Assembly: GCF_000018585.1 (NCBI RefSeq)
Contig: NC_009976.1
Location: 1,235,982-1,299,981, forward strand
Direction of reading: 5' to 3'
Length of the DNA stretch: 64,000 nucleotides
DNA from: Prochlorococcus marinus str. MIT 9211
GTDB lineage: Bacteria; Cyanobacteriota; Cyanobacteriia; PCC-6307; Cyanobiaceae
The translations under genes were made by a program, and so were the position numbers. Shown here one piece after another: positions 1 to 64,000 of the stretch (positions within the stretch are counted from its first letter, which is position 1; every line of letters starts with the position of its first letter). The notes beneath the pieces were generated by a model. That model searched no databases and was not told the DNA's origin. It was given only the letters and a program-made list of their open reading frames with translations.

Positions 1-564
1 TCTTCTAGCAGTAAAGCTTGAATTTGCCAAAATACAATCAACTCTTGCTGCACTAAGCTGATCCCATTGCCTTAACTGATGTAATTGCCAACGTATTAAA
101 GGCTCTAAACCAACTTTCCTTAAAGAAGACCTCTTTAAATAGACATTCATCTGATCCCATGCATATCTAACTGGAGTATGTATATAACTAATATGGAGTT
201 GATCAGGCGAGGTAAGTATTCCCTTTGCTACAAGATGGTTGCTGCTGACTACCAGAGGGTAATCGCTAAGGTCAATTTGCTCGATTGCATAAGGTAGCAA
301 TGGCAAAAATCTTTGAACATGAGAGGAACCAAATGGAAGATTCTGAATAAAACTAGTTTCAATTGATCTGCCAAACAACCAACTATCTGGACGAGCACTT
401 TCGCTCTCAACCAAAGAAAAAAGTTGGGGTTTAGAACCTAAAGATAAAATCAAATTATCAATTGCATGAACTACCTGCTCTGCACCCCCAGTTGATCGAG
501 AAGAAAACCACTCATGCACAAGAGCTACTCTCTCTGGAAAATCAGTAGGGACTTTGTTAACCAA
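1..564 (-). CDS. Family 4 glycosyltransferase, N-terminal 188 residues (cut by window edge)
   Basis: The minus-strand frame is open from a TTG at 562-564 to base 1 and continues outside the window. Near the N-terminus it has HEWF followed by STGGAEQVV, then VVSSNHLVAKG and SYIHTPVRYAWDQ. These are typical of GT4 (group 1) glycosyltransferases of the mannosyl/rhamnosyl type that build surface polysaccharide. Only the acceptor-binding Rossmann half is present, so the donor cannot be judged. An in-frame TAA lies at 577-579, and AAGAGG at 573-578 sits 8 nt before the TTG, which supports that start over the internal GTG of VHEWF. The family call is secure; the substrate is unknown. Confidence 0.8.
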   Translation of the reverse strand, partial: MVNKVPTDFPERVALVHEWFSSRSTGGAEQVVHAIDNLILSLGSKPQLFSLVESESARPDSWLFGRSIETSFIQNLPFGSSHVQRFLPLLPYAIEQIDLSDYPLVVSSNHLVAKGILTSPDQLHISYIHTPVRYAWDQMNVYLKRSSLRKVGLEPLIRWQLHQLRQWDQLSAARVDCILANSSFTARR

Positions 565-572
565 ATTCCAAG

Positions 573-578
573 CCTCTT
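573..578 (-). promoter_or_regulatory. Ribosome binding site deciding the TTG start of the glycosyltransferase
   Basis: AAGAGG lies 8 nt upstream of the TTG at 562-564. No ATG occurs in that frame between the upstream TAA and the first conserved motif, so this site is the main reason to accept the TTG start. Confidence 0.5.
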
Positions 579-630
579 ACAATGAGCAGTGATTAAATCT
601 TATACAAATAAATGGTCATTATAAAATCTA

Positions 631-1083
631 CTAAGCAAAAAAATCATGGAAAGTTGATTGAGTTAAGTCAGTGCCAAGTATTAATAAAAATAGCAACCCA
701 GAGGCAAAGCATAATAAAGTAACATACCTTACATAGCCTTTTGCTCTTGGTAAACGGAAATAAGACAATGTCAAGGTAAGTATCAAGAATAAGCCTGTGG
801 CAAGCGAACTTATTTCAGATATATAGTCAAATCTTAGATTTAATTTAATCTCATATGAAAGAAGCTTGAGATGCCAATTAATTGGTGTTCCTGATTGATG
901 ATTCAATATCAAGAGAAAACTTATCAAGGTTGACAAGATTATGCTATTAATTATGAAAAAGCTAACAGGCTTTGTAAGCCTGTTCATTGTCCTGTTAAAA
1001 CTGAGGAGCAAGACCCCAATTAAAGTTGCGCATACCAAAGGTGAAATTGGGATTAACCAAGAGACATCTATCAATGAAGGCAT
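631..1083 (-). CDS. NdhF/NuoL-like N-terminal membrane protein, short form (150 aa)
   Basis: A hydrophobic protein with about four membrane segments (roughly residues 5-30, 42-62, 88-110, 118-138). WLIPISPLVCATLIG at the start, LNLRFDYISEISSLATGLF near residue 85 and YVRYVTLLCFASGLLFLLILGTDL resemble the N-terminal domain of complex I subunit 5 (NdhF/NuoL). Full NdhF is about 600-670 residues and holds the proton-channel domain, which is absent here. The frame ends at an ordinary stop and nothing downstream continues it. It may be a conserved small paralogue or a remnant; a role in the NDH-1 complex is not shown. The family link is by motif only. Confidence 0.55.
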   Translation of the reverse strand: MPSLIDVSWLIPISPLVCATLIGVLLLSFNRTMNRLTKPVSFFIINSIILSTLISFLLILNHQSGTPINWHLKLLSYEIKLNLRFDYISEISSLATGLFLILTLTLSYFRLPRAKGYVRYVTLLCFASGLLFLLILGTDLTQSTFHDFFA

Positions 1084-1333
1084 CTGCTTACTTTTTTGTG
1101 GCTATCAAGAAAAGATCCTTCTGAAATTCTACACCAGTTATCAAATCTGCAAAAATTAAAACACATTTAAAAACTATGCAAGCGAATATTGCCCAGACTA
1201 AGCCAAAAAGATATTAAATCTATGAAGAAAATTCTGCCCCATCAACTCAATCCTATAAATAGGTTCTTCTAATCTTCGAGAGTAATAAGAATTTAATTTA
1301 ATAAAATAGGAAAAACTTATTTTCACATATTAG

Positions 1334-1348
1334 GCTGATACTATCAGC
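1334..1348. repeat. 7-bp inverted repeat just before a microprotein gene
   Basis: GCTGATA and TATCAGC face each other across a single central C. The repeat ends 11 nt before the ATG at 1360. It could be an operator or a small leader hairpin; chance is not excluded. Confidence 0.4.
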
Positions 1349-1359
1349 ATCCAATAACT

Positions 1360-1515
1360 ATGAATAATTACATTATTATTTTTTTTATAGTTGTTTTCAT
1401 CTCAATAATTGGGTTTAGGTTAAATATCGTAGAAAGTAGATACTTATTGGAGAAATCAACGCGAATGGTCAAGAAACTCAAAAAAAAGGGTCGAAGAAAA
1501 AGGAAAAGCAAATAG
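1360..1515 (+). CDS. 51-aa membrane-anchored microprotein with very basic tail
   Basis: The frame runs from ATG 1360 to TAG 1513-1515. Residues 3-19 form one strongly hydrophobic helix (NYIIIFFIVVFISIIG), followed by a short linker and a C-terminal tail in which most of the last 15 residues are Lys or Arg. That layout predicts a single-pass protein with the basic tail on the cytoplasmic side, perhaps touching nucleic acid, anionic lipid or a larger complex. It lies 28 nt upstream of the HLIP gene on the same strand and could share its transcript. I recognise no family, and the coding status rests on amino-acid pattern alone. Confidence 0.45.
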   Translation: MNNYIIIFFIVVFISIIGFRLNIVESRYLLEKSTRMVKKLKKKGRRKRKSK

Positions 1516-1543
1516 AATTTTTAAATATGGGAACTTTTAAGTA

Positions 1544-1804
1544 ATGCCAGATTCTCCTTCCGACTCAGAAAACAACTTTACGAAGAACAAGCTTTCATCT
1601 TTAGAACAAGTCAGCAAAGCGAGTCTCACAGAGGCAAAATGGATAGACAATAGCGGAGAAGCTGTAGAAAAAGTTTTCGGGTTCAATCAAAATGCAGAGC
1701 TAGTCAATGGAAGAGCTGCAATGTTTGGGTTCTTAATGCTTGTAATCACTGAAATAGTATTTGGAGGCCAAGCAACAACTCACAGTATTTTTGGTATCGG
1801 CTGA
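1544..1804 (+). CDS. hli: High-light-inducible protein (HLIP / small CAB-like protein)
   Basis: An 86-residue protein with the HLIP signature ExxNGRxAMxGF at residues 52-63 (E52, N55, R57), followed by one membrane helix (about 59-75). HLIPs are single-helix relatives of the plant LHC family. They sit in the thylakoid, bind chlorophyll and carotenoid, and protect or help assemble photosystems under excess light. The first 45 residues are hydrophilic and acidic, as in the longer HLIP types. In cyanobacteria, hli genes are controlled by the NblS/DspA kinase, whose gene is also in this window (26348-28408); that regulatory link is known for the family and only inferred here. Confidence 0.93.
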   Translation: MPDSPSDSENNFTKNKLSSLEQVSKASLTEAKWIDNSGEAVEKVFGFNQNAELVNGRAAMFGFLMLVITEIVFGGQATTHSIFGIG

Positions 1805-1864
1805 TTATCAAAACCGTCTAAAATTCCTTTAAGATGTAACCAAAAGACTTCTCTATAGTTAATT

Positions 1865-2080
1865 ATGAGCAGAAAGGATTGGATTGGTATTGCCTATGTA
1901 TCAACTTGGGTAATAATTTGGGGGACATTTGGATCCTTAATTGACTACCCACTACTTCAGAAAAGTATTTATAACGCTGGTTCTATAGGACAATTAACCA
2001 CTTTTTCCTTGACTGCCATAATATGCATTATTATGGCAATAGTAATATTTCCTAAAGTTAGAGATAGACTTACCAAGTAA
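1865..2080 (+). CDS. Small two-helix membrane protein, unknown (71 aa)
   Basis: It starts MSRKDWIGIAYVSTW and has two hydrophobic segments (about residues 7-28 and 43-62) separated by a short polar loop, ending in a basic PKVRDRLTK tail. It follows the HLIP gene by 60 nt on the same strand, so the two may be co-transcribed. Its size and layout fit the small thylakoid or plasma-membrane proteins common in picocyanobacteria. I do not recognise a named family. Confidence 0.65.
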   Translation: MSRKDWIGIAYVSTWVIIWGTFGSLIDYPLLQKSIYNAGSIGQLTTFSLTAIICIIMAIVIFPKVRDRLTK

Positions 2081-2124
2081 GCACCACTTAATTATACAAA
2101 GTAGCTCAGGGGTTATATGCATTA

Positions 2125-2376
2125 TTAATATCTATATCTTTCCAAAACGATTGCTGGGGCTGCTTCAACGCCTTTATTGAAAAGGATCCACTGCCTAGTC
2201 TCCAGGTCATGATCACAACCAAAGGTAGAGTCTTCTACATAATTATTCTGCATGTCAGCATGACATTGTTGATCAGCCTCAAAAGCAGATCCGTACTTAT
2301 TCAAAGAATTTTTTACTAAAAGAATTGTTATTAAGATAGCTAAGATAGTAGAAGCTACAATAAAAACTACTTTCAT
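2125..2376 (-). CDS. Small exported or membrane-anchored protein, unknown (83 aa)
   Basis: The N-terminus (MKVVFIVASTILAILITILLV) is a signal anchor of about 20 hydrophobic residues. The remaining 60 residues are polar and contain two cysteines (QCHADM and FGCDHD) about 16 residues apart that could form a disulphide outside the cytoplasm. It is transcribed opposite to the HLIP-side genes and points towards them. No family is recognised. Confidence 0.6.
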   Translation of the reverse strand: MKVVFIVASTILAILITILLVKNSLNKYGSAFEADQQCHADMQNNYVEDSTFGCDHDLETRQWILFNKGVEAAPAIVLERYRY

Positions 2377-2480
2377 CTAAATAGCCTAATTAATAAGAAA
2401 CTCTTATAATCTTATAAATTTTTAACTGCAAAAGCAAAAGTTAGCCTTATAAAGAAATGCTAGCCAAGAGCAACTACAGA

Positions 2481-2657
2481 TTAATCTTCTAAATTGCAGG
2501 TCAAATCACACTCTATTAATTCAGTATTTTCAAGCCTTTCAAGAATTCTTGTCATATCAACAGCTGAAAGCTCTCCATCAACACTCCATTTTAAAGTTGT
2601 TTTCCTCTGAAGAGGTGCCTTGCCATTGTTAAAGCCTGACTGCCTTGGATTACTCAT
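2481..2657 (-). CDS. 58-aa acidic C-terminus protein, unknown
   Basis: The frame can be read from 2735, but the ATG at 2655-2657 (MSNPRQSG) has a strong AAGGAG 6 nt upstream, so I chose it. The protein has a basic middle (PLQRKTTLKWSVDG) and an acidic end with two cysteines (IECDLTCNLED). A helix is likely at SAVDMTRILERLENTE. It is small, soluble and unassigned. The structured RNA and the 21-nt palindrome at 2762-2782 lie upstream of it in the same intergenic region. Confidence 0.6.
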   Translation of the reverse strand: MSNPRQSGFNNGKAPLQRKTTLKWSVDGELSAVDMTRILERLENTELIECDLTCNLED

Positions 2658-2663
2658 GAACGG

Positions 2664-2669
2664 CTCCTT
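2664..2669 (-). promoter_or_regulatory. Shine-Dalgarno site fixing the start of the 58-aa gene
   Basis: AAGGAG lies 6 nt before the ATG at 2655-2657. Upstream in-frame start candidates lack a comparable site, so the shorter protein is preferred. Confidence 0.65.
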
Positions 2670-2761
2670 TGGTATCAGTTGTGACATTAAACCCTGAAAA
2701 GACTTGCTAATGCAGAAATCTTTAGCATTCTTCATTTTTAACTTTGGTCAGTCACCTCCCC

Positions 2762-2782
2762 CAACTGTCACTGTGACAGTTG
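2762..2782. repeat. Perfect 21-nt palindrome, candidate operator
   Basis: CAACTGTCAC and GTGACAGTTG are exact reverse complements around one central T. It sits in the intergenic region between the 58-aa gene (start 2657, leftwards) and the structured RNA (from about 2838, rightwards). There is no T-run beside it, so it does not look like a terminator. A dimeric regulator site is the simplest reading; the regulator is unknown. Confidence 0.6.
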
Positions 2783-2837
2783 CCCTAGTTGCAGTAAGGA
2801 TGGTTGCAAATATAGAAACATTGGCAATAATGAAAAC

Positions 2838-2932
2838 GTGAGGAGTTGAGATTCACTAAGGAGTCGAAACTAGGAAAGACTTCCTTGTTGAATCTCAAAG
2901 AGACCCTGCCTTCGGCAGGGTCTCTTTTTTTA
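2838..2932 (+). ncRNA. Structured small RNA with intrinsic terminator, Yfr2/Cyano-1-like
   Basis: No protein frame occupies this stretch. Two stacked helices are visible: 2846-2855 pairs with 2889-2898 over 10 perfect base pairs, then 2858-2865 pairs with 2878-2886 with one bulged T at 2881. They close a 12-nt loop GAAACTAGGAAA. A 12-bp terminator hairpin (2899-2910 with 2914-2925) and a T-run follow. A roughly 95-nt RNA with a purine-rich conserved-looking loop and a terminator fits the cyanobacterial Yfr2-Yfr5 (Cyano-1) family, but that name is from memory of the family. The 5' end is estimated from an AT-rich -10-like stretch near 2825-2831. The existence of an RNA is more certain than its name. 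Confidence 0.65.
2899..2931 (+). terminator. Rho-independent terminator of the small RNA
   Basis: AGAGACCCTGCC (2899-2910) and GGCAGGGTCTCT (2914-2925) form 12 perfect pairs around TTC and are followed by a T-run. It is one of the strongest terminators in the window and has no coding gene directly upstream on this strand. Confidence 0.9.
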
Positions 2933-3090
2933 TGCTTTAAAAGTAAAATCTAATGAGGTTCTGCTGACAGGTCAAAAAGAACTTTTTTTAAGTTTAAATA
3001 CTGACTATATAAAATAATTTACAAGGTATTCATTGAAAGGGTGAAATATATTCTGCTACCAGGTTATTTGTATATTCTTTAATAACTATT

Positions 3091-3396
3091 CTAGCGACCA
3101 ATATTATATATAAAGTCTTTAAATCCTGGGACATAGAAATAAAGGCCAACTGCAACAAGCAGCAGCATATTTAATGCTAGTACAAGAGCTCCTAGGATAA
3201 TCCTGGTTTTTTTACTAGGAACTTTATATTCTAAAACTCCAGGAATTCTTAAAAGGACATCTTCCTTACTTGCATTTGCCTCAACCGTAGAATTAGAAGA
3301 AGCTTTTGCTGATTTCTTAGATTTTACGTTACGGTCTAAAGAATCTGGCTTTTGGGATTTAGCCTCTCCTTCAGAAACTTTTTTTGATTCAGCCAT
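3091..3396 (-). CDS. Single-helix membrane protein with Lys/Ser-rich N-terminus, unknown (101 aa)
   Basis: Residues 1-45 are low-complexity and charged (many Lys, Ser, Glu, Ala). A short conserved-looking block (LLRIPGVLEYKVPSKK) precedes one membrane helix at about residues 66-90, and the end is FKDFIYNIGR. The layout predicts a cytoplasmic disordered head on a single anchor. The charged head could bind partners electrostatically. I do not recognise a named family. Confidence 0.65.
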   Translation of the reverse strand: MAESKKVSEGEAKSQKPDSLDRNVKSKKSAKASSNSTVEANASKEDVLLRIPGVLEYKVPSKKTRIILGALVLALNMLLLVAVGLYFYVPGFKDFIYNIGR

Positions 3397-3525
3397 TAGT
3401 CAAAATAAAAATAATCTGCTAGCAGTAGGTAGAAAACATTCTTTACTTTACACCGAATAGGAAAAATTAAAGATTAAAGCCTGTCTTATTAATGAAAATA
3501 TTGAACTTTTGTTCTTCACAAGGCT

Positions 3526-3900
3526 TTAAAAATTGTTGCAGGAATTCTTTAGATCCTCCAGCATAACCAATGCTGATTGTTTCTTTGTAGATGGATTTAA
3601 TATCATCATTGTTAAATCTGATTGTAAACCTATTAAACGTGTTTGACAGTCATACCTTCCTTTTGAAACTGCATACAATTGGAATGCTTCTGATTTAGTT
3701 AAGGCCAGTCTACAATCTCTTAAAAGCCTAGATTTAATACAATTATTGGTCAAAAGGTTAACGTCATAAAAATGTTCTGACTTAACACTGGAAAAGAAAC
3801 TTTCAAAGCCTAATATCAAAATTATAAATATAAGTAACTGATTACTTTCCATTTGTCTAAGTCTTAACAAGGTGAATTTGTAAAGATTAATATTCTTCAT
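3526..3900 (-). CDS. Secreted or anchored hypothetical protein (124 aa)
   Basis: The frame is open from 3954, overlapping the end of gluQ, but the ATG at 3898-3900 starts just after gluQ stops and is preferred; an ATG at 3850-3852 is also possible. The segment LLIFIILILGFESFFSS looks like a signal peptide or anchor. The remainder carries four cysteines (NNCIKS, RDCRLA, YDCQTR, NSCNNF), a spacing that suggests disulphides in an exported protein. It lies downstream of gluQ on the same strand and is probably on its transcript. Function unknown. Confidence 0.5.
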   Translation of the reverse strand: MKNINLYKFTLLRLRQMESNQLLIFIILILGFESFFSSVKSEHFYDVNLLTNNCIKSRLLRDCRLALTKSEAFQLYAVSKGRYDCQTRLIGLQSDLTMMILNPSTKKQSALVMLEDLKNSCNNF

Positions 3901-3913
3901 TTTAAACCTAAAT

Positions 3914-4852
3914 TTAGTTTTCTGAGGTGAATCTTTCCTGAAGCAAATTATCAAGATTTGTCTTCTTACTTCTTAGGTAATCTAAAAGTTCAAGAGATGA
4001 TAGTTCTGTATTAGATGGAACTAATTTTAGATCAGATGCTAGGCATCCAATGACTTTTGATGAGTTCATACCTTGCTTCTTCAAGGAGTCCACGCAAACT
4101 CCACCATGTCTTTTAGAGAGCTTAGTGCCATCGGAGTTTAGCATTAGAGGAACATGCCCATAAGAAATTGGGGACTGGTTAAAGGCATCAAAAATTGCCA
4201 ATTGTACATACATTGCTGGGTTAAGGTCATTGCCTCTAATAACTTCATTAATCCCAAGCGTTAACTCATCAACAACAGTTGCCAAATGATATGCAATAAA
4301 TCCATCTGATCTTCTTACAATGAGATCACCAGCAGTTCGAGAAAATTTTTTATTTACTTTCAGGCGCCAAGAAGTTAATTGATCTTTTTTAGGTTCCAAA
4401 TCTAATCCTAAGTTCTTGCATTTTCCAGAATAAGTAATAAATTCTCCAAAGGTATTATTATCTTTGTCTAAAGTTTTCCTAGTGCATTGACAAGCAAAAA
4501 TTTTACCCTGGCTTTTAAAGAAAGAAAGGGCTGAAACATACAAATCTATTCTTTGACTTTGAAAAACAACCTGATCATCCCAGGACAAACCAAGCCAAAG
4601 AAGATCATTTTGAATACTCTCTATGGCGCCAGGACGATTCCTAGGAGTATCTAGATCATCTATTCGAAGAAGCCATTTCCCCTGGCTCATACGCGCTTTC
4701 AACCAAGAGACCAAAGCGGTACGAAGATTGCCCAAATGAAGTGGGCCTGTGGGAGAAGGAGCAAAGCGTCCGCAATACCCCTTCCCCCTTAGGGACTTTC
4801 CAACATTAAAGGCCTCGAACAAGCCTTCATTTAGTGACTTACAAGTAGCCAT
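3914..4852 (-). CDS. gluQ: Glutamyl-Q tRNA(Asp) synthetase
   Basis: A 312-residue class I synthetase catalytic core without an anticodon-binding domain. It has the HIGH-type motif HLGN at residues 39-42 after FAPSPTG, and the KMSKS-type motif KLSKR at 244-248. The zinc ligand set seen in E. coli YadB is present as C121, C123, Y141 and C145. Length and lack of the C-terminal half separate it from GltX (about 480 residues). GluQ glutamylates the queuosine base at position 34 of tRNA-Asp rather than charging a tRNA 3' end. The N-terminus is about 25 residues longer than the catalytic core needs. hupB lies upstream on the same strand, 92 nt away. Confidence 0.9.
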   Translation of the reverse strand: MATCKSLNEGLFEAFNVGKSLRGKGYCGRFAPSPTGPLHLGNLRTALVSWLKARMSQGKWLLRIDDLDTPRNRPGAIESIQNDLLWLGLSWDDQVVFQSQRIDLYVSALSFFKSQGKIFACQCTRKTLDKDNNTFGEFITYSGKCKNLGLDLEPKKDQLTSWRLKVNKKFSRTAGDLIVRRSDGFIAYHLATVVDELTLGINEVIRGNDLNPAMYVQLAIFDAFNQSPISYGHVPLMLNSDGTKLSKRHGGVCVDSLKKQGMNSSKVIGCLASDLKLVPSNTELSSLELLDYLRSKKTNLDNLLQERFTSEN

Positions 4853-4944
4853 TTACTAGTAAGAAGAGTTAGTAAAATAGGCCCTTTTAAAGAGCTAGGT
4901 AACCTAACTGTCAAACAAGTAAAAGCTCTTCTACAAAGCAATAA

Positions 4945-5223
4945 TCAGCCTGCTTGAACGCGATCCTTAAATAATTTGCCAGCTGTAAAAGCAGGTACTC
5001 GCTTAGCAGGAATCTTAATTTTCTCACCAGTTTTTGGATTAAGGCCTTGTCTGGCAGAGCGATCACGAGGTTCGAAAGAACCAAATCCAAGAATGGAGAC
5101 TTTTTTACCCTCCACCACTGAATCGATGATGGTGTCTATGGCGGCATCGATAACAAGTGCAACGTCTGTTTTTGTCAGCTCGGTACGAGCTGCAACAAGG
5201 TTGACCAGATCTGCTTTGTTCAT
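4945..5223 (-). CDS. hupB: DNA-binding protein HU
   Basis: A 92-residue HU/IHF-family protein starting MNKADLVNLVAARTELTK, with the beta-arm signature GFGSFEPRDRSARQGLNP and IPAKRVPAFTAGKLFKD. HU is a small homodimer that bends DNA non-specifically, compacts the nucleoid and helps replication and transcription. The length matches the family exactly, and the residues that contact the minor groove (the arm around RQGLNPKTG) are present. It precedes gluQ on the same strand. Confidence 0.97.
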   Translation of the reverse strand: MNKADLVNLVAARTELTKTDVALVIDAAIDTIIDSVVEGKKVSILGFGSFEPRDRSARQGLNPKTGEKIKIPAKRVPAFTAGKLFKDRVQAG

Positions 5224-5396
5224 TGGGAAAATTAGTTTTTGCAGAGAGTAAAGGCGGAAGAGACCTAAAAAGGAATCAGTCCTTCAAATACTCGAACTCG
5301 CTAATGGTATGGACGTAACGCCTTAGAAGCAACTCAAAAAGTTAGTAAGGCAAAGCTTTATACAAAAAACAGTTTTTAAATTCAGGTCATTTTGTG

Positions 5397-5999
5397 CTAT
5401 TTCCAAGCATCCCAGCGAAGCAACTTTTGCTTTGCTAACAAGCCGAAGCCCGTCCCTGATGCAAGTAAGGGATTGGATTCTCGAGGAAGCCAGTGCCGAA
5501 GCTTAACCAAGCTCCTCTGCTGAATCGACCAGTGAAAAGTCTTTTTTGTCCGAGAAGCTATCAATTCAGAAGATGATGCTGGTATTAACAAACGACCACA
5601 GAAAAGCACGTTGGAAGGAGGAGGTGCGTATACAACACAGCTTCCTGGAGTCGGACCAGGAGTCCAAAGCAATTTCAAGCCGGAAGGTGTTTGAAACTCC
5701 TCTGAGAAGCTTTCCAAAGACTCAAGACCAGGAAGAAGATAAGCTTCCTGCTCTTGTAGCAAAACAGACCAACCAAGTGTTTGTTGTAATTGTCTAACCT
5801 TCCCGTGAGAGTATTTATTCGTCAAAAGAATTCTTGGTTTTCGTCCATTTGCCAATTCAGTCAATTGGTCAAGCAAACTTGTTGTTATATCAGGACAATC
5901 GATCAAAACAGGCTCAGGATCGCAGTTCAACCACCATGAAGTAACTCCTTCACTAGCGTTTTTAGAATGGAAAACCCAAATTTTTTCACTCACTTGCAT
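5397..5999 (-). CDS. Metallo-beta-lactamase-fold protein with lost metal-binding residues
   Basis: The 200-residue order of segments follows the MBL fold: VLIDCPD, ILLTNKYSHGKV, LLWTPGPTPGSCVVY and VLFCGRLL. In active members the second would be a THxHxDH motif, the third HTPGHTPGS and the fourth a G-D pair. Here the first His cluster reads TNKYSHGK, both His of HTPGH are W and P/T, and the Asp is Gly-Arg. So almost all metal ligands are gone, and the protein is probably a non-hydrolytic relative used for binding or structure. The frame is intact and GC-balanced like its neighbours, so it does not look like a decaying gene. Confidence 0.6.
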   Translation of the reverse strand: MQVSEKIWVFHSKNASEGVTSWWLNCDPEPVLIDCPDITTSLLDQLTELANGRKPRILLTNKYSHGKVRQLQQTLGWSVLLQEQEAYLLPGLESLESFSEEFQTPSGLKLLWTPGPTPGSCVVYAPPPSNVLFCGRLLIPASSSELIASRTKKTFHWSIQQRSLVKLRHWLPRESNPLLASGTGFGLLAKQKLLRWDAWK

Positions 6000-6104
6000 A
6001 CTGTGTTAGTTGAACTAGGGAATAAAGTTAAAAAAAGAATGTTGCCAAAAAAATCTAAACAACTAGTTTGTACTTAATGCTTACTGATAGAGAAGAAAAG
6101 GCCA

Positions 6105-8174
6105 GTGGGCAAAATTCATAAAGGTTCTCCATGGCCACTTGGCAGTAGCATAACTAGTCGAGGAGTAAATTTCTCTGTAGCTTCACCTGAAGCAAGCTAT
6201 ATAGAGTTACTTATTTTTAAAAATGAAGATGACTTACAGCCGAAGAAAATACTAACCCTTGATAAGAACCATAGATCAGGAGACTATTGGCATATTGAAG
6301 TTGAAGGTATAAATACTGGATGCTTCTACTGCTATAGAGTAATTGGAAATAGAAGTACTTGTAAGCAAGATATCTTTTCTAGAAAGATATTATTAGACCC
6401 ATGCTCTAGAGGTATCGCAGGATGGAATATATTTCAAAGAGAGTCTGCAACAGGTCTATCCACAAACATAGATAAATGTCTCAAAAGTATAGTAACTGAA
6501 AGAGATCAATTTGACTTCCAATCCTATCCTCGTCCAAAACATTCATGGGATAAAACAATTATTTATGAGTTACATGTTGGAGGATTCACTAAAAGCTCTG
6601 AATCTGACGTCAAGGATAAGATTAAAGGTACTTTTCTTGGCTTGATTGAAAAGATACCCTACCTAAAGCAACTAGGAGTAACAACTCTTGAACTTTTACC
6701 AGTTTTTGCATTCGATACAACGGATTCTCCATATGGCCTGAATAATTATTGGGGTTATAGCCCAATCAATTGGTTCACACCACATCACAGTTTTATTGCA
6801 AGTAACAATCCAATAAATGCAAGAGACCAATTTCGTAATTTCATAAAAGTTTGTCATAAAAATGATTTAGAAGTAATTCTAGACGTTGTATACAATCACA
6901 CAACAGAAGGTAATGAAAAGGGTCCAATAATTAGCTGGAAGGGATTTGCAGAGTCAACTTATTATCATCAAAATAAAGAAGGTAAGTATTTAGATGTCAC
7001 GGGTTGCGGAAACACTATTGCAGCAAATAATCCTCTTGTAAGGCAATTAATACTTGAATCAATGCGCTGTTGGGCAAATGAGCTAGGTGTAGATGGTTTT
7101 CGTTTTGATTTAGGGATATCTTTAAGTAGGGGAAAAGATCTTAAGCCGCTTGATTCTCCTCCTCTTTTTGAAGAGATAGAAAGTGATCCTGCATTAAGTG
7201 ATTTAAAGTTAATAAGTGAGCCATGGGATTGTGGAGGGCTTTATAGACTTTCTGATTTTCCCGCTAAAAGATGCTGCACTTGGAATGGTCATTTCAGGGA
7301 TGATATTCGAAGATTCTGGAACGGAGATAAAAATAGTACTTGGCCCTTAAAAGATCGCCTAACTGGAAGTCCTGAATTATATAAAGATAATTTTAAAAGT
7401 GCACAGAAATCTATCAATTTTATTACTTCCCATGATGGCTTTACACTTAAAGATTTAGTTAGTTTTAATTTAAAGCATAATCTTTCTAATGGTGAGAGTA
7501 ATCGTGATGGAGAAAATCATAACAATAGCTGTAATAATGGGATAGAAGGTCCAACTACAAATAAAAAAGTAAATCTTATTAGAAGTAAGAATCAAAGAAA
7601 TCTTATTGCTACTCTTCTTTTATCCCCTGGTATTCCAATGATTCTTATGGGGGATGAGGTTGGAAGAAGTCAAGGAGGAAATAATAATGCTTGGTGTCAG
7701 GACAACCCTCTAGGTTGGATGATTTGGAGGACTGATAATTGTGATAATGAGCTGAGGAGTTTTGTCTCAATGTGTATTTATATAAGGAAAGAACTGTCAG
7801 ATTTCTTTGCTCCCTTAATCAACATAAATTCAGACTCACCTTCTCTGCAAAGTCAAGAGAAGTTATGGGTTCAATGGCATGGAGTTAAAATTAATGCCCC
7901 AGACTGGGGAAGTTGGTCTAATACAATAGGTTTTAGCATTAACAAAGCAAAAGAAGGAGCCATTATATGGATGGGATTCAATGCATTCAATCAATCTATG
8001 AAGTTCGAATTGCCTAAGCCATTATCACCATGGGTAAAAATATTAGATACAACTTTACTCACCCAAAAAGAGTACGGCCTATTTAGACTTTCTAATCAAC
8101 TTGAGATTGAGATAGAAAGCAAAAGCCTCGTGGTATTGGTTGCTAAAGAATATACAAAAAAGCTAAGAATTTGA
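6105..8174 (+). CDS. glgX: Glycogen debranching enzyme, isoamylase type
   Basis: A 689-residue GH13 protein. It starts at GTG 6105, 4 nt after an AGAAGAAAAGG purine-rich stretch. An N-terminal CBM48-like domain (SPWPLGSSITSRGVNFSV) precedes the barrel. The catalytic nucleophile is D335 in DGFRFD (330-335), the acid/base is E372 in SEPWD, and the transition-state Asp lies in SHDGF near residue 443. GlgX cuts alpha-1,6 branches of glycogen so that phosphorylase can continue, releasing sugar at night in a cyanobacterium. It ends 15 nt before the tRNA-Gly gene on the other strand. Confidence is high for the enzyme class. Confidence 0.92.
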   Translation: MGKIHKGSPWPLGSSITSRGVNFSVASPEASYIELLIFKNEDDLQPKKILTLDKNHRSGDYWHIEVEGINTGCFYCYRVIGNRSTCKQDIFSRKILLDPCSRGIAGWNIFQRESATGLSTNIDKCLKSIVTERDQFDFQSYPRPKHSWDKTIIYELHVGGFTKSSESDVKDKIKGTFLGLIEKIPYLKQLGVTTLELLPVFAFDTTDSPYGLNNYWGYSPINWFTPHHSFIASNNPINARDQFRNFIKVCHKNDLEVILDVVYNHTTEGNEKGPIISWKGFAESTYYHQNKEGKYLDVTGCGNTIAANNPLVRQLILESMRCWANELGVDGFRFDLGISLSRGKDLKPLDSPPLFEEIESDPALSDLKLISEPWDCGGLYRLSDFPAKRCCTWNGHFRDDIRRFWNGDKNSTWPLKDRLTGSPELYKDNFKSAQKSINFITSHDGFTLKDLVSFNLKHNLSNGESNRDGENHNNSCNNGIEGPTTNKKVNLIRSKNQRNLIATLLLSPGIPMILMGDEVGRSQGGNNNAWCQDNPLGWMIWRTDNCDNELRSFVSMCIYIRKELSDFFAPLININSDSPSLQSQEKLWVQWHGVKINAPDWGSWSNTIGFSINKAKEGAIIWMGFNAFNQSMKFELPKPLSPWVKILDTTLLTQKEYGLFRLSNQLEIEIESKSLVVLVAKEYTKKLRI

Positions 8175-8188
8175 AGTGTACTTTCTAA

Positions 8189-8259
<71 letters not shown>

Positions 8260-8328
8260 GCTAAGAATCAAGTCTCCAGATCACATATTATCTGAGTCTT
8301 GATTTAGCACTTCTTACATTATTACCTT

Positions 8329-9747
8329 GTGCCTGCCCTTCCAAATAGCTTGACAAAATCCAGATCGCCAATTGAAAGGGGGCGCAGAAGGCTAATGATT
8401 TCCTATGGACTAGGGGATTCTGGCACAGGATTGGCTGCTACTCAGCTTGGCTTTTATCTTTTCCCTTTCTTTACAGGGGCCGCCGGACTGCCTGCGTTCA
8501 TAGCTGGTTCTTTATTAATGGTTATAAAAGTTTGGGATGCAATCAATGATCCATTAATTGGTTGGTTAAGTGATCACACAAAATCCCGATGGGGACCTCG
8601 CCTTCCATGGATGATTGGAGCAGCCACTCCATTAGGTATAAGTCTTGCTGCTATTTGGTGGGTGCCACCAGGAAATACAACTGAAAAAACAGCGTATTAC
8701 ATAGCCATTACAGTTCTTCTGATGACCGCCTATACAAGCGTAAACCTTCCATTCGCAGCATTATCAACAGAACTCACTCCCAAAACATCTATTAGGACTC
8801 GTTTAAATGCAGCAAGATTTACTGGATCAATTCTTGCTGGTTTAAGTGGTTTGATTATTGCTGCAAGGCTTTTGGCCAATGGAAATGATGGCTATTTAAT
8901 GATGGGTCGAATAACTGGCTCTTTGGCTACCATTACGACTTTAATCTCATGCTGGGGGCTTGCACCTTTCGCGAAAAAAGCAAGAAAGCCAATAGAAAAG
9001 TCTGAGCCATTTAAACTTCAACTAAAAAGAATTCTTAAGAACAAGCGTTTTATACAAATCATTGGGCTTTATCTACTTCTTTGGTGCGGTCTTCAATTAA
9101 TGCAAACAGTTTCCCTCATTTATCTTGAGCAAGTTATGAAGGTACCAACAGGGTTTTCAAAATGGATCCCCATTCCTTTTCAAATAAGTGCTCTATTAGG
9201 CCTTCAATTCTGGAGTTTCTACTCCAATAGATACTCCAGATTGAAAGCATTATATAAAGGAGGCTCAATCTGGATAACGGCTTGCCTAATAGCCATGCTG
9301 CTGCCGCCACTATCTTCCGATTTCTCATTAGGGAACCTTTTAAACATAACTAGTTTAGAGAGCTCAAAAATGCTTCTTTTATTGTTAACAATTACGCTGG
9401 TTGGTTTTGGCGCATCAACTGCATACCTAATTCCATGGTCGCTTCTACCAGATGCAATTGACGCTGATCCAGAAAAACCTGCAGGAATTTATACAGCCTG
9501 GATGGTCTTAATTCAAAAACTTGGAATTGGCCTAAGTGTTCAACTATTAGGATTGCTTCTTTCTCTCGCAGGCTATATTTCTTCAAATGAATGCTTAAAA
9601 ATAACAAGCTGTATTGACCAACCTGATAGCGCTATAACAACAATACGTATATGTATGGGTTTAATCCCATCATTACTTGTAGGCAGCGGGATATACATAA
9701 TGAAAGGTTGGAATGACACCCCCTCTCCACTTCAAACTGCTAATTAA
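8329..9747 (+). CDS. GPH-type major facilitator (sugar:cation symporter-like)
   Basis: A 472-residue integral membrane protein with about 12 helices. The conserved block between helices 2 and 3 (INDPLIGWLSDHTKSRWGPRLPW) is typical of the glycoside-pentoside-hexuronide:cation symporter family, which couples uptake of sugars or related compounds to Na+ or H+. The frame begins at GTG 8329 with no clear ribosome site; ATG 8395 just before the first helix is an alternative. Its stop overlaps the start of the next gene by one base. The cargo cannot be read from sequence, and marine cyanobacterial members may carry a pigment or lipid-like compound instead. Confidence 0.75.
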   Translation: MPALPNSLTKSRSPIERGRRRLMISYGLGDSGTGLAATQLGFYLFPFFTGAAGLPAFIAGSLLMVIKVWDAINDPLIGWLSDHTKSRWGPRLPWMIGAATPLGISLAAIWWVPPGNTTEKTAYYIAITVLLMTAYTSVNLPFAALSTELTPKTSIRTRLNAARFTGSILAGLSGLIIAARLLANGNDGYLMMGRITGSLATITTLISCWGLAPFAKKARKPIEKSEPFKLQLKRILKNKRFIQIIGLYLLLWCGLQLMQTVSLIYLEQVMKVPTGFSKWIPIPFQISALLGLQFWSFYSNRYSRLKALYKGGSIWITACLIAMLLPPLSSDFSLGNLLNITSLESSKMLLLLLTITLVGFGASTAYLIPWSLLPDAIDADPEKPAGIYTAWMVLIQKLGIGLSVQLLGLLLSLAGYISSNECLKITSCIDQPDSAITTIRICMGLIPSLLVGSGIYIMKGWNDTPSPLQTAN

Positions 9748-10493
9748 TGAAATCACCTCGCTGGCTAAAAAGACTGGGATCAAGCATGCTTATAGGAGGT
9801 CAAGCAATAACTTCTTCGACAAAAGGGAATATAAACAAGTCAGACTTAATTGATCAATTAATGGAAGCTGGTCCAGCAAGTTTCATTATCGTTTTAATCA
9901 CAGGGATTTCAGCAGGCACGGTTTTTAATATTCAGGTCGCAGCTGAACTAAGTAGACAAGGAGTCGGTTCAGAAGTTGGTGGTCTCCTAGCCATTGGATT
10001 AGCAAGAGAAATTGCTCCTTTACTTACGGCAACTCTTTTAACAGGAAAAGTGGCAACAGCATATGCCGCTCAACTTGGAACGATGAAGGTTACTGAGCAG
10101 ATCGATGCAATCACAATGCTCCAAACTGATCCAATTGATTACCTGGTTGTCCCTAGAGTGATTGCAATGGTCATAATGGCTCCTTTGCAATGCCTGCTAT
10201 TTTTTACAGTGGCTTTATGGAGTGGCCAAATCAGTAGTACGTACTTTTACAGCATTCCAATAAATGTATTTTGGAATTCAGTGAATGAATGGTTAGTTAT
10301 CAGTGATATCCCTTTCATGCTTATTAAAGCAGTAGTATTTGGCTTTCAAATTGCTGTTATTGCCTGTGGATGGGGGCTTACTACTAGAGGTGGCGCTAAA
10401 GAAGTTGGAACAAGTACTACTGGAGCTGTAGTTATGACATTATTAAGTGTCTCATTAATGGATGTCCTTTTAACCAAAGTACTTTTCGGCTAA
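9747..10493 (+). CDS. mlaE: MlaE/YrbE-family ABC permease
   Basis: A 248-residue membrane protein with the MlaE core: AGTVFNIQVAAELSR, GLLAIGLAREIAPLLTATLL, and VTEQIDAITMLQTDPIDYLVVPR. These permeases work with an ATPase (MlaF) and an MCE protein (MlaD/Ycf22) to move phospholipids or other lipids between the inner and outer membrane, or across the chloroplast envelope as TGD1. Neither partner is adjacent; they must be elsewhere or absent. The gene overlaps the symporter stop by one base and the next gene by one base, so it belongs to a run ending in plsY, a lipid context that fits. Confidence 0.85.
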   Translation: MKSPRWLKRLGSSMLIGGQAITSSTKGNINKSDLIDQLMEAGPASFIIVLITGISAGTVFNIQVAAELSRQGVGSEVGGLLAIGLAREIAPLLTATLLTGKVATAYAAQLGTMKVTEQIDAITMLQTDPIDYLVVPRVIAMVIMAPLQCLLFFTVALWSGQISSTYFYSIPINVFWNSVNEWLVISDIPFMLIKAVVFGFQIAVIACGWGLTTRGGAKEVGTSTTGAVVMTLLSVSLMDVLLTKVLFG

Positions 10494-10933
10494 TGTTTTC
10501 AAAATCTTCACTTCAACCCAATATTCAAGACGAAGACGGTGTAATTCTGACTCCAATGTATCGATTACCTCTCTTCATAATGTCAATGGGATTCCCTTTA
10601 TTACTACTACCAATTAGGCCCTGGCCTACTTTAGTTATAAGTGGATTTGGTCTTTTCCTACTACTCCAATCATTCACTCTTAGATTGAAATTTACGTCGA
10701 AAGAACTAATCGTTTTACAATTAGGGAGAGAATTACGACGTTTCCCCTTTAAAAAATGGATCGCATGGCGTATTTTACTGCCTAAGTTACCTGGACTTCT
10801 TTACTTTCGCGAAGAAGCCAGTCCTCATTTATTACCAATCCTTTTCAACACAAAAATGCTTGAAGAGCAACTTAAGATTCATGTTGGGAAGCTTCAAATA
10901 CTTAATGAAAACAACCAAAAAGTTCCATCATAA
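10493..10933 (+). CDS. DUF3119 family membrane protein
   Basis: A 146-residue protein with two hydrophobic segments near residues 22-38 and 43-62, then a mixed alpha/beta cytosolic tail (TLRLKFTSKELIVLQLGRELRRFPF, KWIAWRILLPKLPGLLYFREEASPHLLPILF). This pattern matches DUF3119, a cyanobacterial and plastid family of unknown function. It begins on the last base of the MlaE gene, an overlap that suggests translational coupling and perhaps a role with the permease. Confidence 0.7.
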   Translation: MFSKSSLQPNIQDEDGVILTPMYRLPLFIMSMGFPLLLLPIRPWPTLVISGFGLFLLLQSFTLRLKFTSKELIVLQLGRELRRFPFKKWIAWRILLPKLPGLLYFREEASPHLLPILFNTKMLEEQLKIHVGKLQILNENNQKVPS

Positions 10934-10959
10934 AATCCACCTAACAAGAGAAATATTTA

Positions 10960-12000
10960 ATGACTGAAGCCGAGCTCCCAGAAAACACTCAATCTTCAAC
11001 AGAAAGCAAGGATGGGGAGAAAGCGTCTATTGATGATCCAAGTTTTCGAGTTCCCTTAGAGGAGAGTAAATACGAATCGACAAATGAATTCAAAGCTCCA
11101 ACTCCAAAAGATCCCCAAAAACCTCCATCAGAAGCGAACCTCGCACAAATTCTAGAAGTAGCTCTCCAAGATCTCACAGAAAAGAGAATTGCATTAGAAG
11201 GCGAACTCGCCGATTTGTCAGAAAGAAAGTCCCAGATTGAAAAAGAATTCAAAACTTCTTTTTCAGGGCAGTCAGATGCGATTGCTAGAAGAGTTAAAGG
11301 TTTTCAAGACTATTTAACAGGGGCACTTCAAGACTTAGCTCAATCAGCTGAGCAACTTGAACTAATCAGCCAACCAGTAATGCTTTCGCCCTCGCCCCTT
11401 GATAAAAGCCAAGAAGCAATATCCAATCAACCAGTAGAAACTTCTACAGCAATAGCAGAAACTTTCAAACCAGACGAAGAGTTAATACGTACCTGCCTTG
11501 AACAATTTAGAAAAGAGCCTGACTTTTATGCTGATCCCTGGAAATTACGAAGGAGTCTTGAGCCTAAAGATATAGAGCTTTTGGAAGACTGGTTCTTTAA
11601 CATGGGTGGCAGAGGCGCCCAACCCAGTAGAGGCAATAGATCTAAAAATGTTTTAGTCGCTTCTGGTCTAATTGCTATTCTCGGCGAGCTATATGGAGAC
11701 CAATTCCAAGTCCTTGTGTTGGCAAGTCAACCTGAACGACTAGGGGAATGGCGACGTGGGCTCCAAGATGCTTTAGGCTTAAGTAGAGAAGATTTTGGAC
11801 CAAATAGTGGGATAGTTCTTTTTGAGCGTGCTGATGGACTGATAGAAAAAGCTGATAGGCTTGAAGAGCGCGATGAGGTCCCAGTTATTATTATTGATGC
11901 TGCAGAAAAGGGCGTTGAAATACCGATACTTCAATTCCCAATTTGGCTTGCCTTCGCGGCGAGTCCCCAGGAAATTTACCTTGACGAAGAAATTATCTAA
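10960..12000 (+). CDS. DUF3086 family protein with coiled coil
   Basis: The 346-residue protein has three parts: a disordered, Pro/Ser/Glu-rich N-terminus (1-60), a coiled coil (about 62-135, EVALQDLTEKRIALEGELADL onwards) and a conserved C-terminal domain from about 175. The last contains FYADPWKLRRSLEPKD, LEDWFFNMGGRGAQPSRG and FGPNSGIVLFERADGL, which match the cyanobacterial DUF3086 family. No function is known. Its stop overlaps the plsY start by one base, keeping it in the lipid-related run. Confidence 0.75.
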   Translation: MTEAELPENTQSSTESKDGEKASIDDPSFRVPLEESKYESTNEFKAPTPKDPQKPPSEANLAQILEVALQDLTEKRIALEGELADLSERKSQIEKEFKTSFSGQSDAIARRVKGFQDYLTGALQDLAQSAEQLELISQPVMLSPSPLDKSQEAISNQPVETSTAIAETFKPDEELIRTCLEQFRKEPDFYADPWKLRRSLEPKDIELLEDWFFNMGGRGAQPSRGNRSKNVLVASGLIAILGELYGDQFQVLVLASQPERLGEWRRGLQDALGLSREDFGPNSGIVLFERADGLIEKADRLEERDEVPVIIIDAAEKGVEIPILQFPIWLAFAASPQEIYLDEEII

Positions 12001-12620
12001 TGGAATTAACAAAGATTTTTCTTGCATTTTTGTGCATAGGTGTTAGCTACTCACTTGGATCATTCCCGAGTGGTTTCATTGCTGGCAAATGGCTAAAAGG
12101 GATCGATCTTAGAAAAGTTGGTTCAGGGTCTACTGGTGCAACAAATGTCCTAAGGCATGTAGGAAAGAAAGCTGCATTAATAGTCTTTCTTATTGACGTA
12201 AGTAAAGGTATTGGCTCAATATTAATTGCAAAGAGTCTATTCCTAAGTCCATCCTTTCACGTTATTTGCGGGATTGCAGCATTATCCGGGCACATATGGC
12301 CAATATGGCTTAACTGGAAAGGGGGGAAAGCAGTAGCCACAGGTCTAGGAGTATTCTTAGGGATATCTTGGCAAGTTGGTCTTGCTTCTTTGGGCATTTT
12401 CATGGCAGTGCTCAGTTCAAGTAAAATCGTCTCTTTATCAAGTATTTCTGCTGCCATAAGTCTACCTATACTTATGTTTTTAAGTTTGCAAGAAGCAAGT
12501 TTCCTGAACGCATACATAATTGCAAGCTTTGCTGCAATGATAATGGTGCTATGGAGGCACAGAGCTAACCTAAAACGACTACTTAATGGTGACGAACCAA
12601 GAATTGGAAAAATAAATTAA
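12000..12620 (+). CDS. plsY: Acyl-phosphate:glycerol-3-phosphate acyltransferase
   Basis: A 206-residue membrane enzyme with the three PlsY motifs: GSFPSGFIAGK (about 21-31), VGSGSTGATNVLRHVG (39-54) and WLNWKGGKAVATGLGV (102-117). It transfers an acyl group from acyl phosphate to glycerol-3-phosphate, the first step of phospholipid synthesis. ATG 12000 shares its A with the preceding stop. The 3' end overlaps the pyrF stop on the other strand by 4 nt, a convergent overlap with no room for a terminator. Confidence 0.95.
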   Translation: MELTKIFLAFLCIGVSYSLGSFPSGFIAGKWLKGIDLRKVGSGSTGATNVLRHVGKKAALIVFLIDVSKGIGSILIAKSLFLSPSFHVICGIAALSGHIWPIWLNWKGGKAVATGLGVFLGISWQVGLASLGIFMAVLSSSKIVSLSSISAAISLPILMFLSLQEASFLNAYIIASFAAMIMVLWRHRANLKRLLNGDEPRIGKIN

Positions 12621-13342
12621 TCTGTTTGTATGTCTCTACAAACCCTTGTAAAGGCCTCAGCAGGATTAGTAGATCGAGTAATTATTCTTCCTAAAACCAA
12701 TCGTGAAGCACCAGAAGTGAATGCGTCTCTTGGTTGCATAACTCTTGCTTGATCATCTAATCCACTATCTAAGAAGCGAATACCAGGGGTTATTAGTTCG
12801 AACGATTCAGGGAAAATTTCTCTTAATCTTTTTACCTCGCAAGGTGAACAGATACAGCCTCCTAGGCCAGCTTTGAAGGCCAATTGAGCCAAGTGCTCTA
12901 CCCTTTTCTCTAAAGAGTGATGAATGTCTAGCTCATCACCAAATTCATAGGACGTCCAACTTGTTAAAACAGTAACTCCCAACAATGTTGGAGATGGTAA
13001 GCCCACCGAAGCGGCTCCTTTCTTAGCAGCTTCATTGGCTACTAAAAGAGCTTTGCTACCTGCGCAAGCATGCACTGTAATTAACTCTGCACCATTCCTT
13101 GCTGCTCGATAACATGCCCCAGCCATAGTATTAGGAATATCATGGAACTTCAGATCAAGAAAAACTTTTTTTCCCCTGGCCCGAAGTTCGGTAAAGATTT
13201 CCAGGCCACTTGTTGCAAATAATTCCAAGCCAACCTTAACCCAAATCAAGTCAGGAACTTTATCAATGAAAGACAAAGCTTCTAAAACATCCATGCCGTC
13301 TAAAGCGAGAATTAATTTTTCTGATGGGTTAACTAAAGTCAT
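12617..13342 (-). CDS. pyrF: Orotidine-5'-phosphate decarboxylase
   Basis: The protein (241 residues from ATG 13340-13342; a TTG three codons upstream is less likely) carries the active-site block FLDLKFHDIPNTMAGA with the Lys-Asp pair, the N-terminal ILALDG, and the phosphate-binding end TPGIRF and LVLGRIITRSTNP. It makes UMP from OMP, the last step of pyrimidine nucleotide synthesis. It lies 19 nt downstream of tyrS in the same direction. Confidence 0.96.
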   Translation of the reverse strand: MTLVNPSEKLILALDGMDVLEALSFIDKVPDLIWVKVGLELFATSGLEIFTELRARGKKVFLDLKFHDIPNTMAGACYRAARNGAELITVHACAGSKALLVANEAAKKGAASVGLPSPTLLGVTVLTSWTSYEFGDELDIHHSLEKRVEHLAQLAFKAGLGGCICSPCEVKRLREIFPESFELITPGIRFLDSGLDDQARVMQPRDAFTSGASRLVLGRIITRSTNPAEAFTRVCRDIQTD

Positions 13343-13361
13343 AAAATTCAACGAGGTCGGT

Positions 13362-14609
13362 TTATATAGAAAGGCGTCTAAAAGTCCTTTTCCCTAATTG
13401 CACCACCTTCCCAACGAGCTCTGAATCATTATCAAACTCCAAGTTTGGATCAAGGATTTTCTTGCCATCTAAGCGAACAGCTCCACCTAAAATTTGCCGC
13501 CTAGCCTCACTACTACTTTTACATAAACCAATAGCACTTAATAAATAAAAAGCCTTAACTGGTAAATTGACCTTTTTGATTGAGACTTCAGGGACATCAC
13601 TTAATGAATCTTGCAAACCAGCAACAAGCTTAGACGCATCTTCTTGAGCAGCTATTGCAGCAGGCATTCCATGAAAATTTGCAGTGACATTCAATGCCAT
13701 TAACTTTTGTTTTTCTCGAAGGTTAGAAGGCATGTCGGTTTGCTCTAGATTGGTAAGCAATGTAAGGTAGCTATTCACAAGGTCATCAGGGATTTTTTCT
13801 AATTTGGAATACATTGAAAGAGCATCATCCTTAAGGGCAACAGTATTAGCAAGTGTCTTACTCATTTTTTGAACACCATCTAAACCAACCAAAATTGGCA
13901 ATAACAATCCAAACTGAGGGCGCTGGTCAAAAAGGCGTTGGATATCACGTCCCATTGCTACATTAAATTTTTGGTCTGTCCCACCCAATTCAACATCAGC
14001 CTTTACTGCTACAGAGTCATAGCCTTGCAAAAGAGGGTAGAGAAGCTCATGCAAAGAGATTGGTGTTCCTGAGTTATACCGATTCGCGAAATCTTCCTTT
14101 GCCAACATTTGACCAACAGTTGCATGACTTAGAAGATCAATAATCTTTGACATGTCAAAGTCTGAGAGCCATTCACTATTACGACGTATTTCTATGCGTC
14201 CAGGGGTTTCAAAATCCAGTAAAGATGTCTCACTTGATTTGCCATATCCCAGTTGTTCTAGATAAGTAATGGCATTTTTCTCGACTTCTTCAGATGTCAA
14301 CTGATTTCTTGTTTTGCTTTTACCCGTAGGATCGCCAATACGAGCAGTGAAATCTCCAATAATCAGAACTGCTATATGACCTGCATCTTGAAAAGATCTT
14401 AGTTTTCGAAATAAAATACTGTGCCCAAGATGAATCTCTGAACCTGTGGGATCTATTCCTAGCTTAATTCTTAGAGGGCTTTGATTCTGCTCAGACTCAA
14501 TCAAACGTCTTGCCAAGCTTTGATCTGAGTCATTGGTACTGGCAAGAGGAAATAAATCAGCGATTCCTCTACTTAACCAGCTTGGCAATGTAACTGTTTC
14601 CTCCGACAT
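13362..14609 (-). CDS. tyrS: Tyrosyl-tRNA synthetase
   Basis: A 415-residue class I synthetase with the HIGH-type motif IHLGHS near residue 58 and KMSKT near 240 ([11 protein letters not shown]). Helical anticodon and C-terminal S4 RNA-binding domains follow ([19 protein letters not shown]). The KMSKT form and long N-terminus place it in the TyrRS-2 (TyrZ-like) group. It charges tRNA-Tyr in the cytosol. DUF1825 lies 47 nt upstream and pyrF 19 nt downstream, all in one direction. Confidence 0.96.
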
Positions 14610-14656
14610 GAGAAATTCTTCTTTATTTAGGCAAATAGTAGATGAATAAACATCTC

Positions 14657-14983
14657 TTAGGAGGATGGCTGGTCAAGTTGAGCTTTCATTTTTTCCAAAG
14701 TCATATTCATTTGATCAAACATTTGTTCTGGAGTAATGCCAAACTGGCCAAGTTGAGTTCTTAATTGCTCAACAGTCACTTTTGCTTGGAAATCCTCCGA
14801 CAGTTCAAATCGTTTCATAAAAACCTTATATCTATCCATTAGCTCCTCCATATTCCCAATAAACATTTTTTTACCCTCTCGATCAAACTTCCCATAATCG
14901 GATCCCAACTTCATCAGATTCTGATAATCAGCAAAGAGCTGCTTAGCTTCCTCCTGAACGATCTCGGATTCAAAAAAATTCAT
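14657..14983 (-). CDS. DUF1825 family protein
   Basis: ATG 14981-14983 ([12 protein letters not shown]) is preferred over an in-frame start 20 codons upstream because the family begins here and the extension is low-complexity. The 108-residue product is all helical and acidic, with [19 protein letters not shown] and [16 protein letters not shown]. These fit DUF1825, a small cyanobacterial family of unknown role. It heads a same-strand group with tyrS and pyrF. Confidence 0.8.
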
Positions 14984-15277
14984 AGTTCTCGATTTACTTC
15001 CATTGCTATTGCCTGATTTTGTGAAGAATTGATGAAGCAGCAAGAATAAGCTTCAATCATCCAAGACAAAGTCACAATAAAGTCTAAAAAAATCGTTTGG
15101 ATTGTAATCCTTCAATTTTGAACTATGTTTTGAATTGAGACAGGTAGGGATTGCCGTTGAGAACTTTTCACCAACTAAATCCTATAAATTATTTTCAGGA
15201 TTAGGAAATCACCTTATACCCAGTCGAACTAAGCAAATCAAAAAGAACAAAGCATCCCTTTCTTCGCAAGCTCGGCA

Positions 15278-15880
15278 ATGAAGCAATTAAAAAAACAAGG
15301 AGAGTTATTTCAAGAGCCTGATTTTTTATATAAATCTAAGCATTCATCTAAAGATTTTTTTTTGAATAAAAAAACTCTGCAAGACTGGCAACAAGCAGTT
15401 CACAATTACCAATCGAAACTATTTCAAGGAGTTGCTCCAAATCAACTGCAAGGGAATCTGTTTAATTCAAATTTAGAGTCTACCAATGCTCTTCTTGATC
15501 CATTAAGACTAACTCCCTTACCTATCAATTTCTGGCGCTGGCCAGAAAGTATGCATCGTGGTCCTGCTATTTATTTAGTGATGGACCGGCCTAAAAGTAT
15601 TAATTCAAACTTACTTCTTTATATAGGTGAAACAGTTTCTGCAGAGAAAAGGTGGAAAGGCGACCACGACTGTAAAAAGTATATAGATGCATATGTACAA
15701 GCCTTTCAAAAAGTGAGCCTGGGGACCCAATTGAGCATTCGCTTTTGGACTGATGTGCCTAAAGAAACCAGATCTAGACGTCAGTTAGAGCAAGAACTAA
15801 TACAAACCTGGATTCCACCATTCAATAAAGAGACAAGAGATCACTGGAACACACCTTTCACTTCTGGAATTAATTCATAA
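15278..15880 (+). CDS. GIY-YIG-like domain protein (200 aa)
   Basis: The first 75 residues are a variable, Gln/Leu-rich region. From about residue 95 the sequence shows GPAIYLV, then LLLYIGET (the paired GIY and YIG strands), a following basic helix (AEKRWKGDHDCKKY) and a late Glu in RQLEQELIQTW followed by PPFN. This is the order of catalytic elements in GIY-YIG nucleases (UvrC N-domain, intron endonucleases). The Arg and Glu that would be catalytic are present. It stands alone, 39 nt before pepA, with no UvrC partner domains. A DNA repair or phage-defence role is possible but not shown. Confidence 0.65.
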   Translation: MKQLKKQGELFQEPDFLYKSKHSSKDFFLNKKTLQDWQQAVHNYQSKLFQGVAPNQLQGNLFNSNLESTNALLDPLRLTPLPINFWRWPESMHRGPAIYLVMDRPKSINSNLLLYIGETVSAEKRWKGDHDCKKYIDAYVQAFQKVSLGTQLSIRFWTDVPKETRSRRQLEQELIQTWIPPFNKETRDHWNTPFTSGINS

Positions 15881-15919
15881 CAATTACTGGTTAACATCTA
15901 ATAATCTATTCACAGGCAA

Positions 15920-17401
15920 ATGCAAATCTCGATTATTCAAAAAGGTCTAGAGGGATGGAGGGGTTCGATACTGGTATTTGGTCTCCTAGAAGGAGCACTG
16001 GAAAGTCAACTAAATGCTTTAAAAGAGATTTGCACTCCAGCATCGCTCGCGAAGGCTCTCCAAGATAAGGAATTTGTTGGGAAACAAGGAGATCTTCAAA
16101 GCTTCCAATTAATAGGTAAAGAACCTCGTGAAATTGTTCTCATAGGTCTTGGTTCAGCAGAAAAACTTGTACTAGATGATTTGAGAAAAGCCACAGCCAT
16201 AAGTTGTCGAAAAGTTATTGGCCAAGAGGGTACTTTAGGAATATTGCTTCCTTGGGATATTTTTGATTCTGATATAGCAGCTAAAGCTGTAGGTGAAGCT
16301 GTTATCCTTTCATTCTTCAAGGACAATCGATTCCAAAAAGATCCCAAACAAAAAAAATTACCTAACAAACTGGAACTTTTAGGACTGCCTGAATCTTCGC
16401 AAAAATACTTGAGCGAAATAGTCCCTATTTGCTCAGGCGTCAAGCTTGCTAGAGAACTTGTAGGAGCTCCCCCGAATAGTCTGACCCCTTCAGCATTAGC
16501 TAATCAAGCAAAAGAAATAGCTAATCAATTTGGTCTTGAAGCAAAAATACTGGGACAGGAAGAATGCCAAGCTAAAAATATGGGAGCCTTCTTAGCCGTA
16601 TCGCAAGGATCAGATCTAAGTCCTAAATTTATTCACCTCACTTATAGAGCCAAAGGGGAAATAAAGCGTCGTATAGCAATGGTAGGGAAAGGCCTGACTT
16701 TTGACTCTGGCGGCTACAACCTAAAAGTTGGTGCTTCTCAAATAGAAATGATGAAATATGACATGGGTGGTAGCGCAGCAGTAATTGGCGCAGCTAGAGC
16801 AATAGGTGAACTAGCTCCTTCTGGTGTAGAGATTCATTTTTTAGTCGCGACATGTGAAAACATGATCAATGGTTCTGCAGTTCATCCAGGAGATATTGTT
16901 AAAGCCTCAAATGGAACAACAATTGAAATCAATAATACCGATGCCGAAGGACGTCTTACTCTTGCTGATGCACTTACTTATGCATGCGAGTTGAAGCCAG
17001 ATGCAATCGTTGACTTAGCAACGCTTACTGGAGCATGTGTCATTGCCCTCGGAGAGGAATTGGCTGGTTTGTGGACTAATAGCAAACATCTTTCTAAAGA
17101 GCTCAAAGAATCAGCAGAAGCATGTGGAGAGGGGCTTTGGGAAATGCCTTTGCAAGATTCATACAAAGAAGGTCTTAAATCTATGCTCGCAGATATAAAA
17201 AATACTGGGCCAAGAGCAGGTGGATCTATAACAGCAGCTCTTTTCCTAAAAGAGTTTATTAAAGAAGATATTGCTTGGGCACATATCGATATTGCGGGTA
17301 CTTGCTGGACCGATAAAGACAGAGGCATAAACCCTGCAGGAGCGACTGGGTTTGGAGTAAGAACTTTAGTTAATTGGGCTAGCAGATCAATCAATCCCTA
17401 A
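15920..17401 (+). CDS. pepA: Cytosol (leucyl) aminopeptidase
   Basis: The 493-residue M17 peptidase has the two-metal site blocks VGKGLTFDSGGYNLK (catalytic Lys and first Asp), KYDMGGSAAV, and the family signature NNTDAEGRL near residue 340. The variable N-terminal macro-like domain occupies about 1-160. It removes N-terminal amino acids from peptides as a hexamer in the cytosol. Some PepA proteins also bind DNA; that is not inferable here. The start is at ATG 15920. Confidence 0.96.
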   Translation: MQISIIQKGLEGWRGSILVFGLLEGALESQLNALKEICTPASLAKALQDKEFVGKQGDLQSFQLIGKEPREIVLIGLGSAEKLVLDDLRKATAISCRKVIGQEGTLGILLPWDIFDSDIAAKAVGEAVILSFFKDNRFQKDPKQKKLPNKLELLGLPESSQKYLSEIVPICSGVKLARELVGAPPNSLTPSALANQAKEIANQFGLEAKILGQEECQAKNMGAFLAVSQGSDLSPKFIHLTYRAKGEIKRRIAMVGKGLTFDSGGYNLKVGASQIEMMKYDMGGSAAVIGAARAIGELAPSGVEIHFLVATCENMINGSAVHPGDIVKASNGTTIEINNTDAEGRLTLADALTYACELKPDAIVDLATLTGACVIALGEELAGLWTNSKHLSKELKESAEACGEGLWEMPLQDSYKEGLKSMLADIKNTGPRAGGSITAALFLKEFIKEDIAWAHIDIAGTCWTDKDRGINPAGATGFGVRTLVNWASRSINP

Positions 17402-17433
17402 AAGTAATAGAGAATTATTAAATCAATTCAAAG

Positions 17434-17649
17434 TCAGGAAGCTTTATAAAGACAATGCTCTTGATTGAAAGTAGTTGAGTTTGTAGCAAAAGATTTTCGC
17501 TTTACAACTTCAAGAGCATGTATCTGCCAACTGGCTCTATTGGAACAAGAAGATAATACCCTTTGCAAGTCCTCAGATGCCTGAGAAGTTGTGGAGTATG
17601 GGCCTATATACCTAGTATCATGACCATCTTTTAGGATTAATAGATACAT
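17434..17649 (-). CDS. Small conserved-looking protein, unknown (71 aa)
   Basis: The protein has an antiparallel beta start (MYLLILKDGHDTRYIGPYST) followed by a helix (SQASEDLQRVLSSC) and a strand (SWQIHALEVVKRK). The compact alpha/beta pattern suggests a small folded domain. It converges on pepA, 32 nt apart. No family is recognised. Confidence 0.55.
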   Translation of the reverse strand: MYLLILKDGHDTRYIGPYSTTSQASEDLQRVLSSCSNRASWQIHALEVVKRKSFATNSTTFNQEHCLYKAS

Positions 17650-17776
17650 AAAATTTTCATTATGAAATCTTCTGGCTAAGAGTACCTTCTTAAAACAGCT
17701 AAGAAAGTGTTCTTCTCTAAAAATCTTTACTAAAGAATTAAAACACTAGGCTTGATTCTTAAGGTTTTTATAATAT

Positions 17777-18412
17777 TCAATTATTTATGCTCCATGGTAA
17801 ATCTTTACGACTAGTTGATCCCCAAACTTCATTTAGCCGTTTGTCTCGGCCACAGCTATACCGATAAAATTGATACTTGAGATTATTATTTTCTGCAAAA
17901 TTCTGATGATAATCTTCTGCTTGCCAAAATTTATTTGCATTCTTAATCTCAACTTTAATATCATCAATTGATGCAGAAAGTTCTTTAGAGGCAAAAGATA
18001 AACTTTCGATAGATTCCTTAAGTTGAGAATCATCTCTAGCAAAAATTACAGGCCTATAAGAGTCACCTCTATCGCAAAATTGGCCTCTTGAATCAAAGGG
18101 GTCAATGTTGCGCCAATAACTTCTTAAGAGTTTGTCAAAAGCAATTTTTTTAGTGTCAAATTCAACAATTACTGCCTCTTGATGGCCTTTGTGATTTTTA
18201 TAAGTTGGGTTTTGAAGATTTCCTCCTGTATATCCACTTTCTACAGAAAGGATTCCTGGCAATTCTTCCAAATCATGCTCTAAACACCAAAAGCAACCTC
18301 CTGCTAAGACAGCTTTTTCCAACGATGCTACAGCGGCATATGGTGAACTAAATAGCAAAGAGAAGGCAATTGCTAGAAGAGGAATAATCTTTTTAAATAG
18401 AGGAAGTTTCAT
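17777..18412 (-). CDS. msrA: Peptide methionine-S-sulfoxide reductase with signal peptide
   Basis: A 211-residue MsrA with the active-site GCFWC at residues 39-43 (C40 catalytic), SGYTGG, and the C-terminal YSCG that carries a resolving Cys. The N-terminus (KKIIPLLAIAFSLLFSSPYAAVAS) is a typical signal peptide, so this copy repairs oxidised methionine in proteins of the periplasm or lumen. ATG 18410-18412 shares one base with the lpxB stop and is chosen over the TTG one codon upstream. It is the last gene of the bamA-lpx run. Confidence 0.93.
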   Translation of the reverse strand: MKLPLFKKIIPLLAIAFSLLFSSPYAAVASLEKAVLAGGCFWCLEHDLEELPGILSVESGYTGGNLQNPTYKNHKGHQEAVIVEFDTKKIAFDKLLRSYWRNIDPFDSRGQFCDRGDSYRPVIFARDDSQLKESIESLSFASKELSASIDDIKVEIKNANKFWQAEDYHQNFAENNNLKYQFYRYSCGRDKRLNEVWGSTSRKDLPWSINN

Positions 18413-19584
18413 CAAGTCAATAAATCTAATATCTCTTTAGCAGCTCTCTGTGTTACATCAGGAGAACCTAAACTCTCCCTTAATCTTTTATAACCTCTAA
18501 TCATATCTATGCGAGACTGTTGATCTTCTAACAGAGGAACAGCTAATTCAAATATAGCCTTTGGGTTAAACATATCTTGCACAAGTTCAGGAACCAATCT
18601 CTCTTTTAAAAGTAAATTTACTGGAGATATGTGATCAACATTAAACTTAAGTAAGTTTTTAGCAATAAATGCAGTGATTTTACTAACTCTATAACCAACA
18701 ATTTGCGGGACATTATGCAATGCTAATTCCATATTAATTGTTCCAGATTTAGCTAAAGCTATGTCAGCAGCCGCAAAAAGGCAAGACTTTAAATCATCAG
18801 CTTTGTTGGCTGGAATTACTTTCCCATTAACCCCAAAATTATGTAGAGAATCCTCTATAGATTTTTCGAAGCTTTCCATACCTGACGGAGCAATCACATA
18901 AATAGAAGGATCATATTGTTGTAATAAATAAGCTGCTTTAAGCAAGATTGGCAAAACATATTTAAGTTCTTGAGATCTTGAAGCGGGTAAAAGCAACAAG
19001 ATTTTTTGTGAAGGCTCTATTCCTAATTTTTGACATGCTTCATCACGGTCAGGAAGCTTTTTTAAATTATCAAGCATTGGATGACCTACCCAAGTGACAT
19101 TTCCTCCTCTGCTCGAATAAAACTCTGCTTCTTCTTTGAAAATCGCCAAGATTTTATCTGTGAAGCTTATTAAATCAGTAGTTCCTCCATCACCTAATCT
19201 CCACGCCCATTCTTGGGGAGCAATGTAATAAGTAATAGGAACATCAGGTAGAACCTTCTTAACTTTATTCCCAAGACGAATATTTGGTCCCATGTAATCA
19301 ATAAGGACCAATCCATCTGGTGGTTGTTCAACCAACAATTCATTAACAATCGCTTGTGCACGTAAGGTAGGCATAACAAATGGCAATGCTTCCCAAAAAC
19401 CAATTGCCCCAATCGATGCTGTATTAACTAACAATTCTGCACCAGCTGATTTCATCCTTGGTCCTCCAAGAGCTATGAGCTCTAATGGCATTGATCTGGA
19501 AGCAGCCTCTTTCTTTAAAGCTTTTACAAGAAAGCTTCCTTGTAAATCCCCAGACACTTCACCGGTGCTAATAAGCAACCGCAT
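18412..19584 (-). CDS. lpxB: Lipid-A-disaccharide synthase
   Basis: A 390-residue GT19-family protein with the family-specific blocks [18 protein letters not shown] at the N-terminus, [20 protein letters not shown] and [10 protein letters not shown]. It joins UDP-diacylglucosamine and lipid X to form the disaccharide of lipid A at the inner membrane. It starts 2 nt after the lpxA stop and shares its stop with the msrA start, so these genes are translationally linked. Confidence 0.96.
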
Positions 19585-19586
19585 AG

Positions 19587-20438
19587 TTAATTCGTTGGGT
19601 TTAAGAAAGGCATAGGTCCACGACGTCCTTTTTTTATGGAAGCTTCAAGAAAATTGCACAACTTATTAGCAGCAGGAAAAAGTTCTTTTTCTTTAACCAA
19701 TTCCAATCCAGTTGCATAAACGTGCCCTGATCTAAATATCAAATTCCATACTTCAATCAACTGTTTAAACTCTGCAGGATTTTGAGTCTCCAAACCTCTT
19801 CTCCTAATTCCTACTCGGTTTAACCCCCTCAACCTTCCAGGGTGACCCTCAACCAAACAATATGGGGGGACATCCCTATCTACCCTTGTCATCCCTCCAA
19901 CCATTGCAAGGCATCCAATATGAACAAACTGATGGATTCCTAAACAACCTCCTATTACTGCTTGATCCTCAATTACGACTTCACCAGCGACCTGAACACT
20001 ATTCGAGATAATAACTTGATTACCTATCTCGCATCCATGCGCAATATGGGTATAAGCCATTAAGAGGCTCTCATCACCAATTTTGGTCTTTTCACCTTCG
20101 TTAGTAGCTCTATTAACAGTTACACATTCTCGAATGGTATTTCTATTACCAATAACAACTTCTGTAGAAGCACCCTTATATTTTAGATCTTGGGGTTCCA
20201 AGCCTATGCAAGCCCCAGGGAAGATCTTGTTAAATGATCCTATTTTTAATCGTCCATCTAAGACAACATTTGGTCCAACAAGCGTATTCTCACCAATCTG
20301 AACATCGGGGCCAACAACTGCACCAGCACCAATTATCACTCCATTAGCAAGCTCTGCTTTTGAATCCACTGCAGCTAAAGGATGCACCTCAACTGGTCTT
20401 TGAATAGTCAAATTTTGGGTTTTACTTGACTCAATCAT
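19587..20438 (-). CDS. lpxA: UDP-N-acetylglucosamine acyltransferase
   Basis: A left-handed beta-helix protein of 283 residues with hexapeptide repeats from about residue 10 to 190 (for example [15 protein letters not shown]), the catalytic His segment [15 protein letters not shown], and the C-terminal helical domain. It starts lipid A synthesis by acylating UDP-GlcNAc. I chose ATG 20436-20438. The TTG at 20448-20450 overlaps fabZ and gives four more residues; these are an exact copy of the next four because of a 12-bp duplication. LpxB follows directly. Confidence 0.95.
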
Positions 20439-20442
20439 TGAC

Positions 20443-20898
20443 TCAATCAACTAGAGAAAACATCAATTCACCAGAGCAAACCAACTGTCCATCTACTTTG
20501 GCTTCTCCCTTAACTTTGCCAAAACGTTGTCTTTTAATACTGATTAATTCACAACCAATAGTCAGTTGATCTCCAGGCACCACTGGCCTTCGAAAACGAA
20601 CTCCATCTATACCCGCAAAAACAAAAAGCCCTTTTGGTAAATCTGGCATCTGAGTAACAATTAATCCTCCTACTTGAGCCATCGCCTCAACAATCAAAAC
20701 ACCTGGCATTAATGGCCTTCCAGGGAAATGTCCTTGAAATTGCGGTTCGTTAACTGTGACATTCTTTATCGCAACTGCGCTTTTACCGGGTTGATAATCA
20801 ATAACTCGATCAACCAGAGCAAATGGATACCTATGGGGAAGGAGACCCATGATTGCCTCACTGGTTAAAAAAACATCATTAGAAGGAGAGTTAGTCAA
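20443..20898 (-). CDS. fabZ: 3-hydroxyacyl-ACP dehydratase FabZ
   Basis: A 151-residue hot-dog-fold enzyme with [11 protein letters not shown], the active-site [20 protein letters not shown] containing the catalytic His and Glu, and [11 protein letters not shown]. It dehydrates 3-hydroxyacyl-ACP in fatty acid synthesis. The substrate 3-hydroxyacyl-ACP is also used by LpxA, which explains the clustering with lpxC and lpxA. It begins at TTG 20898, 8 nt inside the end of lpxC. Confidence 0.96.
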
Positions 20899-21769
20899 AA
20901 GAAGGTTGTTTCGAGAAAGAATCTTTTAAAAAAGCAGCCGCCAATTCAACGTGAAGGGCATGAGATCCTCTGTAAACCAAAACCTGCGCTTTTGGCAAGC
21001 CGACTAAAGCCAAGTCACCAATCAAGTCAAGTAACTTATGCCTGACCGGTTCATTCTGAAATCTCAATGGCGGGTTTACCCAAAAGTTATCATCACATAC
21101 CAAAGAATTCTCAAGACTGCCTCCTTTAATTAATCCTTGTTCTCTCAATTGATCGATTTGATCTTTAAATCCAAAGGTTCGTGCAGGTGCTATTTGATCA
21201 ACAAATTTTCTTGGAGTTAGATCTATTGAAAAACTTTGTTGACCAATTGCTGGATAAGGAAAGTCAATAATTCCTATTAAGCTAAAGCTGTCAGCAGGAG
21301 TAGCTGTTATCACACTTCTACCCTTATGAATTATCAAAGGTTTCTTCAACTCAAGAATTTTTCTTTGCTCACTTTTTACTGACTCTAGACCTGCTTCTTT
21401 AATGGCTTCCACCCAACCAATTGCAGAACCATCTAGTAAAGGTATTTCTTCACCAGATACCTTTATTTGGACATGAGTAACTCCACAGCCAATTAAAGCT
21501 CCGAATAAGTGTTCAACTGTTGAAAGGGTTTTATTGCCAAGTCGTAGTGTTGTGCACAGTTGAGTACTGACTACTTTGTTGGGATTAATTAATTCAGTGA
21601 GACCTTCTTCTCCCGCCCAAACAAAATTAATACCAGGAGCAACAGATGGAGAAAGCGTTACCGTGGAATGCTCTCCGCTATGCAAGCAAATACCTTCCCG
21701 AGAGACAGACCGCCCAAGTGTCCATGCACCTTGATAATTTTCAGGAAGCCACTCCACTAGAATTTCCAA
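20891..21769 (-). CDS. lpxC: UDP-3-O-acyl-N-acetylglucosamine deacetylase
   Basis: The 292-residue zinc enzyme shows the ligand blocks [13 protein letters not shown] (first His) and [13 protein letters not shown] (His and Asp), plus the substrate-loop segment [11 protein letters not shown]. It catalyses the committed step of lipid A synthesis. The start is not sharp: TTG 21769 overlaps the bamA end by 13 nt, and GTG four codons later is also possible. Position directly after bamA is usual for envelope operons. Confidence 0.94.
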
Positions 21770-23988
21770 CCAAAACCAAGGTTATATCTCCAATCATCAC
21801 CAAAATCTTTACTCGCAGCTTCAAATCTTAATGGGCCTACAGGGGTATTAAAAGATAATCCAGCTCCAGGGGAAAATCCAGAACCTTCTTTTTCAAGAAG
21901 TTTTCCTGGCTTACCGGGAACATTTTCTTGAGTTGAAAAATCAGTACCTGCATCCACAAAGAAACTCCCTGAAACCATTCGCCAAATAGGGAATCGATAC
22001 TCAGCAGAGGCCTCTCCAAAACTCCGACTTACTGCCAAATCACATGCAGCCCAACCACGTACAGACTTAGATCCTCCCAAACAAAATGCCTCATATGGGG
22101 GCAAATCTCCAACTATCGAACCAGCTTTAACTTGAAAGCCAAGAGTTTGAGGGCATTCATACTTTTCTCCAGCCTTAGGCCTACAGCCCTTATGTAATTT
22201 AACCCAATCAATCGGAATGAAATAAGAATAACTAGTTTTTAATCGGTTAAATGTTGGTGAGTTCTCTCCAACTGAAACAAATTGCTCTGTAGATAGACTA
22301 AATAAATTTCCAGAAGTAGGATTCCTTGAGTCATTTAATTTATTTCTATTCACTGCAGTTCTTACACTAACGAGTGTATTTTCTGTCGCACAATTAAAAG
22401 CTACACAAATAACATCATCATTAGTTGATGTATTAGAGGAAGTGTATTTATTATCTACTACCCCATAAGGTCTTTTATTAGAAGCATAGTCTATTGGCTC
22501 TACTTTTTGGAAATTCATTCCTGCCAAAACATTCCATTCAGCTTTTTTAAAAGGGTCGCCTCCATTTAATGGTCTAGAAAAAGAAAAACCTCCTCCAGTC
22601 TTCTGAAGAATAATTGAATCTCCAGCATAATCAAACCAACTTATAGTGGAATCACTTGCTTTTGCAGTGGCAATAGAACTAAAAGGTCCCCCAACACCGC
22701 CTCCATGAGCAGTACCAATATCATAAACAGTTGCAGATCCAGCTGAACCTGGTGCTTGGTAATAATCTTTTACTCCTTCAAATTTGCCACTATCATCACT
22801 CCTAAATTCTTGAGGGACTTCCCTACTAATGAAAACTGATGTTCTGAATGTAGTTCTAAATTTATCTCCCTTTATCCAAGGATCAGTCAATGAAAGTTTT
22901 ACCAGAGCTCCATACTCTCCATAAGTAAAGTTCCAATCTGCAGTCCAAGATCTACCCAATAAATTTGACTCTTGAAGTCCTATAGAACCAAATGCACCTT
23001 GAGCACCACTATATCCAAGGCCACCAGTTAAAGAACCTGTTCTCTGTTCAGTGATCCCTAAGACAATAATTACTTTCCCTGGGTCTCCAGCCACTGGATT
23101 AAGTGTTACTTTTAGATCACTAAATAGAGATGTTCCATACAATCTTTTTATATCAGATTCTAAGACCTCTCTATTAAATACTGAACCAGGCTTAGTCAAA
23201 AGCTCCCTTTCAATAACCCAATTTCTTGTTTTACCTTTAACAGGCTTCCCATTCTCTCTTACTGTATTACCTTCCTGGTCAAGAAACTCAATCTTTACTG
23301 ATTGTACGGTACCCTCTATAACTTTTAATTGCACAGTTCCATCAGCAGTTACTCTATTTGGGCCTAAAATTCTTGCCAATGAATAACCTTTTTTATTATA
23401 CCAATCTTTTAAACTTTTCATCCTTAATTGGAGTACATTTAAATTCAATGTTTTTCCATAATCAAAATTAAAAATATTATCAATTACTTCTTGAGTAAGT
23501 TTTGTCCCTTCTGGATTAATCTCGATTTTTGTTAGTGAGGGGTTTGGCTCAACTCTAACCAAAAGTTGTACTCCCAAAGGAGTATTAATTGGGTCTATTG
23601 CTACACCTGAAAACCAACCAGTTGAATAGATTGAATTAAGATCATTCTTTACTTCTGATCTGGTAACTTTACTGCCAGGTCTAATACTCATTGCATCGTA
23701 AGCAGCATATTCCAATCTTTTCTGAGATGGATGTCCTTCAAGCCCCTTAATTACTACTTCAGAAATTTGAACCAAAGGTTCTGAGTCATCCGAATCGCTA
23801 GTTGCATCACCTTCTTTGGACTCGGCTATCTCAAAAGAATGCAAATCAGAAAATGATTTCTTTAAATTATCTTTTTCATTGGATGAATCTGAACTAGCAG
23901 AACCTCCTACGAGAGGCAAAGCCAATGCCAAAAGACATGCACCTCGCCTTAAAACTTGAATCGACTTGACTGTAGGTTTTCGGGTCAT
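21757..23988 (-). CDS. bamA: Omp85/BamA-family outer membrane protein
   Basis: The 743-residue protein has a signal peptide (LRRGACLLALALPLVGGSAS), an acidic linker, POTRA-like repeats from about residue 70 to 320 (ISEVVIKGLEGHPSQKRLEYA; KLKVIEGTVQSVKIEF), and a C-terminal D15-type barrel. The barrel includes LGGSKSVRGW near residue 643, the conserved VRGY/W lid-lock element, and ends LGFGWKF with the usual aromatic last residue. It inserts beta-barrel proteins into the outer membrane and is the relative of chloroplast Toc75. It heads the run lpxC-fabZ-lpxA-lpxB-msrA. Confidence 0.95.
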   Translation of the reverse strand: MTRKPTVKSIQVLRRGACLLALALPLVGGSASSDSSNEKDNLKKSFSDLHSFEIAESKEGDATSDSDDSEPLVQISEVVIKGLEGHPSQKRLEYAAYDAMSIRPGSKVTRSEVKNDLNSIYSTGWFSGVAIDPINTPLGVQLLVRVEPNPSLTKIEINPEGTKLTQEVIDNIFNFDYGKTLNLNVLQLRMKSLKDWYNKKGYSLARILGPNRVTADGTVQLKVIEGTVQSVKIEFLDQEGNTVRENGKPVKGKTRNWVIERELLTKPGSVFNREVLESDIKRLYGTSLFSDLKVTLNPVAGDPGKVIIVLGITEQRTGSLTGGLGYSGAQGAFGSIGLQESNLLGRSWTADWNFTYGEYGALVKLSLTDPWIKGDKFRTTFRTSVFISREVPQEFRSDDSGKFEGVKDYYQAPGSAGSATVYDIGTAHGGGVGGPFSSIATAKASDSTISWFDYAGDSIILQKTGGGFSFSRPLNGGDPFKKAEWNVLAGMNFQKVEPIDYASNKRPYGVVDNKYTSSNTSTNDDVICVAFNCATENTLVSVRTAVNRNKLNDSRNPTSGNLFSLSTEQFVSVGENSPTFNRLKTSYSYFIPIDWVKLHKGCRPKAGEKYECPQTLGFQVKAGSIVGDLPPYEAFCLGGSKSVRGWAACDLAVSRSFGEASAEYRFPIWRMVSGSFFVDAGTDFSTQENVPGKPGKLLEKEGSGFSPGAGLSFNTPVGPLRFEAASKDFGDDWRYNLGFGWKF

Positions 23989-24049
23989 GGATTCTTAGAC
24001 CAGATCTAAGAGCTTTATACAGTGCAGACATTATCTGTGAAAGTATCTT

Positions 24050-24781
24050 TTAAGGATTCCCTTGTATACGTTTAAGAATCTCCCCGTAGGCTTCCACAAC
24101 CCCACCAAGGTCCTGGCGAAACCTATCTTTATCTAAAATTCTTTGTTCAGGGTCATCACTTCGTTGATCCCAAAGCCTGCAGCTATCAGGGCTAATCTCA
24201 TCTGCTACCAATAATTCACCTGCGTTATTAAGTCCCATTTCCAATTTGAAATCTACCAACAAAAGATCTATCTTTTGAAAAAAATTCTTCAGAATATTAT
24301 TAACTTTGAAAGCAATACTTTGAATTTCCAATCTTTGTCCAGAGGTTGTCAAGCCCAATAAATTCAATCTTGCATCTGTTAAGAGAGGATCTCCCAACTG
24401 GTCATCCTTGTAATAAAAATCCAGTAATGGTGAGGACAATTTTTCCCCTCTTTCCAATGGTGTCTCTTTACACAAAGAGCCGCACGCAATATTTCTAACA
24501 ACGATTTCCAATGGGATCACATCAACTTTTTGAACCAGCATCCAAGTTTCGTCTTGAACCCCAAGAAAATGTGTCGGCACACCTTCTTTTTCAAGTAGCT
24601 GAAAAAGGGAAGCAGATATTTGACAATTTAATTTGCCTTTACCCTCTAATTCAGCATGCTTAAGGGCATTAAAAGCTGTGGCATCATTTTTAAAGTGAAC
24701 CAGTAACTCATAAGGTTTATCCGTTGTGAAAATTGTTTTGGCCTTGCCATCAAATAAAAATGAACCTGGCTGTTTTTTCAT
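24050..24781 (-). CDS. purC: SAICAR synthetase
   Basis: A 243-residue protein of the PurC family with the ATP-site start [30 protein letters not shown]-like block ([12 protein letters not shown]), LVDFKLEMG and [13 protein letters not shown]. It joins aspartate to CAIR in purine synthesis. The C-terminal helix reads [18 protein letters not shown] as expected. It lies upstream of bamA by 61 nt in the same direction and is divergent from purD, so both purine genes could share a control region at 24782-25007. Confidence 0.97.
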
Positions 24782-25007
24782 TAAAAATAAATTAGGTTTG
24801 GTGGAGACTCGCAGAAAGGGGCCTTAAAAACGAAGTTCTAATAAAGCAATGCCAAAAATTTCTAAAGACTAAGAAGAAATAATTAACGAAAGCTGTTAAG
24901 CCCACATTGCCCTAGAAGATGCATCAGAATCAATAGAAGCATAAAGTCCTATTCCATTTATTCAATTCATCCACAGCCATACCTGTAAACAGATCATTTT
25001 CTAATCG

Positions 25008-26348
25008 ATGAAAGCTACAAACACAAGCAATGATTCTCTGCCTTCATTCCAAAGAGTCCTTGTAGTTGGTAATGGTGGGCGCGAAAATTCATTGGCATGG
25101 GCGCTAAGCAAATGTGAAGGAATCTGCGAAGTATTTGTTGCTCCAGGCAATGGGGGTACAGAGGATCATCATCGCTGCCATTGCCTCAGTATTGATACCT
25201 CAAATGTTGAAGCATTAATTAGTTTTTGCCAGTCTAGAGAGATTCAATTAGTAGTGATAGGACCAGAAGCCCCTCTTGCTTCAGGTTTGGCTGACAAACT
25301 TCGAAAAGCAGGATTGTTGGTATTTGGCCCTGGTGCTGATGGGGCCCAAATAGAAGCCAGTAAAGATTGGGCCAAGAAATTAATGATTGAAGCTGGCATT
25401 CCAACTGCGCTTTATTGGTCTGCAAACTCAAAAGAACAAGCAATAGGATTACTCAAAAATTTTGAGCAATCCTTAGTTATCAAGGCCGATGGGCTTGCTT
25501 CAGGGAAAGGGGTGACGGTATGTAAATCCAAGGAAGAAGCTTTAAATGCAATAAATAATATCTTCGAGGGTAAGTTTGGTACTGCAGGAGAAACTGTCTT
25601 ACTCGAAGAATGCCTTGAAGGTCCAGAAGTCTCTGTTTTTGCACTATGTGATGGAGAAGAGCTTTTAGTCTTACCAACAGCACAAGACCACAAACGCCTA
25701 CTTGATAAAGATCAAGGTCCAAATACAGGAGGCATGGGTTCTTATGCACCCGCAAATATTCTTAGCAAACAACAATTAGAGGAAGTACAAGAAAAAATTC
25801 TTGATCCAACTTTAAAAGCTCTTAAAAGTAATAATATCGATTATCGAGGAGTTATATATGTAGGTCTAATGATTACTACTCAAGGACCAAAAGTTATTGA
25901 ATTCAATTGTCGATTTGGGGACCCAGAATGCCAGGCTTTGATGCCATTAATGGGACCAGAATTTGCTCATATTCTTCAAGCTTGTGCAATGGGCTGTCTC
26001 AGAAAAGCTCCTAAGCTAACTGTCAATGATCTTTGTAGCGTTTGTATAGTTGCATCCTCCGCTGGGTACCCAGAAGCTCCTAAGAAAGGTGACATCATAA
26101 ATATTGAGGTTATATCAAACCCATTATTTCAGATCTTTCAGGCTGGTACTAAAAAAATTGAATCTGGAGAATTATTAACTTCAGGTGGAAGAGTACTATC
26201 AGTTGTTGCTCAAGGGAATAACTTTGACGAGGCATTTAACCTCGCATATAAAGAGTTGAGTAAAATTAAATTCAAAGGAATGCATTACCGAAATGATATT
26301 GGCCATCAAATAAGAAAAAGTTCTTTTCTTCCCGAAAATTCTCTTTAA
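25008..26348 (+). CDS. purD: Phosphoribosylamine-glycine ligase
   Basis: A 446-residue ATP-grasp enzyme: VLVVGNGGRENSLAWAL at the N-terminus, KADGLASGKGV, the signature DQGPNTGGMGSYAP near residue 240, and FNCRFGDPECQ. It makes GAR, the second step of purine synthesis. The length is standard. The stop overlaps the nblS start by one base, an unexpected coupling of a purine gene with a sensor kinase that recurs in this lineage as far as I remember. Confidence 0.97.
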   Translation: MKATNTSNDSLPSFQRVLVVGNGGRENSLAWALSKCEGICEVFVAPGNGGTEDHHRCHCLSIDTSNVEALISFCQSREIQLVVIGPEAPLASGLADKLRKAGLLVFGPGADGAQIEASKDWAKKLMIEAGIPTALYWSANSKEQAIGLLKNFEQSLVIKADGLASGKGVTVCKSKEEALNAINNIFEGKFGTAGETVLLEECLEGPEVSVFALCDGEELLVLPTAQDHKRLLDKDQGPNTGGMGSYAPANILSKQQLEEVQEKILDPTLKALKSNNIDYRGVIYVGLMITTQGPKVIEFNCRFGDPECQALMPLMGPEFAHILQACAMGCLRKAPKLTVNDLCSVCIVASSAGYPEAPKKGDIINIEVISNPLFQIFQAGTKKIESGELLTSGGRVLSVVAQGNNFDEAFNLAYKELSKIKFKGMHYRNDIGHQIRKSSFLPENSL

Positions 26349-28408
26349 TGGAAAGTACAGAATCTCAAACCATTATCGAAAAAAATCAAGTGAATCAGCA
26401 AAATGCCGTGAATGGTTTTTGGGGGGAGGTAAGTAGTTGGTGGGGGGAATTCAGTTTACGCTCTAAGTTACTAGCAATTGCAACTTTAGTTGTCAGTCTA
26501 TTAATGACAGGCATCACATTTTTTGCATTAAGTAGTATCCAGCGTGATGCTGGTATGAATGACACTAGATATGCAAGAGATTTAGGTCTTCTACTTTCGG
26601 GAAATGTAACGGAATTAGTAGCAAAAGGGCAAGATAGAGAGTTATTTAATGTTGCCGAAAAATTCTGGAGATCAAGTAGAAATATTAGATATATATTTTT
26701 CACTGATCCAGAGGGTACTGTTCAATTAGGCATACCCATTAGTGCTACCCCAGACAATACTAACAATGACCTTCAACTAACAAGAAAGCTTAAGCTACCA
26801 AATGAACTTAAGAAAACGCCGCAGTTCCCTTTAGTTAGACAGCACCTAACCCCTCAAGGTCAAGTTACTGATGTATTTGTTGCACTTCTTTTTAAAGGTA
26901 AATATGTAGGCAACCTTGCATTAGGAGTAACACCTAATAAGACTGCACTTGAGAGTGCTTCGCTTACTAGAGAAATCACTATTGCTGTATTTATATCAAT
27001 ATGGATACTTGTCATCATTGGCTCAGTATTTAATGCACTAACAATTACACGTCCAGTAAGAGAACTTCTTGTTGGTGTTAAGGAAATAGCGCAAGGAAAT
27101 TTTAAATCTCGAATTGATCTTCCTATGAGAGGAGAACTAGGCGAACTCTTGAATGGATTTAATGCTATGGCTTCACAACTTGAAGACTATGATGCTGCAA
27201 ATATTGAAGAGTTAAAATCAGCCCAAGTTAAACAGCAATCTCTTATTGCAACTATGGCAGATGGTGCAATATTACTAGACCAAGAGGGTAGGATAGTATT
27301 GGTTAATGCTACTGCAAGAAGATTTTTTCGTTGGGAAGGGCGTAATCTTGAAGGGCAGGAACTAATTGATGAATTACCAGAAATAATTGCTAATGATTTA
27401 CAACCAACTCTAGTTTCTATTAGAAATAATGTTTTAGAAAACTATGACCTTAGATGTAACATCGATGAACCTTCAAGGACTCTAAGAATTGTAATGCAAT
27501 CAGTTCGAGACTCTACTGGTTCAAATCTAAAAGGTGTTGCAGTAACCATCCAGGATTTAACCAGAGAGGTAGAACTTAATGCTGCTCAAAGTCGTTTTAT
27601 TAGCAATGTATCTCATGAATTAAGAACACCATTATTTAATATCAAGAGCTACGTTGAGACGCTACATGATCTCAATGATAAACTTACCGAAGAAGAAAAG
27701 ATAGAGTTCCTTGGTATTGCGAATTCGGAAACAGACAGATTAACTCGATTAGTAAATGATGTACTAGATCTATCAAAACTTGAAACAAGCCCAAAGGTTA
27801 AATTTGAAAAGCTAAATATCGATCCTGGGATAGAACAAACTCTTCGAAATTATAAATTAAACGCCGAAGACAAGAAAGTAGATCTCTGTCATGAAATTGA
27901 AGAAAATTTACCTTCAATCCTTGGAAACTGGGATATGCTTTTACAAGTATTAGACAACTTGGTAGGTAACGCACTGAAATTTAGTAGACGTAGCGGAAAG
28001 TTAATGATCAGAGCCTATACATGGCCAGACATATGTATAACTTCTTTTAAGAATAAATCTAATGATGCCCCCTGCTGTGATGTGATTTCACCCCTCCCAA
28101 GAGTTCGTGTTGAAATATCGGATACAGGCTGCGGTATATCGAGAGAAGATCAACTGAAAATCTTTGAGAGATTCTATCGAGTAGAAAATTCTGTCCATAC
28201 TGAAGCTGGGACTGGTCTTGGGTTATCGATAGTTAAAGGCATCCTAGGAAAGCATGGCAGCCAAATCCGAATGGCAAGTGAGCCCGAAATAGGAACAACT
28301 TTTTGGTTTGATCTTCCGCTTTCCGAAAGTGATGAGGATGAACTATTAATTGAATCAGAAAAGAAAGCTCGTGAATGGGAAAAAAGCCTGGAGGAAGAAT
28401 TAAATTAA
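26348..28408 (+). CDS. nblS: Sensor histidine kinase NblS/DspA (Hik33)
   Basis: A 686-residue membrane kinase with helix 1 at about 40-63, an extracytoplasmic domain, helix 2 at about 211-232, HAMP (235-285), PAS (300-385), the H-box SHELRTPL with H423, N-box DNLVGNALKFS, and G-boxes ISDTGCGIS and GTGLGLSIVKG (about 621). This order is that of NblS/Hik33, the conserved cyanobacterial kinase that senses high light and nutrient, cold or osmotic stress and governs hli and photosynthesis genes. It overlaps purD by one base and converges on kaiC with 9 nt between stops. Confidence 0.93.
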   Translation: MESTESQTIIEKNQVNQQNAVNGFWGEVSSWWGEFSLRSKLLAIATLVVSLLMTGITFFALSSIQRDAGMNDTRYARDLGLLLSGNVTELVAKGQDRELFNVAEKFWRSSRNIRYIFFTDPEGTVQLGIPISATPDNTNNDLQLTRKLKLPNELKKTPQFPLVRQHLTPQGQVTDVFVALLFKGKYVGNLALGVTPNKTALESASLTREITIAVFISIWILVIIGSVFNALTITRPVRELLVGVKEIAQGNFKSRIDLPMRGELGELLNGFNAMASQLEDYDAANIEELKSAQVKQQSLIATMADGAILLDQEGRIVLVNATARRFFRWEGRNLEGQELIDELPEIIANDLQPTLVSIRNNVLENYDLRCNIDEPSRTLRIVMQSVRDSTGSNLKGVAVTIQDLTREVELNAAQSRFISNVSHELRTPLFNIKSYVETLHDLNDKLTEEEKIEFLGIANSETDRLTRLVNDVLDLSKLETSPKVKFEKLNIDPGIEQTLRNYKLNAEDKKVDLCHEIEENLPSILGNWDMLLQVLDNLVGNALKFSRRSGKLMIRAYTWPDICITSFKNKSNDAPCCDVISPLPRVRVEISDTGCGISREDQLKIFERFYRVENSVHTEAGTGLGLSIVKGILGKHGSQIRMASEPEIGTTFWFDLPLSESDEDELLIESEKKAREWEKSLEEELN

Positions 28409-28417
28409 GATATGAAT

Positions 28418-29956
28418 TTATTGTTTATCTTTTACTTCAATAGTTTTAAAAACACCTGGGATTGATTCATCACTATTTATCCGATGAGGGGCTCCGCTAA
28501 AGATTTGCTCAAAGTTACTAAAAGAGTCCTTTATCTCAGGTCCATCACTAGTTATGTTAAACTCTCTAATCCTTTTATCATGCCAAGAACCACGCATCTT
28601 AAATACATTTACAGCCCTAGCCATCTCCCCTCTAATCTCTACATATTGAAGAAGTAAAATTGTATCAGTAATTGTTGATATATGTGAGTCAGTTATAGAA
28701 TGACTCCCCATAAATTCCTCTGCAGTATTTGTAAAAAAGCCGGCAATCTCTTCCTGCTTTGCATATCCAGTAACTCCTATTACAAACTGCCTAAATGCAT
28801 TCAAACTTACGCCACGAGCCAATGCAGAAAGAGAGTCTATAGCCATTCTAGAGGGTTTAAATTGACTGATTTGAGTTTTAATTATCTGTAGATGATCTTC
28901 AAGACCAGTTGATTCAGGATATGCACAAATAATTTTCAACAATCCATCTCTTTCCATCTCTTCAAAGTCAATACCCCAACTTGTTGCGTTTCTAAGAAGT
29001 TGTGCTCGTGATTCTTCATAAGCAAAAAGAATTGCTCTTTGTTTATTGTTATATGCATCTTCAATAAATTTAGAAACCAGCATTGTCTTACCAGTCCCAG
29101 TTGCTCCAGTAGCAAGAATAATTGAGTCTTGAAAATAACCTCCTCCGCACATTTCATCTAAATCAGGGACACCCGAACTAATCCGCACATTAGAAGAGCG
29201 TTGAGTTAACCTCATAGCACCCAAGGGGAATACACTAATACCTTGACTACTCATAGTGAAAGGGAATTCACCTTTCATATGTGTAGTCCCTCTTAGTTTA
29301 AGTATTTCAACAGTTCTTCGCCTTCTTTCAGAATCTAAAACGTTCCTTAAAATCACTACATTGTCTGATACAAATTCTTCAACTCCATACCTAGCAATAG
29401 GTCCATATTCATCAACTCGTTCAGTTGTCATAATTGTTGTCACACCTATTTCTTTAAGTCTTGCTATTAATCTAAAAATCTCACGTCTAACCACATAAAT
29501 TGCATCGTATTGCTGGAAAACTGCTGTCATTGAATCAATAGCAACCCTCTTTGCTTTATATTTTTTTATTGCATAAGTAATCCTTTCTATTAGGCCAGAT
29601 AAGTCAAAGTTACCTGCAACATCTTGACCATCAGGATCAGGAGATGCATCCAGAATAAACAGTTTATTCTGATCAATTAAATCTTGAAGATTCCAACCAA
29701 AGCTTGCTGCATTCCTAATGATATCTAATGGAGATTCCTCAAAGGTAACAAAAATACCAGGTTCATCAAAATTACAAATGCCATGATGTAAATATTGCAA
29801 AGATAAAACTGTTTTCCCAGTTCCGGAAGTTCCGCTAACTAAAGTACTTCTGCCTATAGGCAAGCCTCCTTGACATACATCGTCAAAGCCTTCAATACCT
29901 GTTGGCAGCTTCTGTAAATTCATTTTGAGGGAAGATAAATTGTTAGCAAATTGCAT
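28418..29956 (-). CDS. kaiC: Circadian clock ATPase/kinase KaiC
   Basis: The 512-residue double RecA protein has P-loops at 42-49 (GTSGTGKT, CI) and 284-291 (GATGTGKT, CII) and the paired catalytic glutamates E73-E74 and E314-E315. The autophosphorylation pair equivalent to S431/T432 of Synechococcus elongatus is S427-T428 in HISTITDT. So the phosphorylation machinery appears intact. kaiB lies upstream by 81 nt. No kaiA is present nearby, so timing probably works as the hourglass described for Prochlorococcus. Confidence 0.98.
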   Translation of the reverse strand: MQFANNLSSLKMNLQKLPTGIEGFDDVCQGGLPIGRSTLVSGTSGTGKTVLSLQYLHHGICNFDEPGIFVTFEESPLDIIRNAASFGWNLQDLIDQNKLFILDASPDPDGQDVAGNFDLSGLIERITYAIKKYKAKRVAIDSMTAVFQQYDAIYVVRREIFRLIARLKEIGVTTIMTTERVDEYGPIARYGVEEFVSDNVVILRNVLDSERRRRTVEILKLRGTTHMKGEFPFTMSSQGISVFPLGAMRLTQRSSNVRISSGVPDLDEMCGGGYFQDSIILATGATGTGKTMLVSKFIEDAYNNKQRAILFAYEESRAQLLRNATSWGIDFEEMERDGLLKIICAYPESTGLEDHLQIIKTQISQFKPSRMAIDSLSALARGVSLNAFRQFVIGVTGYAKQEEIAGFFTNTAEEFMGSHSITDSHISTITDTILLLQYVEIRGEMARAVNVFKMRGSWHDKRIREFNITSDGPEIKDSFSNFEQIFSGAPHRINSDESIPGVFKTIEVKDKQ

Positions 29957-30037
29957 GAAAACAAGTATTTAAATAAAAGCTAAGGCCTAGTCTTTCATTA
30001 GGGAGAAAATCAACAGTAATAATTAAAGATCTATTCT

Positions 30038-30382
30038 TTAATTATCCTCATCTGAATTGGGACTGGCAATAGATGATAAAAATTCATTCCCAGACAATTC
30101 TTCATAAAGCAAATCAAGCCCAATAAGTACTCTTTCTCTGTCTGATAGATCTCCAATAATACGCCGGACAGGGGGGGGGAGAATTTTGGTCAAGGTTGGA
30201 GTCGCTAATATTTTATCCTCTTCTGCTAGTTGAGGGCTTTTCAAAATATCAATCACCTTCAAGGCATATACCCCCTTAAATTCATTTTCTAAGATTTCAT
30301 GGAGTGTTTTCAATGCTCGCATTGAATTTGGTGTATTGCCGGCCACATAAAGCTTAAGTATGTAGGTTTTCCTTGGACTCAT
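30038..30382 (-). CDS. kaiB: Circadian clock protein KaiB
   Basis: A thioredoxin-like, fold-switching protein of 114 residues: [43 protein letters not shown], and the [12 protein letters not shown] segment. It binds phosphorylated KaiC. It is about 10 residues longer than the S. elongatus protein, with an acidic end (SPNSDEDN). The proline codons fall in a run of nine consecutive C bases on the coding strand (30171-30179), a possible slippage site. It is the first gene of a kaiB-kaiC unit. Confidence 0.97.
30171..30179 (-). repeat. Nine-base C homopolymer inside kaiB
   Basis: Nine consecutive G on the plus strand (C on the coding strand) encode part of the conserved PPP of KaiB. It is unusual in such an AT-rich region because synonymous proline codons could break it. 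Confidence 0.9.
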
Positions 30383-30566
30383 TTTTAAAGTTCCTGAATA
30401 AACTATTCCTTAAAAATATGCTGAGGATATCTTGACTAAATACACCCTGAGCAGTGAAAATAAAAATCTGTTTTTAGATTGTGCAGCTGGCCTAATCGGC
30501 ATCACCATAAAGTGAGATTAGTTTCACAATGGACCAAAAACCGAGCCTACTCACGTCTTCAGATTA

Positions 30567-31079
30567 ATGACTTCTAGTAAAAAAACCACTGATAAATCCA
30601 CCACCTCATCTTCCTCAAGCAATTATGCGATAGTTGAGACTTCAGGTTCGCAGTTCTGGCTAGAAGCAAACCGCTACTATGAATTAGATCGAATCAACGC
30701 TGATATTGATGAAATAATTACTCTAGATAAAGTCCTTTTATTAAATGATGAAAAAGGTATAACCCTAGGGAAGCCATACATAGATGGCGCAAAGGTTGAA
30801 GTCAAAGTAATAGCCCATAGAAGAGGACCCAAAATAATTGTTTATAAGATGCGCCCTAAGAAAAAAACCCGCAGAAAGAATGGACATCGGCAAGAACTCA
30901 CAAGAGTAATGGTCCAATCAATAAAGACAGCTGCAAACAAAGTCTCAGCTACTAAGGGAAAGGTTGCTGCTCCTAAAGTTCAAACAAAAAAAGAAGCTAA
31001 AGGTTCAAAAACAGTCAATAAAGCCAAAGAACCAAGTAAAGTAAAGACACCAAAAACAAAAGGTACTGCAACCACCTAG
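30567..31079 (+). CDS. rplU: Ribosomal protein L21 with long basic C-terminal tail
   Basis: Residues 18-120 are a standard L21 (YAIVETSGSQFWLEANRYYELDRI; KVIAHRRGPKIIVYKMRPKKKTRRKNGHRQ). The protein is 170 residues against about 103 in E. coli. The extra 50 residues at the end are almost all Lys, Ala, Thr, Val and Pro, and the first 17 are Ser/Thr/Lys-rich. L21 binds 23S rRNA in the large subunit. rpmA follows 6 nt later. In marine Synechococcus, kaiA lies between rplU and kaiB; here only 184 nt remain. Confidence 0.96.
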   Translation: MTSSKKTTDKSTTSSSSSNYAIVETSGSQFWLEANRYYELDRINADIDEIITLDKVLLLNDEKGITLGKPYIDGAKVEVKVIAHRRGPKIIVYKMRPKKKTRRKNGHRQELTRVMVQSIKTAANKVSATKGKVAAPKVQTKKEAKGSKTVNKAKEPSKVKTPKTKGTATT

Positions 31080-31085
31080 CTATCA

Positions 31086-31352
31086 ATGGCACATAAAAAA
31101 GGTACTGGCTCTACAAGAAATGGTAGAGATTCCAACTCTAAACGCCTTGGAGTCAAGGCTTATGGAGGTGAACCTGTAACCGCTGGTTCAATACTCATAC
31201 GTCAAAGAGGTACTTCAGTCTTGCCAGGTATCAATGTTGGCAAAGGCAAGGATGATACCCTTTTTGCCTTAACTGATGGAATTGTCACTTTCGAAACTAT
31301 TCGAAGAGGGCTTAAGAATCGCAAAAGAATAAGCGTTGCTTTAACGAGTTAA
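31086..31352 (+). CDS. rpmA: Ribosomal protein L27
   Basis: An 88-residue protein with the family N-terminus [17 protein letters not shown], which reaches the peptidyl-transferase centre, and the body [24 protein letters not shown]. There is no N-terminal processing peptide of the Firmicutes type. It is co-directional with rplU, 6 nt after it, and its stop overlaps the methyltransferase stop on the other strand by 4 nt. Confidence 0.97.
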
Positions 31353-32098
31353 TTAAGGCTTATCGGCTTATAAGCACGAGTAGTAATCAAAAATGGATGA
31401 AATACTTCAATAAAATTTGTCTGCAATGTCAAAAAGAATTTATTCACTATTGCTTCATCATCTATATGAAATGGATATTCGCCCTGATGGCCTTTGAAAA
31501 AGTACCAATTCAACAACGCTATTGAATCAGCAGATAGTCTATCTAAAAAAGATAAAAGCTGACTCGAAGGATCTGCAAGATGTTCTAACACATCAAGACA
31601 TATAACGGTGTCAAATTGGATTTCACCTGTGCCTTCTAGATCTCTATGAACAGATAATCTTTCACTCAATCCAAGTTGCTTGGCTCGGTACTGAACAAAG
31701 TTCCTATTATCTGGGTTAAGGTCCACAAAGAATACATGCTCAACTGATGGCAAAGCAGCTGCAGCAATAGAATGAGTACCTATACCTCCACCAAAATCTA
31801 ATACCTGGCCATTAGCAAACATACTCTGGAGTCTCAAGGTGTCAGCTATATAATCTGAACTCGCTAAATGCCACGCAGCCAACTCAAAAAGGTGTGCAGT
31901 ACCAACCTTAGATTCATAGAAACCAATTAGATCATCATTCTTTAAGCTTCCTGGGTGTAAGGAAGCCATTTCTTTTATTCCCGATGATAAATCTTTTTCT
32001 AATTCCTCATCTGTTTTCCCCAAATATTCAGCCAAATGGGATTTAAGCTGAAAACCATTGCTTAGGAATTCCTCCAAATGGATATTGAACCTATTCAT
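31349..32098 (-). CDS. Class I SAM-dependent methyltransferase, unknown substrate
   Basis: The 249-residue protein has an N-terminal helical cap (about 1-90) and a Rossmann core beginning [16 protein letters not shown] (motif I, about 99-114), an acidic residue after motif II (FFVDLNPDN), and the motif IV-like [11 protein letters not shown]. The DVLEHL form is common in small-molecule and lipid or quinone methyltransferases (UbiG-like). The cap is unlike UbiG, and the substrate is not inferable. It converges on rpmA with a 4-nt overlap of stops and diverges from truB. Confidence 0.7.
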
Positions 32099-32197
32099 GC
32101 CTAGGATTCATTTAATTCACTATCACTCTCAAACTATATGTTTATGCTTAATTGTGTACACCATTAATTTTAAAAGATCACTTCTGAACCCAAGTTA

Positions 32198-33127
32198 ATG
32201 GATGCCAAGTTTGGCTTCTTAGTCATAGACAAACCAGCAGGGGTTACTTCTCATGACTGTGTTAGTAGGCTTCGAAAAATTTTGAGAATAAAACGAGTTG
32301 GGCATGGGGGAACACTCGATCCATTAGTAACTGGGGTATTGCCTATAGCAATTGGTAAGGCGACAAGGCTTTTGCCTTATTTACATACATCGAAAAAGTA
32401 TCAAGGCACAATCCAACTCGGAGAAAGAACTAATACCGATGACCTAGAGGGAGAAACAATCAAAAGTAGTCCCTGGCCACAATTAAGTGAAGCCGATCTA
32501 GATAAATTTCTAGATTTATTTAGAGGACGTATTTTTCAAGAGCCCCCTTTATTCTCAAGTGTTCATATAAATGGAGAGAGAGCTTATAAAAAAGCACGAA
32601 AAGGAGAAATATTTGATCTGCCTAGAAAAGAAATAACCATTTACCAGCTAAAGGTTAATTCTTGGAATCAGAGTACTGGAAGATTAGATTTATATATTCA
32701 TTGTTCTTCAGGCACATATATCCGCTCTTTAGCAAGAGACCTAGGAGAAAATATAGGATGTGGAGGTATGTTATTTAAACTAAGGAGATTAGAAGCTTTA
32801 GGTTTCAATGAAGACGAAGTAATACCATTACCAGATCTTAATTATAATAAGGAAAAGTTGCTTTCAAAAGTTGTTGATCCTATTCTCTCATTAAATCACT
32901 TATCTAAATTCCGACTAAAGTGTGAAGAAGATTTTTACTGGAGAAACGGTCGTAAAATAATTACTTCAAATAGCCGTATTGAGGTATCTAAAATTATTGA
33001 GAAAGGTGAATTAAATTCATATAAAAATTTTTTATTGGTTATCAATAATGACTATTCTATAGCAGGGATTGCTGAATGGGTCGATGATTCAATAATTCAG
33101 CCAAAAGTAGTCTTAAATCCACTCTAA
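32198..33127 (+). CDS. truB: tRNA pseudouridine-55 synthase
   Basis: A 309-residue pseudouridine synthase with KPAGVTSHDCVSRLR at the N-terminus and the catalytic-Asp motif GHGGTLDPLVTGVLPI (about 36-51), plus RGRIFQEPPLFSSV and CSSGTYIRSLARDLG. It makes psi-55 in the T-loop of nearly all tRNAs. The C-terminal 80 residues form a less conserved PUA-like region. Confidence 0.96.
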   Translation: MDAKFGFLVIDKPAGVTSHDCVSRLRKILRIKRVGHGGTLDPLVTGVLPIAIGKATRLLPYLHTSKKYQGTIQLGERTNTDDLEGETIKSSPWPQLSEADLDKFLDLFRGRIFQEPPLFSSVHINGERAYKKARKGEIFDLPRKEITIYQLKVNSWNQSTGRLDLYIHCSSGTYIRSLARDLGENIGCGGMLFKLRRLEALGFNEDEVIPLPDLNYNKEKLLSKVVDPILSLNHLSKFRLKCEEDFYWRNGRKIITSNSRIEVSKIIEKGELNSYKNFLLVINNDYSIAGIAEWVDDSIIQPKVVLNPL

Positions 33128-33146
33128 AAAGCCAATAAGGTTAAAC

Positions 33147-34445
33147 TCAATTATATCTATATAAAAAAGGTATAATTCTTACTCCTTTATAATAATGGCG
33201 AAGAATTTTCTTAAAATTCTTACCTTTTTTAGCCATTCCATTAGCACCCCATTGACTCATACCCACCCCATGCCCTGCTCCAAACCCTTTAACAAGTAAT
33301 GCATAATCTCTAGGAATAACAGGTAAATTAGGTGGAGTTTGTATCCCTATCTTAGGCAATGGGGGCAGCCCAAATGGTGATTTTATAGTTGTGGTTTTAC
33401 TGCTTTTAGTTGATTGCATATATTCATTTATCATCTCTTGTTTGTTGTTATTATTTCTCTTAGGAATAATCATCTCAAATTGAATTAAAGTACTCTTCAA
33501 GCCTAATCTTTTTCTTAATTCTTTCCCAGAAAATACAGCCTTTCCTTTAGGTCCATATGCCAAAGCTTCTAAAACCCTATCGCTTTTCGTGGATCTAGTT
33601 AAACGAAGAGCGTTTAAACCTCCAATCTCTGAAAAGATAGATTGAAGTTCTCTTTTAGGAATTGTTTTAGTCCATTTAAAAGAAGGTGCATGTTGGTCAA
33701 AATCAATAACACTAACTAAATAAGGTTTTTGTCTTTTCCAGACTGAACCACTGTCCTCAGTTTTACCTCCTGAACTGCTATGAAAGACAGCATCTATTAA
33801 TTTCCCGTTATGAACCAAGACTAAAGGCCTAGTTGATTTAACTGCTTTTCGAATATTGGCTGTTTCAGATTCAATCCCAAGATAAACCTGAGATTGTTCT
33901 GTAGATCCAATATCGTAGTTTCCTTTTTTTTTCAATTGATTTAATGCATAAGTCCTTGCAGCAACAGCTTGAGCCTTTAAAGCTTCCATAGGCCAAGATT
34001 TAGGCATTTCCCCGCCAACAACACTTTGCAAATATTTTTCAACACGCAAATGATTTATAACCCTTAATTTATCCCCTATCCCAGTAACTCTAAGCTCCCC
34101 AGCATATCTTCTTTTGCCAAGCCATATCCCTCGTGGATCGCGGCTCCTAATCCTCAAAGCGCTTTTCAAAGGGAGTCTATCTACGTTTTTAAAATCACCA
34201 TTAACAATTGACTTGATGAAACCGTTTTCAACTATAAGTTTCAATGAATCCAAACTCTTTTCTCGACTTATGGCATCGAGTCCTTTAACAAGAATTGGCG
34301 TTGAGCCATCAGATCTAATTGAAAGATTACTTGCATCAAGAAGCAATACACGAATAAATGGTTCTTGCTGAGCCTTAATATCCGTAATTGGATAGACCAA
34401 GACTATGGCAAAAACAGGTAGTAGTTGAAATAAAGCCTTTAGCAA
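33147..34445 (-). CDS. SpoIID/LytB-domain secreted protein
   Basis: A 432-residue protein with a signal peptide (ALFQLLPVFAIVLVYPITDIKA), which starts at TTG 34445. The SpoIID region contains YLQSVVGGEMPKSWPMEALKAQAVAARTYAL (positions about 139-169) and a C-terminal block with GFGAGHGVGMSQWGANGMAK. SpoIID-type enzymes are lytic transglycosylases acting on glycan strands stripped of stem peptides. In this non-sporulating organism it more likely remodels septal or lateral peptidoglycan, working with amidases. It converges on truB, 19 nt apart. Confidence 0.88.
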   Translation of the reverse strand: MLKALFQLLPVFAIVLVYPITDIKAQQEPFIRVLLLDASNLSIRSDGSTPILVKGLDAISREKSLDSLKLIVENGFIKSIVNGDFKNVDRLPLKSALRIRSRDPRGIWLGKRRYAGELRVTGIGDKLRVINHLRVEKYLQSVVGGEMPKSWPMEALKAQAVAARTYALNQLKKKGNYDIGSTEQSQVYLGIESETANIRKAVKSTRPLVLVHNGKLIDAVFHSSSGGKTEDSGSVWKRQKPYLVSVIDFDQHAPSFKWTKTIPKRELQSIFSEIGGLNALRLTRSTKSDRVLEALAYGPKGKAVFSGKELRKRLGLKSTLIQFEMIIPKRNNNNKQEMINEYMQSTKSSKTTTIKSPFGLPPLPKIGIQTPPNLPVIPRDYALLVKGFGAGHGVGMSQWGANGMAKKGKNFKKILRHYYKGVRIIPFLYRYN

Positions 34446-34557
34446 AAGGACAGTCCAATACCAATAAGAATACGAATCTAATTTTTTCTAGGAGACAGTT
34501 CTACCAAAAAAGGTCAGACTCGGAAATGTCAGAACCTTGATTGACCACCTTAGAAAG

Positions 34558-35520
34558 TTGCAAATTACATTCCTAGGAACAAGTTCAGGCGTTCCAACAA
34601 GAAGTCGCAATGTATCGGCTTTAGCTTTACGACTACCTCAAAGGTCTGAGCTGTGGTTATTTGACTGTGGGGAAGGCACTCAACATCAATTTCTACGCAG
34701 TGATCTTAGGACTTCTCAGCTTAGAAGAATATTCATTACCCATATGCATGGAGACCATATTTATGGCTTACCAGGATTACTTGCAAGCTTAGGACTCGCT
34801 GGCAATAGTTCTGGAATAGATCTATATGGACCCAATCCATTGAGCAATTACTTAAATGGTGTGCTGAAAAGTAGCTCCAGTCGAATCTCCTATCCATTCC
34901 AAATTCATTCAGTAGAAAAAGTTGCTGAAGATAACCAAATCGTTTTTGAAGACAAGGATTTTATTGTTCGCTGCAAACCATTAATCCATAGAATCCCAGC
35001 TTTTGCCTATAGAGTTGACCAAAAGCCAAGGCCAGGAAGATTTAATCTTGAGAAAGCAAAGGCTTTTAACATCCCTCCAGGACCAGTATTTGCAAAGTTA
35101 AAACTTGGACAACAGGTAAGACTTGAAGATGGCCGAATTATTAATGGAAAAGATTTTTGTGGACCTCAAAAAGCTGGGAAAAGCATTGTTTACTGCACAG
35201 ATACGATTTTCTCCAAAGCAGCAATTCAACTTGCCAAAGGAGCAGATTTGCTCATACATGAATCAACTTTTGCAGACAAAGATACAGATATGGCCTTTCA
35301 AAGGAAGCATTCAACCTCAAGAATGGCAGCCCAAACCGCTAAAGAAGCGGGTGTAGGTAAGCTTGTTCTTACTCATCTGAGTCCCAGATATGCTCCTGGG
35401 AATGCCTTTTCTCCTAATGACTTGCTTAAAGAAGCAAAAGAAATTTTTCCCAATACCCTTCTAGCAAAGGATTTTATGCAAATTGATATAGAAAAGCCTG
35501 AAACAGTTCGTGATACCTAG
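34558..35520 (+). CDS. rnz: Ribonuclease Z
   Basis: A 320-residue metallo-beta-lactamase-fold RNase with [10 protein letters not shown] at the very start, the metal motif HMHGDH at 62-67, and the remaining ligands in LIHESTF and THLSPRY. It trims the 3' ends of tRNA precursors that lack CCA; the two tRNA genes in this window lack encoded CCA, which fits. I chose TTG 34558 because the family N-terminus begins [11 protein letters not shown]; a TTG seven codons upstream is possible. Confidence 0.94.
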
Positions 35521-35588
35521 CCGATCTCATCCCACATCATGAAAGAATGGCTGCGTGCGGTTGTATCCGTAAGTCTTTGGTGTATTCA

Positions 35589-36143
35589 ATGACCTCTCTA
35601 TTTTCTTTCTTGAAACGTTCTCTATCAAGATTACTGGTCTTGATACCAGTAATATTTGGTTTGACTATCAGTCCAATATCCGTAGGTGCGCTATATCCAA
35701 GTGATCCATCTTCAGTAGATTCGCTTGACACTAGCCTCCATGGCCAAAACCTTCAGAACACTGAATATGTCAAATATGACCTTTCAGGAAGGGACTTAGG
35801 CGATGCAAATCTAAGTGGCTCATATTTCAGCGTATCAAGCCTTAAAAATGCTGACCTAAGAGGAGCAAACCTGCAAAACGTTATTGCATATGCCACTCGC
35901 TTTGATAATGCAGATCTTTCGGGCGCCAACCTGAGTGGTGCAGAGCTCTTAAAAAGCGTTTTTAATGGTGCAGTTATAGAAGGAACTGACTTCACAAACG
36001 CTGTACTGGATCTACCTCAAGTTAAATCCTTATGCGAAAGAGCAACTGGAAAAACAGCTGAAAGCCTTCAGTGCAGCCAGCTAAATCAATCTTATGTACC
36101 AGCCTCCAAAGGAGAAAACAAATTCAACCCTGGGATTGGCTAA
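35589..36143 (+). CDS. Secreted pentapeptide-repeat protein
   Basis: The protein (184 residues from ATG 35589; 14 more from ATG 35547) has a signal peptide (LLVLIPVIFGLTISPISVGA) and about 15 A(D/N)Lxx repeats (DLSGRDLGDANLSGSYFS; ADLRGANLQNV; ADLSGANLSGAELL) forming a right-handed quadrilateral helix. The C-terminal tail has a Cys pair (SLCERATG, LQCSQL) typical of thylakoid-lumen pentapeptide proteins. The biochemical role of this family is unclear. A 23-bp inverted-repeat terminator follows 19 nt after the stop. Confidence 0.85.
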   Translation: MTSLFSFLKRSLSRLLVLIPVIFGLTISPISVGALYPSDPSSVDSLDTSLHGQNLQNTEYVKYDLSGRDLGDANLSGSYFSVSSLKNADLRGANLQNVIAYATRFDNADLSGANLSGAELLKSVFNGAVIEGTDFTNAVLDLPQVKSLCERATGKTAESLQCSQLNQSYVPASKGENKFNPGIG

Positions 36144-36161
36144 AGATTAGATTATTTATTC

Positions 36162-36212
36162 CAAATAGCTAATAAAAAAGGGCCTTATAGGCCCTTTTTT
36201 ATTAGCTATTTG
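36162..36212. terminator. Bidirectional terminator, perfect 23-bp inverted repeat
   Basis: Arms 36162-36184 and 36190-36212 are exact reverse complements around a TTATA loop. The centre is GGGCC/GGCCC, flanked by six A on the left and six T on the right. This gives a GC-core hairpin with a T-run on both strands, placed between convergent genes (pentapeptide protein and the 64-aa membrane protein). Confidence 0.95.
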
Positions 36213-36241
36213 AATCTGTTGGCTTATTTAGCACTAAAGAT

Positions 36242-36436
36242 TCATGGAGCAGTTACATAGTAAAAAGCTGCTGCTGCTGCACCAACAACAAACATTGGCA
36301 GTCCTACTACCAGGTGAGCACCGCCAAAGCCAACACCTTTAGAACGAATAATGTAATAAGCAACACCAGCCGCACCAGCTGCCAATGGAATAGCTGCATG
36401 CAAAATTGAAGCAACAGCGTGATAATCGAAGTTCAT
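36242..36436 (-). CDS. Small two-helix membrane protein, unknown (64 aa)
   Basis: Two hydrophobic, Gly/Ala-rich helices (about 8-28, SILHAAIPLAAGAAGVAYYI, and 40-61, LVVGLPMFVVGAAAAAFYYV) are joined by a short basic Gly-rich loop (RSKGVGFGGAH). The glycine spacing would allow close packing, as in small photosystem or cytochrome subunits. I do not recognise it as a named one. It is served by the 23-bp terminator downstream. Confidence 0.7.
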   Translation of the reverse strand: MNFDYHAVASILHAAIPLAAGAAGVAYYIIRSKGVGFGGAHLVVGLPMFVVGAAAAAFYYVTAP

Positions 36437-36584
36437 TCGTAAATTAAGCCTTTGTGAAAAGAGTATCTCAGTAAATCGTTAATAAATGGATATTTGAAGT
36501 GAAAAGTCAAAATTAATCAACAACCCTTTTCAATACTTGTATTTTAATAAGACCAAGGAAGTGAAAATCAAATGTTATTTAAAC

Positions 36585-36968
36585 CTAGTAAGGGCAGACG
36601 TTTGACTCATCCTTGGAGCGGAAATGCCTGCTGTACCACCATTCCTGCATAACTGGAGTAAACCGATCAGAAAAAAAAGTAAGAGTTGTTGGAATAGATC
36701 TAGCACCGGGTTGCAAAATTTCGACTGAATAAGATGGACATCGTCTAGCGGCTATATCTGGGACCAACCTTGAGCCAATCCTCCTCCAACTTGGCTCCTT
36801 GCTCTTCCAAGCTATACGTGAGCAAGGCCAAGGGAGCTCTTCCCTATCAAATAATCTGCAACAAGGTCCTACAACTCGAAAACTAAAATGACCTCCAGCA
36901 CTTGGATGCACACTCCCATGCTCCAAGAGGGTCTCTATTCTCTTTTCAGAAATTGGTTGAAAACTCAC
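36585..36968 (-). CDS. Cys/Arg/Trp-rich hypothetical protein (127 aa)
   Basis: It starts at GTG 36968. Notable are the GPCCRLF and LPWPCSRIAW blocks, further Cys in RRCPSYS and NVCPY, and many Trp and Arg (EPSWRRIGSRLVP, MQEWWYSRHFR). The six or so Cys may bind a metal or form disulphides, but there is no signal peptide. It lies between the petF terminator and the 64-aa gene, in the same direction. Its 5' leader holds a GC hairpin. No family is recognised. Confidence 0.55.
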   Translation of the reverse strand: MSFQPISEKRIETLLEHGSVHPSAGGHFSFRVVGPCCRLFDREELPWPCSRIAWKSKEPSWRRIGSRLVPDIAARRCPSYSVEILQPGARSIPTTLTFFSDRFTPVMQEWWYSRHFRSKDESNVCPY

Positions 36969-36980
36969 TAAATAATCTCA

Positions 36981-36995
36981 GGGGGATTTGCCCCC
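36981..36995. repeat. GC-only hairpin in leader of the Cys-rich gene
   Basis: GGGGG and CCCCC flank ATTTG, 12 nt upstream of the GTG at 36968. It is next to, but separate from, the petF terminator. It may insulate or modulate translation of the Cys-rich protein gene. Confidence 0.6.
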
Positions 36996-36998
36996 AAC

Positions 36999-37023
36999 AA
37001 AAAGCCACCCTCAGAGGGTGGCT
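36999..37023 (-). terminator. Terminator of petF
   Basis: Read on the minus strand, AGCCACCCT (37015-37023 complement) pairs with AGGGTGGCT (37003-37011 complement) around CTG, followed by a T-run at 36999-37003. It lies about 60 nt after the petF stop. Confidence 0.9.
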
Positions 37024-37083
37024 GATTAATGCTTGAAACGCAACTATTAAATCTTCGACTGAGACAGACAGACAGAAAACTAT

Positions 37084-37383
37084 TTAATAAAGCTCTTCTT
37101 CTGCATGAGTTGTAATAGTTACGTCAGAAGTTGGATAAGCGACACAAGTTAAAACGAAACCAGCTTCAAGTTGGTCATCATCTAAGAAACTTTGGTCAGA
37201 CTGATCCACACTGCCAGCTGTGATTTTGCCTGCACAGGTAGAACAAGCTCCTGCTCTACAAGAGTAAGGGAGGTCTATTCCCTGTTCTTCGGCAGCATCG
37301 AGAATGTACTGATCATCAGGCACCTCAATGGTCGAATTCAAACCTTCGTTAGCATTAACAAGGGTGACTTTATAAGAAGCCAT
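37084..37383 (-). CDS. petF: Plant-type [2Fe-2S] ferredoxin I
   Basis: A 99-residue ferredoxin with the cluster ligands C42, C47 and C50 in CRAGACSTC and C80 in LTC. It accepts electrons from photosystem I and passes them to FNR, nitrite reductase and others. The chain is strongly acidic, as expected for partner binding. A 20-nt perfect palindrome is in its leader and a clean terminator follows, suggesting a single-gene transcript with its own control. Confidence 0.98.
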
Positions 37384-37412
37384 GGGATATCAAAGGGGGA
37401 CTTGGGAAATTG

Positions 37413-37432
37413 GAGGTAAAAATTTTTACCTC
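37413..37432. repeat. Perfect 20-nt palindrome upstream of petF
   Basis: GAGGTAAAAA and TTTTTACCTC meet with no spacer, ending 29 nt before the petF ATG. It is an operator-like site or a leader hairpin. AT-rich DNA makes the central ten bases easy to get by chance, but the GAGGT/ACCTC ends are not. Confidence 0.6.
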
Positions 37433-37543
37433 AAGACGGATCCTTTTTACACTGTCTTGGGTCAAAAGAAACTCAAAATTGTAAGAAAAAGCATGCAAGC
37501 CAATCAAAAATCAATAATTAATAAGTTTAGCTTATCAATGATT

Positions 37544-38461
37544 CTAGTGACGAGATGACTTGGAAAGCTGAATTAAAGCCCAATTATCTTGTTGATAAGA
37601 AGCAATAAAGTTCCAACCAAGGTCAACAAGGAACTTAGTTATATCCTGCATTTGCTCAACCAACAACCCGCTAATGAGCGCATTTCCTTGAGGAGAAATT
37701 ACCCGATCAAAATCTTCTCCTAAGGTCTTAATAACTGGAGCAAGAATATTGCAAAGGAGTAAATCAGCCTTTGCTCCTTGTAACTCGTTATGAACAGTAT
37801 CAATTGATCCATGGAAAGTTCTAAAACTATTTTCATCGAAATCATTTAAGAAGGCATTGCGCTGGGCCGATCCAATCGCCAAGGGGTCAATATCTACTCC
37901 TATAACTTCCTTAGCACCTAATCTGAGCGCAGCCAAGCCTAAAACCCCACTTCCACAGCCTATATCAACAATTCTCAGATCTTTAGGTCGCTGTCTTTCA
38001 ATTGCCTCCAAGCATAGCTTTGTGGTCGGATGATCCCCTGTTCCAAATGCTGCGCCTGGGTCTAGTTTCACAACAATTCTTTCTGAATAAGACGCAGGTA
38101 AATCCATCCATGCAGGCAAAATTAAAAGTCTTTTCCCAACAGGAGCTGGCCCCCAATATTTTTTCCAACTAGAACTCCAATCCTCATCATCAACTTTCTC
38201 CCAAGTTACTTGTTCTAGGGTTTTATCAAAGGTTCTTGCAAGAGGCTTAAAGCAATTGATTAACTGCTCACGTTGATACTTAGGCCACTCAGAAGATATC
38301 AGCCAAATATAAAAAAAAGATCGAGAATTATTTTTCGGATCGATTTCTATCGCATATGACTTGATCGAAAGATGCTGAAGCTTCCATATCATCGACTCCT
38401 CAAGTTCATGAGGAACAGGTAATTTTAATCGCCACCAAAAAATATTTCGAAAATCAATCAA
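37544..38461 (-). CDS. prmA: Ribosomal protein L11 methyltransferase
   Basis: A 305-residue protein with a ferredoxin-like N-terminal substrate domain (1-100) and a SAM domain: KLDPGAAFGTGDHPTTKLCLE, VDIGCGSGVLGLAALRLGAK (motif I, about 152-171), GVDIDPLAIGSAQRNA and LLCNILAPV. PrmA trimethylates ribosomal protein L11. TTG 38461 is used, with AGGA 8 nt upstream, 10 nt after the serA stop in the same direction. Confidence 0.93.
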   Translation of the reverse strand: MIDFRNIFWWRLKLPVPHELEESMIWKLQHLSIKSYAIEIDPKNNSRSFFYIWLISSEWPKYQREQLINCFKPLARTFDKTLEQVTWEKVDDEDWSSSWKKYWGPAPVGKRLLILPAWMDLPASYSERIVVKLDPGAAFGTGDHPTTKLCLEAIERQRPKDLRIVDIGCGSGVLGLAALRLGAKEVIGVDIDPLAIGSAQRNAFLNDFDENSFRTFHGSIDTVHNELQGAKADLLLCNILAPVIKTLGEDFDRVISPQGNALISGLLVEQMQDITKFLVDLGWNFIASYQQDNWALIQLSKSSRH

Positions 38462-38471
38462 TTTTAAAATC

Positions 38472-40058
38472 CTATAAAGTTACTGGATGTGCCTCATTAA
38501 TACCTTGGATTTGAAGAATAGACTTCAAAAGTTCTGATGGAATTGGATCATCAATACTCAGCACCATTACTGCTTCTCCCCTAACTATGCGTCTTCCAAC
38601 TTGCATTGACGCAATATTCACATTATGAACACCAAGCAAAGATCCAATCTTTCCAATTATGCCAGGCATATCCCGATGCCTCGTAAAAAGCATATGCCTA
38701 CTTGGAGCTACATTGACAGGGAATTCATCTATACAAGTTATACGTAAATCACCATCAGCGAAGACTGTTCCAGCCAAGCTATGACTCCCGTCATCTGCGA
38801 CCGTAGTTAACTGAAGTGATCCCCCAGAGAAATCAGGACAACTCTCATCTTTCACTTCTAAGACATTGATTCCCCTACCTTTAGCTTCTAAAGAAGCATT
38901 TACATAATTGATCCTGTCACCTAAGGCTGTAGAAAGAAGTCCCTTTAAAGTGGCTACTACTAAAGGTTGAGAAGGATGTTGAGCAAATTCTCCCTGCAAA
39001 CGAACTTCTAATTTCTGTATATGCCCTCCAGAGATCTGGCTGGCTAATAATCCAAGCGTTTCGGCAAGCTGTAAATGAGGCTTTAGGCTATCCATGATTT
39101 CAGCACTTAATCCAGGAATATTTACAGCGCTGCGAGCAGGCAAACCTAATAAAACATCACGAATCTGCTCCGCAACATCTATAGCAACATTCTCTTGAGC
39201 CTCAGCAGTAGAAGCACCCAAATGAGGTGTGAGAATTAGGCCTTTATTAACAGAAAGCAAAGGGGAATCTTTTTTCAGTGGTTCTTCTGCATATACATCC
39301 AATGCAGCACCCGCTATGACTTCAGAATTCAATGCATCTGCCAAAGCTGCTTCATCAATAATTCCGCCTCTTGCGCAATTCACCAATCTTGCAGTGCTCT
39401 TCATAGTTGAGAGCAATTGAGCATTAACTAAGTTTTCGGTTTCCGGTGTTCTTGGCAGATGAAGTGTTATGTAGTCGGCTTCTTCGAAAAGGTTGTCAAT
39501 TGAACTAAGCCTGACTTGCATTTGCTGGGCTCGATCAGCAGATACAAAAGGATCAAAAGCAATAACCTCCATCCCCATTGCATTAGCTACTTTTGCGACA
39601 TGAGAGCCGATCTTTCCAAGCCCAACTACTCCTAAGATTTTTTTATAAAGTTCATTACCAACATATTTCTTTCTTTCCCATAGGCCGCCAAAAGTACTCG
39701 AGTGAGCTTGAGGAATATTTCGGGAAAGAGCTAGAAGCAAGGCAAGTGCATGCTCTGCAGCAGCAATCGTATTTCCACCAGGAGAATTTACTACTAAAAC
39801 CCCTCGCTTAGTTGCCGCAGGGACATCAACATTGTCCACTCCAACACCAGCTCTACCAATAATGCGTAATCGATCACTAGCTTCTATAACCTCAGAGGTG
39901 ACTTGTGTGCCAGATCGAATCATCAGTGCTTCATATTCACTGATAACCTCCTTCAATTGTTCATTTGAAAGATCTATACGTTGATCAACTTGAGCTACCT
40001 GACTAAGGATCTCGATGCCTGCCTGATCTATGGGATCAGAAACCAAAACTTTCGTCAT
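38472..40058 (-). CDS. serA: D-3-phosphoglycerate dehydrogenase
   Basis: A 528-residue long-form SerA: substrate/NAD domain with GVVGLGKIGSHVAKVANAMG (Rossmann loop), GRAGVGVDNVDVPAA, the catalytic His in TPHLGASTAEAQENVA, an intervening domain (about 320-450), and a C-terminal ACT domain (RHRDMPGIIGKIGSLLGVHN). It begins serine synthesis from 3-phosphoglycerate, and the ACT domain usually senses serine. prmA follows after 10 nt. It diverges from a membrane protein gene. Confidence 0.97.
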   Translation of the reverse strand: MTKVLVSDPIDQAGIEILSQVAQVDQRIDLSNEQLKEVISEYEALMIRSGTQVTSEVIEASDRLRIIGRAGVGVDNVDVPAATKRGVLVVNSPGGNTIAAAEHALALLLALSRNIPQAHSSTFGGLWERKKYVGNELYKKILGVVGLGKIGSHVAKVANAMGMEVIAFDPFVSADRAQQMQVRLSSIDNLFEEADYITLHLPRTPETENLVNAQLLSTMKSTARLVNCARGGIIDEAALADALNSEVIAGAALDVYAEEPLKKDSPLLSVNKGLILTPHLGASTAEAQENVAIDVAEQIRDVLLGLPARSAVNIPGLSAEIMDSLKPHLQLAETLGLLASQISGGHIQKLEVRLQGEFAQHPSQPLVVATLKGLLSTALGDRINYVNASLEAKGRGINVLEVKDESCPDFSGGSLQLTTVADDGSHSLAGTVFADGDLRITCIDEFPVNVAPSRHMLFTRHRDMPGIIGKIGSLLGVHNVNIASMQVGRRIVRGEAVMVLSIDDPIPSELLKSILQIQGINEAHPVTL

Positions 40059-40158
40059 TTAAGGCGAGAATATGCCTATATGAACTTTAATAAGCAAAAT
40101 GTACCTGATGAGCTTTCTGCAATTCAGGGTCAGAATTTACACAATTAATGAAGATTAA

Positions 40159-40743
40159 ATGACCATTTCAATACTTGTTCTAAAAAAAGCTCAAGAAGCT
40201 TTTGAACTGGCAAAGCAGCTAAGAGCATCTAAAACTCAAATAACAAAGTTTGAGCTAATAGAGCCTCTTCAAAGCACTGATAAGCAATTATCAGAGGATC
40301 TCTCAAGTATTAAAACTGACTCATCTGACGAGAGCTTGAGACTTCTGAAAAGTATTTCTATTAATGATGTCAAACTACTAAACCCAAAAATTACTCGCAA
40401 AGAACGTCAGCGCAGTATGAGCCTATGGTTAATGCCTTTCGGCTTAATCGCAGGTATAACCTTTGCTGGAATGACTAATCTGAAAACATTTTCAGACTTT
40501 GGATTTGGACCAATAGGAGAAACAATTTTTGGAGGTTTTCTAGGGATGCTATCTGGCTGGATAGGAAGTTTTTTTGCAGCAGCTAGCGTGAATACTTATC
40601 AAGAAGATGTCAAAGCACTTCGAAAACGACATGAACAAGGATATTGGCTTGTAGTTCTACAAACACCTTCGGAGATCCAGCTGCCATGGGAATTAATTCA
40701 AGGAATCCAACCAATTGAAGTAGTTAGCGTGAATGAGCTTTGA
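40159..40743 (+). CDS. Gly-zipper membrane protein, unknown (194 aa)
   Basis: A coiled or disordered head (1-85) is followed by two membrane helices (about 92-112 and 120-147) rich in Gly (FGFGPIGETIFGGFLGMLSGWIGSFFAAAS) and a short cytosolic tail (VLQTPSEIQLPWELIQGIQPIEVV). The tail resembles ligand-binding ends seen in small cyanobacterial membrane proteins. The next gene overlaps its stop, so the two may be co-translated. No family named. Confidence 0.65.
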   Translation: MTISILVLKKAQEAFELAKQLRASKTQITKFELIEPLQSTDKQLSEDLSSIKTDSSDESLRLLKSISINDVKLLNPKITRKERQRSMSLWLMPFGLIAGITFAGMTNLKTFSDFGFGPIGETIFGGFLGMLSGWIGSFFAAASVNTYQEDVKALRKRHEQGYWLVVLQTPSEIQLPWELIQGIQPIEVVSVNEL

Positions 40744-41528
40744 AATTAATTTCCAGGGACTTAATCAAACGTTCTAAAAATGCCGAAACCCTAGAAAGGC
40801 TTATCTCTCTAGGGGAAAAAGCTCATAAAACTTGGCAAGAATTATGGTCTCCCTTTGTTGAAGCCCAACTAATAGAAGAGATTCTAAAAATCTTCGATCC
40901 AATTCATGAAATCAATTGTCATGCTGACGGTGGCTACTTAGGAGCTGAAAGAAAAAGAATTCTTTTCAGAAGGACTCATGAAGGTGAAAAGAAGATCTTT
41001 CCAAAGCCAACTCTTTCCGGAATGCAAATAGAAGGGAATTTTCTATTTGACAAAACCAGAATCCAAGACTTTAAAGAAGCCCTAGAAGAAAAAGGCATCT
41101 CGCCAAGTGATTTAGGGGATATTTGGATAGTTGGGGATAGAGGTGCTCAATTGATCTGTACTAGAGAGGCTGGTTTACTGCTCAACAAACAAAATGGGTT
41201 AATAAGAGAAGTAAGCATCAAATATGAATTACTCGATATCAATCAATTAAGACTTCCGAGCAAGCGGATGCCGAAAAAAATAACAACTATCGAAGCATCT
41301 ACTCGTCTAGATTCAATCTCTTCAGCAGGGTTTGGGCTCTCTAGAGCCAAGATAGTTACTGAAATCAAAGCCGGTCGCATTCGACTTAACTGGACGAGAG
41401 CAAACCAACCATTTAAAGACGTTAAATCAGGTGACAGAATTCATCTTGAGGGGAAAGGCAGCTTATTAATTCAAAATATTGAACCTACTAAACGAGCGCG
41501 CTGGCGAGTTGTATTACAACGCGAATAA
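40740..41528 (+). CDS. Photosystem II S4 domain protein (YlmH-like)
   Basis: The 262-residue protein starts at TTG 40740, overlapping the previous TGA. The N-terminal domain has DLIKRSKNAETLERLISLGEK and HADGGYLGAERKRILF. The C-terminal S4 RNA-binding domain (about 188-250) reads STRLDSISSAGFGLSRAKI and GRIRLNW. This architecture matches the cyanobacterial PSII S4 family and YlmH. In other bacteria the related RqcP/YlmH acts in ribosome quality control; the cyanobacterial role may be PSII assembly. tRNA-Val follows. Confidence 0.85.
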   Translation: MKLISRDLIKRSKNAETLERLISLGEKAHKTWQELWSPFVEAQLIEEILKIFDPIHEINCHADGGYLGAERKRILFRRTHEGEKKIFPKPTLSGMQIEGNFLFDKTRIQDFKEALEEKGISPSDLGDIWIVGDRGAQLICTREAGLLLNKQNGLIREVSIKYELLDINQLRLPSKRMPKKITTIEASTRLDSISSAGFGLSRAKIVTEIKAGRIRLNWTRANQPFKDVKSGDRIHLEGKGSLLIQNIEPTKRARWRVVLQRE

Positions 41529-41591
41529 GAATTCGGAAAGACTTGCTGCTAGCTTATTTCTCTTAGAGCCATCTTTAGATGGAAACTAGTT

Positions 41592-41663
41592 GGGCGATTA
41601 GCTCAGAGGTAGAGCACTACCTTGACACGGTAGGAGTCACTGGTTCGATTCCAGTATCGCCCA
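41592..41663 (+). tRNA. trnV: tRNA-Val (anticodon GAC)
   Basis: A full cloverleaf is visible: acceptor GGGCGAT with ATCGCCC, D-arm with GCTCAGAGGTAGAGC, anticodon arm CTACC-TTGACAC-GGTAG with anticodon GAC, T-arm CTGGTTCGATTCCAG, and discriminator A. CCA is not encoded. It lies between the S4 gene and murD in the same direction, and the murD coding frame begins only about 40 nt later. Confidence 0.97.
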
Positions 41664-41705
41664 TGTTTTGTAAGTCAAATTAATCCTTCAAATCCCAAAG
41701 TTATT

Positions 41706-43079
41706 GTGGTTGGACTAGGCCGTTCAGGCTTAGGAGCAGCAAAGCTTCTCAACGAGCAAGGAGCAAATGTTGTTGTGTTTGAACAATCCAATGGGCCTTC
41801 CTTGGAGGCATTATCTAAAGAACTAAATAATCAAGGTATTGATGTAAAGCTTGGCGTATCACTTGAGTTAAAGAGTTTTGAACCATGGCTCTCGAATTTA
41901 AAATCAGTAGTGACTAGCCCTGCAATCGCATGGGACCATTGCACCCTAAATGCATTAAGAAACAAAGGCATTGAAATTGAAAGTGAGATTTCCTTGGCAT
42001 GGAAAGCTTTAAAACATATTCCTTGGATAGGTGTTACTGGGACAAATGGCAAAACAACTGTTACTCATATGCTCCATCATGTTTTGAATAGCAATCAAAT
42101 CAATACAGCGATGGGAGGGAATGTTGGAATACCAGCATCCCAAATAGCGTTGGATTCTATAAGGTCCTCAAGAACGGAACCCAACTGGTTAGTAATGGAA
42201 TTAAGCAGCTATCAACTAGAAACAAGTCCTAATATCTCACCCAAAATAGGAATTTGGACAACTCTTACCCCCGATCATCTAGAAAGACATGGATCACTTG
42301 AAAACTATTCCGATATAAAAAAAAGACTTCTAGAAAACTCTTCTATTCGTATTTATAACCTAGATGATCATTTCCTGAAGAACGCTCGATCGAAACTAAT
42401 GGAGGGGATTTGGGTTAGCACTAATGGAGCTGCAATAAATAATAATCAAGCCGACTTCTGGATAACCTCGAAAGGAAAGCTATATGAAAAAGGTGAAGAG
42501 ATATTAGATACTACTTTGCTAAACATACCTGGAAGGCACAATCTACAAAATCTTTTATTAGTAACAGCTGCAGCAAGAGAAATAGGTTTATCGCCAAGAG
42601 ATATTGAACAAGCAATTGCATCTTTTAAAGGCGTACCTCATCGATTAGAGAAGATTGCAAATATAAAAGGTATAGAGATTTTTAATGACAGCAAAGCCAC
42701 TAATTATGAAGCCGCTAAAATAGGTCTTGAAGCAGTCCCATCTCCTACAATAGTTATCGCAGGAGGTCAAAGCAAAAAAGGCAACCCCAATGACTGGTTG
42801 CAAGCGTTAAATAAAAAAGCTTGCGCAGTTGTTCTCTTTGGCGCTAGCGCTAATACTCTTTTCGACCTTATCCGAGACTCAAAATTTTCAGGTCCTGTCA
42901 ATTGTTTCCCATCACTTAATGATGCGATTGAAACAGTTTTCAATCTTGCCTTTGAGGAAAAAGCAAAAAGTATTTTATTATCACCAGCATGCGCAAGCTT
43001 CGACCAATATAAAGACTACGAAGAGCGAGGTAATGAATTTAAAAAGATAATCAATCAATGGCTAATCCTTAATTCCTAG
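41706..43079 (+). CDS. murD: UDP-N-acetylmuramoylalanine-D-glutamate ligase
   Basis: A 457-residue Mur ligase with VGLGRSGLGAAKLLNEQG at the start, the P-loop GVTGTNGKTTVTHML (about 109), MELSSYQLE, and FNDSKATNYEAA. It adds D-Glu to the growing muropeptide. The start is uncertain: GTG 41706 clips four residues of the first beta strand (KVIV), and upstream in-frame codons reach back to the tRNA without an ATG, GTG or TTG. An ATT near 41679 is the only other candidate, so the true N-terminus may use a rare start. Confidence 0.94.
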   Translation: MVGLGRSGLGAAKLLNEQGANVVVFEQSNGPSLEALSKELNNQGIDVKLGVSLELKSFEPWLSNLKSVVTSPAIAWDHCTLNALRNKGIEIESEISLAWKALKHIPWIGVTGTNGKTTVTHMLHHVLNSNQINTAMGGNVGIPASQIALDSIRSSRTEPNWLVMELSSYQLETSPNISPKIGIWTTLTPDHLERHGSLENYSDIKKRLLENSSIRIYNLDDHFLKNARSKLMEGIWVSTNGAAINNNQADFWITSKGKLYEKGEEILDTTLLNIPGRHNLQNLLLVTAAAREIGLSPRDIEQAIASFKGVPHRLEKIANIKGIEIFNDSKATNYEAAKIGLEAVPSPTIVIAGGQSKKGNPNDWLQALNKKACAVVLFGASANTLFDLIRDSKFSGPVNCFPSLNDAIETVFNLAFEEKAKSILLSPACASFDQYKDYEERGNEFKKIINQWLILNS

Positions 43080-43247
43080 CAAGCTACAAAAAAGTGCTTT
43101 GGTTAAGGCAAAGTAATAATCTTATCTTCTGCAAACAATAAATAATTACAAGGCAATGCCAGAATGTTTGGTCGGTCATCTCGACTAAAAATTACTGGCA
43201 AAAAAAAATCAAAGGCTATATGTTAAAAAGTAATCAGATTGCCTGTC

Positions 43248-43559
43248 ATGAGAGAAGATTTTCCAATTCCCAGCTCTATAAGTCATAAAAGCCTTAATAA
43301 GCTCATGGTTAATGCCAAAAAGGAACTTACCATTTCCTTAGAAGAGGGCTCTAGTGAGTTTTCTCATGAGCGAGAATTCTTTCATGAAAAACTTGAAGAA
43401 TGGAGCCTAATTAGTAAAGAGTTGCTTTCGGAACTTTCAAGAAAGGAAGAATATTTAAAAGATAAACGAAGTACTAAGTCAATAATGGCTTTAGGCGCTC
43501 TTGAAGCTCACCTTAATATGGCAATGCAAGCATTAAAAGCATCTAAAGAAAATCAATAA
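43248..43559 (+). CDS. Hypothetical helical protein (103 aa)
   Basis: ATG 43248 (MREDFPIPSS) is preferred over TTG 43239. The protein is soluble, almost all helical and charged (EREFFHEKLEEWSLISKELLSELSRKEEYLKDKR), ending in ALGALEAHLNMAMQALKAS. The amphipathic C-terminal helix could mediate oligomerisation. There is no recognised family. It lies alone between murD and the DUF1499 gene. Confidence 0.55.
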   Translation: MREDFPIPSSISHKSLNKLMVNAKKELTISLEEGSSEFSHEREFFHEKLEEWSLISKELLSELSRKEEYLKDKRSTKSIMALGALEAHLNMAMQALKASKENQ

Positions 43560-43585
43560 ACTAACTATGTAGCATATGCATAGCT

Positions 43586-43987
43586 TTAATTAAATAAATC
43601 TTGAGAAAGCTTCTTAACCCGTTGCTTATTAATCCCAAAATCATAAATCCCTATTCTAGAAGCCGATTTGAGTTGAATGATGTTTTCTGAAGACAATAGA
43701 AAAGCTTCAATATCGTCAGTAAATCTGAAAACAAAGCTTTTAACAGTCCAATGGTAATATTCTTTAGTGCTTTCTAAAAGTTTAGATCTTGGCAATAAAG
43801 ACATATTGCTTAATAGTTTATTAAAGCTTGCTTCAACATCTTTCGTCTTGATATTCGTTGAAAAGCAATTGCCAGTTTGAATACATTCTGGAATAGTTTC
43901 TACCTTACTTAATGCAAATGAAGGGTTTGCCTGCAATATGAATACAAAGGTGATGATTGCAAGCAGAAGATTTTTTTTAAAGCACAT
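43586..43987 (-). CDS. DUF1499-family secreted protein
   Basis: Residues 1-25 are a signal peptide (LLLAIITFVFILQANPSFA). The mature part has CIQTGNCFST, then an alpha/beta body ending FRFTDDIEAFLLSSEN, IIQLKSASRIGIYDFGINKQRVKKLSQDL. The SASRIGxxDFGxNxxR end is the hallmark of DUF1499, a family in bacteria and plant chloroplasts of unknown function. The two Cys are spaced for a disulphide. It converges on the 103-aa gene. Confidence 0.78.
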   Translation of the reverse strand: MCFKKNLLLAIITFVFILQANPSFALSKVETIPECIQTGNCFSTNIKTKDVEASFNKLLSNMSLLPRSKLLESTKEYYHWTVKSFVFRFTDDIEAFLLSSENIIQLKSASRIGIYDFGINKQRVKKLSQDLFN

Positions 43988-44076
43988 AAAATCAAGCGAA
44001 TCATTTATTTAAATTAGATTTCCACCCAAACAAAGGAAAATTTGACAAAAGCTTTATTTGTGAGTAATAAAGCATT

Positions 44077-44256
44077 ATGGATAATCCAAAGAAGAAGTTT
44101 AGCCAAACGTTGTCTGATGAAGTCAACTTTGAAGAAATGGACCATCGCTTAGCCTGTGGTTGGTACGTAGAAGTAGAAGGAAGTGGTCAACGCAAAAGAT
44201 ACCTCCGCCAAAGAAAAAAAATAGTCCAACAAAATCAGCAAGTCTCTGCAATATAA
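44077..44256 (+). CDS. 59-aa basic microprotein, unknown
   Basis: The frame runs ATG 44077 to TAA 44254-44256. The product has an acidic first half (SDEVNFEEMDH), LACGWYVEVEGSGQRKRYLR in the centre, and a basic Gln-rich end (QRKKIVQQNQQ). CGWYVEVEG followed by Arg/Lys suggests a small beta domain. A GC hairpin with the GCCTTCGGAAG core follows at 44263-44283. No family is known to me; the composition looks coding. Confidence 0.55.
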   Translation: MDNPKKKFSQTLSDEVNFEEMDHRLACGWYVEVEGSGQRKRYLRQRKKIVQQNQQVSAI

Positions 44257-44352
44257 GGATAAGAGCCTTCGGAAGAGGCTTATGATGTTACTGATGGCAA
44301 GAATTTATTACTGGGCATTTAATTCTTAAATCTTCCTGAAAACAAAATCGAA

Positions 44353-44514
44353 ATGGATCCTTTTGACCCTGCTCTTCATTATGGCCCCAATGACGCCGGT
44401 GCCTCTGCACTTTCAATTGCATTAGTTGTTGCAGGAATATTGTTTGGCTCATGGGCCTTTGGAGCATTTTCTGCGCTTATTGGCAACTACTTCAAAGGCA
44501 AAAAGAAAGACTAA
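44353..44514 (+). CDS. 53-aa single-helix membrane microprotein, unknown
   Basis: The frame runs ATG 44353 to TAA 44512-44514. A polar start (MDPFDPALHYGPNDAG) is followed by one long Gly/Ala-rich helix (about 17-44) and a lysine tail (FKGKKKD). The form is that of a small photosynthetic-complex or transport subunit. It is 96 nt downstream of the 59-aa gene on the same strand and could be on one transcript. Not recognised. Confidence 0.6.
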   Translation: MDPFDPALHYGPNDAGASALSIALVVAGILFGSWAFGAFSALIGNYFKGKKKD

Positions 44515-44608
44515 CCCTCAAAAAAATGAAAAACTTAGTGAAATATGCCCTATGCAAATAAGGTTTTTATCCCTGAGAGAGGTAAATAGCTTTGTTAGGT
44601 AAGTCGCC

Positions 44609-44761
44609 TTAGTCGGTTTGTGACTTCAGATGAACCTCTATGCACTTAGTAATGCACTCGCCTCCGTCATCACCAACTGCACAAGCTGTAATGCATTCAA
44701 AATATGAATCAATTGCGTCTGAATCCTCAACAATAGAAATGCTTTCTCTCTTACTAGCCAT
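44609..44761 (-). CDS. 50-aa microprotein with twin CX3C motif
   Basis: The frame runs from ATG 44759-44761 to TAA 44609-44611. Its four cysteines are C23, C27, C36 and C40, giving CX3C-X8-CX3C with near-identical half-sites (ECITAC and ECITKC). The flanking residues are acidic and there is no signal peptide. Such spacing occurs in metal-binding and in helix-hairpin disulphide proteins. It is convergent with the 53-aa gene. No family recognised, but the repeated half-site argues for real selection. Confidence 0.6.
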   Translation of the reverse strand: MASKRESISIVEDSDAIDSYFECITACAVGDDGGECITKCIEVHLKSQTD

Positions 44762-45056
44762 GAAGAAACTCAACTAAGGAATATATATTTAGCACAAACC
44801 AACCAAATCAAGGACAATTAGTTAAAAGATATAAAGTACCTAAGTAATAATTACTATAAGGAGACTCAAGGCCTTATTTGTTTTCAGTTCACAACCTTTT
44901 AAAACAAAGGCTAGTAGCTAGTTTGTAAACCTGTAAACAGCCCTGATAATTACAAAAAGTCTTTTACCAATGAAATCATTAGATCTTCAAAGTATTTAGA
45001 ATCATAGTTAGACTATCAACTAAAGACAAGTACATTTTCGCGATATATTGTGGTGA

Positions 45057-45404
45057 ATGGGATCAACCCACAAAATCTATTTAAGCTCCATGTCCTCATT
45101 AAGTCCTATTGATATTTTAGGGTTAGTAGCAGGCTCATTGACAACAGCTGCTTTCGTGCCTCAACTGTTAAAAGTATGGATATCAAAGTCAGCAAATGAT
45201 ATTTCCTACCTTATGTTTATTCTATTTATTATAGGAATTGTTTTATGGGAGATATATGGCTGGGAAATTCATTCGATGCCCGTTATTTTATTCAATATAA
45301 TCACCTTCATACTAGGTTTGGCAATCTTAATACTGAAGTTTGTCTTTGATAGTAGAAACAACCTTAAATCAAAAGAGAAAATTATAAATAATACTTCTAA
45401 TTAG
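45057..45404 (+). CDS. SemiSWEET-type sugar transporter (PQ-loop)
   Basis: A 115-residue protein (104 from ATG 45090, which may be the real start) with three membrane helices: LGLVAGSLTTAAFVPQLLKVW (including the PQ motif), ISYLMFILFIIGIVLWEIYGW, and MPVILFNIITFILGLAILIL. It is the three-helix bacterial half-unit of SWEET transporters, which dimerise to pass sugars down their gradient. The Asn residue in VILFNIITF is where SemiSWEETs bind substrate. The neighbours give no clue to the substrate. Confidence 0.85.
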   Translation: MGSTHKIYLSSMSSLSPIDILGLVAGSLTTAAFVPQLLKVWISKSANDISYLMFILFIIGIVLWEIYGWEIHSMPVILFNIITFILGLAILILKFVFDSRNNLKSKEKIINNTSN

Positions 45405-45443
45405 AAAAGATCTATGAATAGTTAAGCTTATATAATTATCTGT

Positions 45444-45599
45444 TCAGTTCCTGTCTTCTAAGTAATCATCTTGATGAGCAATAAATGACCATTGTATTTC
45501 TTGGGATTCAATCATAGCCAAATCAGACCTAGAGATTGCTGCCCCCCCTAAAAAGGATTCATTTACAGGAAGTACTTCCTCAGGTTTAATTCTTTTCAT
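45444..45599 (-). CDS. 51-aa microprotein, second of a coupled pair
   Basis: The frame runs ATG 45597-45599 to TGA 45444-45446. Sequence features are a short basic start (MKRIKPEEVLPVNESF), a LGGAA block encoded partly by a seven-G run, and an acidic aromatic end (IQWSFIAHQDDYLED). It is soluble. Its ATG overlaps the TGA of the upstream 48-aa gene as ATGA, the classic sign of translational coupling. Unknown function. Confidence 0.5.
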   Translation of the reverse strand: MKRIKPEEVLPVNESFLGGAAISRSDLAMIESQEIQWSFIAHQDDYLEDRN

Positions 45600-45742
45600 G
45601 CTGTGTAAAGGCTTTTATAAGATTCCTCTCCCTCTTTCAGAATACCTGCTGCCAAAAGATCAAGTTCGAATGTACAAATCGGATCATTAGCTAATAAGCA
45701 GTCATCTAAAAAATCATCAAAAGCTTCTAATGTTTGGTTCAT
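45596..45742 (-). CDS. 48-aa acidic microprotein, first of a coupled pair
   Basis: The frame runs ATG 45740-45742 to TGA 45596-45598. The product is strongly acidic (LEAFDDFLDDCLLANDP), has two Cys (DDCLLAN, PICTFEL) and a helical second half (LDLLAAGILKEGEESYKSL). The stop shares bases with the start of the 51-aa gene. An acidic first and a basic-start second product could form a complex. No family is known to me. Confidence 0.5.
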   Translation of the reverse strand: MNQTLEAFDDFLDDCLLANDPICTFELDLLAAGILKEGEESYKSLYTA

Positions 45743-45832
45743 TTAAAGATCCCATCAATTAAAATAAAACAAATAAATCGAATTTATGCAAGTAAGGTGA
45801 TGTAATTTCTATTATTTTAGTTTTCAATAGAT

Positions 45833-46486
45833 TCAGAAAGATTCCTTAACAGCTATTACTGAAAAAAAAGGATCTCCTTTCAGAGGCAGTAAAGAAAAAA
45901 AAGCTTTTGAGAAGGTATTTTCAATAACATATTCTATGTCTAACCAACCTTGCATACGCAACACATCCCTAACATAGTTTAGACGATCACTATCTGAGCC
46001 TTCCAACCAAATTCTGGGAGATTTTGTCCAAAATGCCCTATTAGAAAATGAGACTATCAATTGACCTTTCGGTTTGACAACTCTTCTAATTTCTGATGCA
46101 ATTTTTTCTGGATACTGTAGATACTGCCAGGCTGCTACCAATAAAGCTGCATCTACAGAATCATCTTCTAAAGGTAGTTTTTGGCTCCTATTAAAATTTT
46201 GAACCCAAAACCTATCTAATTGTTTATTGGCCTCTAATTCTAATTTATTCAGTCCATGACCTATCACTTGCTTATATTTTAAATCGTTTGGCAAATGACT
46301 TACCCAACTACTCATTAAATCAAGCACAACAGAACCTGAAGTTATCCTGTCCCTATAAAGCTGCGTAAGCCTAGATCGAAAGCCCTGGTCTAAATGATTA
46401 ACAAAGCGAGGCTCTGCATAAAATAATTCATCATCCGTCTCGTCTTGTTTCGTTCTCTGGTAATCAGTAAGAAAAGTGAGTGCCAT
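45833..46486 (-). CDS. SAM-dependent methyltransferase-like protein (217 aa)
   Basis: The sequence follows the class I fold but with a weak motif I (VVLDLMSSWVSHLP in place of a Gly-rich loop), then VIGHGLNKLELEAN, DDSVDAALLVAAWQYLQYP (motif IV) and EIRRVVKPKGQLIVSFSN. That pattern is like UbiE/ arsenite-type families whose first Gly loop has drifted. It may still bind SAM. The start codon shares one base with the stop of the 119-aa gene, so the two are a translational pair. Confidence 0.65.
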   Translation of the reverse strand: MALTFLTDYQRTKQDETDDELFYAEPRFVNHLDQGFRSRLTQLYRDRITSGSVVLDLMSSWVSHLPNDLKYKQVIGHGLNKLELEANKQLDRFWVQNFNRSQKLPLEDDSVDAALLVAAWQYLQYPEKIASEIRRVVKPKGQLIVSFSNRAFWTKSPRIWLEGSDSDRLNYVRDVLRMQGWLDIEYVIENTFSKAFFSLLPLKGDPFFSVIAVKESF

Positions 46487-46845
46487 TAAGCTGATTTGGC
46501 TTCTTTATCGAGAAGCAAAGCATGAAAAACCTTATCTTTAGGGACTTCTTTAACAATCTCTGATCCAGAGTAAGTCAAAACAAATATTGGTTCGCCATCT
46601 TCATCAATGCCTTTTATATCTGCATTGCCAATCTGCCACATCCGCATCATCGCAATATCAGATGTCATATGTTCGCCTCTTTTACAACTTTCTGCTACTT
46701 TCCTAAACCATTCTGCCAATTGATCTGCCTTATCTTCATCTCCATTAACTAGAAGAAGAACTGACGAGGTCACAGTTTTAGAGTCAAATCTCTTTAAGGC
46801 ACTGCGTATAATTTGATTAGTAAGACTTAGTTGATGTATGTACAA
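46486..46845 (-). CDS. Hypothetical protein paired with the methyltransferase (119 aa)
   Basis: It uses TTG 46845; no ATG lies near. The product is mixed alpha/beta: SLTNQIIRSALKRFDSK, VLLLVNGDEDKADQLAEWF, IAMMRMWQIGNADIKGIDEDGEP and FVLTYSGSEIV. There is no signal or membrane segment. One-base overlap with the methyltransferase start suggests a functional partner, for example a binding or regulatory subunit. No family recognised. Confidence 0.55.
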   Translation of the reverse strand: MYIHQLSLTNQIIRSALKRFDSKTVTSSVLLLVNGDEDKADQLAEWFRKVAESCKRGEHMTSDIAMMRMWQIGNADIKGIDEDGEPIFVLTYSGSEIVKEVPKDKVFHALLLDKEAKSA

Positions 46846-46972
46846 GCTAGAATTGCATTTATATAGTCAAAATATAGCAATTAAGGAAAGTAGCAAGAGC
46901 TTAATATAAATTTCTATAGATGAGGTTTATTGAGCTCAATATACTGGACAATGAGAATTGCTTACTAAAAGA

Positions 46973-47449
46973 TTAGAGTCCTATTCCACGCGCCATTAAA
47001 GTTGCGAATAGAGGTATTAAGCAAAAGCCGGTGATTTCTATATTAATTAAAAGTCGCAACCTTGAAACTAAATTTTCCCCTACCACAGGTAATTTATTTT
47101 TACTTAATGGGATAGCCCAAAGAATATATGTAATTGTTGGATAAAGAGATAAAAGGCCTACAAACACATATATTCCAACTTTGCACCAAAAAATAGGGTT
47201 GTGAGTATAAAACTCTGGTGGCTCCCCAAAGTACTTAACTCTTAGAATCCCGCTAATCAAAAGGGATAAGCCTGCTAATCCGTAAACAACATCGGCTATA
47301 ACCATTGAAATAGCTTCAATTCTATTAGGATCTATTTTTAAACTAAGCCTTTCGTATATTAAAGCTCCAAAGCATAGGATGATGCTTAAATAGTGTATAT
47401 AAGCAACCAAGGCACTGTTTACATTAAAAGATGCAAAAACCAAAGACAT
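46973..47449 (-). CDS. DUF2214-like four-helix membrane protein
   Basis: ATG 47447-47449 is chosen over the TTG three codons upstream. The 158-residue protein has four helices (about 11-30, 47-65, 88-110, 133-155) with the conserved-looking YIHYLSIILCFGALIYER, VYGLAGLSLLISGILRVKYFG and NPIFWCKVGIYV. These fit DUF2214, a family of unknown role in marine bacteria and cyanobacteria. An internal His and the FGKG/YFG loop could bind a cofactor. Confidence 0.7.
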   Translation of the reverse strand: MSLVFASFNVNSALVAYIHYLSIILCFGALIYERLSLKIDPNRIEAISMVIADVVYGLAGLSLLISGILRVKYFGEPPEFYTHNPIFWCKVGIYVFVGLLSLYPTITYILWAIPLSKNKLPVVGENLVSRLRLLINIEITGFCLIPLFATLMARGIGL

Positions 47450-47619
47450 TTTGAGCAAAAGTTAAAATTGTTATATCAGCTTTTTTGATTATAGTCTGAT
47501 TGCAATAAGAAGTTTGAATAAAGCAAGTAAAGTTCTTAAAACCCCATCTAGCTTACTTCCTGTAATCAAAGCAATAGGGGCTAGCAGAAGCCAAAGAAAT
47601 TTAATAGATAAGTGATTTT

Positions 47620-48381
47620 TTAGTTAATTAATATTTTCTTCTTTGGTTTCTTATCGGACTTTTTGGGCGTTTTTAGTGGAAATGCGTTGGTCCAACAATG
47701 CAGAAGAAGGCCAAGTGACATTAATAGTTCGAAGATTTCCTGATCATTACGTATCTGCTTAATAGTTGAAGAATAAGATATATCAAAGTAAAAGTAAAAT
47801 AGAGCTACACTTAGAAAGTATAAACTAAATCTTTTTGCAGGAAGGGAATCTAACTTGGGCCATAGTTTCCAGCCTAACCATCCAAATAAGACGCAAGATA
47901 TCTCAAATGAAGGGTCTAAAAGAATATGATGAAAAAACTCCATATTATGAATATTCGACTCACCCTGACTATTTATATCTCGTAATGCCTGAGATCCAAT
48001 ACCTGTAATTCGTTCACCCCAACTAATCTCCTCTCCAGCGACAAAGAAACAAAGAATGGCAATAAGAATCCATAAGGTAAGATTTAAAGTTGTACTCTTT
48101 TTCCTTTTTTTAAAGAATGCTATTAATGCACATATAGATCCAAATAAATAAAAGAGAAATTGTGCATATTCCAATGGACCATCTTCCTTCCTAAACCAAT
48201 CAAACCAACTCATACCCACTATATATCTGCCATAAGGTAAAATATAAACTAATCCGTAAATGATAATCAGGTAGAGTATTGGGAATAAATCAACCTTTGG
48301 AGTGAGGTTACCCCAGGGTGTTCGAATCTTCTTCTTTTTAAGAGGAGCAAATGGGTTAAAGTTTGCCGCAAAAGAAGCCAA
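47620..48381 (-). CDS. Multi-helix membrane protein with GEEISWGER motif (253 aa)
   Basis: It begins at TTG 48381, after which no better start is seen until far inside. About seven helices are predicted, with a polar block FFVAGEEISWGERITG near residue 115 and an NSQGESNIHNMEFF block after it. The two acidic residues and the His-Asn pair in or near the membrane are reminiscent of enzymes that act on lipids, but I know no family name. The C-terminus is very basic (KTPKKSDKKPKKKILIN). It is upstream of the DUF2214 gene in the same direction. Confidence 0.6.
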   Translation of the reverse strand: MASFAANFNPFAPLKKKKIRTPWGNLTPKVDLFPILYLIIIYGLVYILPYGRYIVGMSWFDWFRKEDGPLEYAQFLFYLFGSICALIAFFKKRKKSTTLNLTLWILIAILCFFVAGEEISWGERITGIGSQALRDINSQGESNIHNMEFFHHILLDPSFEISCVLFGWLGWKLWPKLDSLPAKRFSLYFLSVALFYFYFDISYSSTIKQIRNDQEIFELLMSLGLLLHCWTNAFPLKTPKKSDKKPKKKILIN

Positions 48382-48727
48382 CAGTAGAACCTTTTTAGAA
48401 CTTGTTTAAGTTTGGCACAAACTTGTTCTTTTTGGGACTTATGAAATCTTTTTTGTTCATACAGAATCATCCTGCAATGATGCGCTGCACTAGAATTGAC
48501 AAAATCTTCAATTGTATTGTCTCCACTGACTTAATAAGAAAGCTAATAGATATATTTATTTGATGTTCTATCAAACCAATAACAAGATATAAATGGATTT
48601 CTAAACTATGATTACTATAAAGCTCAGCAATGAACTCTTCGCCCAATGAATCGTAGGTATTTTAACAGCTCCAAATTTCTTATGCATTAGCTAGGAATAT
48701 ACAAATCGAAATGACAAATATCTAATA
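48382..48727. other. Intergenic stretch of 346 nt, one hairpin, no gene seen
   Basis: Between divergent genes. A perfect 7-bp hairpin AAGTTTG-GCA-CAAACTT lies at 48408-48424, with a T-rich stretch after it on the plus strand. It is 27 nt upstream of the TTG start at 48381 and may be a leader structure. I see no open frame with coding character and no RNA gene. Confidence 0.5.
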
Positions 48728-50329
48728 ATGAAAAGAATCACTCTCATTACAGATGCACCTTTGATCGGGTTATTAGTTTTATGGTTTATTGCTTTTTGCC
48801 TTTCTTTATATGGACTAGGAGGTGTTCCATTAAGAGATTTTGATGAAGCCACAGTGGCTAGAGTTGCATATGAATTAAGTCAAAGCAATGGTGCTGACCA
48901 ACTACTCCCAACAATTTGGTCAAACCCTTATTTAAACAAACCTCCTGGCCTTCATTGGGCAATAGCCAAGTTGATTAATTTGAATAATTTTTTCTCATCA
49001 AATCAACTTCCATCAGAATTCCTAATAAGACTTGCACCTGCATCTTTATCCACATTAGTTATTCCATTGGGTGGTCTAATTCAATGGAAGTTGCGACCAA
49101 AGGAACCAATAACAACTCTTGCAACCAGCACTATTCTCCTGACATTGCTGCCAATAATTAGACATGGGCGACTAGCAATGCTTGATGGGACACAATTGAC
49201 GGCTATCGCCTTGTTTTGGCTATTACTGGTGTCTATCGATAATTCTCCAAGAGACAATATTAGGTTTTTAATGTCTGGCCTAATTGCCAGCTTCATGCTC
49301 TTACTAAAAGCTCCTTTATTAATTCCAATTATTTGTGCAGCTGTGTTGCCAATGCTAATGGAAAGGGTCCTATGGGAATGGTCATGGGGCAAATGGTTCT
49401 GCATAGGACTGGTTCCAGGAAGTTTATGGCATATATGGCATGCCATTAATCGTGGAAATGAGGCATTAAATCTTTGGCTAGGTGATGGTGCGTCAAGAGT
49501 TATTTTCGATTCCGGGCAAGGGAGTGATCTTGGCTTTTTGGTTCCCTTAATTGAATTAATTGAAGGAGGCTGGCCTTGGCTGGTTCTATTACCCTTTGCA
49601 ACTTACCTGGCGTGGCATGAGCGTAAAAGCAAGTGGGGCAAGTGGGTTATAGGTACATCCTTAATTCTTATAATCTCTATTTTGCCTTTAAAGACTCAAT
49701 TACCTTGGTATTCCCATCCGCTGTGGTTACCATTTGCTTTACTTTGTGGGCCAGCAGTTTCTGAATTGATCAAGAAAAGTAAAAGTATTTTTCACCGAAA
49801 CCTTTTACTGCGACTAATACCATATTCGTTCTTATTACTAGGGTCTTTAGTGCTTTCTTTTTCTCTTCTAAGCTTTGCTGGGCTAATTAAAGGTTTTGAG
49901 TCATATTTACTTATTTCGATTCCAGTTGGTTCAGGCTGGCTAGTGGGAGGTTATTTACTAAATCACAAGAAAATGAAAATAAGGCAACTGGCAATATCCT
50001 CTTTAGCTTTAGGTAACTTAGTAGGTCTATTTATTCTAATGGGGTCCCCAAACTGGATATGGGAGCTAAATGAAACTTGGAATGCCAAGCCTGTAGGTGA
50101 AATGATTAGAAAAGCCAATCCAGGAGAAGTAGTAATGGAAGGAAGTAACGAGAGACCAAGCTTAAATTGGTATGCAGAGCAAAGAATAGTAAATAAAAGT
50201 AGTAGGCAATCTGATCAATGGTTGCTAACTTCTAACCAGAGAAAAAGTAAATATCTGATTGAAAAAGAAAAATGCCAAGAGAAAGGTTCAGAAGGTAAAT
50301 GGATGCTAATATATTGCAAAAGTAAATAA
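48728..50329 (+). CDS. GT-C membrane glycosyltransferase, ArnT/PMT-like
   Basis: A 533-residue protein with about 12 helices. After the first helix lies LRDFDEATVARVAYEL, the acidic pair (DE) that coordinates the lipid-phosphate donor in GT39/GT83 enzymes, and later LNKPPGLHWA as in ArnT. The C-terminal 90 residues are a soluble periplasmic-type domain (EVVMEGSNERPSLNWYAEQR). Such enzymes move a sugar from a polyprenyl carrier to lipid A, protein or polysaccharide. The acceptor cannot be named. Confidence 0.8.
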   Translation: MKRITLITDAPLIGLLVLWFIAFCLSLYGLGGVPLRDFDEATVARVAYELSQSNGADQLLPTIWSNPYLNKPPGLHWAIAKLINLNNFFSSNQLPSEFLIRLAPASLSTLVIPLGGLIQWKLRPKEPITTLATSTILLTLLPIIRHGRLAMLDGTQLTAIALFWLLLVSIDNSPRDNIRFLMSGLIASFMLLLKAPLLIPIICAAVLPMLMERVLWEWSWGKWFCIGLVPGSLWHIWHAINRGNEALNLWLGDGASRVIFDSGQGSDLGFLVPLIELIEGGWPWLVLLPFATYLAWHERKSKWGKWVIGTSLILIISILPLKTQLPWYSHPLWLPFALLCGPAVSELIKKSKSIFHRNLLLRLIPYSFLLLGSLVLSFSLLSFAGLIKGFESYLLISIPVGSGWLVGGYLLNHKKMKIRQLAISSLALGNLVGLFILMGSPNWIWELNETWNAKPVGEMIRKANPGEVVMEGSNERPSLNWYAEQRIVNKSSRQSDQWLLTSNQRKSKYLIEKEKCQEKGSEGKWMLIYCKSK

Positions 50330-50387
50330 AAAGCTCGACATATCCTTCAAGCTAATTCTTCAGAATTATGTCACCAAAAAGAAATAG

Positions 50388-52055
50388 TTAATTAACTCTT
50401 ATAAAAAAGAATTCCTTGTACTTCGCTATTTTATTAATACTATATTTTTTAAATTTTAAGAGTTCCAAAAGAGCATCCTTGCTAACCATAAAATAGGAGT
50501 TTCCCTTGACTTGATCAAGTGACTTTTGATAATCCTGATAATTAGGCAGATAAAATTCCATTAAAGTTCTAACTTTAGTATTTCTATTCACACCTATAAG
50601 ATAAACAGTATTTGAACGTAGTATTTCATTTACGAATGGCTCTCGAACAAACGTTTTTATCTCTTGATTAGGATTACCCAAGATTCCAATTCCATAAAGT
50701 ATAGTTAAAAGAATAGTTTGTGTAATTACCATCAAACCAATTGAAATTGAAAAGTTTCTATGATTATTTAATCCCCTAATTCCAACTAATCCAGCAGATA
50801 TATTAACTAATGATACAACAAAGAAAGAGCTTATTATTATTGGCTTATCAAGCACATCTATTGATACAAGTCCTGTAATTTTAAATAAAAGAATTACCAT
50901 CAGAGATAATCCTATTAATAAAAATATGTACGCGCAAAGCTTCTTAAATTGATATGATTTAAGAAGCTCTGATGAAATCAATGAATCAATTGCAATTCCT
51001 GATGCTATAGCAATCCAAGGTATTAGCATCAAGGCATAATGACTTAAAGCCGTCGATGCAACCATTAAGGCAAATAATATGACCAACGGGAAAATAGACA
51101 AGAGGTATCTGAGCTTTAAGTTCTTGTATTGATTTACCCTGATAAAGCCAAATATACTGATCAATCCTGATGGATAAGAAAGAATAATGAGAATAATAGG
51201 GTAATAGAATAATCCCTTAAACAAATTCCCTCCCATAGACTTTCTTCTAGCAAAGTCAAATAACTCCAGAAAAGCCTCAGATCCATATGCATTGTATGCA
51301 TAGAAAATGCTGACTATGACGGGTATAAAGCCTATTATCATCCCCCCCAATAAGAAATAAACTTTTTTTCTACCCTGCTGTCTTAAAGATAGGCATATAA
51401 AAGGCAGTAAAGCAAAAATCGGTAGTAGAGCTAAAAAACTTCTTATCAGGAAAGCAAGAGAGAAGGAAATGCCTGTTAAAAACCAATAAAAGAATTGATG
51501 GTTAGATTGTCTGTTATTTTCACTACTTGCTCTTAGAATCATATAAATAGCAAATAAATTTAAAAAAACAAACGCCATGTCAGGGCTGGCGTAATGACTA
51601 TATTGAAACCAAAGCGGCATAGATGGAAGTATTAAAGCCGATATAAATGCTGATCTTTTATTTGATATTTCTAAGCCTATCTTATAAACAACTATTGAAC
51701 TAAGAACCGAAAACAAAGCACTTGGTATTCTTGCTGAGTATTCACCTAAGCCAAAAAGCTTCATGCTTAATGCTATTAACCAATAACTACCAATTGTCTT
51801 ATGGTGAGCTTTAGAAAAAGGTGCAAACCAATCTCCTGTATCCAATATCAACTTTGCTCTTCTTGCATAAAGACCTTCATCGTGAGCAAAAAAACTTTGT
51901 GTGCTTTCATTGAAAAGGCAAACAAATCCAACAAATCCACAAATACATATAATGACCAATATTGAAAAATATTTCTCCGCATAAAGTTTTTTCATATATG
52001 AGCATATAGGACTATAAATATTCTCAATTCTGCTACTTAAGCTCTTTTTAATCAT
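50388..52055 (-). CDS. GT-C membrane glycosyltransferase (555 aa)
   Basis: A multi-spanning protein with the donor motif FFAHDEGLYARRAKLILDTGDW after the first helix (D-E pair), then FSKAHHKTIGSYWLIALSMKLFGLGEYSARIPSAL. It is the ArnT/PMT family again, but quite different in sequence from the gene at 48728. About 12 helices and a soluble C-terminal tail (about 100 residues) with basic strands. It sits tail to tail with the GT-C gene at 48728 and directly after the GT-C gene at 52092 in direction of transcription. Confidence 0.8.
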   Translation of the reverse strand: MIKKSLSSRIENIYSPICSYMKKLYAEKYFSILVIICICGFVGFVCLFNESTQSFFAHDEGLYARRAKLILDTGDWFAPFSKAHHKTIGSYWLIALSMKLFGLGEYSARIPSALFSVLSSIVVYKIGLEISNKRSAFISALILPSMPLWFQYSHYASPDMAFVFLNLFAIYMILRASSENNRQSNHQFFYWFLTGISFSLAFLIRSFLALLPIFALLPFICLSLRQQGRKKVYFLLGGMIIGFIPVIVSIFYAYNAYGSEAFLELFDFARRKSMGGNLFKGLFYYPIILIILSYPSGLISIFGFIRVNQYKNLKLRYLLSIFPLVILFALMVASTALSHYALMLIPWIAIASGIAIDSLISSELLKSYQFKKLCAYIFLLIGLSLMVILLFKITGLVSIDVLDKPIIISSFFVVSLVNISAGLVGIRGLNNHRNFSISIGLMVITQTILLTILYGIGILGNPNQEIKTFVREPFVNEILRSNTVYLIGVNRNTKVRTLMEFYLPNYQDYQKSLDQVKGNSYFMVSKDALLELLKFKKYSINKIAKYKEFFFIRVN

Positions 52056-52091
52056 GTATTTATAGGGATAATAGTTAAATATAAAAATTCT

Positions 52092-53654
52092 TCATTGTAA
52101 CCTTTCAGCCCAATAAAGGTAAAATCTTTCAGGGTCTGTCCAAGACTTCTCAAATTTCTGGTCAGCCAATATCCTTATATTGCCATTAATAATTGCTTGG
52201 CCAGGCTCTAATCCTTTTATTGAAGACCCTCTACTCAAAACCAAGAGAGCCTTATTCAAAGAAGGCTTTCCCTCAAAGTAGCTTTGCAATTGTTCAAGGG
52301 TTTCCTCTCGATTAAGAGATTTACGTTTTTTCCACTGGGCATAACTTCCATAACCTTGAATTTCTGGATAGTAAAAATCTTTATCTAGATAACCTGCAAC
52401 AGTTGAGACTTCTACATCTCTACTCCCAAAGATTTCAGCATCAGTCCATCCCTTTTCCTTTATATAAGCTGCTGTTGCTTTTCCCGCTGAATAAGGACGA
52501 TAAAAATCATACATAGTTCTATGAACTCCCGCCCCAAAATGAACTGCAAGAGAAAAGGTTAGCAAGATAGGGAAAAACGAATTAAGCTTAAGGAGAAAAG
52601 GATTAGATCTAGGTGAATAATTTTGGACGTTAGAATTATCTTTATTAGACGGATGGATAGCCAGCCATATTGAACTAATAAACATTAAATAATAATATCC
52701 ATAATGTCGAGAACCTACTCCTAAATAAATAAAGTAGTTAAATAAGAATAAAGAAACTATACCCCCAAGAAAAAAAGTTAGAGCGACAGGAGACCTTCTT
52801 AAAAATGCAATTGTTATAGATAGCATTCCAGAAGTGATGATTCCACATACAAACAAATCCAACCAATTATTATAATTAGGTATTATTAATAAATATCCTC
52901 CGAAAATCCTCCCAAATACTCTTAGAAAATGTCTAAGGTCAAATAAAGATGGAATTTGATCAACTGAATCGCTAACTTGAAACAAACTAAATGCTGCGAA
53001 GCCAGCTAAGATTAAAATCAACAAGAAGCTGAAGAATAAGTCAAAATGCCATAGTTTATTTAACTTATAGGTAGACCTTTGAAGAGGGCTAATACACCAC
53101 TCGAATAGTAAAGCCAACCCAATAGCGAATGCTAATGACCAAGCAAATGCATGAGTGTTAGTTAATAGACCAATACAAATTGCAGCAGGTATGTAAGTTC
53201 TACGGCGAAGTGGGTAACTACTGCAAAAAACAAATGTCAAGAGTTCAGCCAAAACATAATGTCGACATATGAGAAAATATTCCCAGAAAGGAAAATATCC
53301 AAAGCTAAATAATGCCTTTTGCCATGCTGGCAAAGGATTCCAACGCCAAAAGCATAATATTGCAGTACTGCCTAGACCCCAATGAAGTAATTGCATACTT
53401 AATGGGTTGCCAGTGAAGCCTTTAACGAGGTAAATCAATGCTGACCAAAGGACAGGGTGTCCCGAAGGAGCATTGTTCTGCCATAACTCGACCCAAGTGT
53501 CACTGCGCCAGGCAACTAACCACCCTTGCATCTCATCTCGCCACAAAACATGGTTAAAAGCGCCAAGAAGCCCAATGAAAATAAATAAAAACGGGAAGAT
53601 TTTATTTGGCTTTAAAAGTTCTATAAATTTGAAACCTGTCAATTCTTTAGTCAT
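52092..53654 (-). CDS. GT-C-like membrane protein (520 aa)
   Basis: ATG 53652-53654 is chosen; a TTG three codons upstream is possible. There are about 11 helices. The segment VLWRDEMQGWLVAWRSDTW after the first helix contains the D-E pair of GT-C enzymes, then NAPSGHPVLWSALIYLVKGF. The C-terminal tail is soluble (FGSRDVEVSTVAGYLDKDFYYPEIQGY). It differs from the PMT type and resembles uncharacterised membrane glycosyltransferases. It lies 36 nt upstream of the 555-aa gene in the same direction, so the pair is probably an operon. Confidence 0.72.
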   Translation of the reverse strand: MTKELTGFKFIELLKPNKIFPFLFIFIGLLGAFNHVLWRDEMQGWLVAWRSDTWVELWQNNAPSGHPVLWSALIYLVKGFTGNPLSMQLLHWGLGSTAILCFWRWNPLPAWQKALFSFGYFPFWEYFLICRHYVLAELLTFVFCSSYPLRRRTYIPAAICIGLLTNTHAFAWSLAFAIGLALLFEWCISPLQRSTYKLNKLWHFDLFFSFLLILILAGFAAFSLFQVSDSVDQIPSLFDLRHFLRVFGRIFGGYLLIIPNYNNWLDLFVCGIITSGMLSITIAFLRRSPVALTFFLGGIVSLFLFNYFIYLGVGSRHYGYYYLMFISSIWLAIHPSNKDNSNVQNYSPRSNPFLLKLNSFFPILLTFSLAVHFGAGVHRTMYDFYRPYSAGKATAAYIKEKGWTDAEIFGSRDVEVSTVAGYLDKDFYYPEIQGYGSYAQWKKRKSLNREETLEQLQSYFEGKPSLNKALLVLSRGSSIKGLEPGQAIINGNIRILADQKFEKSWTDPERFYLYWAERLQ

Positions 53655-53770
53655 AGGAAGCAAACTCTTAGTACTTGCTCAACGTAGATTCAAAAGAGCA
53701 AAGTTCATTCCTAAAGAAGGAATATCATCTTGCCACTGCTTTAAAAGAATAAACCTTTCAAGATGAATAA

Positions 53771-53806
53771 AAAAAAAAGCCCCGTCAAATTTGACGGGGC
53801 TTTTTT
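53771..53806 (-). terminator. Terminator of pcb
   Basis: AAGCCCCGTCAAAT and ATTTGACGGGGCTT are reverse complements (53778-53803), with an A-run on the left and a T-run on the right, so the hairpin can stop transcripts on both strands. On the minus strand it follows pcb by about 50 nt; on the plus strand no gene precedes it. Confidence 0.93.
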
Positions 53807-53853
53807 AAACAAAACAAGTTAAACCACTAAAAATAGTTTCTCATCTAGAGAAT

Positions 53854-54951
53854 TCAACCATTAAGAGTAATTTTTTGATTGTCTAAGTTACCGATAGCAT
53901 TTGTAACTCGCTTGAAGTCAAAGCCCAATGCACGAATTGCATGCCATAAATGACCTTGGATAAAGAAGAATCCAAGATAATAATGAACATTAGTCAGCCA
54001 TGCACGAGATGTGTGACCGGTAACAACACCATCCATGTTTCCTGTGTCTATCCAATAAGGAGAAATTCCAAATTTGATAGCAAGAGGTTCGCCATACCAA
54101 GCTTCAGGGTAAACAGTTGTGTTAGTAGCGCACCAGAATGCAGCAATAATTGCCATCCAGCCAATACCAGCTAAAGACCAAGAAAGAACGGCCTCAGCTG
54201 ACAAAACATTCTTACCTTTGAATTCAGTATATTCTCCAAGAGCTCCAGAACCCATCTTGGTTGCAATGTGGTGAGCTCCACCAAGAATCTCAGCAAAAGC
54301 CAAGAATGCATGGCCTCCCATTACATCTTCAAGGCTATCTATAGTCAAGAAGTCAAATTGATGGTTCCAAATAGCATTCAAGTTCAAGTTGTACTCAACC
54401 TGGCGAACTGCACCAATAGCAGGATCGTAAATACCATGAATTCTTGCCCATTCAACAAACCAAATACATGCAACACCAAAGAAAATCAAATGGTGTCCAA
54501 GAATAAAGGTTTGGTTATCTGGGTTATCCCATTCAAGCTTGTATCTAGCCGCTTGACGATGCTCGGGACGACCTTCAGCAAAAAGGCCTGATGAGTTTTG
54601 AGTGTCTTCACTGAAAACTATTGAGTGCAATAGTCCAGCCAGGGCATATACAAATGAACAAATCAGGTGAAAGATGCCAATGAAAGCAACATCTTGCCCG
54701 GTCCATACTCCAGCTTGGTCAAAACCAATGCCAATAGATGCCAAATGAGGGATGCTTACCATTCCTTGATGTCCCATAGGGATATCAGGGTTGTAACGGG
54801 CAAGTTCCCAAAGTGTGTTTGCGCCAGCGGTAAATGCAATCAATCCTGTATGCGCAACATGCGAGCCTATAAATCGACTTGACTTGTTGGTTACTACAGA
54901 ATTACCAACCCACCACCCGTAAGTGGGGTTTGGATTCCCATAGGTTTGCAT
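53854..54951 (-). CDS. pcb: Divinyl chlorophyll a/b-binding light-harvesting protein Pcb
   Basis: A 365-residue, six-helix protein of the CP43/IsiA superfamily, starting MQTYGNPNPTYGWWVGNS. Conserved chlorophyll-ligand His residues are seen in GSHVAHTGL, LHSIVF, LGHHLIFF, NHQFDFLT and NVHYYLGFFFIQGHLWHA. KLEWDNPDNQTFILGHH is a Pcb/IsiA block. Pcb is the major antenna of Prochlorococcus and replaces the phycobilisome. It appears alone here, with its own strong terminator. There is a longer loop with GRPEHRQAARYK before helix 3 than in the usual PcbA, so I do not assign a letter. Confidence 0.95.
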   Translation of the reverse strand: MQTYGNPNPTYGWWVGNSVVTNKSSRFIGSHVAHTGLIAFTAGANTLWELARYNPDIPMGHQGMVSIPHLASIGIGFDQAGVWTGQDVAFIGIFHLICSFVYALAGLLHSIVFSEDTQNSSGLFAEGRPEHRQAARYKLEWDNPDNQTFILGHHLIFFGVACIWFVEWARIHGIYDPAIGAVRQVEYNLNLNAIWNHQFDFLTIDSLEDVMGGHAFLAFAEILGGAHHIATKMGSGALGEYTEFKGKNVLSAEAVLSWSLAGIGWMAIIAAFWCATNTTVYPEAWYGEPLAIKFGISPYWIDTGNMDGVVTGHTSRAWLTNVHYYLGFFFIQGHLWHAIRALGFDFKRVTNAIGNLDNQKITLNG

Positions 54952-55075
54952 GAGTTAAAAAGGCTTTTTAAAACGTATAGAGATTACAGGCAATTTGGCA
55001 TTTGAAGTGCAATCAATTCAAATCCGAAATAATGCCAGCAAAAATGTTTGACTTTATTGGAGAATTTAAGTGGAT

Positions 55076-55399
55076 TTATCCTTCTTCTACTAGCTCGAAT
55101 TGCCGCAAAAGCCTAAAGACTTTTCTCAAAACAAGAACTATCCCATAAATTCCAAAGCTCAGAGGAAGAATTATTAATGGGCTAATGCTCTCCGAAGCCA
55201 AGCTTTTACCATTTTCAGCATATTCATAGCCATGACAGGGCATAAAGAATATGAGACTGCCAAAGATAATCGCCCAACCTAATAGGGCCAAAAAACCATC
55301 ACGCGTTTTCCCTTCATAAAAGCGATCAAGACCTATACCCCAGCCCACAGAAAGCAATGCAAGGCGAGTTAAAGCTTTCTTTTCATCTTTTAAGAACAT
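55076..55399 (-). CDS. TM2-domain membrane protein (107 aa)
   Basis: The motif GWGIGLDRFYEGKTRDGFLALLGW at about 19-42 fits the TM2 domain, which consists of two helices joined by a DRFYxG turn. A third hydrophobic segment (PLIILPLSFGIYGIVLVLR) follows a polar part with one Cys (MPCHGYEY). TM2 proteins are common membrane proteins of unclear role. A 14-nt palindrome precedes the start by 12 nt. Confidence 0.75.
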   Translation of the reverse strand: MFLKDEKKALTRLALLSVGWGIGLDRFYEGKTRDGFLALLGWAIIFGSLIFFMPCHGYEYAENGKSLASESISPLIILPLSFGIYGIVLVLRKVFRLLRQFELVEEG

Positions 55400-55410
55400 C
55401 TGTCTTAAGG

Positions 55411-55424
55411 CAAAATCGATTTTG
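55411..55424. repeat. Perfect 14-nt palindrome before the TM2 gene
   Basis: CAAAATCGATTTTG reads the same on both strands and lies 12 nt upstream of the ATG at 55397-55399. It is a candidate operator; such a short AT-rich palindrome could also be chance. Confidence 0.4.
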
Positions 55425-55552
55425 TTATAGCTAATAAAACCAAAAGTTGCAGGGGAATGGATCTGCCAAAAGTTAATTATCTAGAGGTTTTAATAAAATC
55501 GGCCTAAAGCAGAGGTGCCCCAAAAGCCCTAACAGCACATACTCTAAAAAAA

Positions 55553-55993
55553 TTATGCCCTTTCTAATATTCCAAGCTCAGATCGTTTAACTGAAATCAC
55601 TGATCCTTTTGAAGTCACAAAGATCTTTTCAACAATTAAACCATTACAAACAATTATAGAAACTATACTCCCTGTAAATCTACCTCTTGTCCAGTCAATT
55701 TTTTCCTCAATTATTTGATTGCAAGAACTATCTAAGAAGGGAAAGTAAGCTTTAATCAATGCCCTTATTATATCAATCCTATTTTGTATTCTGAAAGAAG
55801 GTTTAAAGCTATCAAGAAGACTTTTAGTACTCTTTTTTAGTGAGGTACTTCTAATAGAATCAAGTTCTTTTATTCTCTCAAGAAGTCTCCCATTTAACTG
55901 CCGATATGAAAATGAAATTCTGCGCCTGATCTTACTATACCTATTTACTGTTAACGCTTTCTGATTCCCTCTTAAGCAAGTTGAGACGACCAT
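55553..55993 (-). CDS. Hypothetical basic protein (146 aa)
   Basis: ATG 55991-55993 is chosen over a TTG three codons upstream. The first 65 residues are highly basic (NRYSKIRRRISFSYRQLNGRLLERIKELD) and might bind nucleic acid. The second half is a mixed alpha/beta domain (RIDIIRALIKAYFPFLDSS; TRGRFTGSIVSIIVCNGLIVEKIFVTSKG). I recognise no family. It stands between the TM2 gene and the SAP-like gene, all in one direction. Confidence 0.5.
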   Translation of the reverse strand: MVVSTCLRGNQKALTVNRYSKIRRRISFSYRQLNGRLLERIKELDSIRSTSLKKSTKSLLDSFKPSFRIQNRIDIIRALIKAYFPFLDSSCNQIIEEKIDWTRGRFTGSIVSIIVCNGLIVEKIFVTSKGSVISVKRSELGILERA

Positions 55994-56108
55994 GTTCCTC
56001 AATTTATTTTATAGTCAAAATTTACCGAACACTTAATTTTTTTCAAGCCTCATGGCTTTAATTTCAATGAATAAGAACAATTAAACTTTGTTAGCCATGT
56101 TTAATGAG

Positions 56109-56975
56109 CTAAGATTCAAATCCATATTCAATAGATAAGACCTTATCTACTAGTTGGGATTTATTCAATCTTGAGATTTTGCCAACTCCTGCCAATAACT
56201 CTCTTAATTCAGTGTTTTTCATCTCCATTAATGTAGCTTTCCTTTCTTGAAGTGAAGCCTTCTTAAAAGCTTTTGGATTCGATAAAATTAACTCAGTTAA
56301 TTGTTTACTACTACAAGTAGAAACAAGCTCAACTCCTTTTAATAAATCACGTAGCTCTTGATCACTTTTATTAGACAAAGCTTTCCTGACTTGAGCCTCT
56401 TTAATTAAATTAATTGATTTTTGATCCTTTTTATTAACTGAGGGCGTAAGTAGTCTAATAGCCTTAATGAATGACTCAGAAGTAAGTACAGTAGCCAATA
56501 ATATATGCTCTGCCAATCTATTTGTATCTATTGAAGTATCTTTAAATAGGCTAGAGAAGTAGGTTATAAAAGGCTTTTTAGGTGTTTCTTTGAGAACAAT
56601 AGGTGGAATAGTTTTTTCAAGAACAGAGGCGGTTGCCTCAATTAAACTTGCCGTCGATTCAATAAGAGCTATTTCTGGAAGTGTTTTTTGTGCAGTTTCT
56701 TCTTTTTTAGAAGGTGCTGTTAAAGCTTTGCTTTCATCAGATACATTTTGAAGTTTCTCTTGTGAAACTTTTTTGAATTCGATAGTCCTTGTTGCATAGA
56801 GAAAAAAGCAAAGAACTATAATTGATGACGCTAACACAGCAAAGACAATATCAACCTGTGAAAAGACCCTCTGAATTTGAGCTTGATCTAATAATTCTGA
56901 ATAGTGCCTTGCACCATCTTCGGTCCATCCAAGTAATCTAAGTTCTTGAGCTCTTTGGGTTAATGCTTCTGACAC
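56109..56975 (-). CDS. Membrane-anchored protein with two Rho-N/SAP-like C-terminal repeats
   Basis: It starts at GTG 56975. The order is: a short helical head (about 1-35), one membrane helix (about 42-62), a long variable linker, and a C-terminal region with two related helix-extension-helix units: KSDQELRDLLKGVELVSTCS (about 200-219) and MKNTELRELLAGVGKISRLN (about 248-267). Both share the TELRELLxGVxxxSxxxKxxL pattern of Rho-N, SAP or LEM-like nucleic-acid- or chromatin-binding motifs. A nucleoid or RNA tether at the membrane would fit, but is speculation. Confidence 0.6.
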   Translation of the reverse strand: MSEALTQRAQELRLLGWTEDGARHYSELLDQAQIQRVFSQVDIVFAVLASSIIVLCFFLYATRTIEFKKVSQEKLQNVSDESKALTAPSKKEETAQKTLPEIALIESTASLIEATASVLEKTIPPIVLKETPKKPFITYFSSLFKDTSIDTNRLAEHILLATVLTSESFIKAIRLLTPSVNKKDQKSINLIKEAQVRKALSNKSDQELRDLLKGVELVSTCSSKQLTELILSNPKAFKKASLQERKATLMEMKNTELRELLAGVGKISRLNKSQLVDKVLSIEYGFES

Positions 56976-57290
56976 GCTAATAGTGCCTTTACGAGTCTAT
57001 TATCTTTAAAATAGATTTAGTTTCTAATTAATTTTATTCATTGAAAAGAAAATGCATGAGTCCGGGCAAACTGTTTTGCATCAAGAGCAAGTCATTTCTC
57101 TGCGAAATGATCTAAGGATGATGCTTTTGTTTACTCTTAAGGGGGATATGGCACTGAACTAATGCCGGTCAATGAAAAGCCAATCAGGTCAATGATTTTA
57201 AGGCGGTCAGCTTAAGCCAAGAAAAAGTAAAAATCCATTGAAAGCCGCTTTAAAGCGAAAATTGCTCAAGTTAAAAACAAATATTATTTA
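56976..57290. other. Intergenic stretch of 315 nt with one possible short ORF and a hairpin
   Basis: Holds the 36-codon candidate at 57052-57162, inside which TCATTTC (57092-57098) pairs with GAAATGA (57104-57110). A direct repeat GGTCAATGA occurs twice near 57167 and 57187. No RNA gene is recognised. Confidence 0.4.
57052..57162 (+). CDS. Possible 36-aa microprotein
   Basis: ATG 57052 is preceded by GAAAAGAA and ends at TAA 57160-57162. The product has a polar half (MHESGQTVLHQEQVISLRN) and an amphipathic half (DLRMMLLFTLKGDMALN). The amino-acid pattern is plausible for a small peripheral membrane peptide, but at 36 codons in this composition chance is a strong alternative. Confidence 0.3.
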   Translation: MHESGQTVLHQEQVISLRNDLRMMLLFTLKGDMALN

Positions 57291-57497
57291 ATGAATGGAA
57301 TTCTTTTGTCGCTAAATGCCAAAGAATGGTTTTATTATCTATATCAACACATTCATCAACCCATGGCCGAGCAAAAAGGGAAAGAATTAGCGACAGTGTC
57401 GGTTTATCTCAATACAGGAATCGTGGCAGGCCTAGTAGGACTGGGCTTCGTTGGAGCTGCCCTTGTTTTCGGAGTCCTAACCTTGATCATTAGGTAA
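57291..57497 (+). CDS. Small single-helix membrane protein, unknown (68 aa, or 44 aa)
   Basis: The C-terminal 26 residues (NTGIVAGLVGLGFVGAALVFGVLTLIIR) form one Gly-rich helix with regular Gly spacing (GxxxGxGxxGA), suited to tight packing with other helices. The upstream part before MAEQKGKELATV may be non-coding: ATG 57363 would give a 44-residue protein of a size like small photosystem or cytochrome b6f subunits, though I cannot match it to one. No clear ribosome site precedes either start. Confidence 0.55.
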   Translation: MNGILLSLNAKEWFYYLYQHIHQPMAEQKGKELATVSVYLNTGIVAGLVGLGFVGAALVFGVLTLIIR

Positions 57498-58030
57498 AAG
57501 CTTTAAAGGGGCTTTAAAAGCTAAGTTTTCAAAATTAGCCCAACAAAGTCTGAATTCATTCTTTTAGTGTTTTTATTCATAGACCTTCTATGCAAATTTT
57601 TCTGGAACATTGTTTCAAAGCAAAGAACTTGAACACTTTTTTGATTACTCCAATCAGCGCCTACATGCTCGTAGAAGTTATATAAGAAGAATCCCTTGGG
57701 CAACAATAAATAATTCTCCAAAAGCTTTTTGGCTTACAAAAGCACCTCCCACAAAAAGAATCCTTGATCAGTCTGTAGATACAAAAGTAGTTACTATTCC
57801 CATCAACTCTTCTCATAAGAAATCCTTTTAAAGCTATAAGAAGGAGTAAAGCAAATAGAAAGTATGCTCTATTAACCTTTTTCTTTCAGTCAAATAGCAT
57901 TAGGAGCCTATTACTTAAATAACCAGTTTTTTCATATATATGATTACATTTTCTTTTTATATCGATCCGATATGGATTGAAGAATATTGAAAATAATATT
58001 CTAATAAATCTCAAGAAATTCCTCTTCGTT
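57498..58030. other. Intergenic stretch of 533 nt with hairpins, no convincing gene
   Basis: Two overlapping frames of 66 and 73 codons exist on opposite strands (57521-57831), but both need TTG and neither has convincing coding character. At the right end are two AT-rich hairpins: ATATCG-ATC-CGATAT (57959-57973) and AGAATATT-GAAAAT-AATATTCT (57981-58002). They lie just downstream of the 113-aa minus-strand gene and may help end its transcript. Confidence 0.5.
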
Positions 58031-58372
58031 TTATTTTGTTTTTTTTCTTTTATTCAAAAGATTCTCTATTACATCTTCATCAAAAAGATTTACATCTCGA
58101 TAAGATTTAAATATTTTTTCCCTCTCAGTTGACGATACAGTATCGAGCAATACCTTCAATCCATTTATAGAGCCTTCATCACCTTTTAAAACCTCTCTAA
58201 TAATGCTCTGATATAAATTTTCCCACTTATAAGGCTCTTTTTCAAAAAGATATTTTGCCTTGCTTTCATGATTAATTTTTAATAGCCTTTGTCTTTCATC
58301 TAGATCATTCTGCTCTGATTGCCAATAATCATGCAAGGGGGAAGTCCTTTTAATCAAAGCAAAGTTATTCAT
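58031..58372 (-). CDS. Hypothetical soluble helical protein (113 aa)
   Basis: A charged helical protein with HDYWQSEQNDLDERQRLLKI near the start, WENLYQSIIREVLKGDEGSINGLKVLLDTV in the middle and a lysine tail. There is no membrane segment, signal or recognised motif. It lies 108 nt after the NSS symporter stop in the same direction, so it may be at the end of that transcript. The AT-rich hairpins at 57959-58002 follow it. Confidence 0.5.
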   Translation of the reverse strand: MNNFALIKRTSPLHDYWQSEQNDLDERQRLLKINHESKAKYLFEKEPYKWENLYQSIIREVLKGDEGSINGLKVLLDTVSSTEREKIFKSYRDVNLFDEDVIENLLNKRKKTK

Positions 58373-58479
58373 TAGAATTCAAGCATTCGATAAATGATCA
58401 CTTTCTATAATCCTAAAATATCCATCAATATATACCAAGTATTATCTATCATCGATTCCTGTTTTAAATATTTAGTAGC

Positions 58480-59808
58480 TTAGGCGAACCAACCTTGAAC
58501 TAAATCTATAACACTTACAATCAGTCCAAAAGCAATAACAGGCGGAGATACCCATCGAATCATAAATTTAAGGTACCTGCGCACGCCTTGATCTGAATTA
58601 GAGCTGGCTAAGTCTTGATCATATTTGGATGGTATAAACCATCCCATCAATATAGATATCAAGAAGCCTCCTAAAATCAAGAAGACATTAAATACTGCAT
58701 CCATATTGCCTAAAAAATTTAATGAAATTGCCGAAGGTACTCCTAGTAAAAAGACAAAAAATGTTGATATCCAAACTGCCTTCCTTCTAGTCCAACCAAG
58801 TCTATCAATCATTGAAGATACAGGAACTTCCAGGAGAGATATAGATGAAGTTATGGCTGCGAGAAAGGCTAGCCCAAAGAAAACAGCAGCTAATAGTCGA
58901 CCGATCAAGCCAAGATTTGCGAAGCCCGTTGGTAAAGCGATAAATAATGCGCCGACTGTTGACTCACTTATCACATCTTTAAGCCCAAAGCTCATAACTA
59001 TGGGGAAAGTAATCATCCCTGCAAGCAGGCCTACCCCAGTATCAAAAGAAGCTACACCTAAAGCTTCTTTGGGTAATTTATTGTTTTTGTCAAGGTAAGA
59101 GGAATATGCCACCATTATTCCTATTCCAAGGCTTAAAGAAAAGAAAGCTTGAGTAAAGGCATTCCTAATAGTTGTCTTATCTAATAATTGAGAGGGATCC
59201 CATTTGAATAGAAATGAAGTGTAACCTTCCCAAGAACCTGAAAGTGTGGTTGCCCAAATAGCAAGAATCAAAAGTAATACAAAAAGTAGTGGCATAGCCC
59301 AACGAGTCAAGCGTTCAATCCCGCCTCTCACTCCAGCTGCTACTACTGATCCAGTAAGAACCAAGCTTATTATTTGCCCTACAAAGACACTGTTTCCACT
59401 GCTAATTCTTCCAAAGAAATCACTAGCCTCAACCATATCTACTGGAAGTCCTATAAACAAAGAATGGAAAAAGGTATCAGCTGTCCAGCCCATAATCACA
59501 GCGTAAAAGGAAAGTATTCCACAGGATGAAATAGCAAAAAGCCACCCCAATGGCTTCCAACTCTCACCAGCAGCTTGGACTGGCGCAAGGAAAGGACTAC
59601 TTGCGGTACTTCGCCCAAGAACCATCTCGCCAACCAATACTGGTAGACATACCACTAGAACAACCAAGATATAAAGCAATAGGAATGCAAGCCCCCCACC
59701 CTGAGAAGACCTATAAGCAAATCCCCAAAGATTGCCTAAACCAACTGCACTGCCTGCAGCCGCAAGCACAAAACCTAAGCCAGAGCGCCACTTCTCTCTA
59801 GTTTGCAT
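58480..59808 (-). CDS. NSS-family sodium:neurotransmitter-type symporter
   Basis: A 442-residue protein with the NSS helix-1 core AAGSAVGLGNLWGFAYRSSQGGGLAFLL (unwound Gly-rich site for Na+ and substrate), FSLSLGIGIMVAYSSYL for helix 6, and FFGLAFLAAITSSISLLEV for helix 8. About 11-12 helices. Bacterial NSS proteins take up amino acids with Na+, which suits seawater. The substrate is not readable. Confidence 0.93.
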   Translation of the reverse strand: MQTREKWRSGLGFVLAAAGSAVGLGNLWGFAYRSSQGGGLAFLLLYILVVLVVCLPVLVGEMVLGRSTASSPFLAPVQAAGESWKPLGWLFAISSCGILSFYAVIMGWTADTFFHSLFIGLPVDMVEASDFFGRISSGNSVFVGQIISLVLTGSVVAAGVRGGIERLTRWAMPLLFVLLLILAIWATTLSGSWEGYTSFLFKWDPSQLLDKTTIRNAFTQAFFSLSLGIGIMVAYSSYLDKNNKLPKEALGVASFDTGVGLLAGMITFPIVMSFGLKDVISESTVGALFIALPTGFANLGLIGRLLAAVFFGLAFLAAITSSISLLEVPVSSMIDRLGWTRRKAVWISTFFVFLLGVPSAISLNFLGNMDAVFNVFLILGGFLISILMGWFIPSKYDQDLASSNSDQGVRRYLKFMIRWVSPPVIAFGLIVSVIDLVQGWFA

Positions 59809-59888
59809 AAATCAGGTGTATTCCTAAAATTTGATTATGGGTACTAAACAGATGGAGTTCAAGAATATTTAAATCTTGTAAGAACTGA

Positions 59889-60161
59889 TCAATCAAAGAA
59901 AAATCTGATCTCCTTTTCTTTTAAACCTTCCCAGCCTGCCTTCAAAAGAAATTCATTAAGATCCTTTGCACTGAAATGCTTTGCTCCAGTTCTAACAATC
60001 CTATTTCTCATTGATTTTTGAACGCCACTCCTTTTTCTTTTTTTTTCTTTATCCATGACTCTTTTATAGAGTTTAAGCATTTCTTCTGGTATTTGGGTGC
60101 CATCAAGATCAATCCCTGCCTCAATAGCTTTATCTATAATGTCTGGTCCAAATAAGTCCAT
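59889..60161 (-). CDS. Hypothetical basic protein (90 aa)
   Basis: ATG 60159-60161 (MDLFGPDIIDKAIEAGIDLDG) is preferred to the TTG two codons upstream. The product has an acidic helical first third, then KRVMDKEKKRKRSGVQKSMRNRIVRTG, strongly basic, and a final FSAKDLNEFLLKAGWEGLKEKEIRFFFD. The central block may bind nucleic acid. It is the next gene after the DUF1330 gene, 23 nt apart. No family recognised. Confidence 0.55.
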   Translation of the reverse strand: MDLFGPDIIDKAIEAGIDLDGTQIPEEMLKLYKRVMDKEKKRKRSGVQKSMRNRIVRTGAKHFSAKDLNEFLLKAGWEGLKEKEIRFFFD

Positions 60162-60184
60162 GAGCAATGAAAATAAATAATTAT

Positions 60185-60472
60185 CTAACCAACTATTGAA
60201 AGCGTTAAGTTAGCAGCCAATCCATTTGACTTAATATATTCCTGAAAAACATCTGAATCAAAGGCTTTTTGGGCAGCCGCTTTAGATTCAAATTCCACAA
60301 TCACCCCCAACTGACCACCATCCCATTGGTTCAAATCAGAATTTTGATTTATATCTTTTGCAATAATTACGCCTCCAACCGAAAGCAGCCAAGGTATAAC
60401 TGTTTGCAGATATTCAATGAACAAGTCAGTGCTTGCAATTGTTGCTTGCTTGATCCAGTAGCCCTTGGACAC
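60185..60472 (-). CDS. DUF1330-family protein
   Basis: GTG 60470-60472 starts the recognisable domain: KGYWIKQATIASTDLFIEYLQ, VGGVIIAKD, LGVIVEFESKAAAQKAFDSD and FQEYIKSNG. That is the ferredoxin-like dimeric alpha-beta-barrel fold of DUF1330 (antibiotic-monooxygenase-like). The frame continues 43 codons further to an ATG at 60601, but that part is hydrophobic-basic and unlike the family, so I use the GTG. The product (95 residues) is a normal length. Its role is unknown. Confidence 0.7.
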   Translation of the reverse strand: MSKGYWIKQATIASTDLFIEYLQTVIPWLLSVGGVIIAKDINQNSDLNQWDGGQLGVIVEFESKAAAQKAFDSDVFQEYIKSNGLAANLTLSIVG

Positions 60473-60657
60473 AGAAAATAAAGAAAAGTTTAAGAAGTAT
60501 CGCACACCGTGCCCTGATTTGATGATGTGCGACAAATTAAACTTTATAAAATTAATCTCGCCAAAGCTTTTTAAACTTTTTGCAACCAAAAAGAATATCA
60601 AGCCATCAGAAGAGTTAAAAGGCTCATATTCTCGCTAAGCATTTGATTGATTTAATA

Positions 60658-61068
60658 ATGATTGATTCCGAAATTGACTCCTTGAAAGATCTAAATAATT
60701 TCCGTTCAGCACCAAGGTTGAGCATAAATCAATCAAAAAGATTGCTAAAAGAGCTCGCTGGTTATATTGACAACGCTGATTGGTTAACGACTGGCATTAT
60801 GGCTCCATCTAGTGAAGTTGCTATCAAGGTTATTCGAGAAATAGAGTCATTTTTTAGTTGGTCGAAGATGAACTTAGCTACAAAGCCTAATGATGCTGGA
60901 CCTGTTTTTCTTAAAGCAAATCAAAATACTGGTGATATTCATATACGTATTGAACATGGTCTAGGTGAGGGTATTCTGATGAGTTGTCAACACTTGGATG
61001 AGCAGAAAGATGCTGATACTTTTGGCCCTTTCCCTTTAGATTTCTTCAAAGAAAACAATAATCCTTGA
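60658..61068 (+). CDS. DUF1824-family protein
   Basis: ATG 60658 is preferred over TTG 60643. The 136-residue product has a helical first half (LSINQSKRLLKELAGYIDNADW) and a beta-rich second half with AGPVFLKANQNTGDIHIRIEHGLGEGILMSCQHLDE and FGPFPLDFF. This end matches the cyanobacterial DUF1824 family, whose function is unknown. It is divergent from the DUF1330 gene. Confidence 0.75.
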   Translation: MIDSEIDSLKDLNNFRSAPRLSINQSKRLLKELAGYIDNADWLTTGIMAPSSEVAIKVIREIESFFSWSKMNLATKPNDAGPVFLKANQNTGDIHIRIEHGLGEGILMSCQHLDEQKDADTFGPFPLDFFKENNNP

Positions 61069-61137
61069 GAAATGTCCTATTAGTAAATTAAATAATCAAT
61101 TTATTTAATACTTTTTAAGATTGATAATAGGGTCTAA

Positions 61138-62196
61138 CTAATATTTAACTCTGCCAACATTAGACAAAACATCTTCTAACAATCTTCTTAAAGCTAAGAG
61201 TTGATTTTTACTTCCTAAAGCTATAAGTAATTGTCCAGGCCCTATTTCAACATCCCCGCTTGGATTAGTATTCAAACTTGTTCCGTCACGAATAGCCAAG
61301 ACCATTGCTCCGCTTTTACTACCTAGTTCAAGCCCAGCCAAAGTAGGGTTGTTTAAATGTTTAAACTTATTTAGATCACTACTGAGCAAAAACTCCTCTA
61401 TCTCACATTGTGATCCCGCCAAGAGATCCAAAAAATCAACTGCAATAGGACGTAATGCAGTTGCTGCCATTGTTCTGCCAGCAGCTACATAGGGGCTAAC
61501 AACTACACTTGCCCCTGCCAACTTCAATTTATTTGCAGCTTCTTCACTTTCTGCTCTTGCTATTAGTCGACATTGAGAATTCAATCCTCGTGCACTTAAA
61601 ACCACATAAAGATTTGCAGCATCACTTGGCAGGGTTACGACTAAACTTCTACATTTTTGGATTCCAGCCAATATCAATGTCTCATCTAATGTCGCATCAG
61701 CCAATAAAACATTAAATCCTTTTGCCTCTGCCGCTTTTTGACTAGATTCATTCGCTTCGACAATCAATACTTGGACCCCTTCATATTGAAGTTCTTCAGC
61801 AATTTCTTTTCCAATTCGACCAAATCCACAAAGGATTACATGATCTTCCATACTCCTTAATCTTCGACGAAATCTAAGCTCACTCATTCTACGAAAATAA
61901 CCCGACTCAAAAAGCCGAATAAATCTTTGCAGCGTTAACTGAACAACAACCAAGCCTCCTCCAATGATTAATATTGTAACTACTCGCCCTGCTGCACTAA
62001 GCGGTTCAACTTCACCAAAGCCAATTGTGCTAATTGTAATAAGAACCATCCACAGGCAATCACCCCAATCCCATCCTTCTGTGATGCGATAGCCACATGC
62101 TCCAAGCAGGAACAAAGCCATCAATGAGAGTAATGGGCCTAACCATGGCTTAGCCAAATCTCGAAATAAAACCTTCTGATCAATTATTCGCCTCAT
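61138..62196 (-). CDS. Potassium channel with TrkA-N (RCK) domain
   Basis: The 352-residue protein has two membrane helices (about 19-38 and 68-90) flanking the pore loop with selectivity filter TIGFGE (57-62). The cytosolic NAD-binding RCK domain starts VILCGFGRIGKEIAEEL at about 118 and is followed by a TrkA-C-like domain (from about 250). This is the Kch/MthK-like architecture, forming a tetramer gated by ligand binding to the ring. K+ selectivity is read from GFG; the ligand is unknown. It converges on DUF1824. Confidence 0.93.
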   Translation of the reverse strand: MRRIIDQKVLFRDLAKPWLGPLLSLMALFLLGACGYRITEGWDWGDCLWMVLITISTIGFGEVEPLSAAGRVVTILIIGGGLVVVQLTLQRFIRLFESGYFRRMSELRFRRRLRSMEDHVILCGFGRIGKEIAEELQYEGVQVLIVEANESSQKAAEAKGFNVLLADATLDETLILAGIQKCRSLVVTLPSDAANLYVVLSARGLNSQCRLIARAESEEAANKLKLAGASVVVSPYVAAGRTMAATALRPIAVDFLDLLAGSQCEIEEFLLSSDLNKFKHLNNPTLAGLELGSKSGAMVLAIRDGTSLNTNPSGDVEIGPGQLLIALGSKNQLLALRRLLEDVLSNVGRVKY

Positions 62197-62348
62197 AAAA
62201 ATCTGGTAACCATAATCAGTAAATTAGCCTTAAAGCCTTTCACTATTCTTTAAATATAATGCTAAATAAATAAAGAAATAGCAAAAGGCATTAATATGCT
62301 AATGAACTAAATCGATTTATAGAAAATTTTAAACATTAATATCTAACT

Positions 62349-64000
62349 ATGAATGGCTTTGGAGAAAAAAAAATTTCAAATAAAAAGAAATTCCACAATC
62401 AGCTATCAGAAGTCCAGATTAATCAATTAATGACTGGAGCAATAAGGCATCTTTCTTCCGGTAATTTTGTTGACGCAGAGGCTTGCTATATGAAATTAAT
62501 CAATGCAGGTTTTAAAGATCCTAGAGTCTACTCAAATATCGGTGCTATATATAAACAAAGAAATAATCTTGACAAAGCATGTTTTTACTTAAAAAAAGCA
62601 GTCACCTTATTCCCAGAATACGCTGATGCTTATTCTAATTTAGCATTAATCCTAAAAGAGAAAGGTGAATTAAAAGAAGCAGAGTTATATGCTAGAAAAG
62701 CGATCTCATTGAAACCTAATTTATGTGATGCATATTTAATCCTAGGTGGAATTTTACAAGATCAAGGAGATCTAGATCAAGCAATACTTTGTACAAGAAA
62801 GGCAATTATATTGGACCCTAATTTGGCAAGTTCACATCTCAACCTTGGTGTATTGCTAAAAGAAAAAGGCAATTTAAAAGAAGCTGAAGATGCCACTAGA
62901 AAAGCAATATCATTGCAATCAAACTTGGCAAACGCACATCTCAACCTTGGTGTATTGCTAAAAGAAAAAGGCAATTTAAAAGAAGCTGAAGATGCCACTA
63001 GAAAAGCAATATCATTGCAATCAAACTTGGCAAACGCACATCTTAATCTTGGAATTTTATTAAAAGACCTTGGAAAGCTAAAAGAAGCAGAAAAAACTTT
63101 AATTAAAGCAATACAGATAGACGGCTTGCTCGCACCAGCGTATTACTCATTATCAACATTAACCGATTATTCAAATGAGAGAGAGTTAGAAGATAAACTT
63201 TTTAAAATAAATTTAGATAATTTAGATAATTTATCTTTTAAGATAGATTTATGTTTTGCAAGATCTAATATTCTTCATAAGAAAAATCTTTTTTTAGAAA
63301 GCTCTGAATATCTCAAAGAAGCCAATAAGATAAAGCTCCAATTATATCCATCTAATGCAAATAAGCAAATTAAAAAGTCTATTGAAATTCTCGATAAATA
63401 TAAAGACTATCAAGAAGACATACCAGTAACAAGTCCAGTTTCGAATTGCATTTTCATTGTAGGAATGCCTCGCTCTGGTTCTACATTATTAGAGTCTATT
63501 CTAAGTATGAAAGAAAAAGTTGTTGACTTAGGAGAAACAGTTATTTTTGAACAAGCCTTTTCTGAATGGAATATGCAAGACAAGCAATCCAAGGGGAAGA
63601 GTCTTTTTGAAATCTATTATGAAAAAAGGTCTTCTTTTGCAGAAAAGGAATGCATAACAACAGATAAGAATTTGTATAACTATATGTATTCTGGTTTTAT
63701 AGCTAGTCAATTCCCAGCAGCTAAGATTATTCATTGTTATAGGAATCCTCTTGATAATATTCTTTCTATGTATAGAGCAAATTTTGCAAAAGGAAATTAT
63801 TACTCTTCATCAATATTAGATTGCTCAAAAGTTCTTTCAAATCATATTTATCTAATGAATTATTATAAGAAATTATACCCAGAAAAGATTTATAGCCTAG
63901 ATTATGATCAATTGGTTATTTCACCAAAAGATCAAATCAGGTCTCTAATAAATTGGTTGGGATGGGAATGGGAAGAATTATATTTATCACCTGACAAAAG
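62349..64000 (+). CDS. TPR-repeat sulfotransferase, N-terminal part (cut by window edge)
   Basis: The open frame runs from ATG 62349 past the window end (about 550 codons here). Residues about 18-265 are tetratricopeptide repeats, each 34 residues. Then comes a sulfotransferase domain with the PAPS 5'-phosphosulphate loop VGMPRSGSTLLES at about 371 and the 3'-phosphate site YRNPLDNILSMY near 470. Such TPR-sulfotransferases are expected to sulphate proteins or glycans, with the TPR arm binding the partner. Two neighbouring TPR units are exact copies at the DNA level (62833-63043). Confidence 0.9.
   Translation, partial: MNGFGEKKISNKKKFHNQLSEVQINQLMTGAIRHLSSGNFVDAEACYMKLINAGFKDPRVYSNIGAIYKQRNNLDKACFYLKKAVTLFPEYADAYSNLALILKEKGELKEAELYARKAISLKPNLCDAYLILGGILQDQGDLDQAILCTRKAIILDPNLASSHLNLGVLLKEKGNLKEAEDATRKAISLQSNLANAHLNLGVLLKEKGNLKEAEDATRKAISLQSNLANAHLNLGILLKDLGKLKEAEKTLIKAIQIDGLLAPAYYSLSTLTDYSNERELEDKLFKINLDNLDNLSFKIDLCFARSNILHKKNLFLESSEYLKEANKIKLQLYPSNANKQIKKSIEILDKYKDYQEDIPVTSPVSNCIFIVGMPRSGSTLLESILSMKEKVVDLGETVIFEQAFSEWNMQDKQSKGKSLFEIYYEKRSSFAEKECITTDKNLYNYMYSGFIASQFPAAKIIHCYRNPLDNILSMYRANFAKGNYYSSSILDCSKVLSNHIYLMNYYKKLYPEKIYSLDYDQLVISPKDQIRSLINWLGWEWEELYLSPDK
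62833..63043 (+). repeat. 102-bp tandem duplication (one TPR unit) inside the sulfotransferase gene
   Basis: Bases 62833-62941 equal 62935-63043 with no mismatch, so the period is 102 bp, which is exactly 34 codons or one TPR. The next unit diverges (CTTAATCTT for CTCAACCTT). Identity of synonymous positions means the duplication is recent or kept by gene conversion. Confidence 0.95.

Follow-up and report, generated by a model that had tools for sequence, protein, structure and literature searches.

The stretch at positions 2838-2932 on the plus strand of our window, a 64,000-nucleotide piece of the Prochlorococcus marinus MIT 9211 chromosome, raises two questions: which RNA, if any, is encoded there, and with what does it pair? 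Yfr2 is known from nearly all cyanobacteria, where it ranks among the best conserved and most abundant small RNAs; its purpose is a matter of continuing debate. A preliminary description had assigned the locus to the Yfr2/Cyano-1 family by its shape and had suggested an Infernal search against the Rfam Cyano-1 model. That search bore out the assignment, returning a full-length match to RF01701 at 2832-2899 (+), complete over model positions 1-69 of 69, with 52.3 bits against a curated cut-off of 41 bits and E-values of 3.2e-6 in the window search and 2.0e-8 in the whole-genome search. As the Cyano-1 motif has been linked to the Yfr2 family (PMC8400943), we consider it close to certain, on the question of identity alone, that 2838-2932 (+) is yfr2. 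The broader reading, which combines this identity with the mechanism set out below and makes yfr2 a free-standing gene for a trans-acting small RNA, is probable but less secure. Cyano-1 matches were present in 71 of the 79 genomes searched, the one described here being the only match in the MIT 9211 genome (G000, one contig of 1,688,963 bases), while phage records searched for yfr2 carriage gave no match. Because Yfr2 has been reported in all cyanobacteria analysed, we treat this copy as already known: it is a single, well-preserved and ordinary member of its family.

The predicted fold agrees with this placement. For the 95 nt at 2838-2932 the computed folding energy is -46.7 kcal/mol, and the wider region around yfr2 gives z = -6.65. 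With the terminator left out (2838-2899), the hairpin reaches -23.0, compared with -12.8 +/- 2.8 for dinucleotide shuffles, of which 2 in 500 were as good; the structure of the preliminary description is thus real and not a chance fold. Its first nine nucleotides, GUGAGGAGU (2838-2846), are unpaired and complementary to ACUCCUCAC in Yfr1 and Yfr10. This conserved part had gone unmentioned in the preliminary description, and 72 of 75 family copies start with GTGAGG and 57 of the 75 with GTGAGGAG. An outer helix follows, pairing 2847-2855 with 2889-2897, and stacked on it is an inner helix in which 2857-2865 pair with 2878-2880 and 2882-2887, a bulged U at 2881 splitting the 3' arm (2878-2887) and the helix into 6 + 3 pairs. 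Two stacked helices had been described, and two are found, with lengths of 9 and 9 bp in place of the 10 and 8 bp first given; the 12-nt loop reported between their arms, GAAACUAGGAAA (GAAACTAGGAAA as DNA), lies exactly at 2866-2877 and is strongly conserved in relatives, mostly as GAAACAAGGAAA. A 12-nt loop on a long helix with a bulge four positions from the loop is a trait of the family (PMC2662882), and the spacing between this loop and U2881 reproduces it.

The inner helix is kept by compensatory changes. When 36 distinct family members were aligned, both sides had changed at 7 of its 9 pairs, and its covariation score was 0.582, as opposed to 0.195 in shuffled alignments and at most 0.201 for slid partners. 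Double-change cells numbered 90 against 37 after shuffling, and 86.5% of cells pair. Relatedness among the sequences is corrected by the shifted-partner control and not by the shuffle control, and the margin of the score is large. These values describe the inner helix only, the outer helix being ragged in this alignment. The MIT 9211 RNA therefore resembles Yfr2-Yfr5 of MED4 and yfr2 of SS120 in its covariance match, GUGAGG 5' tail, 12-nt GAAACnAGGAAA loop, single bulged nucleotide near the loop, terminator, predicted length of about 90-95 nt and possession of its own promoter. It differs in being the single yfr2 copy of a genome without Yfr1, and in a loop U where most relatives have A, a form shared with SS120 and a few others.

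The 5' end was placed by comparison with SS120. A Cyano-1 match in genome G012, at 556643-556707 (-), coincides with the published SS120 yfr2 (complement 556612..556701; PMC1242208), and on this coincidence we took G012 to be SS120. The match starts 6 nt ahead of the published Yfr2 5' end, and the same offset applied here predicts an RNA start at 2838, in agreement with the start previously proposed. A consensus scan found a sigma-70-like promoter at 2804-2831, consisting of TTGCAA (2804-2809), a 16-nt spacer and AATAAT (2826-2831), so that the -10 box, by consensus match only, ends 6 nt ahead of the predicted start; a strict TTGACA-TATAAT promoter was not found for yfr2. Downstream, the terminator scan found one intrinsic terminator where 0.3 were expected, at 2897-2932, with a 13-14-bp stem and 3-nt loop (2897-2927) followed by a U tract. 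It is joined directly to the helices, as had been stated, its stem being longer than the 12 bp then given. Promoter and terminator are both seen in the sequence, and by homology transcription from this promoter would begin at 2838 and give an RNA of about 90-95 nt, made up of the unpaired tail, the long hairpin displaying its loop, and the terminator.

Could these 95 nt be no separate RNA at all, and instead belong to an mRNA leader, act only as a terminator or encode a small protein? The terminator is indeed strong, and a 35-aa frame opening with TTG (2846-2953) crosses the RNA, so the earlier statement that there is no coding frame does not hold literally; its sense survives, as the covariation and the family match oppose coding. 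Both flanking genes lie on the minus strand, hence yfr2 does not form the leader or the 3' end of a plus-strand mRNA. Together with the full Cyano-1 match, the compensatory changes and a conserved promoter element, this leaves such a reading extremely improbable, and we proceed with yfr2 as a gene of its own.

The locus is syntenic in three relatives (G001, G002 and G012), with the order hli-like gene, two small genes, 58-aa gene, yfr2, 98-106-aa gene, gluQ and HU; the 58-aa gene was not found in G012. Between cyanobacteria, yfr2 loci are generally not conserved (PMC6778093). For the gene to the left of yfr2, at 2481-2657 (-), the start is probably at 2657 (58 aa) and not at 2735 (84 aa), since conservation in G001 and G002 is confined to the shorter part; its product matched no Pfam or NCBIfam family. 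The reading frames at 1865-2080 (+), 2125-2376 (-) and 3091-3396 (-) likewise encode small proteins of no known family and are syntenic with yfr2 in the same three genomes. About 1 kb from yfr2, and also syntenic in relatives, an 86-aa protein with a chlorophyll a/b-binding signature of the high-light-inducible type is encoded at 1544-1804 (+). SS120 has three Cyano-1 matches in all, and its copy syntenic with that of MIT 9211 (1298860-1298929; L020, L052) differs from the yfr2 listed in 2005 at 556612-556701 near rpsU (PMC1242208).

Upstream of the promoter lies a perfect 9+1+9 palindrome, AACTGTCAC-T-GTGACAGTT (2763-2781), a candidate operator centred 66 nt ahead of the predicted RNA start. 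It is unique in the window, and its 17-base core is unique in the whole genome, where the next best sites carry 3 mismatches and occur at control level. The palindrome precedes yfr2 in further genomes too, and the half-site G[AC]CAGT occurs 67 to 55 nt ahead of the Cyano-1 match in 36 of 72 yfr2 promoters, compared with a mean of 2.9 and a maximum of 10 in 200 shuffles. In MED4, the GntR regulator PMM1637 binds the yfr2 promoters at CGRE1, a motif present nowhere else in that genome (PMC6778093). The MIT 9211 palindrome shares this lack of a second genomic copy and is possibly CGRE1; it is probably bound by the one GntR-type protein of this genome, encoded in the region of G000:C1:1588287, a link that would make Yfr2 responsive to light and nitrogen state, as it is in MED4. 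We also considered the palindrome as an operator of the minus-strand neighbour gene and rejected this, as that gene is not found at the G012 locus (L052), where the palindrome still precedes yfr2.

If the locus encodes Yfr2, what is its partner? The best-documented contact of Yfr2, established in MED4, is made by the unpaired 5' end with the CUCCUCAC motif of Yfr1 and Yfr10, and not by the loop. There, Yfr2 pulls down both RNAs and blocks their action on targets, reverses repression by Yfr1 in E. coli, and is thought to contact them via its 5' end (PMC6778093), as had been suggested earlier (PMC2518516). Yfr1, the usual partner of Yfr2, and Yfr10, which would stand in for it here, are partners and not members of the same family: they carry ACUCCUCACAC, and the Yfr2 tail is its complement. 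The Yfr1 model matched 64 of the 79 genomes, and Yfr1 was not found in G000, G001, G002 or G012; low-light II/III strains without Yfr1 have been described before (PMC2190773; PMC6778093).

As Yfr1 was not found, we searched for another RNA with the Yfr1 motif. The 9-mer ACTCCTCAC has seven sites in the MIT 9211 genome, about as many as the control. Five of them fall within long reading frames or on the strand opposite, another is simply the yfr2 tail read as its complement, and the last lies between genes. At this frequency the 9-mer alone is not specific, and the case rests on structure and conservation at one site. That intergenic site, at about G000:C1:1535063-1535006 (-) (L008) and ~296 kb from yfr2, holds a Yfr10-like RNA gene in which a TATAGT box is followed by the hairpin GGACA-CUCCUCACACAAU-UGUCC and then by a GGGCGC...GCGCCC terminator with a U tract. 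The Yfr1 motif ACUCCUCACAC is displayed in the hairpin loop, the trait by which Yfr10 is defined (PMC6778093). All four genomes without Yfr1 named above have a Yfr10-like hairpin with CUCCUCACACAA in the loop, followed by a terminator. Close relatives of this RNA lie directly upstream of yfr2 in several other genomes, so that homology, and not the motif alone, supports its identification as Yfr10; in high-light strains Yfr10 is likewise directly upstream of yfr2, and it has been detected experimentally in SS120 (PMC6778093). The Yfr10-like RNA is the only structured Yfr1-motif RNA that we found in the MIT 9211 genome. In G002, CTCCTCACACAA ahead of a GC-rich stretch (L109, G002:C1:864228-864260) forms a second site and is possibly another Yfr1-motif RNA. 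The loop variant CTAGG, present in G000-G002, G012 and G009 (which also gave no Yfr1 match), was examined as a mark of Yfr1 loss and dropped, as it also occurs in genomes with Yfr1 (L062 of G005, L094 of G003), and CAAGG is the form seen in other genomes that gave no Yfr1 match, several of which are incomplete.

With Yfr1 not detectable, the small RNA partner in MIT 9211 would have to be the single Yfr10-like RNA. The Yfr2 tail GUGAGGAGU and this RNA form 9 perfect pairs at -16.5 kcal/mol, a value reached by 2 of 1000 shuffles. An alternative duplex through the stem scores -24.5 when accessibility limits are removed, and cofolding of the two whole RNAs retains the tail pairing. Both genes and their complementarity are thus seen in MIT 9211; expression, binding and sequestering would follow by analogy with MED4. 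Yfr2 most likely acts by RNA-RNA sequestration: its 5' tail would bind the CUCCUCAC seed of the partner, whose mRNA targets would thereby be freed. The hairpin loop may make contact with additional RNAs.

Alternatively, Yfr2 may mainly pair directly with mRNAs and antisense RNAs via its loop or tail, contact with Yfr10 being secondary. Pull-down with MED4 Yfr2 recovered peaks of 302 mRNAs along with many antisense RNAs, so the capture of Yfr10 may not be the chief role of Yfr2; in the same strain RNase E removes the tail while the loop remains (PMC6778093). The strong conservation of the loop points the same way. The MIT 9211 genome shows no enrichment of loop complements when up to 1 mismatch is allowed, however (10 besides the gene itself, 30 in the reversed control), and we rejected the loop as a long antisense seed, although this crude scan excludes only long near-perfect pairing and not short seeds. 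As to the tail, codons 3-6 of petB (cytochrome b6), right after the start codon, carry ACTCCTCAC (G000:C1:338965-338973; L003, L152), and the tail can form 10 bp with this region at -17.1 kcal/mol. Of 19 relatives, 12 have the same nine bases, and all four genomes without Yfr1 are among these. Their synonymous conservation is nevertheless unexceptional, 15 of 105 four-codon windows being as high. As the whole gene start is similarly conserved at synonymous sites, we set petB aside as a conserved tail target and keep it as a lead; the main text of the MED4 study does not mention it (PMC6778093). On balance, we consider direct pairing unlikely to be the main activity, though it is the more serious of the competing accounts of how Yfr2 acts.

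Much less plausible is binding of a protein through GGA motifs, in the manner of the CsrA/RsmA-titrating RNAs RsmY and RsmZ. Yfr2 resembles these RNAs in having GGA motifs in unpaired regions, and several such motifs occur across its tail, its stem and its loop. The study that put this possibility forward for the family was itself unable to identify homologues of RsmA or RsmE in cyanobacteria (PMC2662882). Yfr2 differs from RsmY and RsmZ in lacking both a family match with them and an identified CsrA/RsmA homologue to titrate; its sequence bears no sign of protein binding. Capture of the Yfr10 seed by the tail thus stays our preferred account.

To the known family, this analysis adds a proposed Yfr10-like partner, which together with Yfr2 would make up a minimal pair in a lineage lacking Yfr1, as well as a palindrome as candidate GntR site and a syntenic yfr2 locus. 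We tentatively propose, with slightly more doubt than confidence, that in the low-light lineage that lost Yfr1 the three-RNA network has been reduced, within this genus, to one Yfr2 and one Yfr10, with Yfr10 as sole small RNA partner, and that the tail may also repress petB at its start codon. If this is true, MIT 9211 would amount to a knock-out of Yfr1 made by nature, and what Yfr2 does could be studied there in the simplest arrangement. A strain that has a single Yfr2 and a single Yfr10 but lacks Yfr1 is a cleaner setting for Yfr2 function than MED4, with its four Yfr2 copies, Yfr1 and Yfr10.

Follow-up and report, generated by a model that had tools for sequence, protein, structure and literature searches.

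A short twin-CX3C protein of Prochlorococcus marinus MIT 9211 belongs to a conserved family of Cyanobiaceae and cyanophages

The stretch of DNA analysed, hereafter the window, comprises 64,000 nucleotides of the Prochlorococcus marinus str. MIT 9211 genome (contig NC_009976.1, positions 1,235,982 to 1,299,981). It contains a short gene, Table 1, lying between a murD-like gene (recognised by eye) and a SemiSWEET gene, and these surroundings resemble those of the syntenic orthologs in loci L109 and L112. A gene for a DUF1499 protein is also found in the window. Translation of the minus strand from the ATG to the TAA gives MASKRESISIVEDSDAIDSYFECITACAVGDDGGECITKCIEVHLKSQTD, in which C23, C27, C36 and C40 are spaced as CX3C-X8-CX3C. 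The near-copies ECITAC and ECITKC to which the preliminary description drew attention are present in this translation. The ATG agrees with the starts of the orthologs in L109 and L112; an alternative upstream TTG at 44773 would give 54 amino acids. The protein is acidic (pI 4.25) and its highest 12-residue hydropathy mean is 1.12. A signal-like hydrophobic stretch ahead of the first Cys was seen in none of 114 relatives, as judged by hydropathy in the aligned domain part only, so the protein is probably cytosolic.

Table 1. Features of the window discussed in the text. Positions are those of the window.
Feature	Positions	Strand	Remarks
Twin-CX3C protein, 50 aa, predicted hairpin	44609..44761	(-)	ATG 44761; coding 44612-44761; TAA 44609-44611
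First half-site CITAC	44681..44695	(-)	C23 codon 44693-44695; C27 codon 44681-44683; Cys invariant in 18-member alignment
Second half-site CITKC	44642..44656	(-)	C36 codon 44654-44656; C40 codon 44642-44644; Cys invariant in 18-member alignment
SemiSWEET transporter	45057-45404	(+)	NF037968, E 2.4e-26
DUF1499 protein	43586-43987	(-)	E 2.2e-17
Solo KTTLKW-type protein	2481..2657	(-)	Partner profile; frame open from 2735, start 2657 chosen
High-light-inducible-looking gene	1544-1804	(+)	By eye

The window protein is 60% identical to each of its syntenic orthologs. Pairwise comparison of the three genes over 50 codons gave 6–9 differences at second codon positions and 23–30 at third positions. 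Since second positions change far less than third positions, purifying selection on the protein is indicated. In an alignment of 18 hand-picked members, all with four Cys, the residues D18, Y20, F21, E22, C23, C27, C36, C40 and L45 are invariant, and the family profile was built from this set. A six-frame search of 188 loci, some of them overlapping, yielded 177 hits that reduce to 125 distinct domain sequences, and 123 of these keep CX3C-Xn-CX3C with all four Cys. This fraction is favoured by the training of the profile on four-Cys members alone, though members with three Cys can be detected as well, as shown by two sequences in which C27 is replaced (by Y in L166 and by S in L075). Among the 123, the spacer is 8 in 88 sequences (X8), 6 in 30 (X6), 10 in three, and 9 and 7 once each. 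The window protein conforms to the pattern [YF]-F-x-C-x3-C-X6-10-C-x3-C on a short ORF by which the family is recognised.

At E 0.001 the profile matched 270 of the 271 Cyanobiaceae genomes that are at least 90% complete, with one to five matches in each and all 34 genera represented. The window protein as a single query found relatives in 191 of 201 genomes of this GTDB family at E 0.01 or better. The proposed check, on conservation of the four Cys across picocyanobacteria, came out positive, and a conserved protein family is supported. In a sample of 291 genomes from the whole phylum, 37 matched at E 0.01, 35 of them Cyanobiaceae. The other two matches (E 0.0047 and 0.0070) were partial, marginal and inside long frames and were taken as chance, thus no convincing relative outside Cyanobiaceae was found among the cellular genomes of this sample. 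A scan of public genomes gave 41 named loci, 40 from Prochlorococcus and one from Synechococcus. Searching Pfam with 26 distinct members gave no match of note, the best being to the unrelated Megourin (E 0.005), with the likewise unrelated DUF4656 (E 0.009) below its cut-off, and NCBIfam had no match for the window protein. The suggestion that this form belongs to no known cyanobacterial family thus holds for Pfam and NCBIfam models; taken as a statement of rarity it would be wrong, as the family is multi-copy, occurs in nearly every Cyanobiaceae genome searched and is carried by many cyanophages.

The genome of MIT 9211 itself, a single contig of 1,688,963 bases, contained only two family genes at E values up to 10, the second being at genome positions 559051-559197. 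Other genomes carry the X6 subtype, with the typical sequence WDAVETYFECITTCSLDDGECITRCVEQL. The gene immediately upstream of an X6 copy encodes an ABC-F ATPase (assigned by Pfam) in 12 of 40 loci fetched, which corresponds to 12 of the 17 source genomes, and in nine of these 12 loci the next gene is a convergent HtrA-like gene (by eye). In MIT 9211 only five bases separate the ABC-F gene from the HtrA-like gene (L224, 3225-3231), with no X6 copy between them; this genome has lost the ABC-F-adjacent family copy.

Many family genes are followed by a gene for a second small protein of the KTTLKW and/or GGSI type. This was counted for 116 distinct family genes from loci fetched otherwise than through the partner. 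In the 700 bases that follow the gene, 55 of the 116 have a partner encoded on the same strand, namely 53 of 79 X8 copies, one of 31 X6 copies and the one X9 copy; these 55 pairs are related genes and do not represent 55 independent events. None of the 116 had a partner on the opposite strand of the downstream stretch, and none had one upstream. The start of the partner is mostly within about 30 bases of the twin-CX3C stop, and in L040 the two overlap as ATGA. In L143 a GGSI-type segment and, after it, a twin-CX3C domain share one open frame of 151 codons. The KTTLKW segment is well conserved, and a further CX3C ends 13 of 14 aligned partners but is missing from several solo copies. The partner profile matched 159 of 201 genomes, and one genome (G092) had eight matches, the highest number in that search. 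No partner lies beside the twin-CX3C gene of the window, nor beside 26 of 79 X8 and 30 of 31 X6 copies. With so many family copies lacking an adjacent partner, the KTTLKW protein cannot be the sole client of the family. The window does contain a solo KTTLKW gene, Table 1, which is 42 kb from the twin-CX3C gene and so is tied to it by family only. A high-light-inducible-looking gene is close to this solo gene, and in three loci from larger genomes of the family (L179, L180 and L188) solo KTTLKW genes were seen by eye near a sigma-70-family-like gene. A search of viral contigs did not turn up the partner, and phages gave just three hits to it, at E 0.5-0.6. NCBIfam and PHROGs returned nothing for it, its profile matched nothing in the PDB below E 0.73, and its structure model (pLDDT 49.8) was too poor for use.

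Scanning with the plain sequence of the window protein found no relative in viral contigs, and phages gave a single chance-level hit to a Pseudomonas phage. This apparent absence is misleading since a profile scan and queries with phage-type copies did find viral relatives. The profile identified relatives in 26 IMG/VR contigs, starting from 172 pattern-matched stretches. All 26 keep the twin CX3C on inspection, a proportion to be read knowing that the search pattern demanded the first CX3C and that several of the contigs are near-identical. With a T4-type query and an E threshold of 0.01, 361 of the 50,697 records in the phage collection matched, under the names Synechococcus, Cyanophage, Prochlorococcus or Marine. 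As a yardstick, a query with gp23 of P-RSM4 matched 489 records at 1e-120, 470 of them with those names and many near-identical. Two further queries, of the L201 type and the psbA-phage type, found nothing in the phage collection, so these copies are known here from IMG/VR contigs only.

Nine phage regions were opened and all were Kyanoviridae. The gene comes after gp23 in P-RSM4, syn9 and S-RIM2 and is located elsewhere in the other six. Terminator-like hairpins are present on both sides of the copy in syn9, which is gp134; none were found at the copy in ACG-2014d, and no sigma-70-like promoter above chance was found near two phage genes. In the IMG/VR contigs L191, L196 and L200 the family gene is beside a phage DNA polymerase gene. 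Photosystem II D1 was recognised in L196 by profile, and L191 and L200 carry a D1-like frame by eye. In L204 the family gene follows a terminase gene. The copy in phage P-TIM68 (L220, 4001-4168) is without the third Cys. Together with the two host copies without C27, this indicates that the four Cys are not strictly needed.

Profile-profile alignment of host and phage sequences gave E values of 1.9e-14 (T4-like phage) and 5.7e-19. Single-sequence scores for four T4-like proteins were 25.5, 17.8, 15.6 and 14.4 bits, the weakest of which are barely above composition since the best of 5000 shuffles reached 13.6 bits. In a tree of 139 short sequences, eight T4-like copies grouped together (support 0.876) and four psbA-phage-type copies grouped with four X6 Prochlorococcus copies (support 0.741); the tree gives a hint only.

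The preliminary description took the symmetry of the half-sites as a sign of a designed metal- or disulphide-binding fold. The pattern C-x-[TS]-x-C occurs on the first side in 119 and on the second side in 113 of the 123 four-Cys sequences, and on both sides in 112. AlphaFold2, given an alignment of 28 sequences, predicted helices at 16-26 and 33-44 (mean pLDDT 73.1, pTM 0.48). A two-helix hairpin with C23 and C27 on the first helix and C36 and C40 on the second is supported by this model, whose confidence is middling and for which every fold match has a Z value below 5. The expectation of a compact paired fold is thus in keeping with the prediction; the family-wide symmetry fits a hairpin and does not speak of design. 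Foldseek gave no match below E 0.001, the best being 2.6. The top VIA-align matches were VBP-8 (Z 4.4, 3.0 A, 40 aligned) and Nigellin-1.1 (Z 3.4, 2.7 A, 35 aligned), next came a V-ATPase subunit (Z 3.0) and, in fourth place, Tim9 (Z 2.8, 6.4 A, 46 aligned), and Vanabin2, titled as vanadium-binding (Z 2.7), and the Jug r 2 leader (Z 2.5) were also matched; values this low can come from a common arrangement alone. VBP-8 and the Jug r 2 leader belong to the plant alpha-hairpinin class, and four of the best six matches are alpha-hairpinins or small Tim proteins.

The reading we prefer, tentatively and at somewhat short of an even chance, is that the protein is a thiol-disulphide hairpin of the cytosol that serves as a small redox-sensitive regulator or adaptor, of which phages bring their own copy. 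It would be a soluble protein of the picocyanobacterial cytosol with two antiparallel helices (about 16-26 and 33-44) and a short joining loop. Depending on the redox state of the cell, the four thiols would be either reduced, leaving the protein open, or oxidised to C23-C40 and C27-C36 disulphides that lock the hairpin, as the Cys arrangement, the phototrophic life of the hosts and the analogy with CP12 suggest. The conserved D-x-YFE face would then bind or release a partner which in many lineages may be the adjacent KTTLKW protein, a link suggested by gene order. The protein would then act in the style of CP12 as a redox-sensitive adaptor, without kinship to CP12, and the phage copy would override that of the host. 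A bolder version, which we think unlikely, is that the family is an undescribed, near-universal redox switch of picocyanobacteria that senses thiol oxidation and controls the KTTLKW protein and other clients. Duplication would have given each genome several paralogs, and cyanophages would have acquired the gene on more than one occasion, using their copy to reset the redox control of the host in the course of infection.

A metal site is a serious rival even if its probability is rather low. Here the four Cys, perhaps with a following His, would hold Zn(II), Cu(I) or an Fe-S centre in a metal-binding or delivery factor, and two pairs of Cys fixed in 123 of 125 sequences are explained by this no less well than by the redox switch. 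A His occurs within five residues past the last Cys in 78 of the 88 X8 sequences, and Vanabin2 is a weak fold match; however, such a His is found in seven of the 30 X6 sequences and missing from 23, and the copies in P-TIM68, L075 and L166 have only three Cys. Moreover, both of the top structural matches, VBP-8 and Nigellin-1.1, are plant peptides with disulphide bonds, as described for Nigellin in PMC11591084. The disulphides might instead stabilise a hairpin serving as a chaperone or assembly factor in the style of the small Tim proteins, given the twin CX3C, the two helices and the appearance of Tim9 in both the profile and the structure comparisons. We consider this improbable as neither Tim9 match is significant and unrelated chains score equally, the protein has 50 amino acids against a 69-residue chain, and its N-terminus is not signal-like.

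The abundance of phage copies, with 361 cyanophage records from one query plus the other phage types, could also reflect interference between phage and host, in which host copies regulate or act as decoys for phage factors and phage copies counter them. This is doubtful to much the same degree as the chaperone, as near-universal, multi-copy occurrence in hosts and retention of the ABC-F-adjacent position in 12 of 17 genomes looked at suggest a housekeeping role. Finally, the gene is short and no sigma-70-like promoter or terminator signal above chance was found near it, as might be the case for a spurious ORF with a chance motif; conservation and codon-position bias refute this and leave it practically no probability.

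Few photosynthetic cells are as abundant as Prochlorococcus and marine Synechococcus. Given that the family occurs in 270 of 271 genomes and in 361 phage records and has no Pfam model, it likely matters for growth or infection, and a short gene with four easily changed Cys makes its role directly testable. In the literature searched, largely the main text of open-access articles, the family, its near-universality, the partner and the host-phage link were unnamed, and the sole match to phrog_665 was phrog_6651. Twin-CX3C genes may be among the 113 new short ORFs reported in MED4 (PMC2518516).

Several known systems resemble the family. CP12 is a small cyanobacterial protein with two Cys pairs that cyanophages also carry, according to PMC3906501. 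In some family copies (L116 and L128) the hairpin opens with AWDAVE, which resembles the CP12 motif AWD_VEE, and WDA[VMI] is present in only 16 of 125 family sequences. Identity with CP12 was rejected since CP12 was absent from the Pfam hits of 26 members in scans to E 1 and E 10. Pfam holds a CP12 model, and the Cys spacing of CP12 is different. NblD, the protein also called NsiR6, was likewise rejected. PMC5126843 describes NsiR6 as a small cyanobacterial protein with homologs throughout the phylum and two conserved Cys pairs, the first being CPVC and thus CX2C, whereas the first pair is CX3C here and the searches placed the twin-CX3C family in Cyanobiaceae and viruses only. A lanthipeptide or other RiPP precursor was rejected too, with the neighbouring genes partly inspected, because conservation is highest in the Cys region, which is thus no variable core. 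Prochlorosin-like peptides are precursors of this type. The small Tim proteins Tim9 and Tim10 combine a twin CX3C with a double helix (PMC3097184) but are longer, a 69-residue chain being the one compared, and belong to the mitochondrial intermembrane space; a sequence relation to them was not significant, the best profile match having E 0.53 as the third of seven rows.

A close catalogued relative is phrog_665 of PHROGs v4, whose function is unannotated. Of six phage-type copies scanned, five matched it, with an E value of 0.025 for one and values from 1.3e-4 down to 3e-12 for the other four; for the sixth it was not among the matches. An L206-type phage copy gave the E value of 3e-12 and an L059-type Prochlorococcus copy matched at 2.9e-4, while the window protein alone reached only E 0.085, and neither the one X6 copy from a host nor the one psbA-phage-type copy in this comparison matched. 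The T4-like phage copies aligned all begin with MHN (9/9), a start absent from the aligned host copies. On our reading of these sequences, phrog_665 would be the T4-like cyanophage branch of the twin-CX3C family. The fold class is also already known, and it is the host family that is unnamed in the literature searched. Alpha-hairpinins are defined by C1X3C2-Xn-C3X3C4 on a helix-loop-helix, with the spacing CX3C-X4-20-CX3C, in PMC11591084. The window protein agrees in spacing, with a spacer of 8 (6-10 in its family), and agrees in helix-loop-helix by the predicted model only (pLDDT 73.1, pTM 0.48). Alpha-hairpinins have two disulphide bonds and are made in plants as secreted precursors bearing a signal peptide, whereas the twin-CX3C family is bacterial and phage-borne, acidic and, by hydropathy, without a signal-like N-terminus. 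The resemblance to alpha-hairpinins is thus one of motif and predicted fold only.
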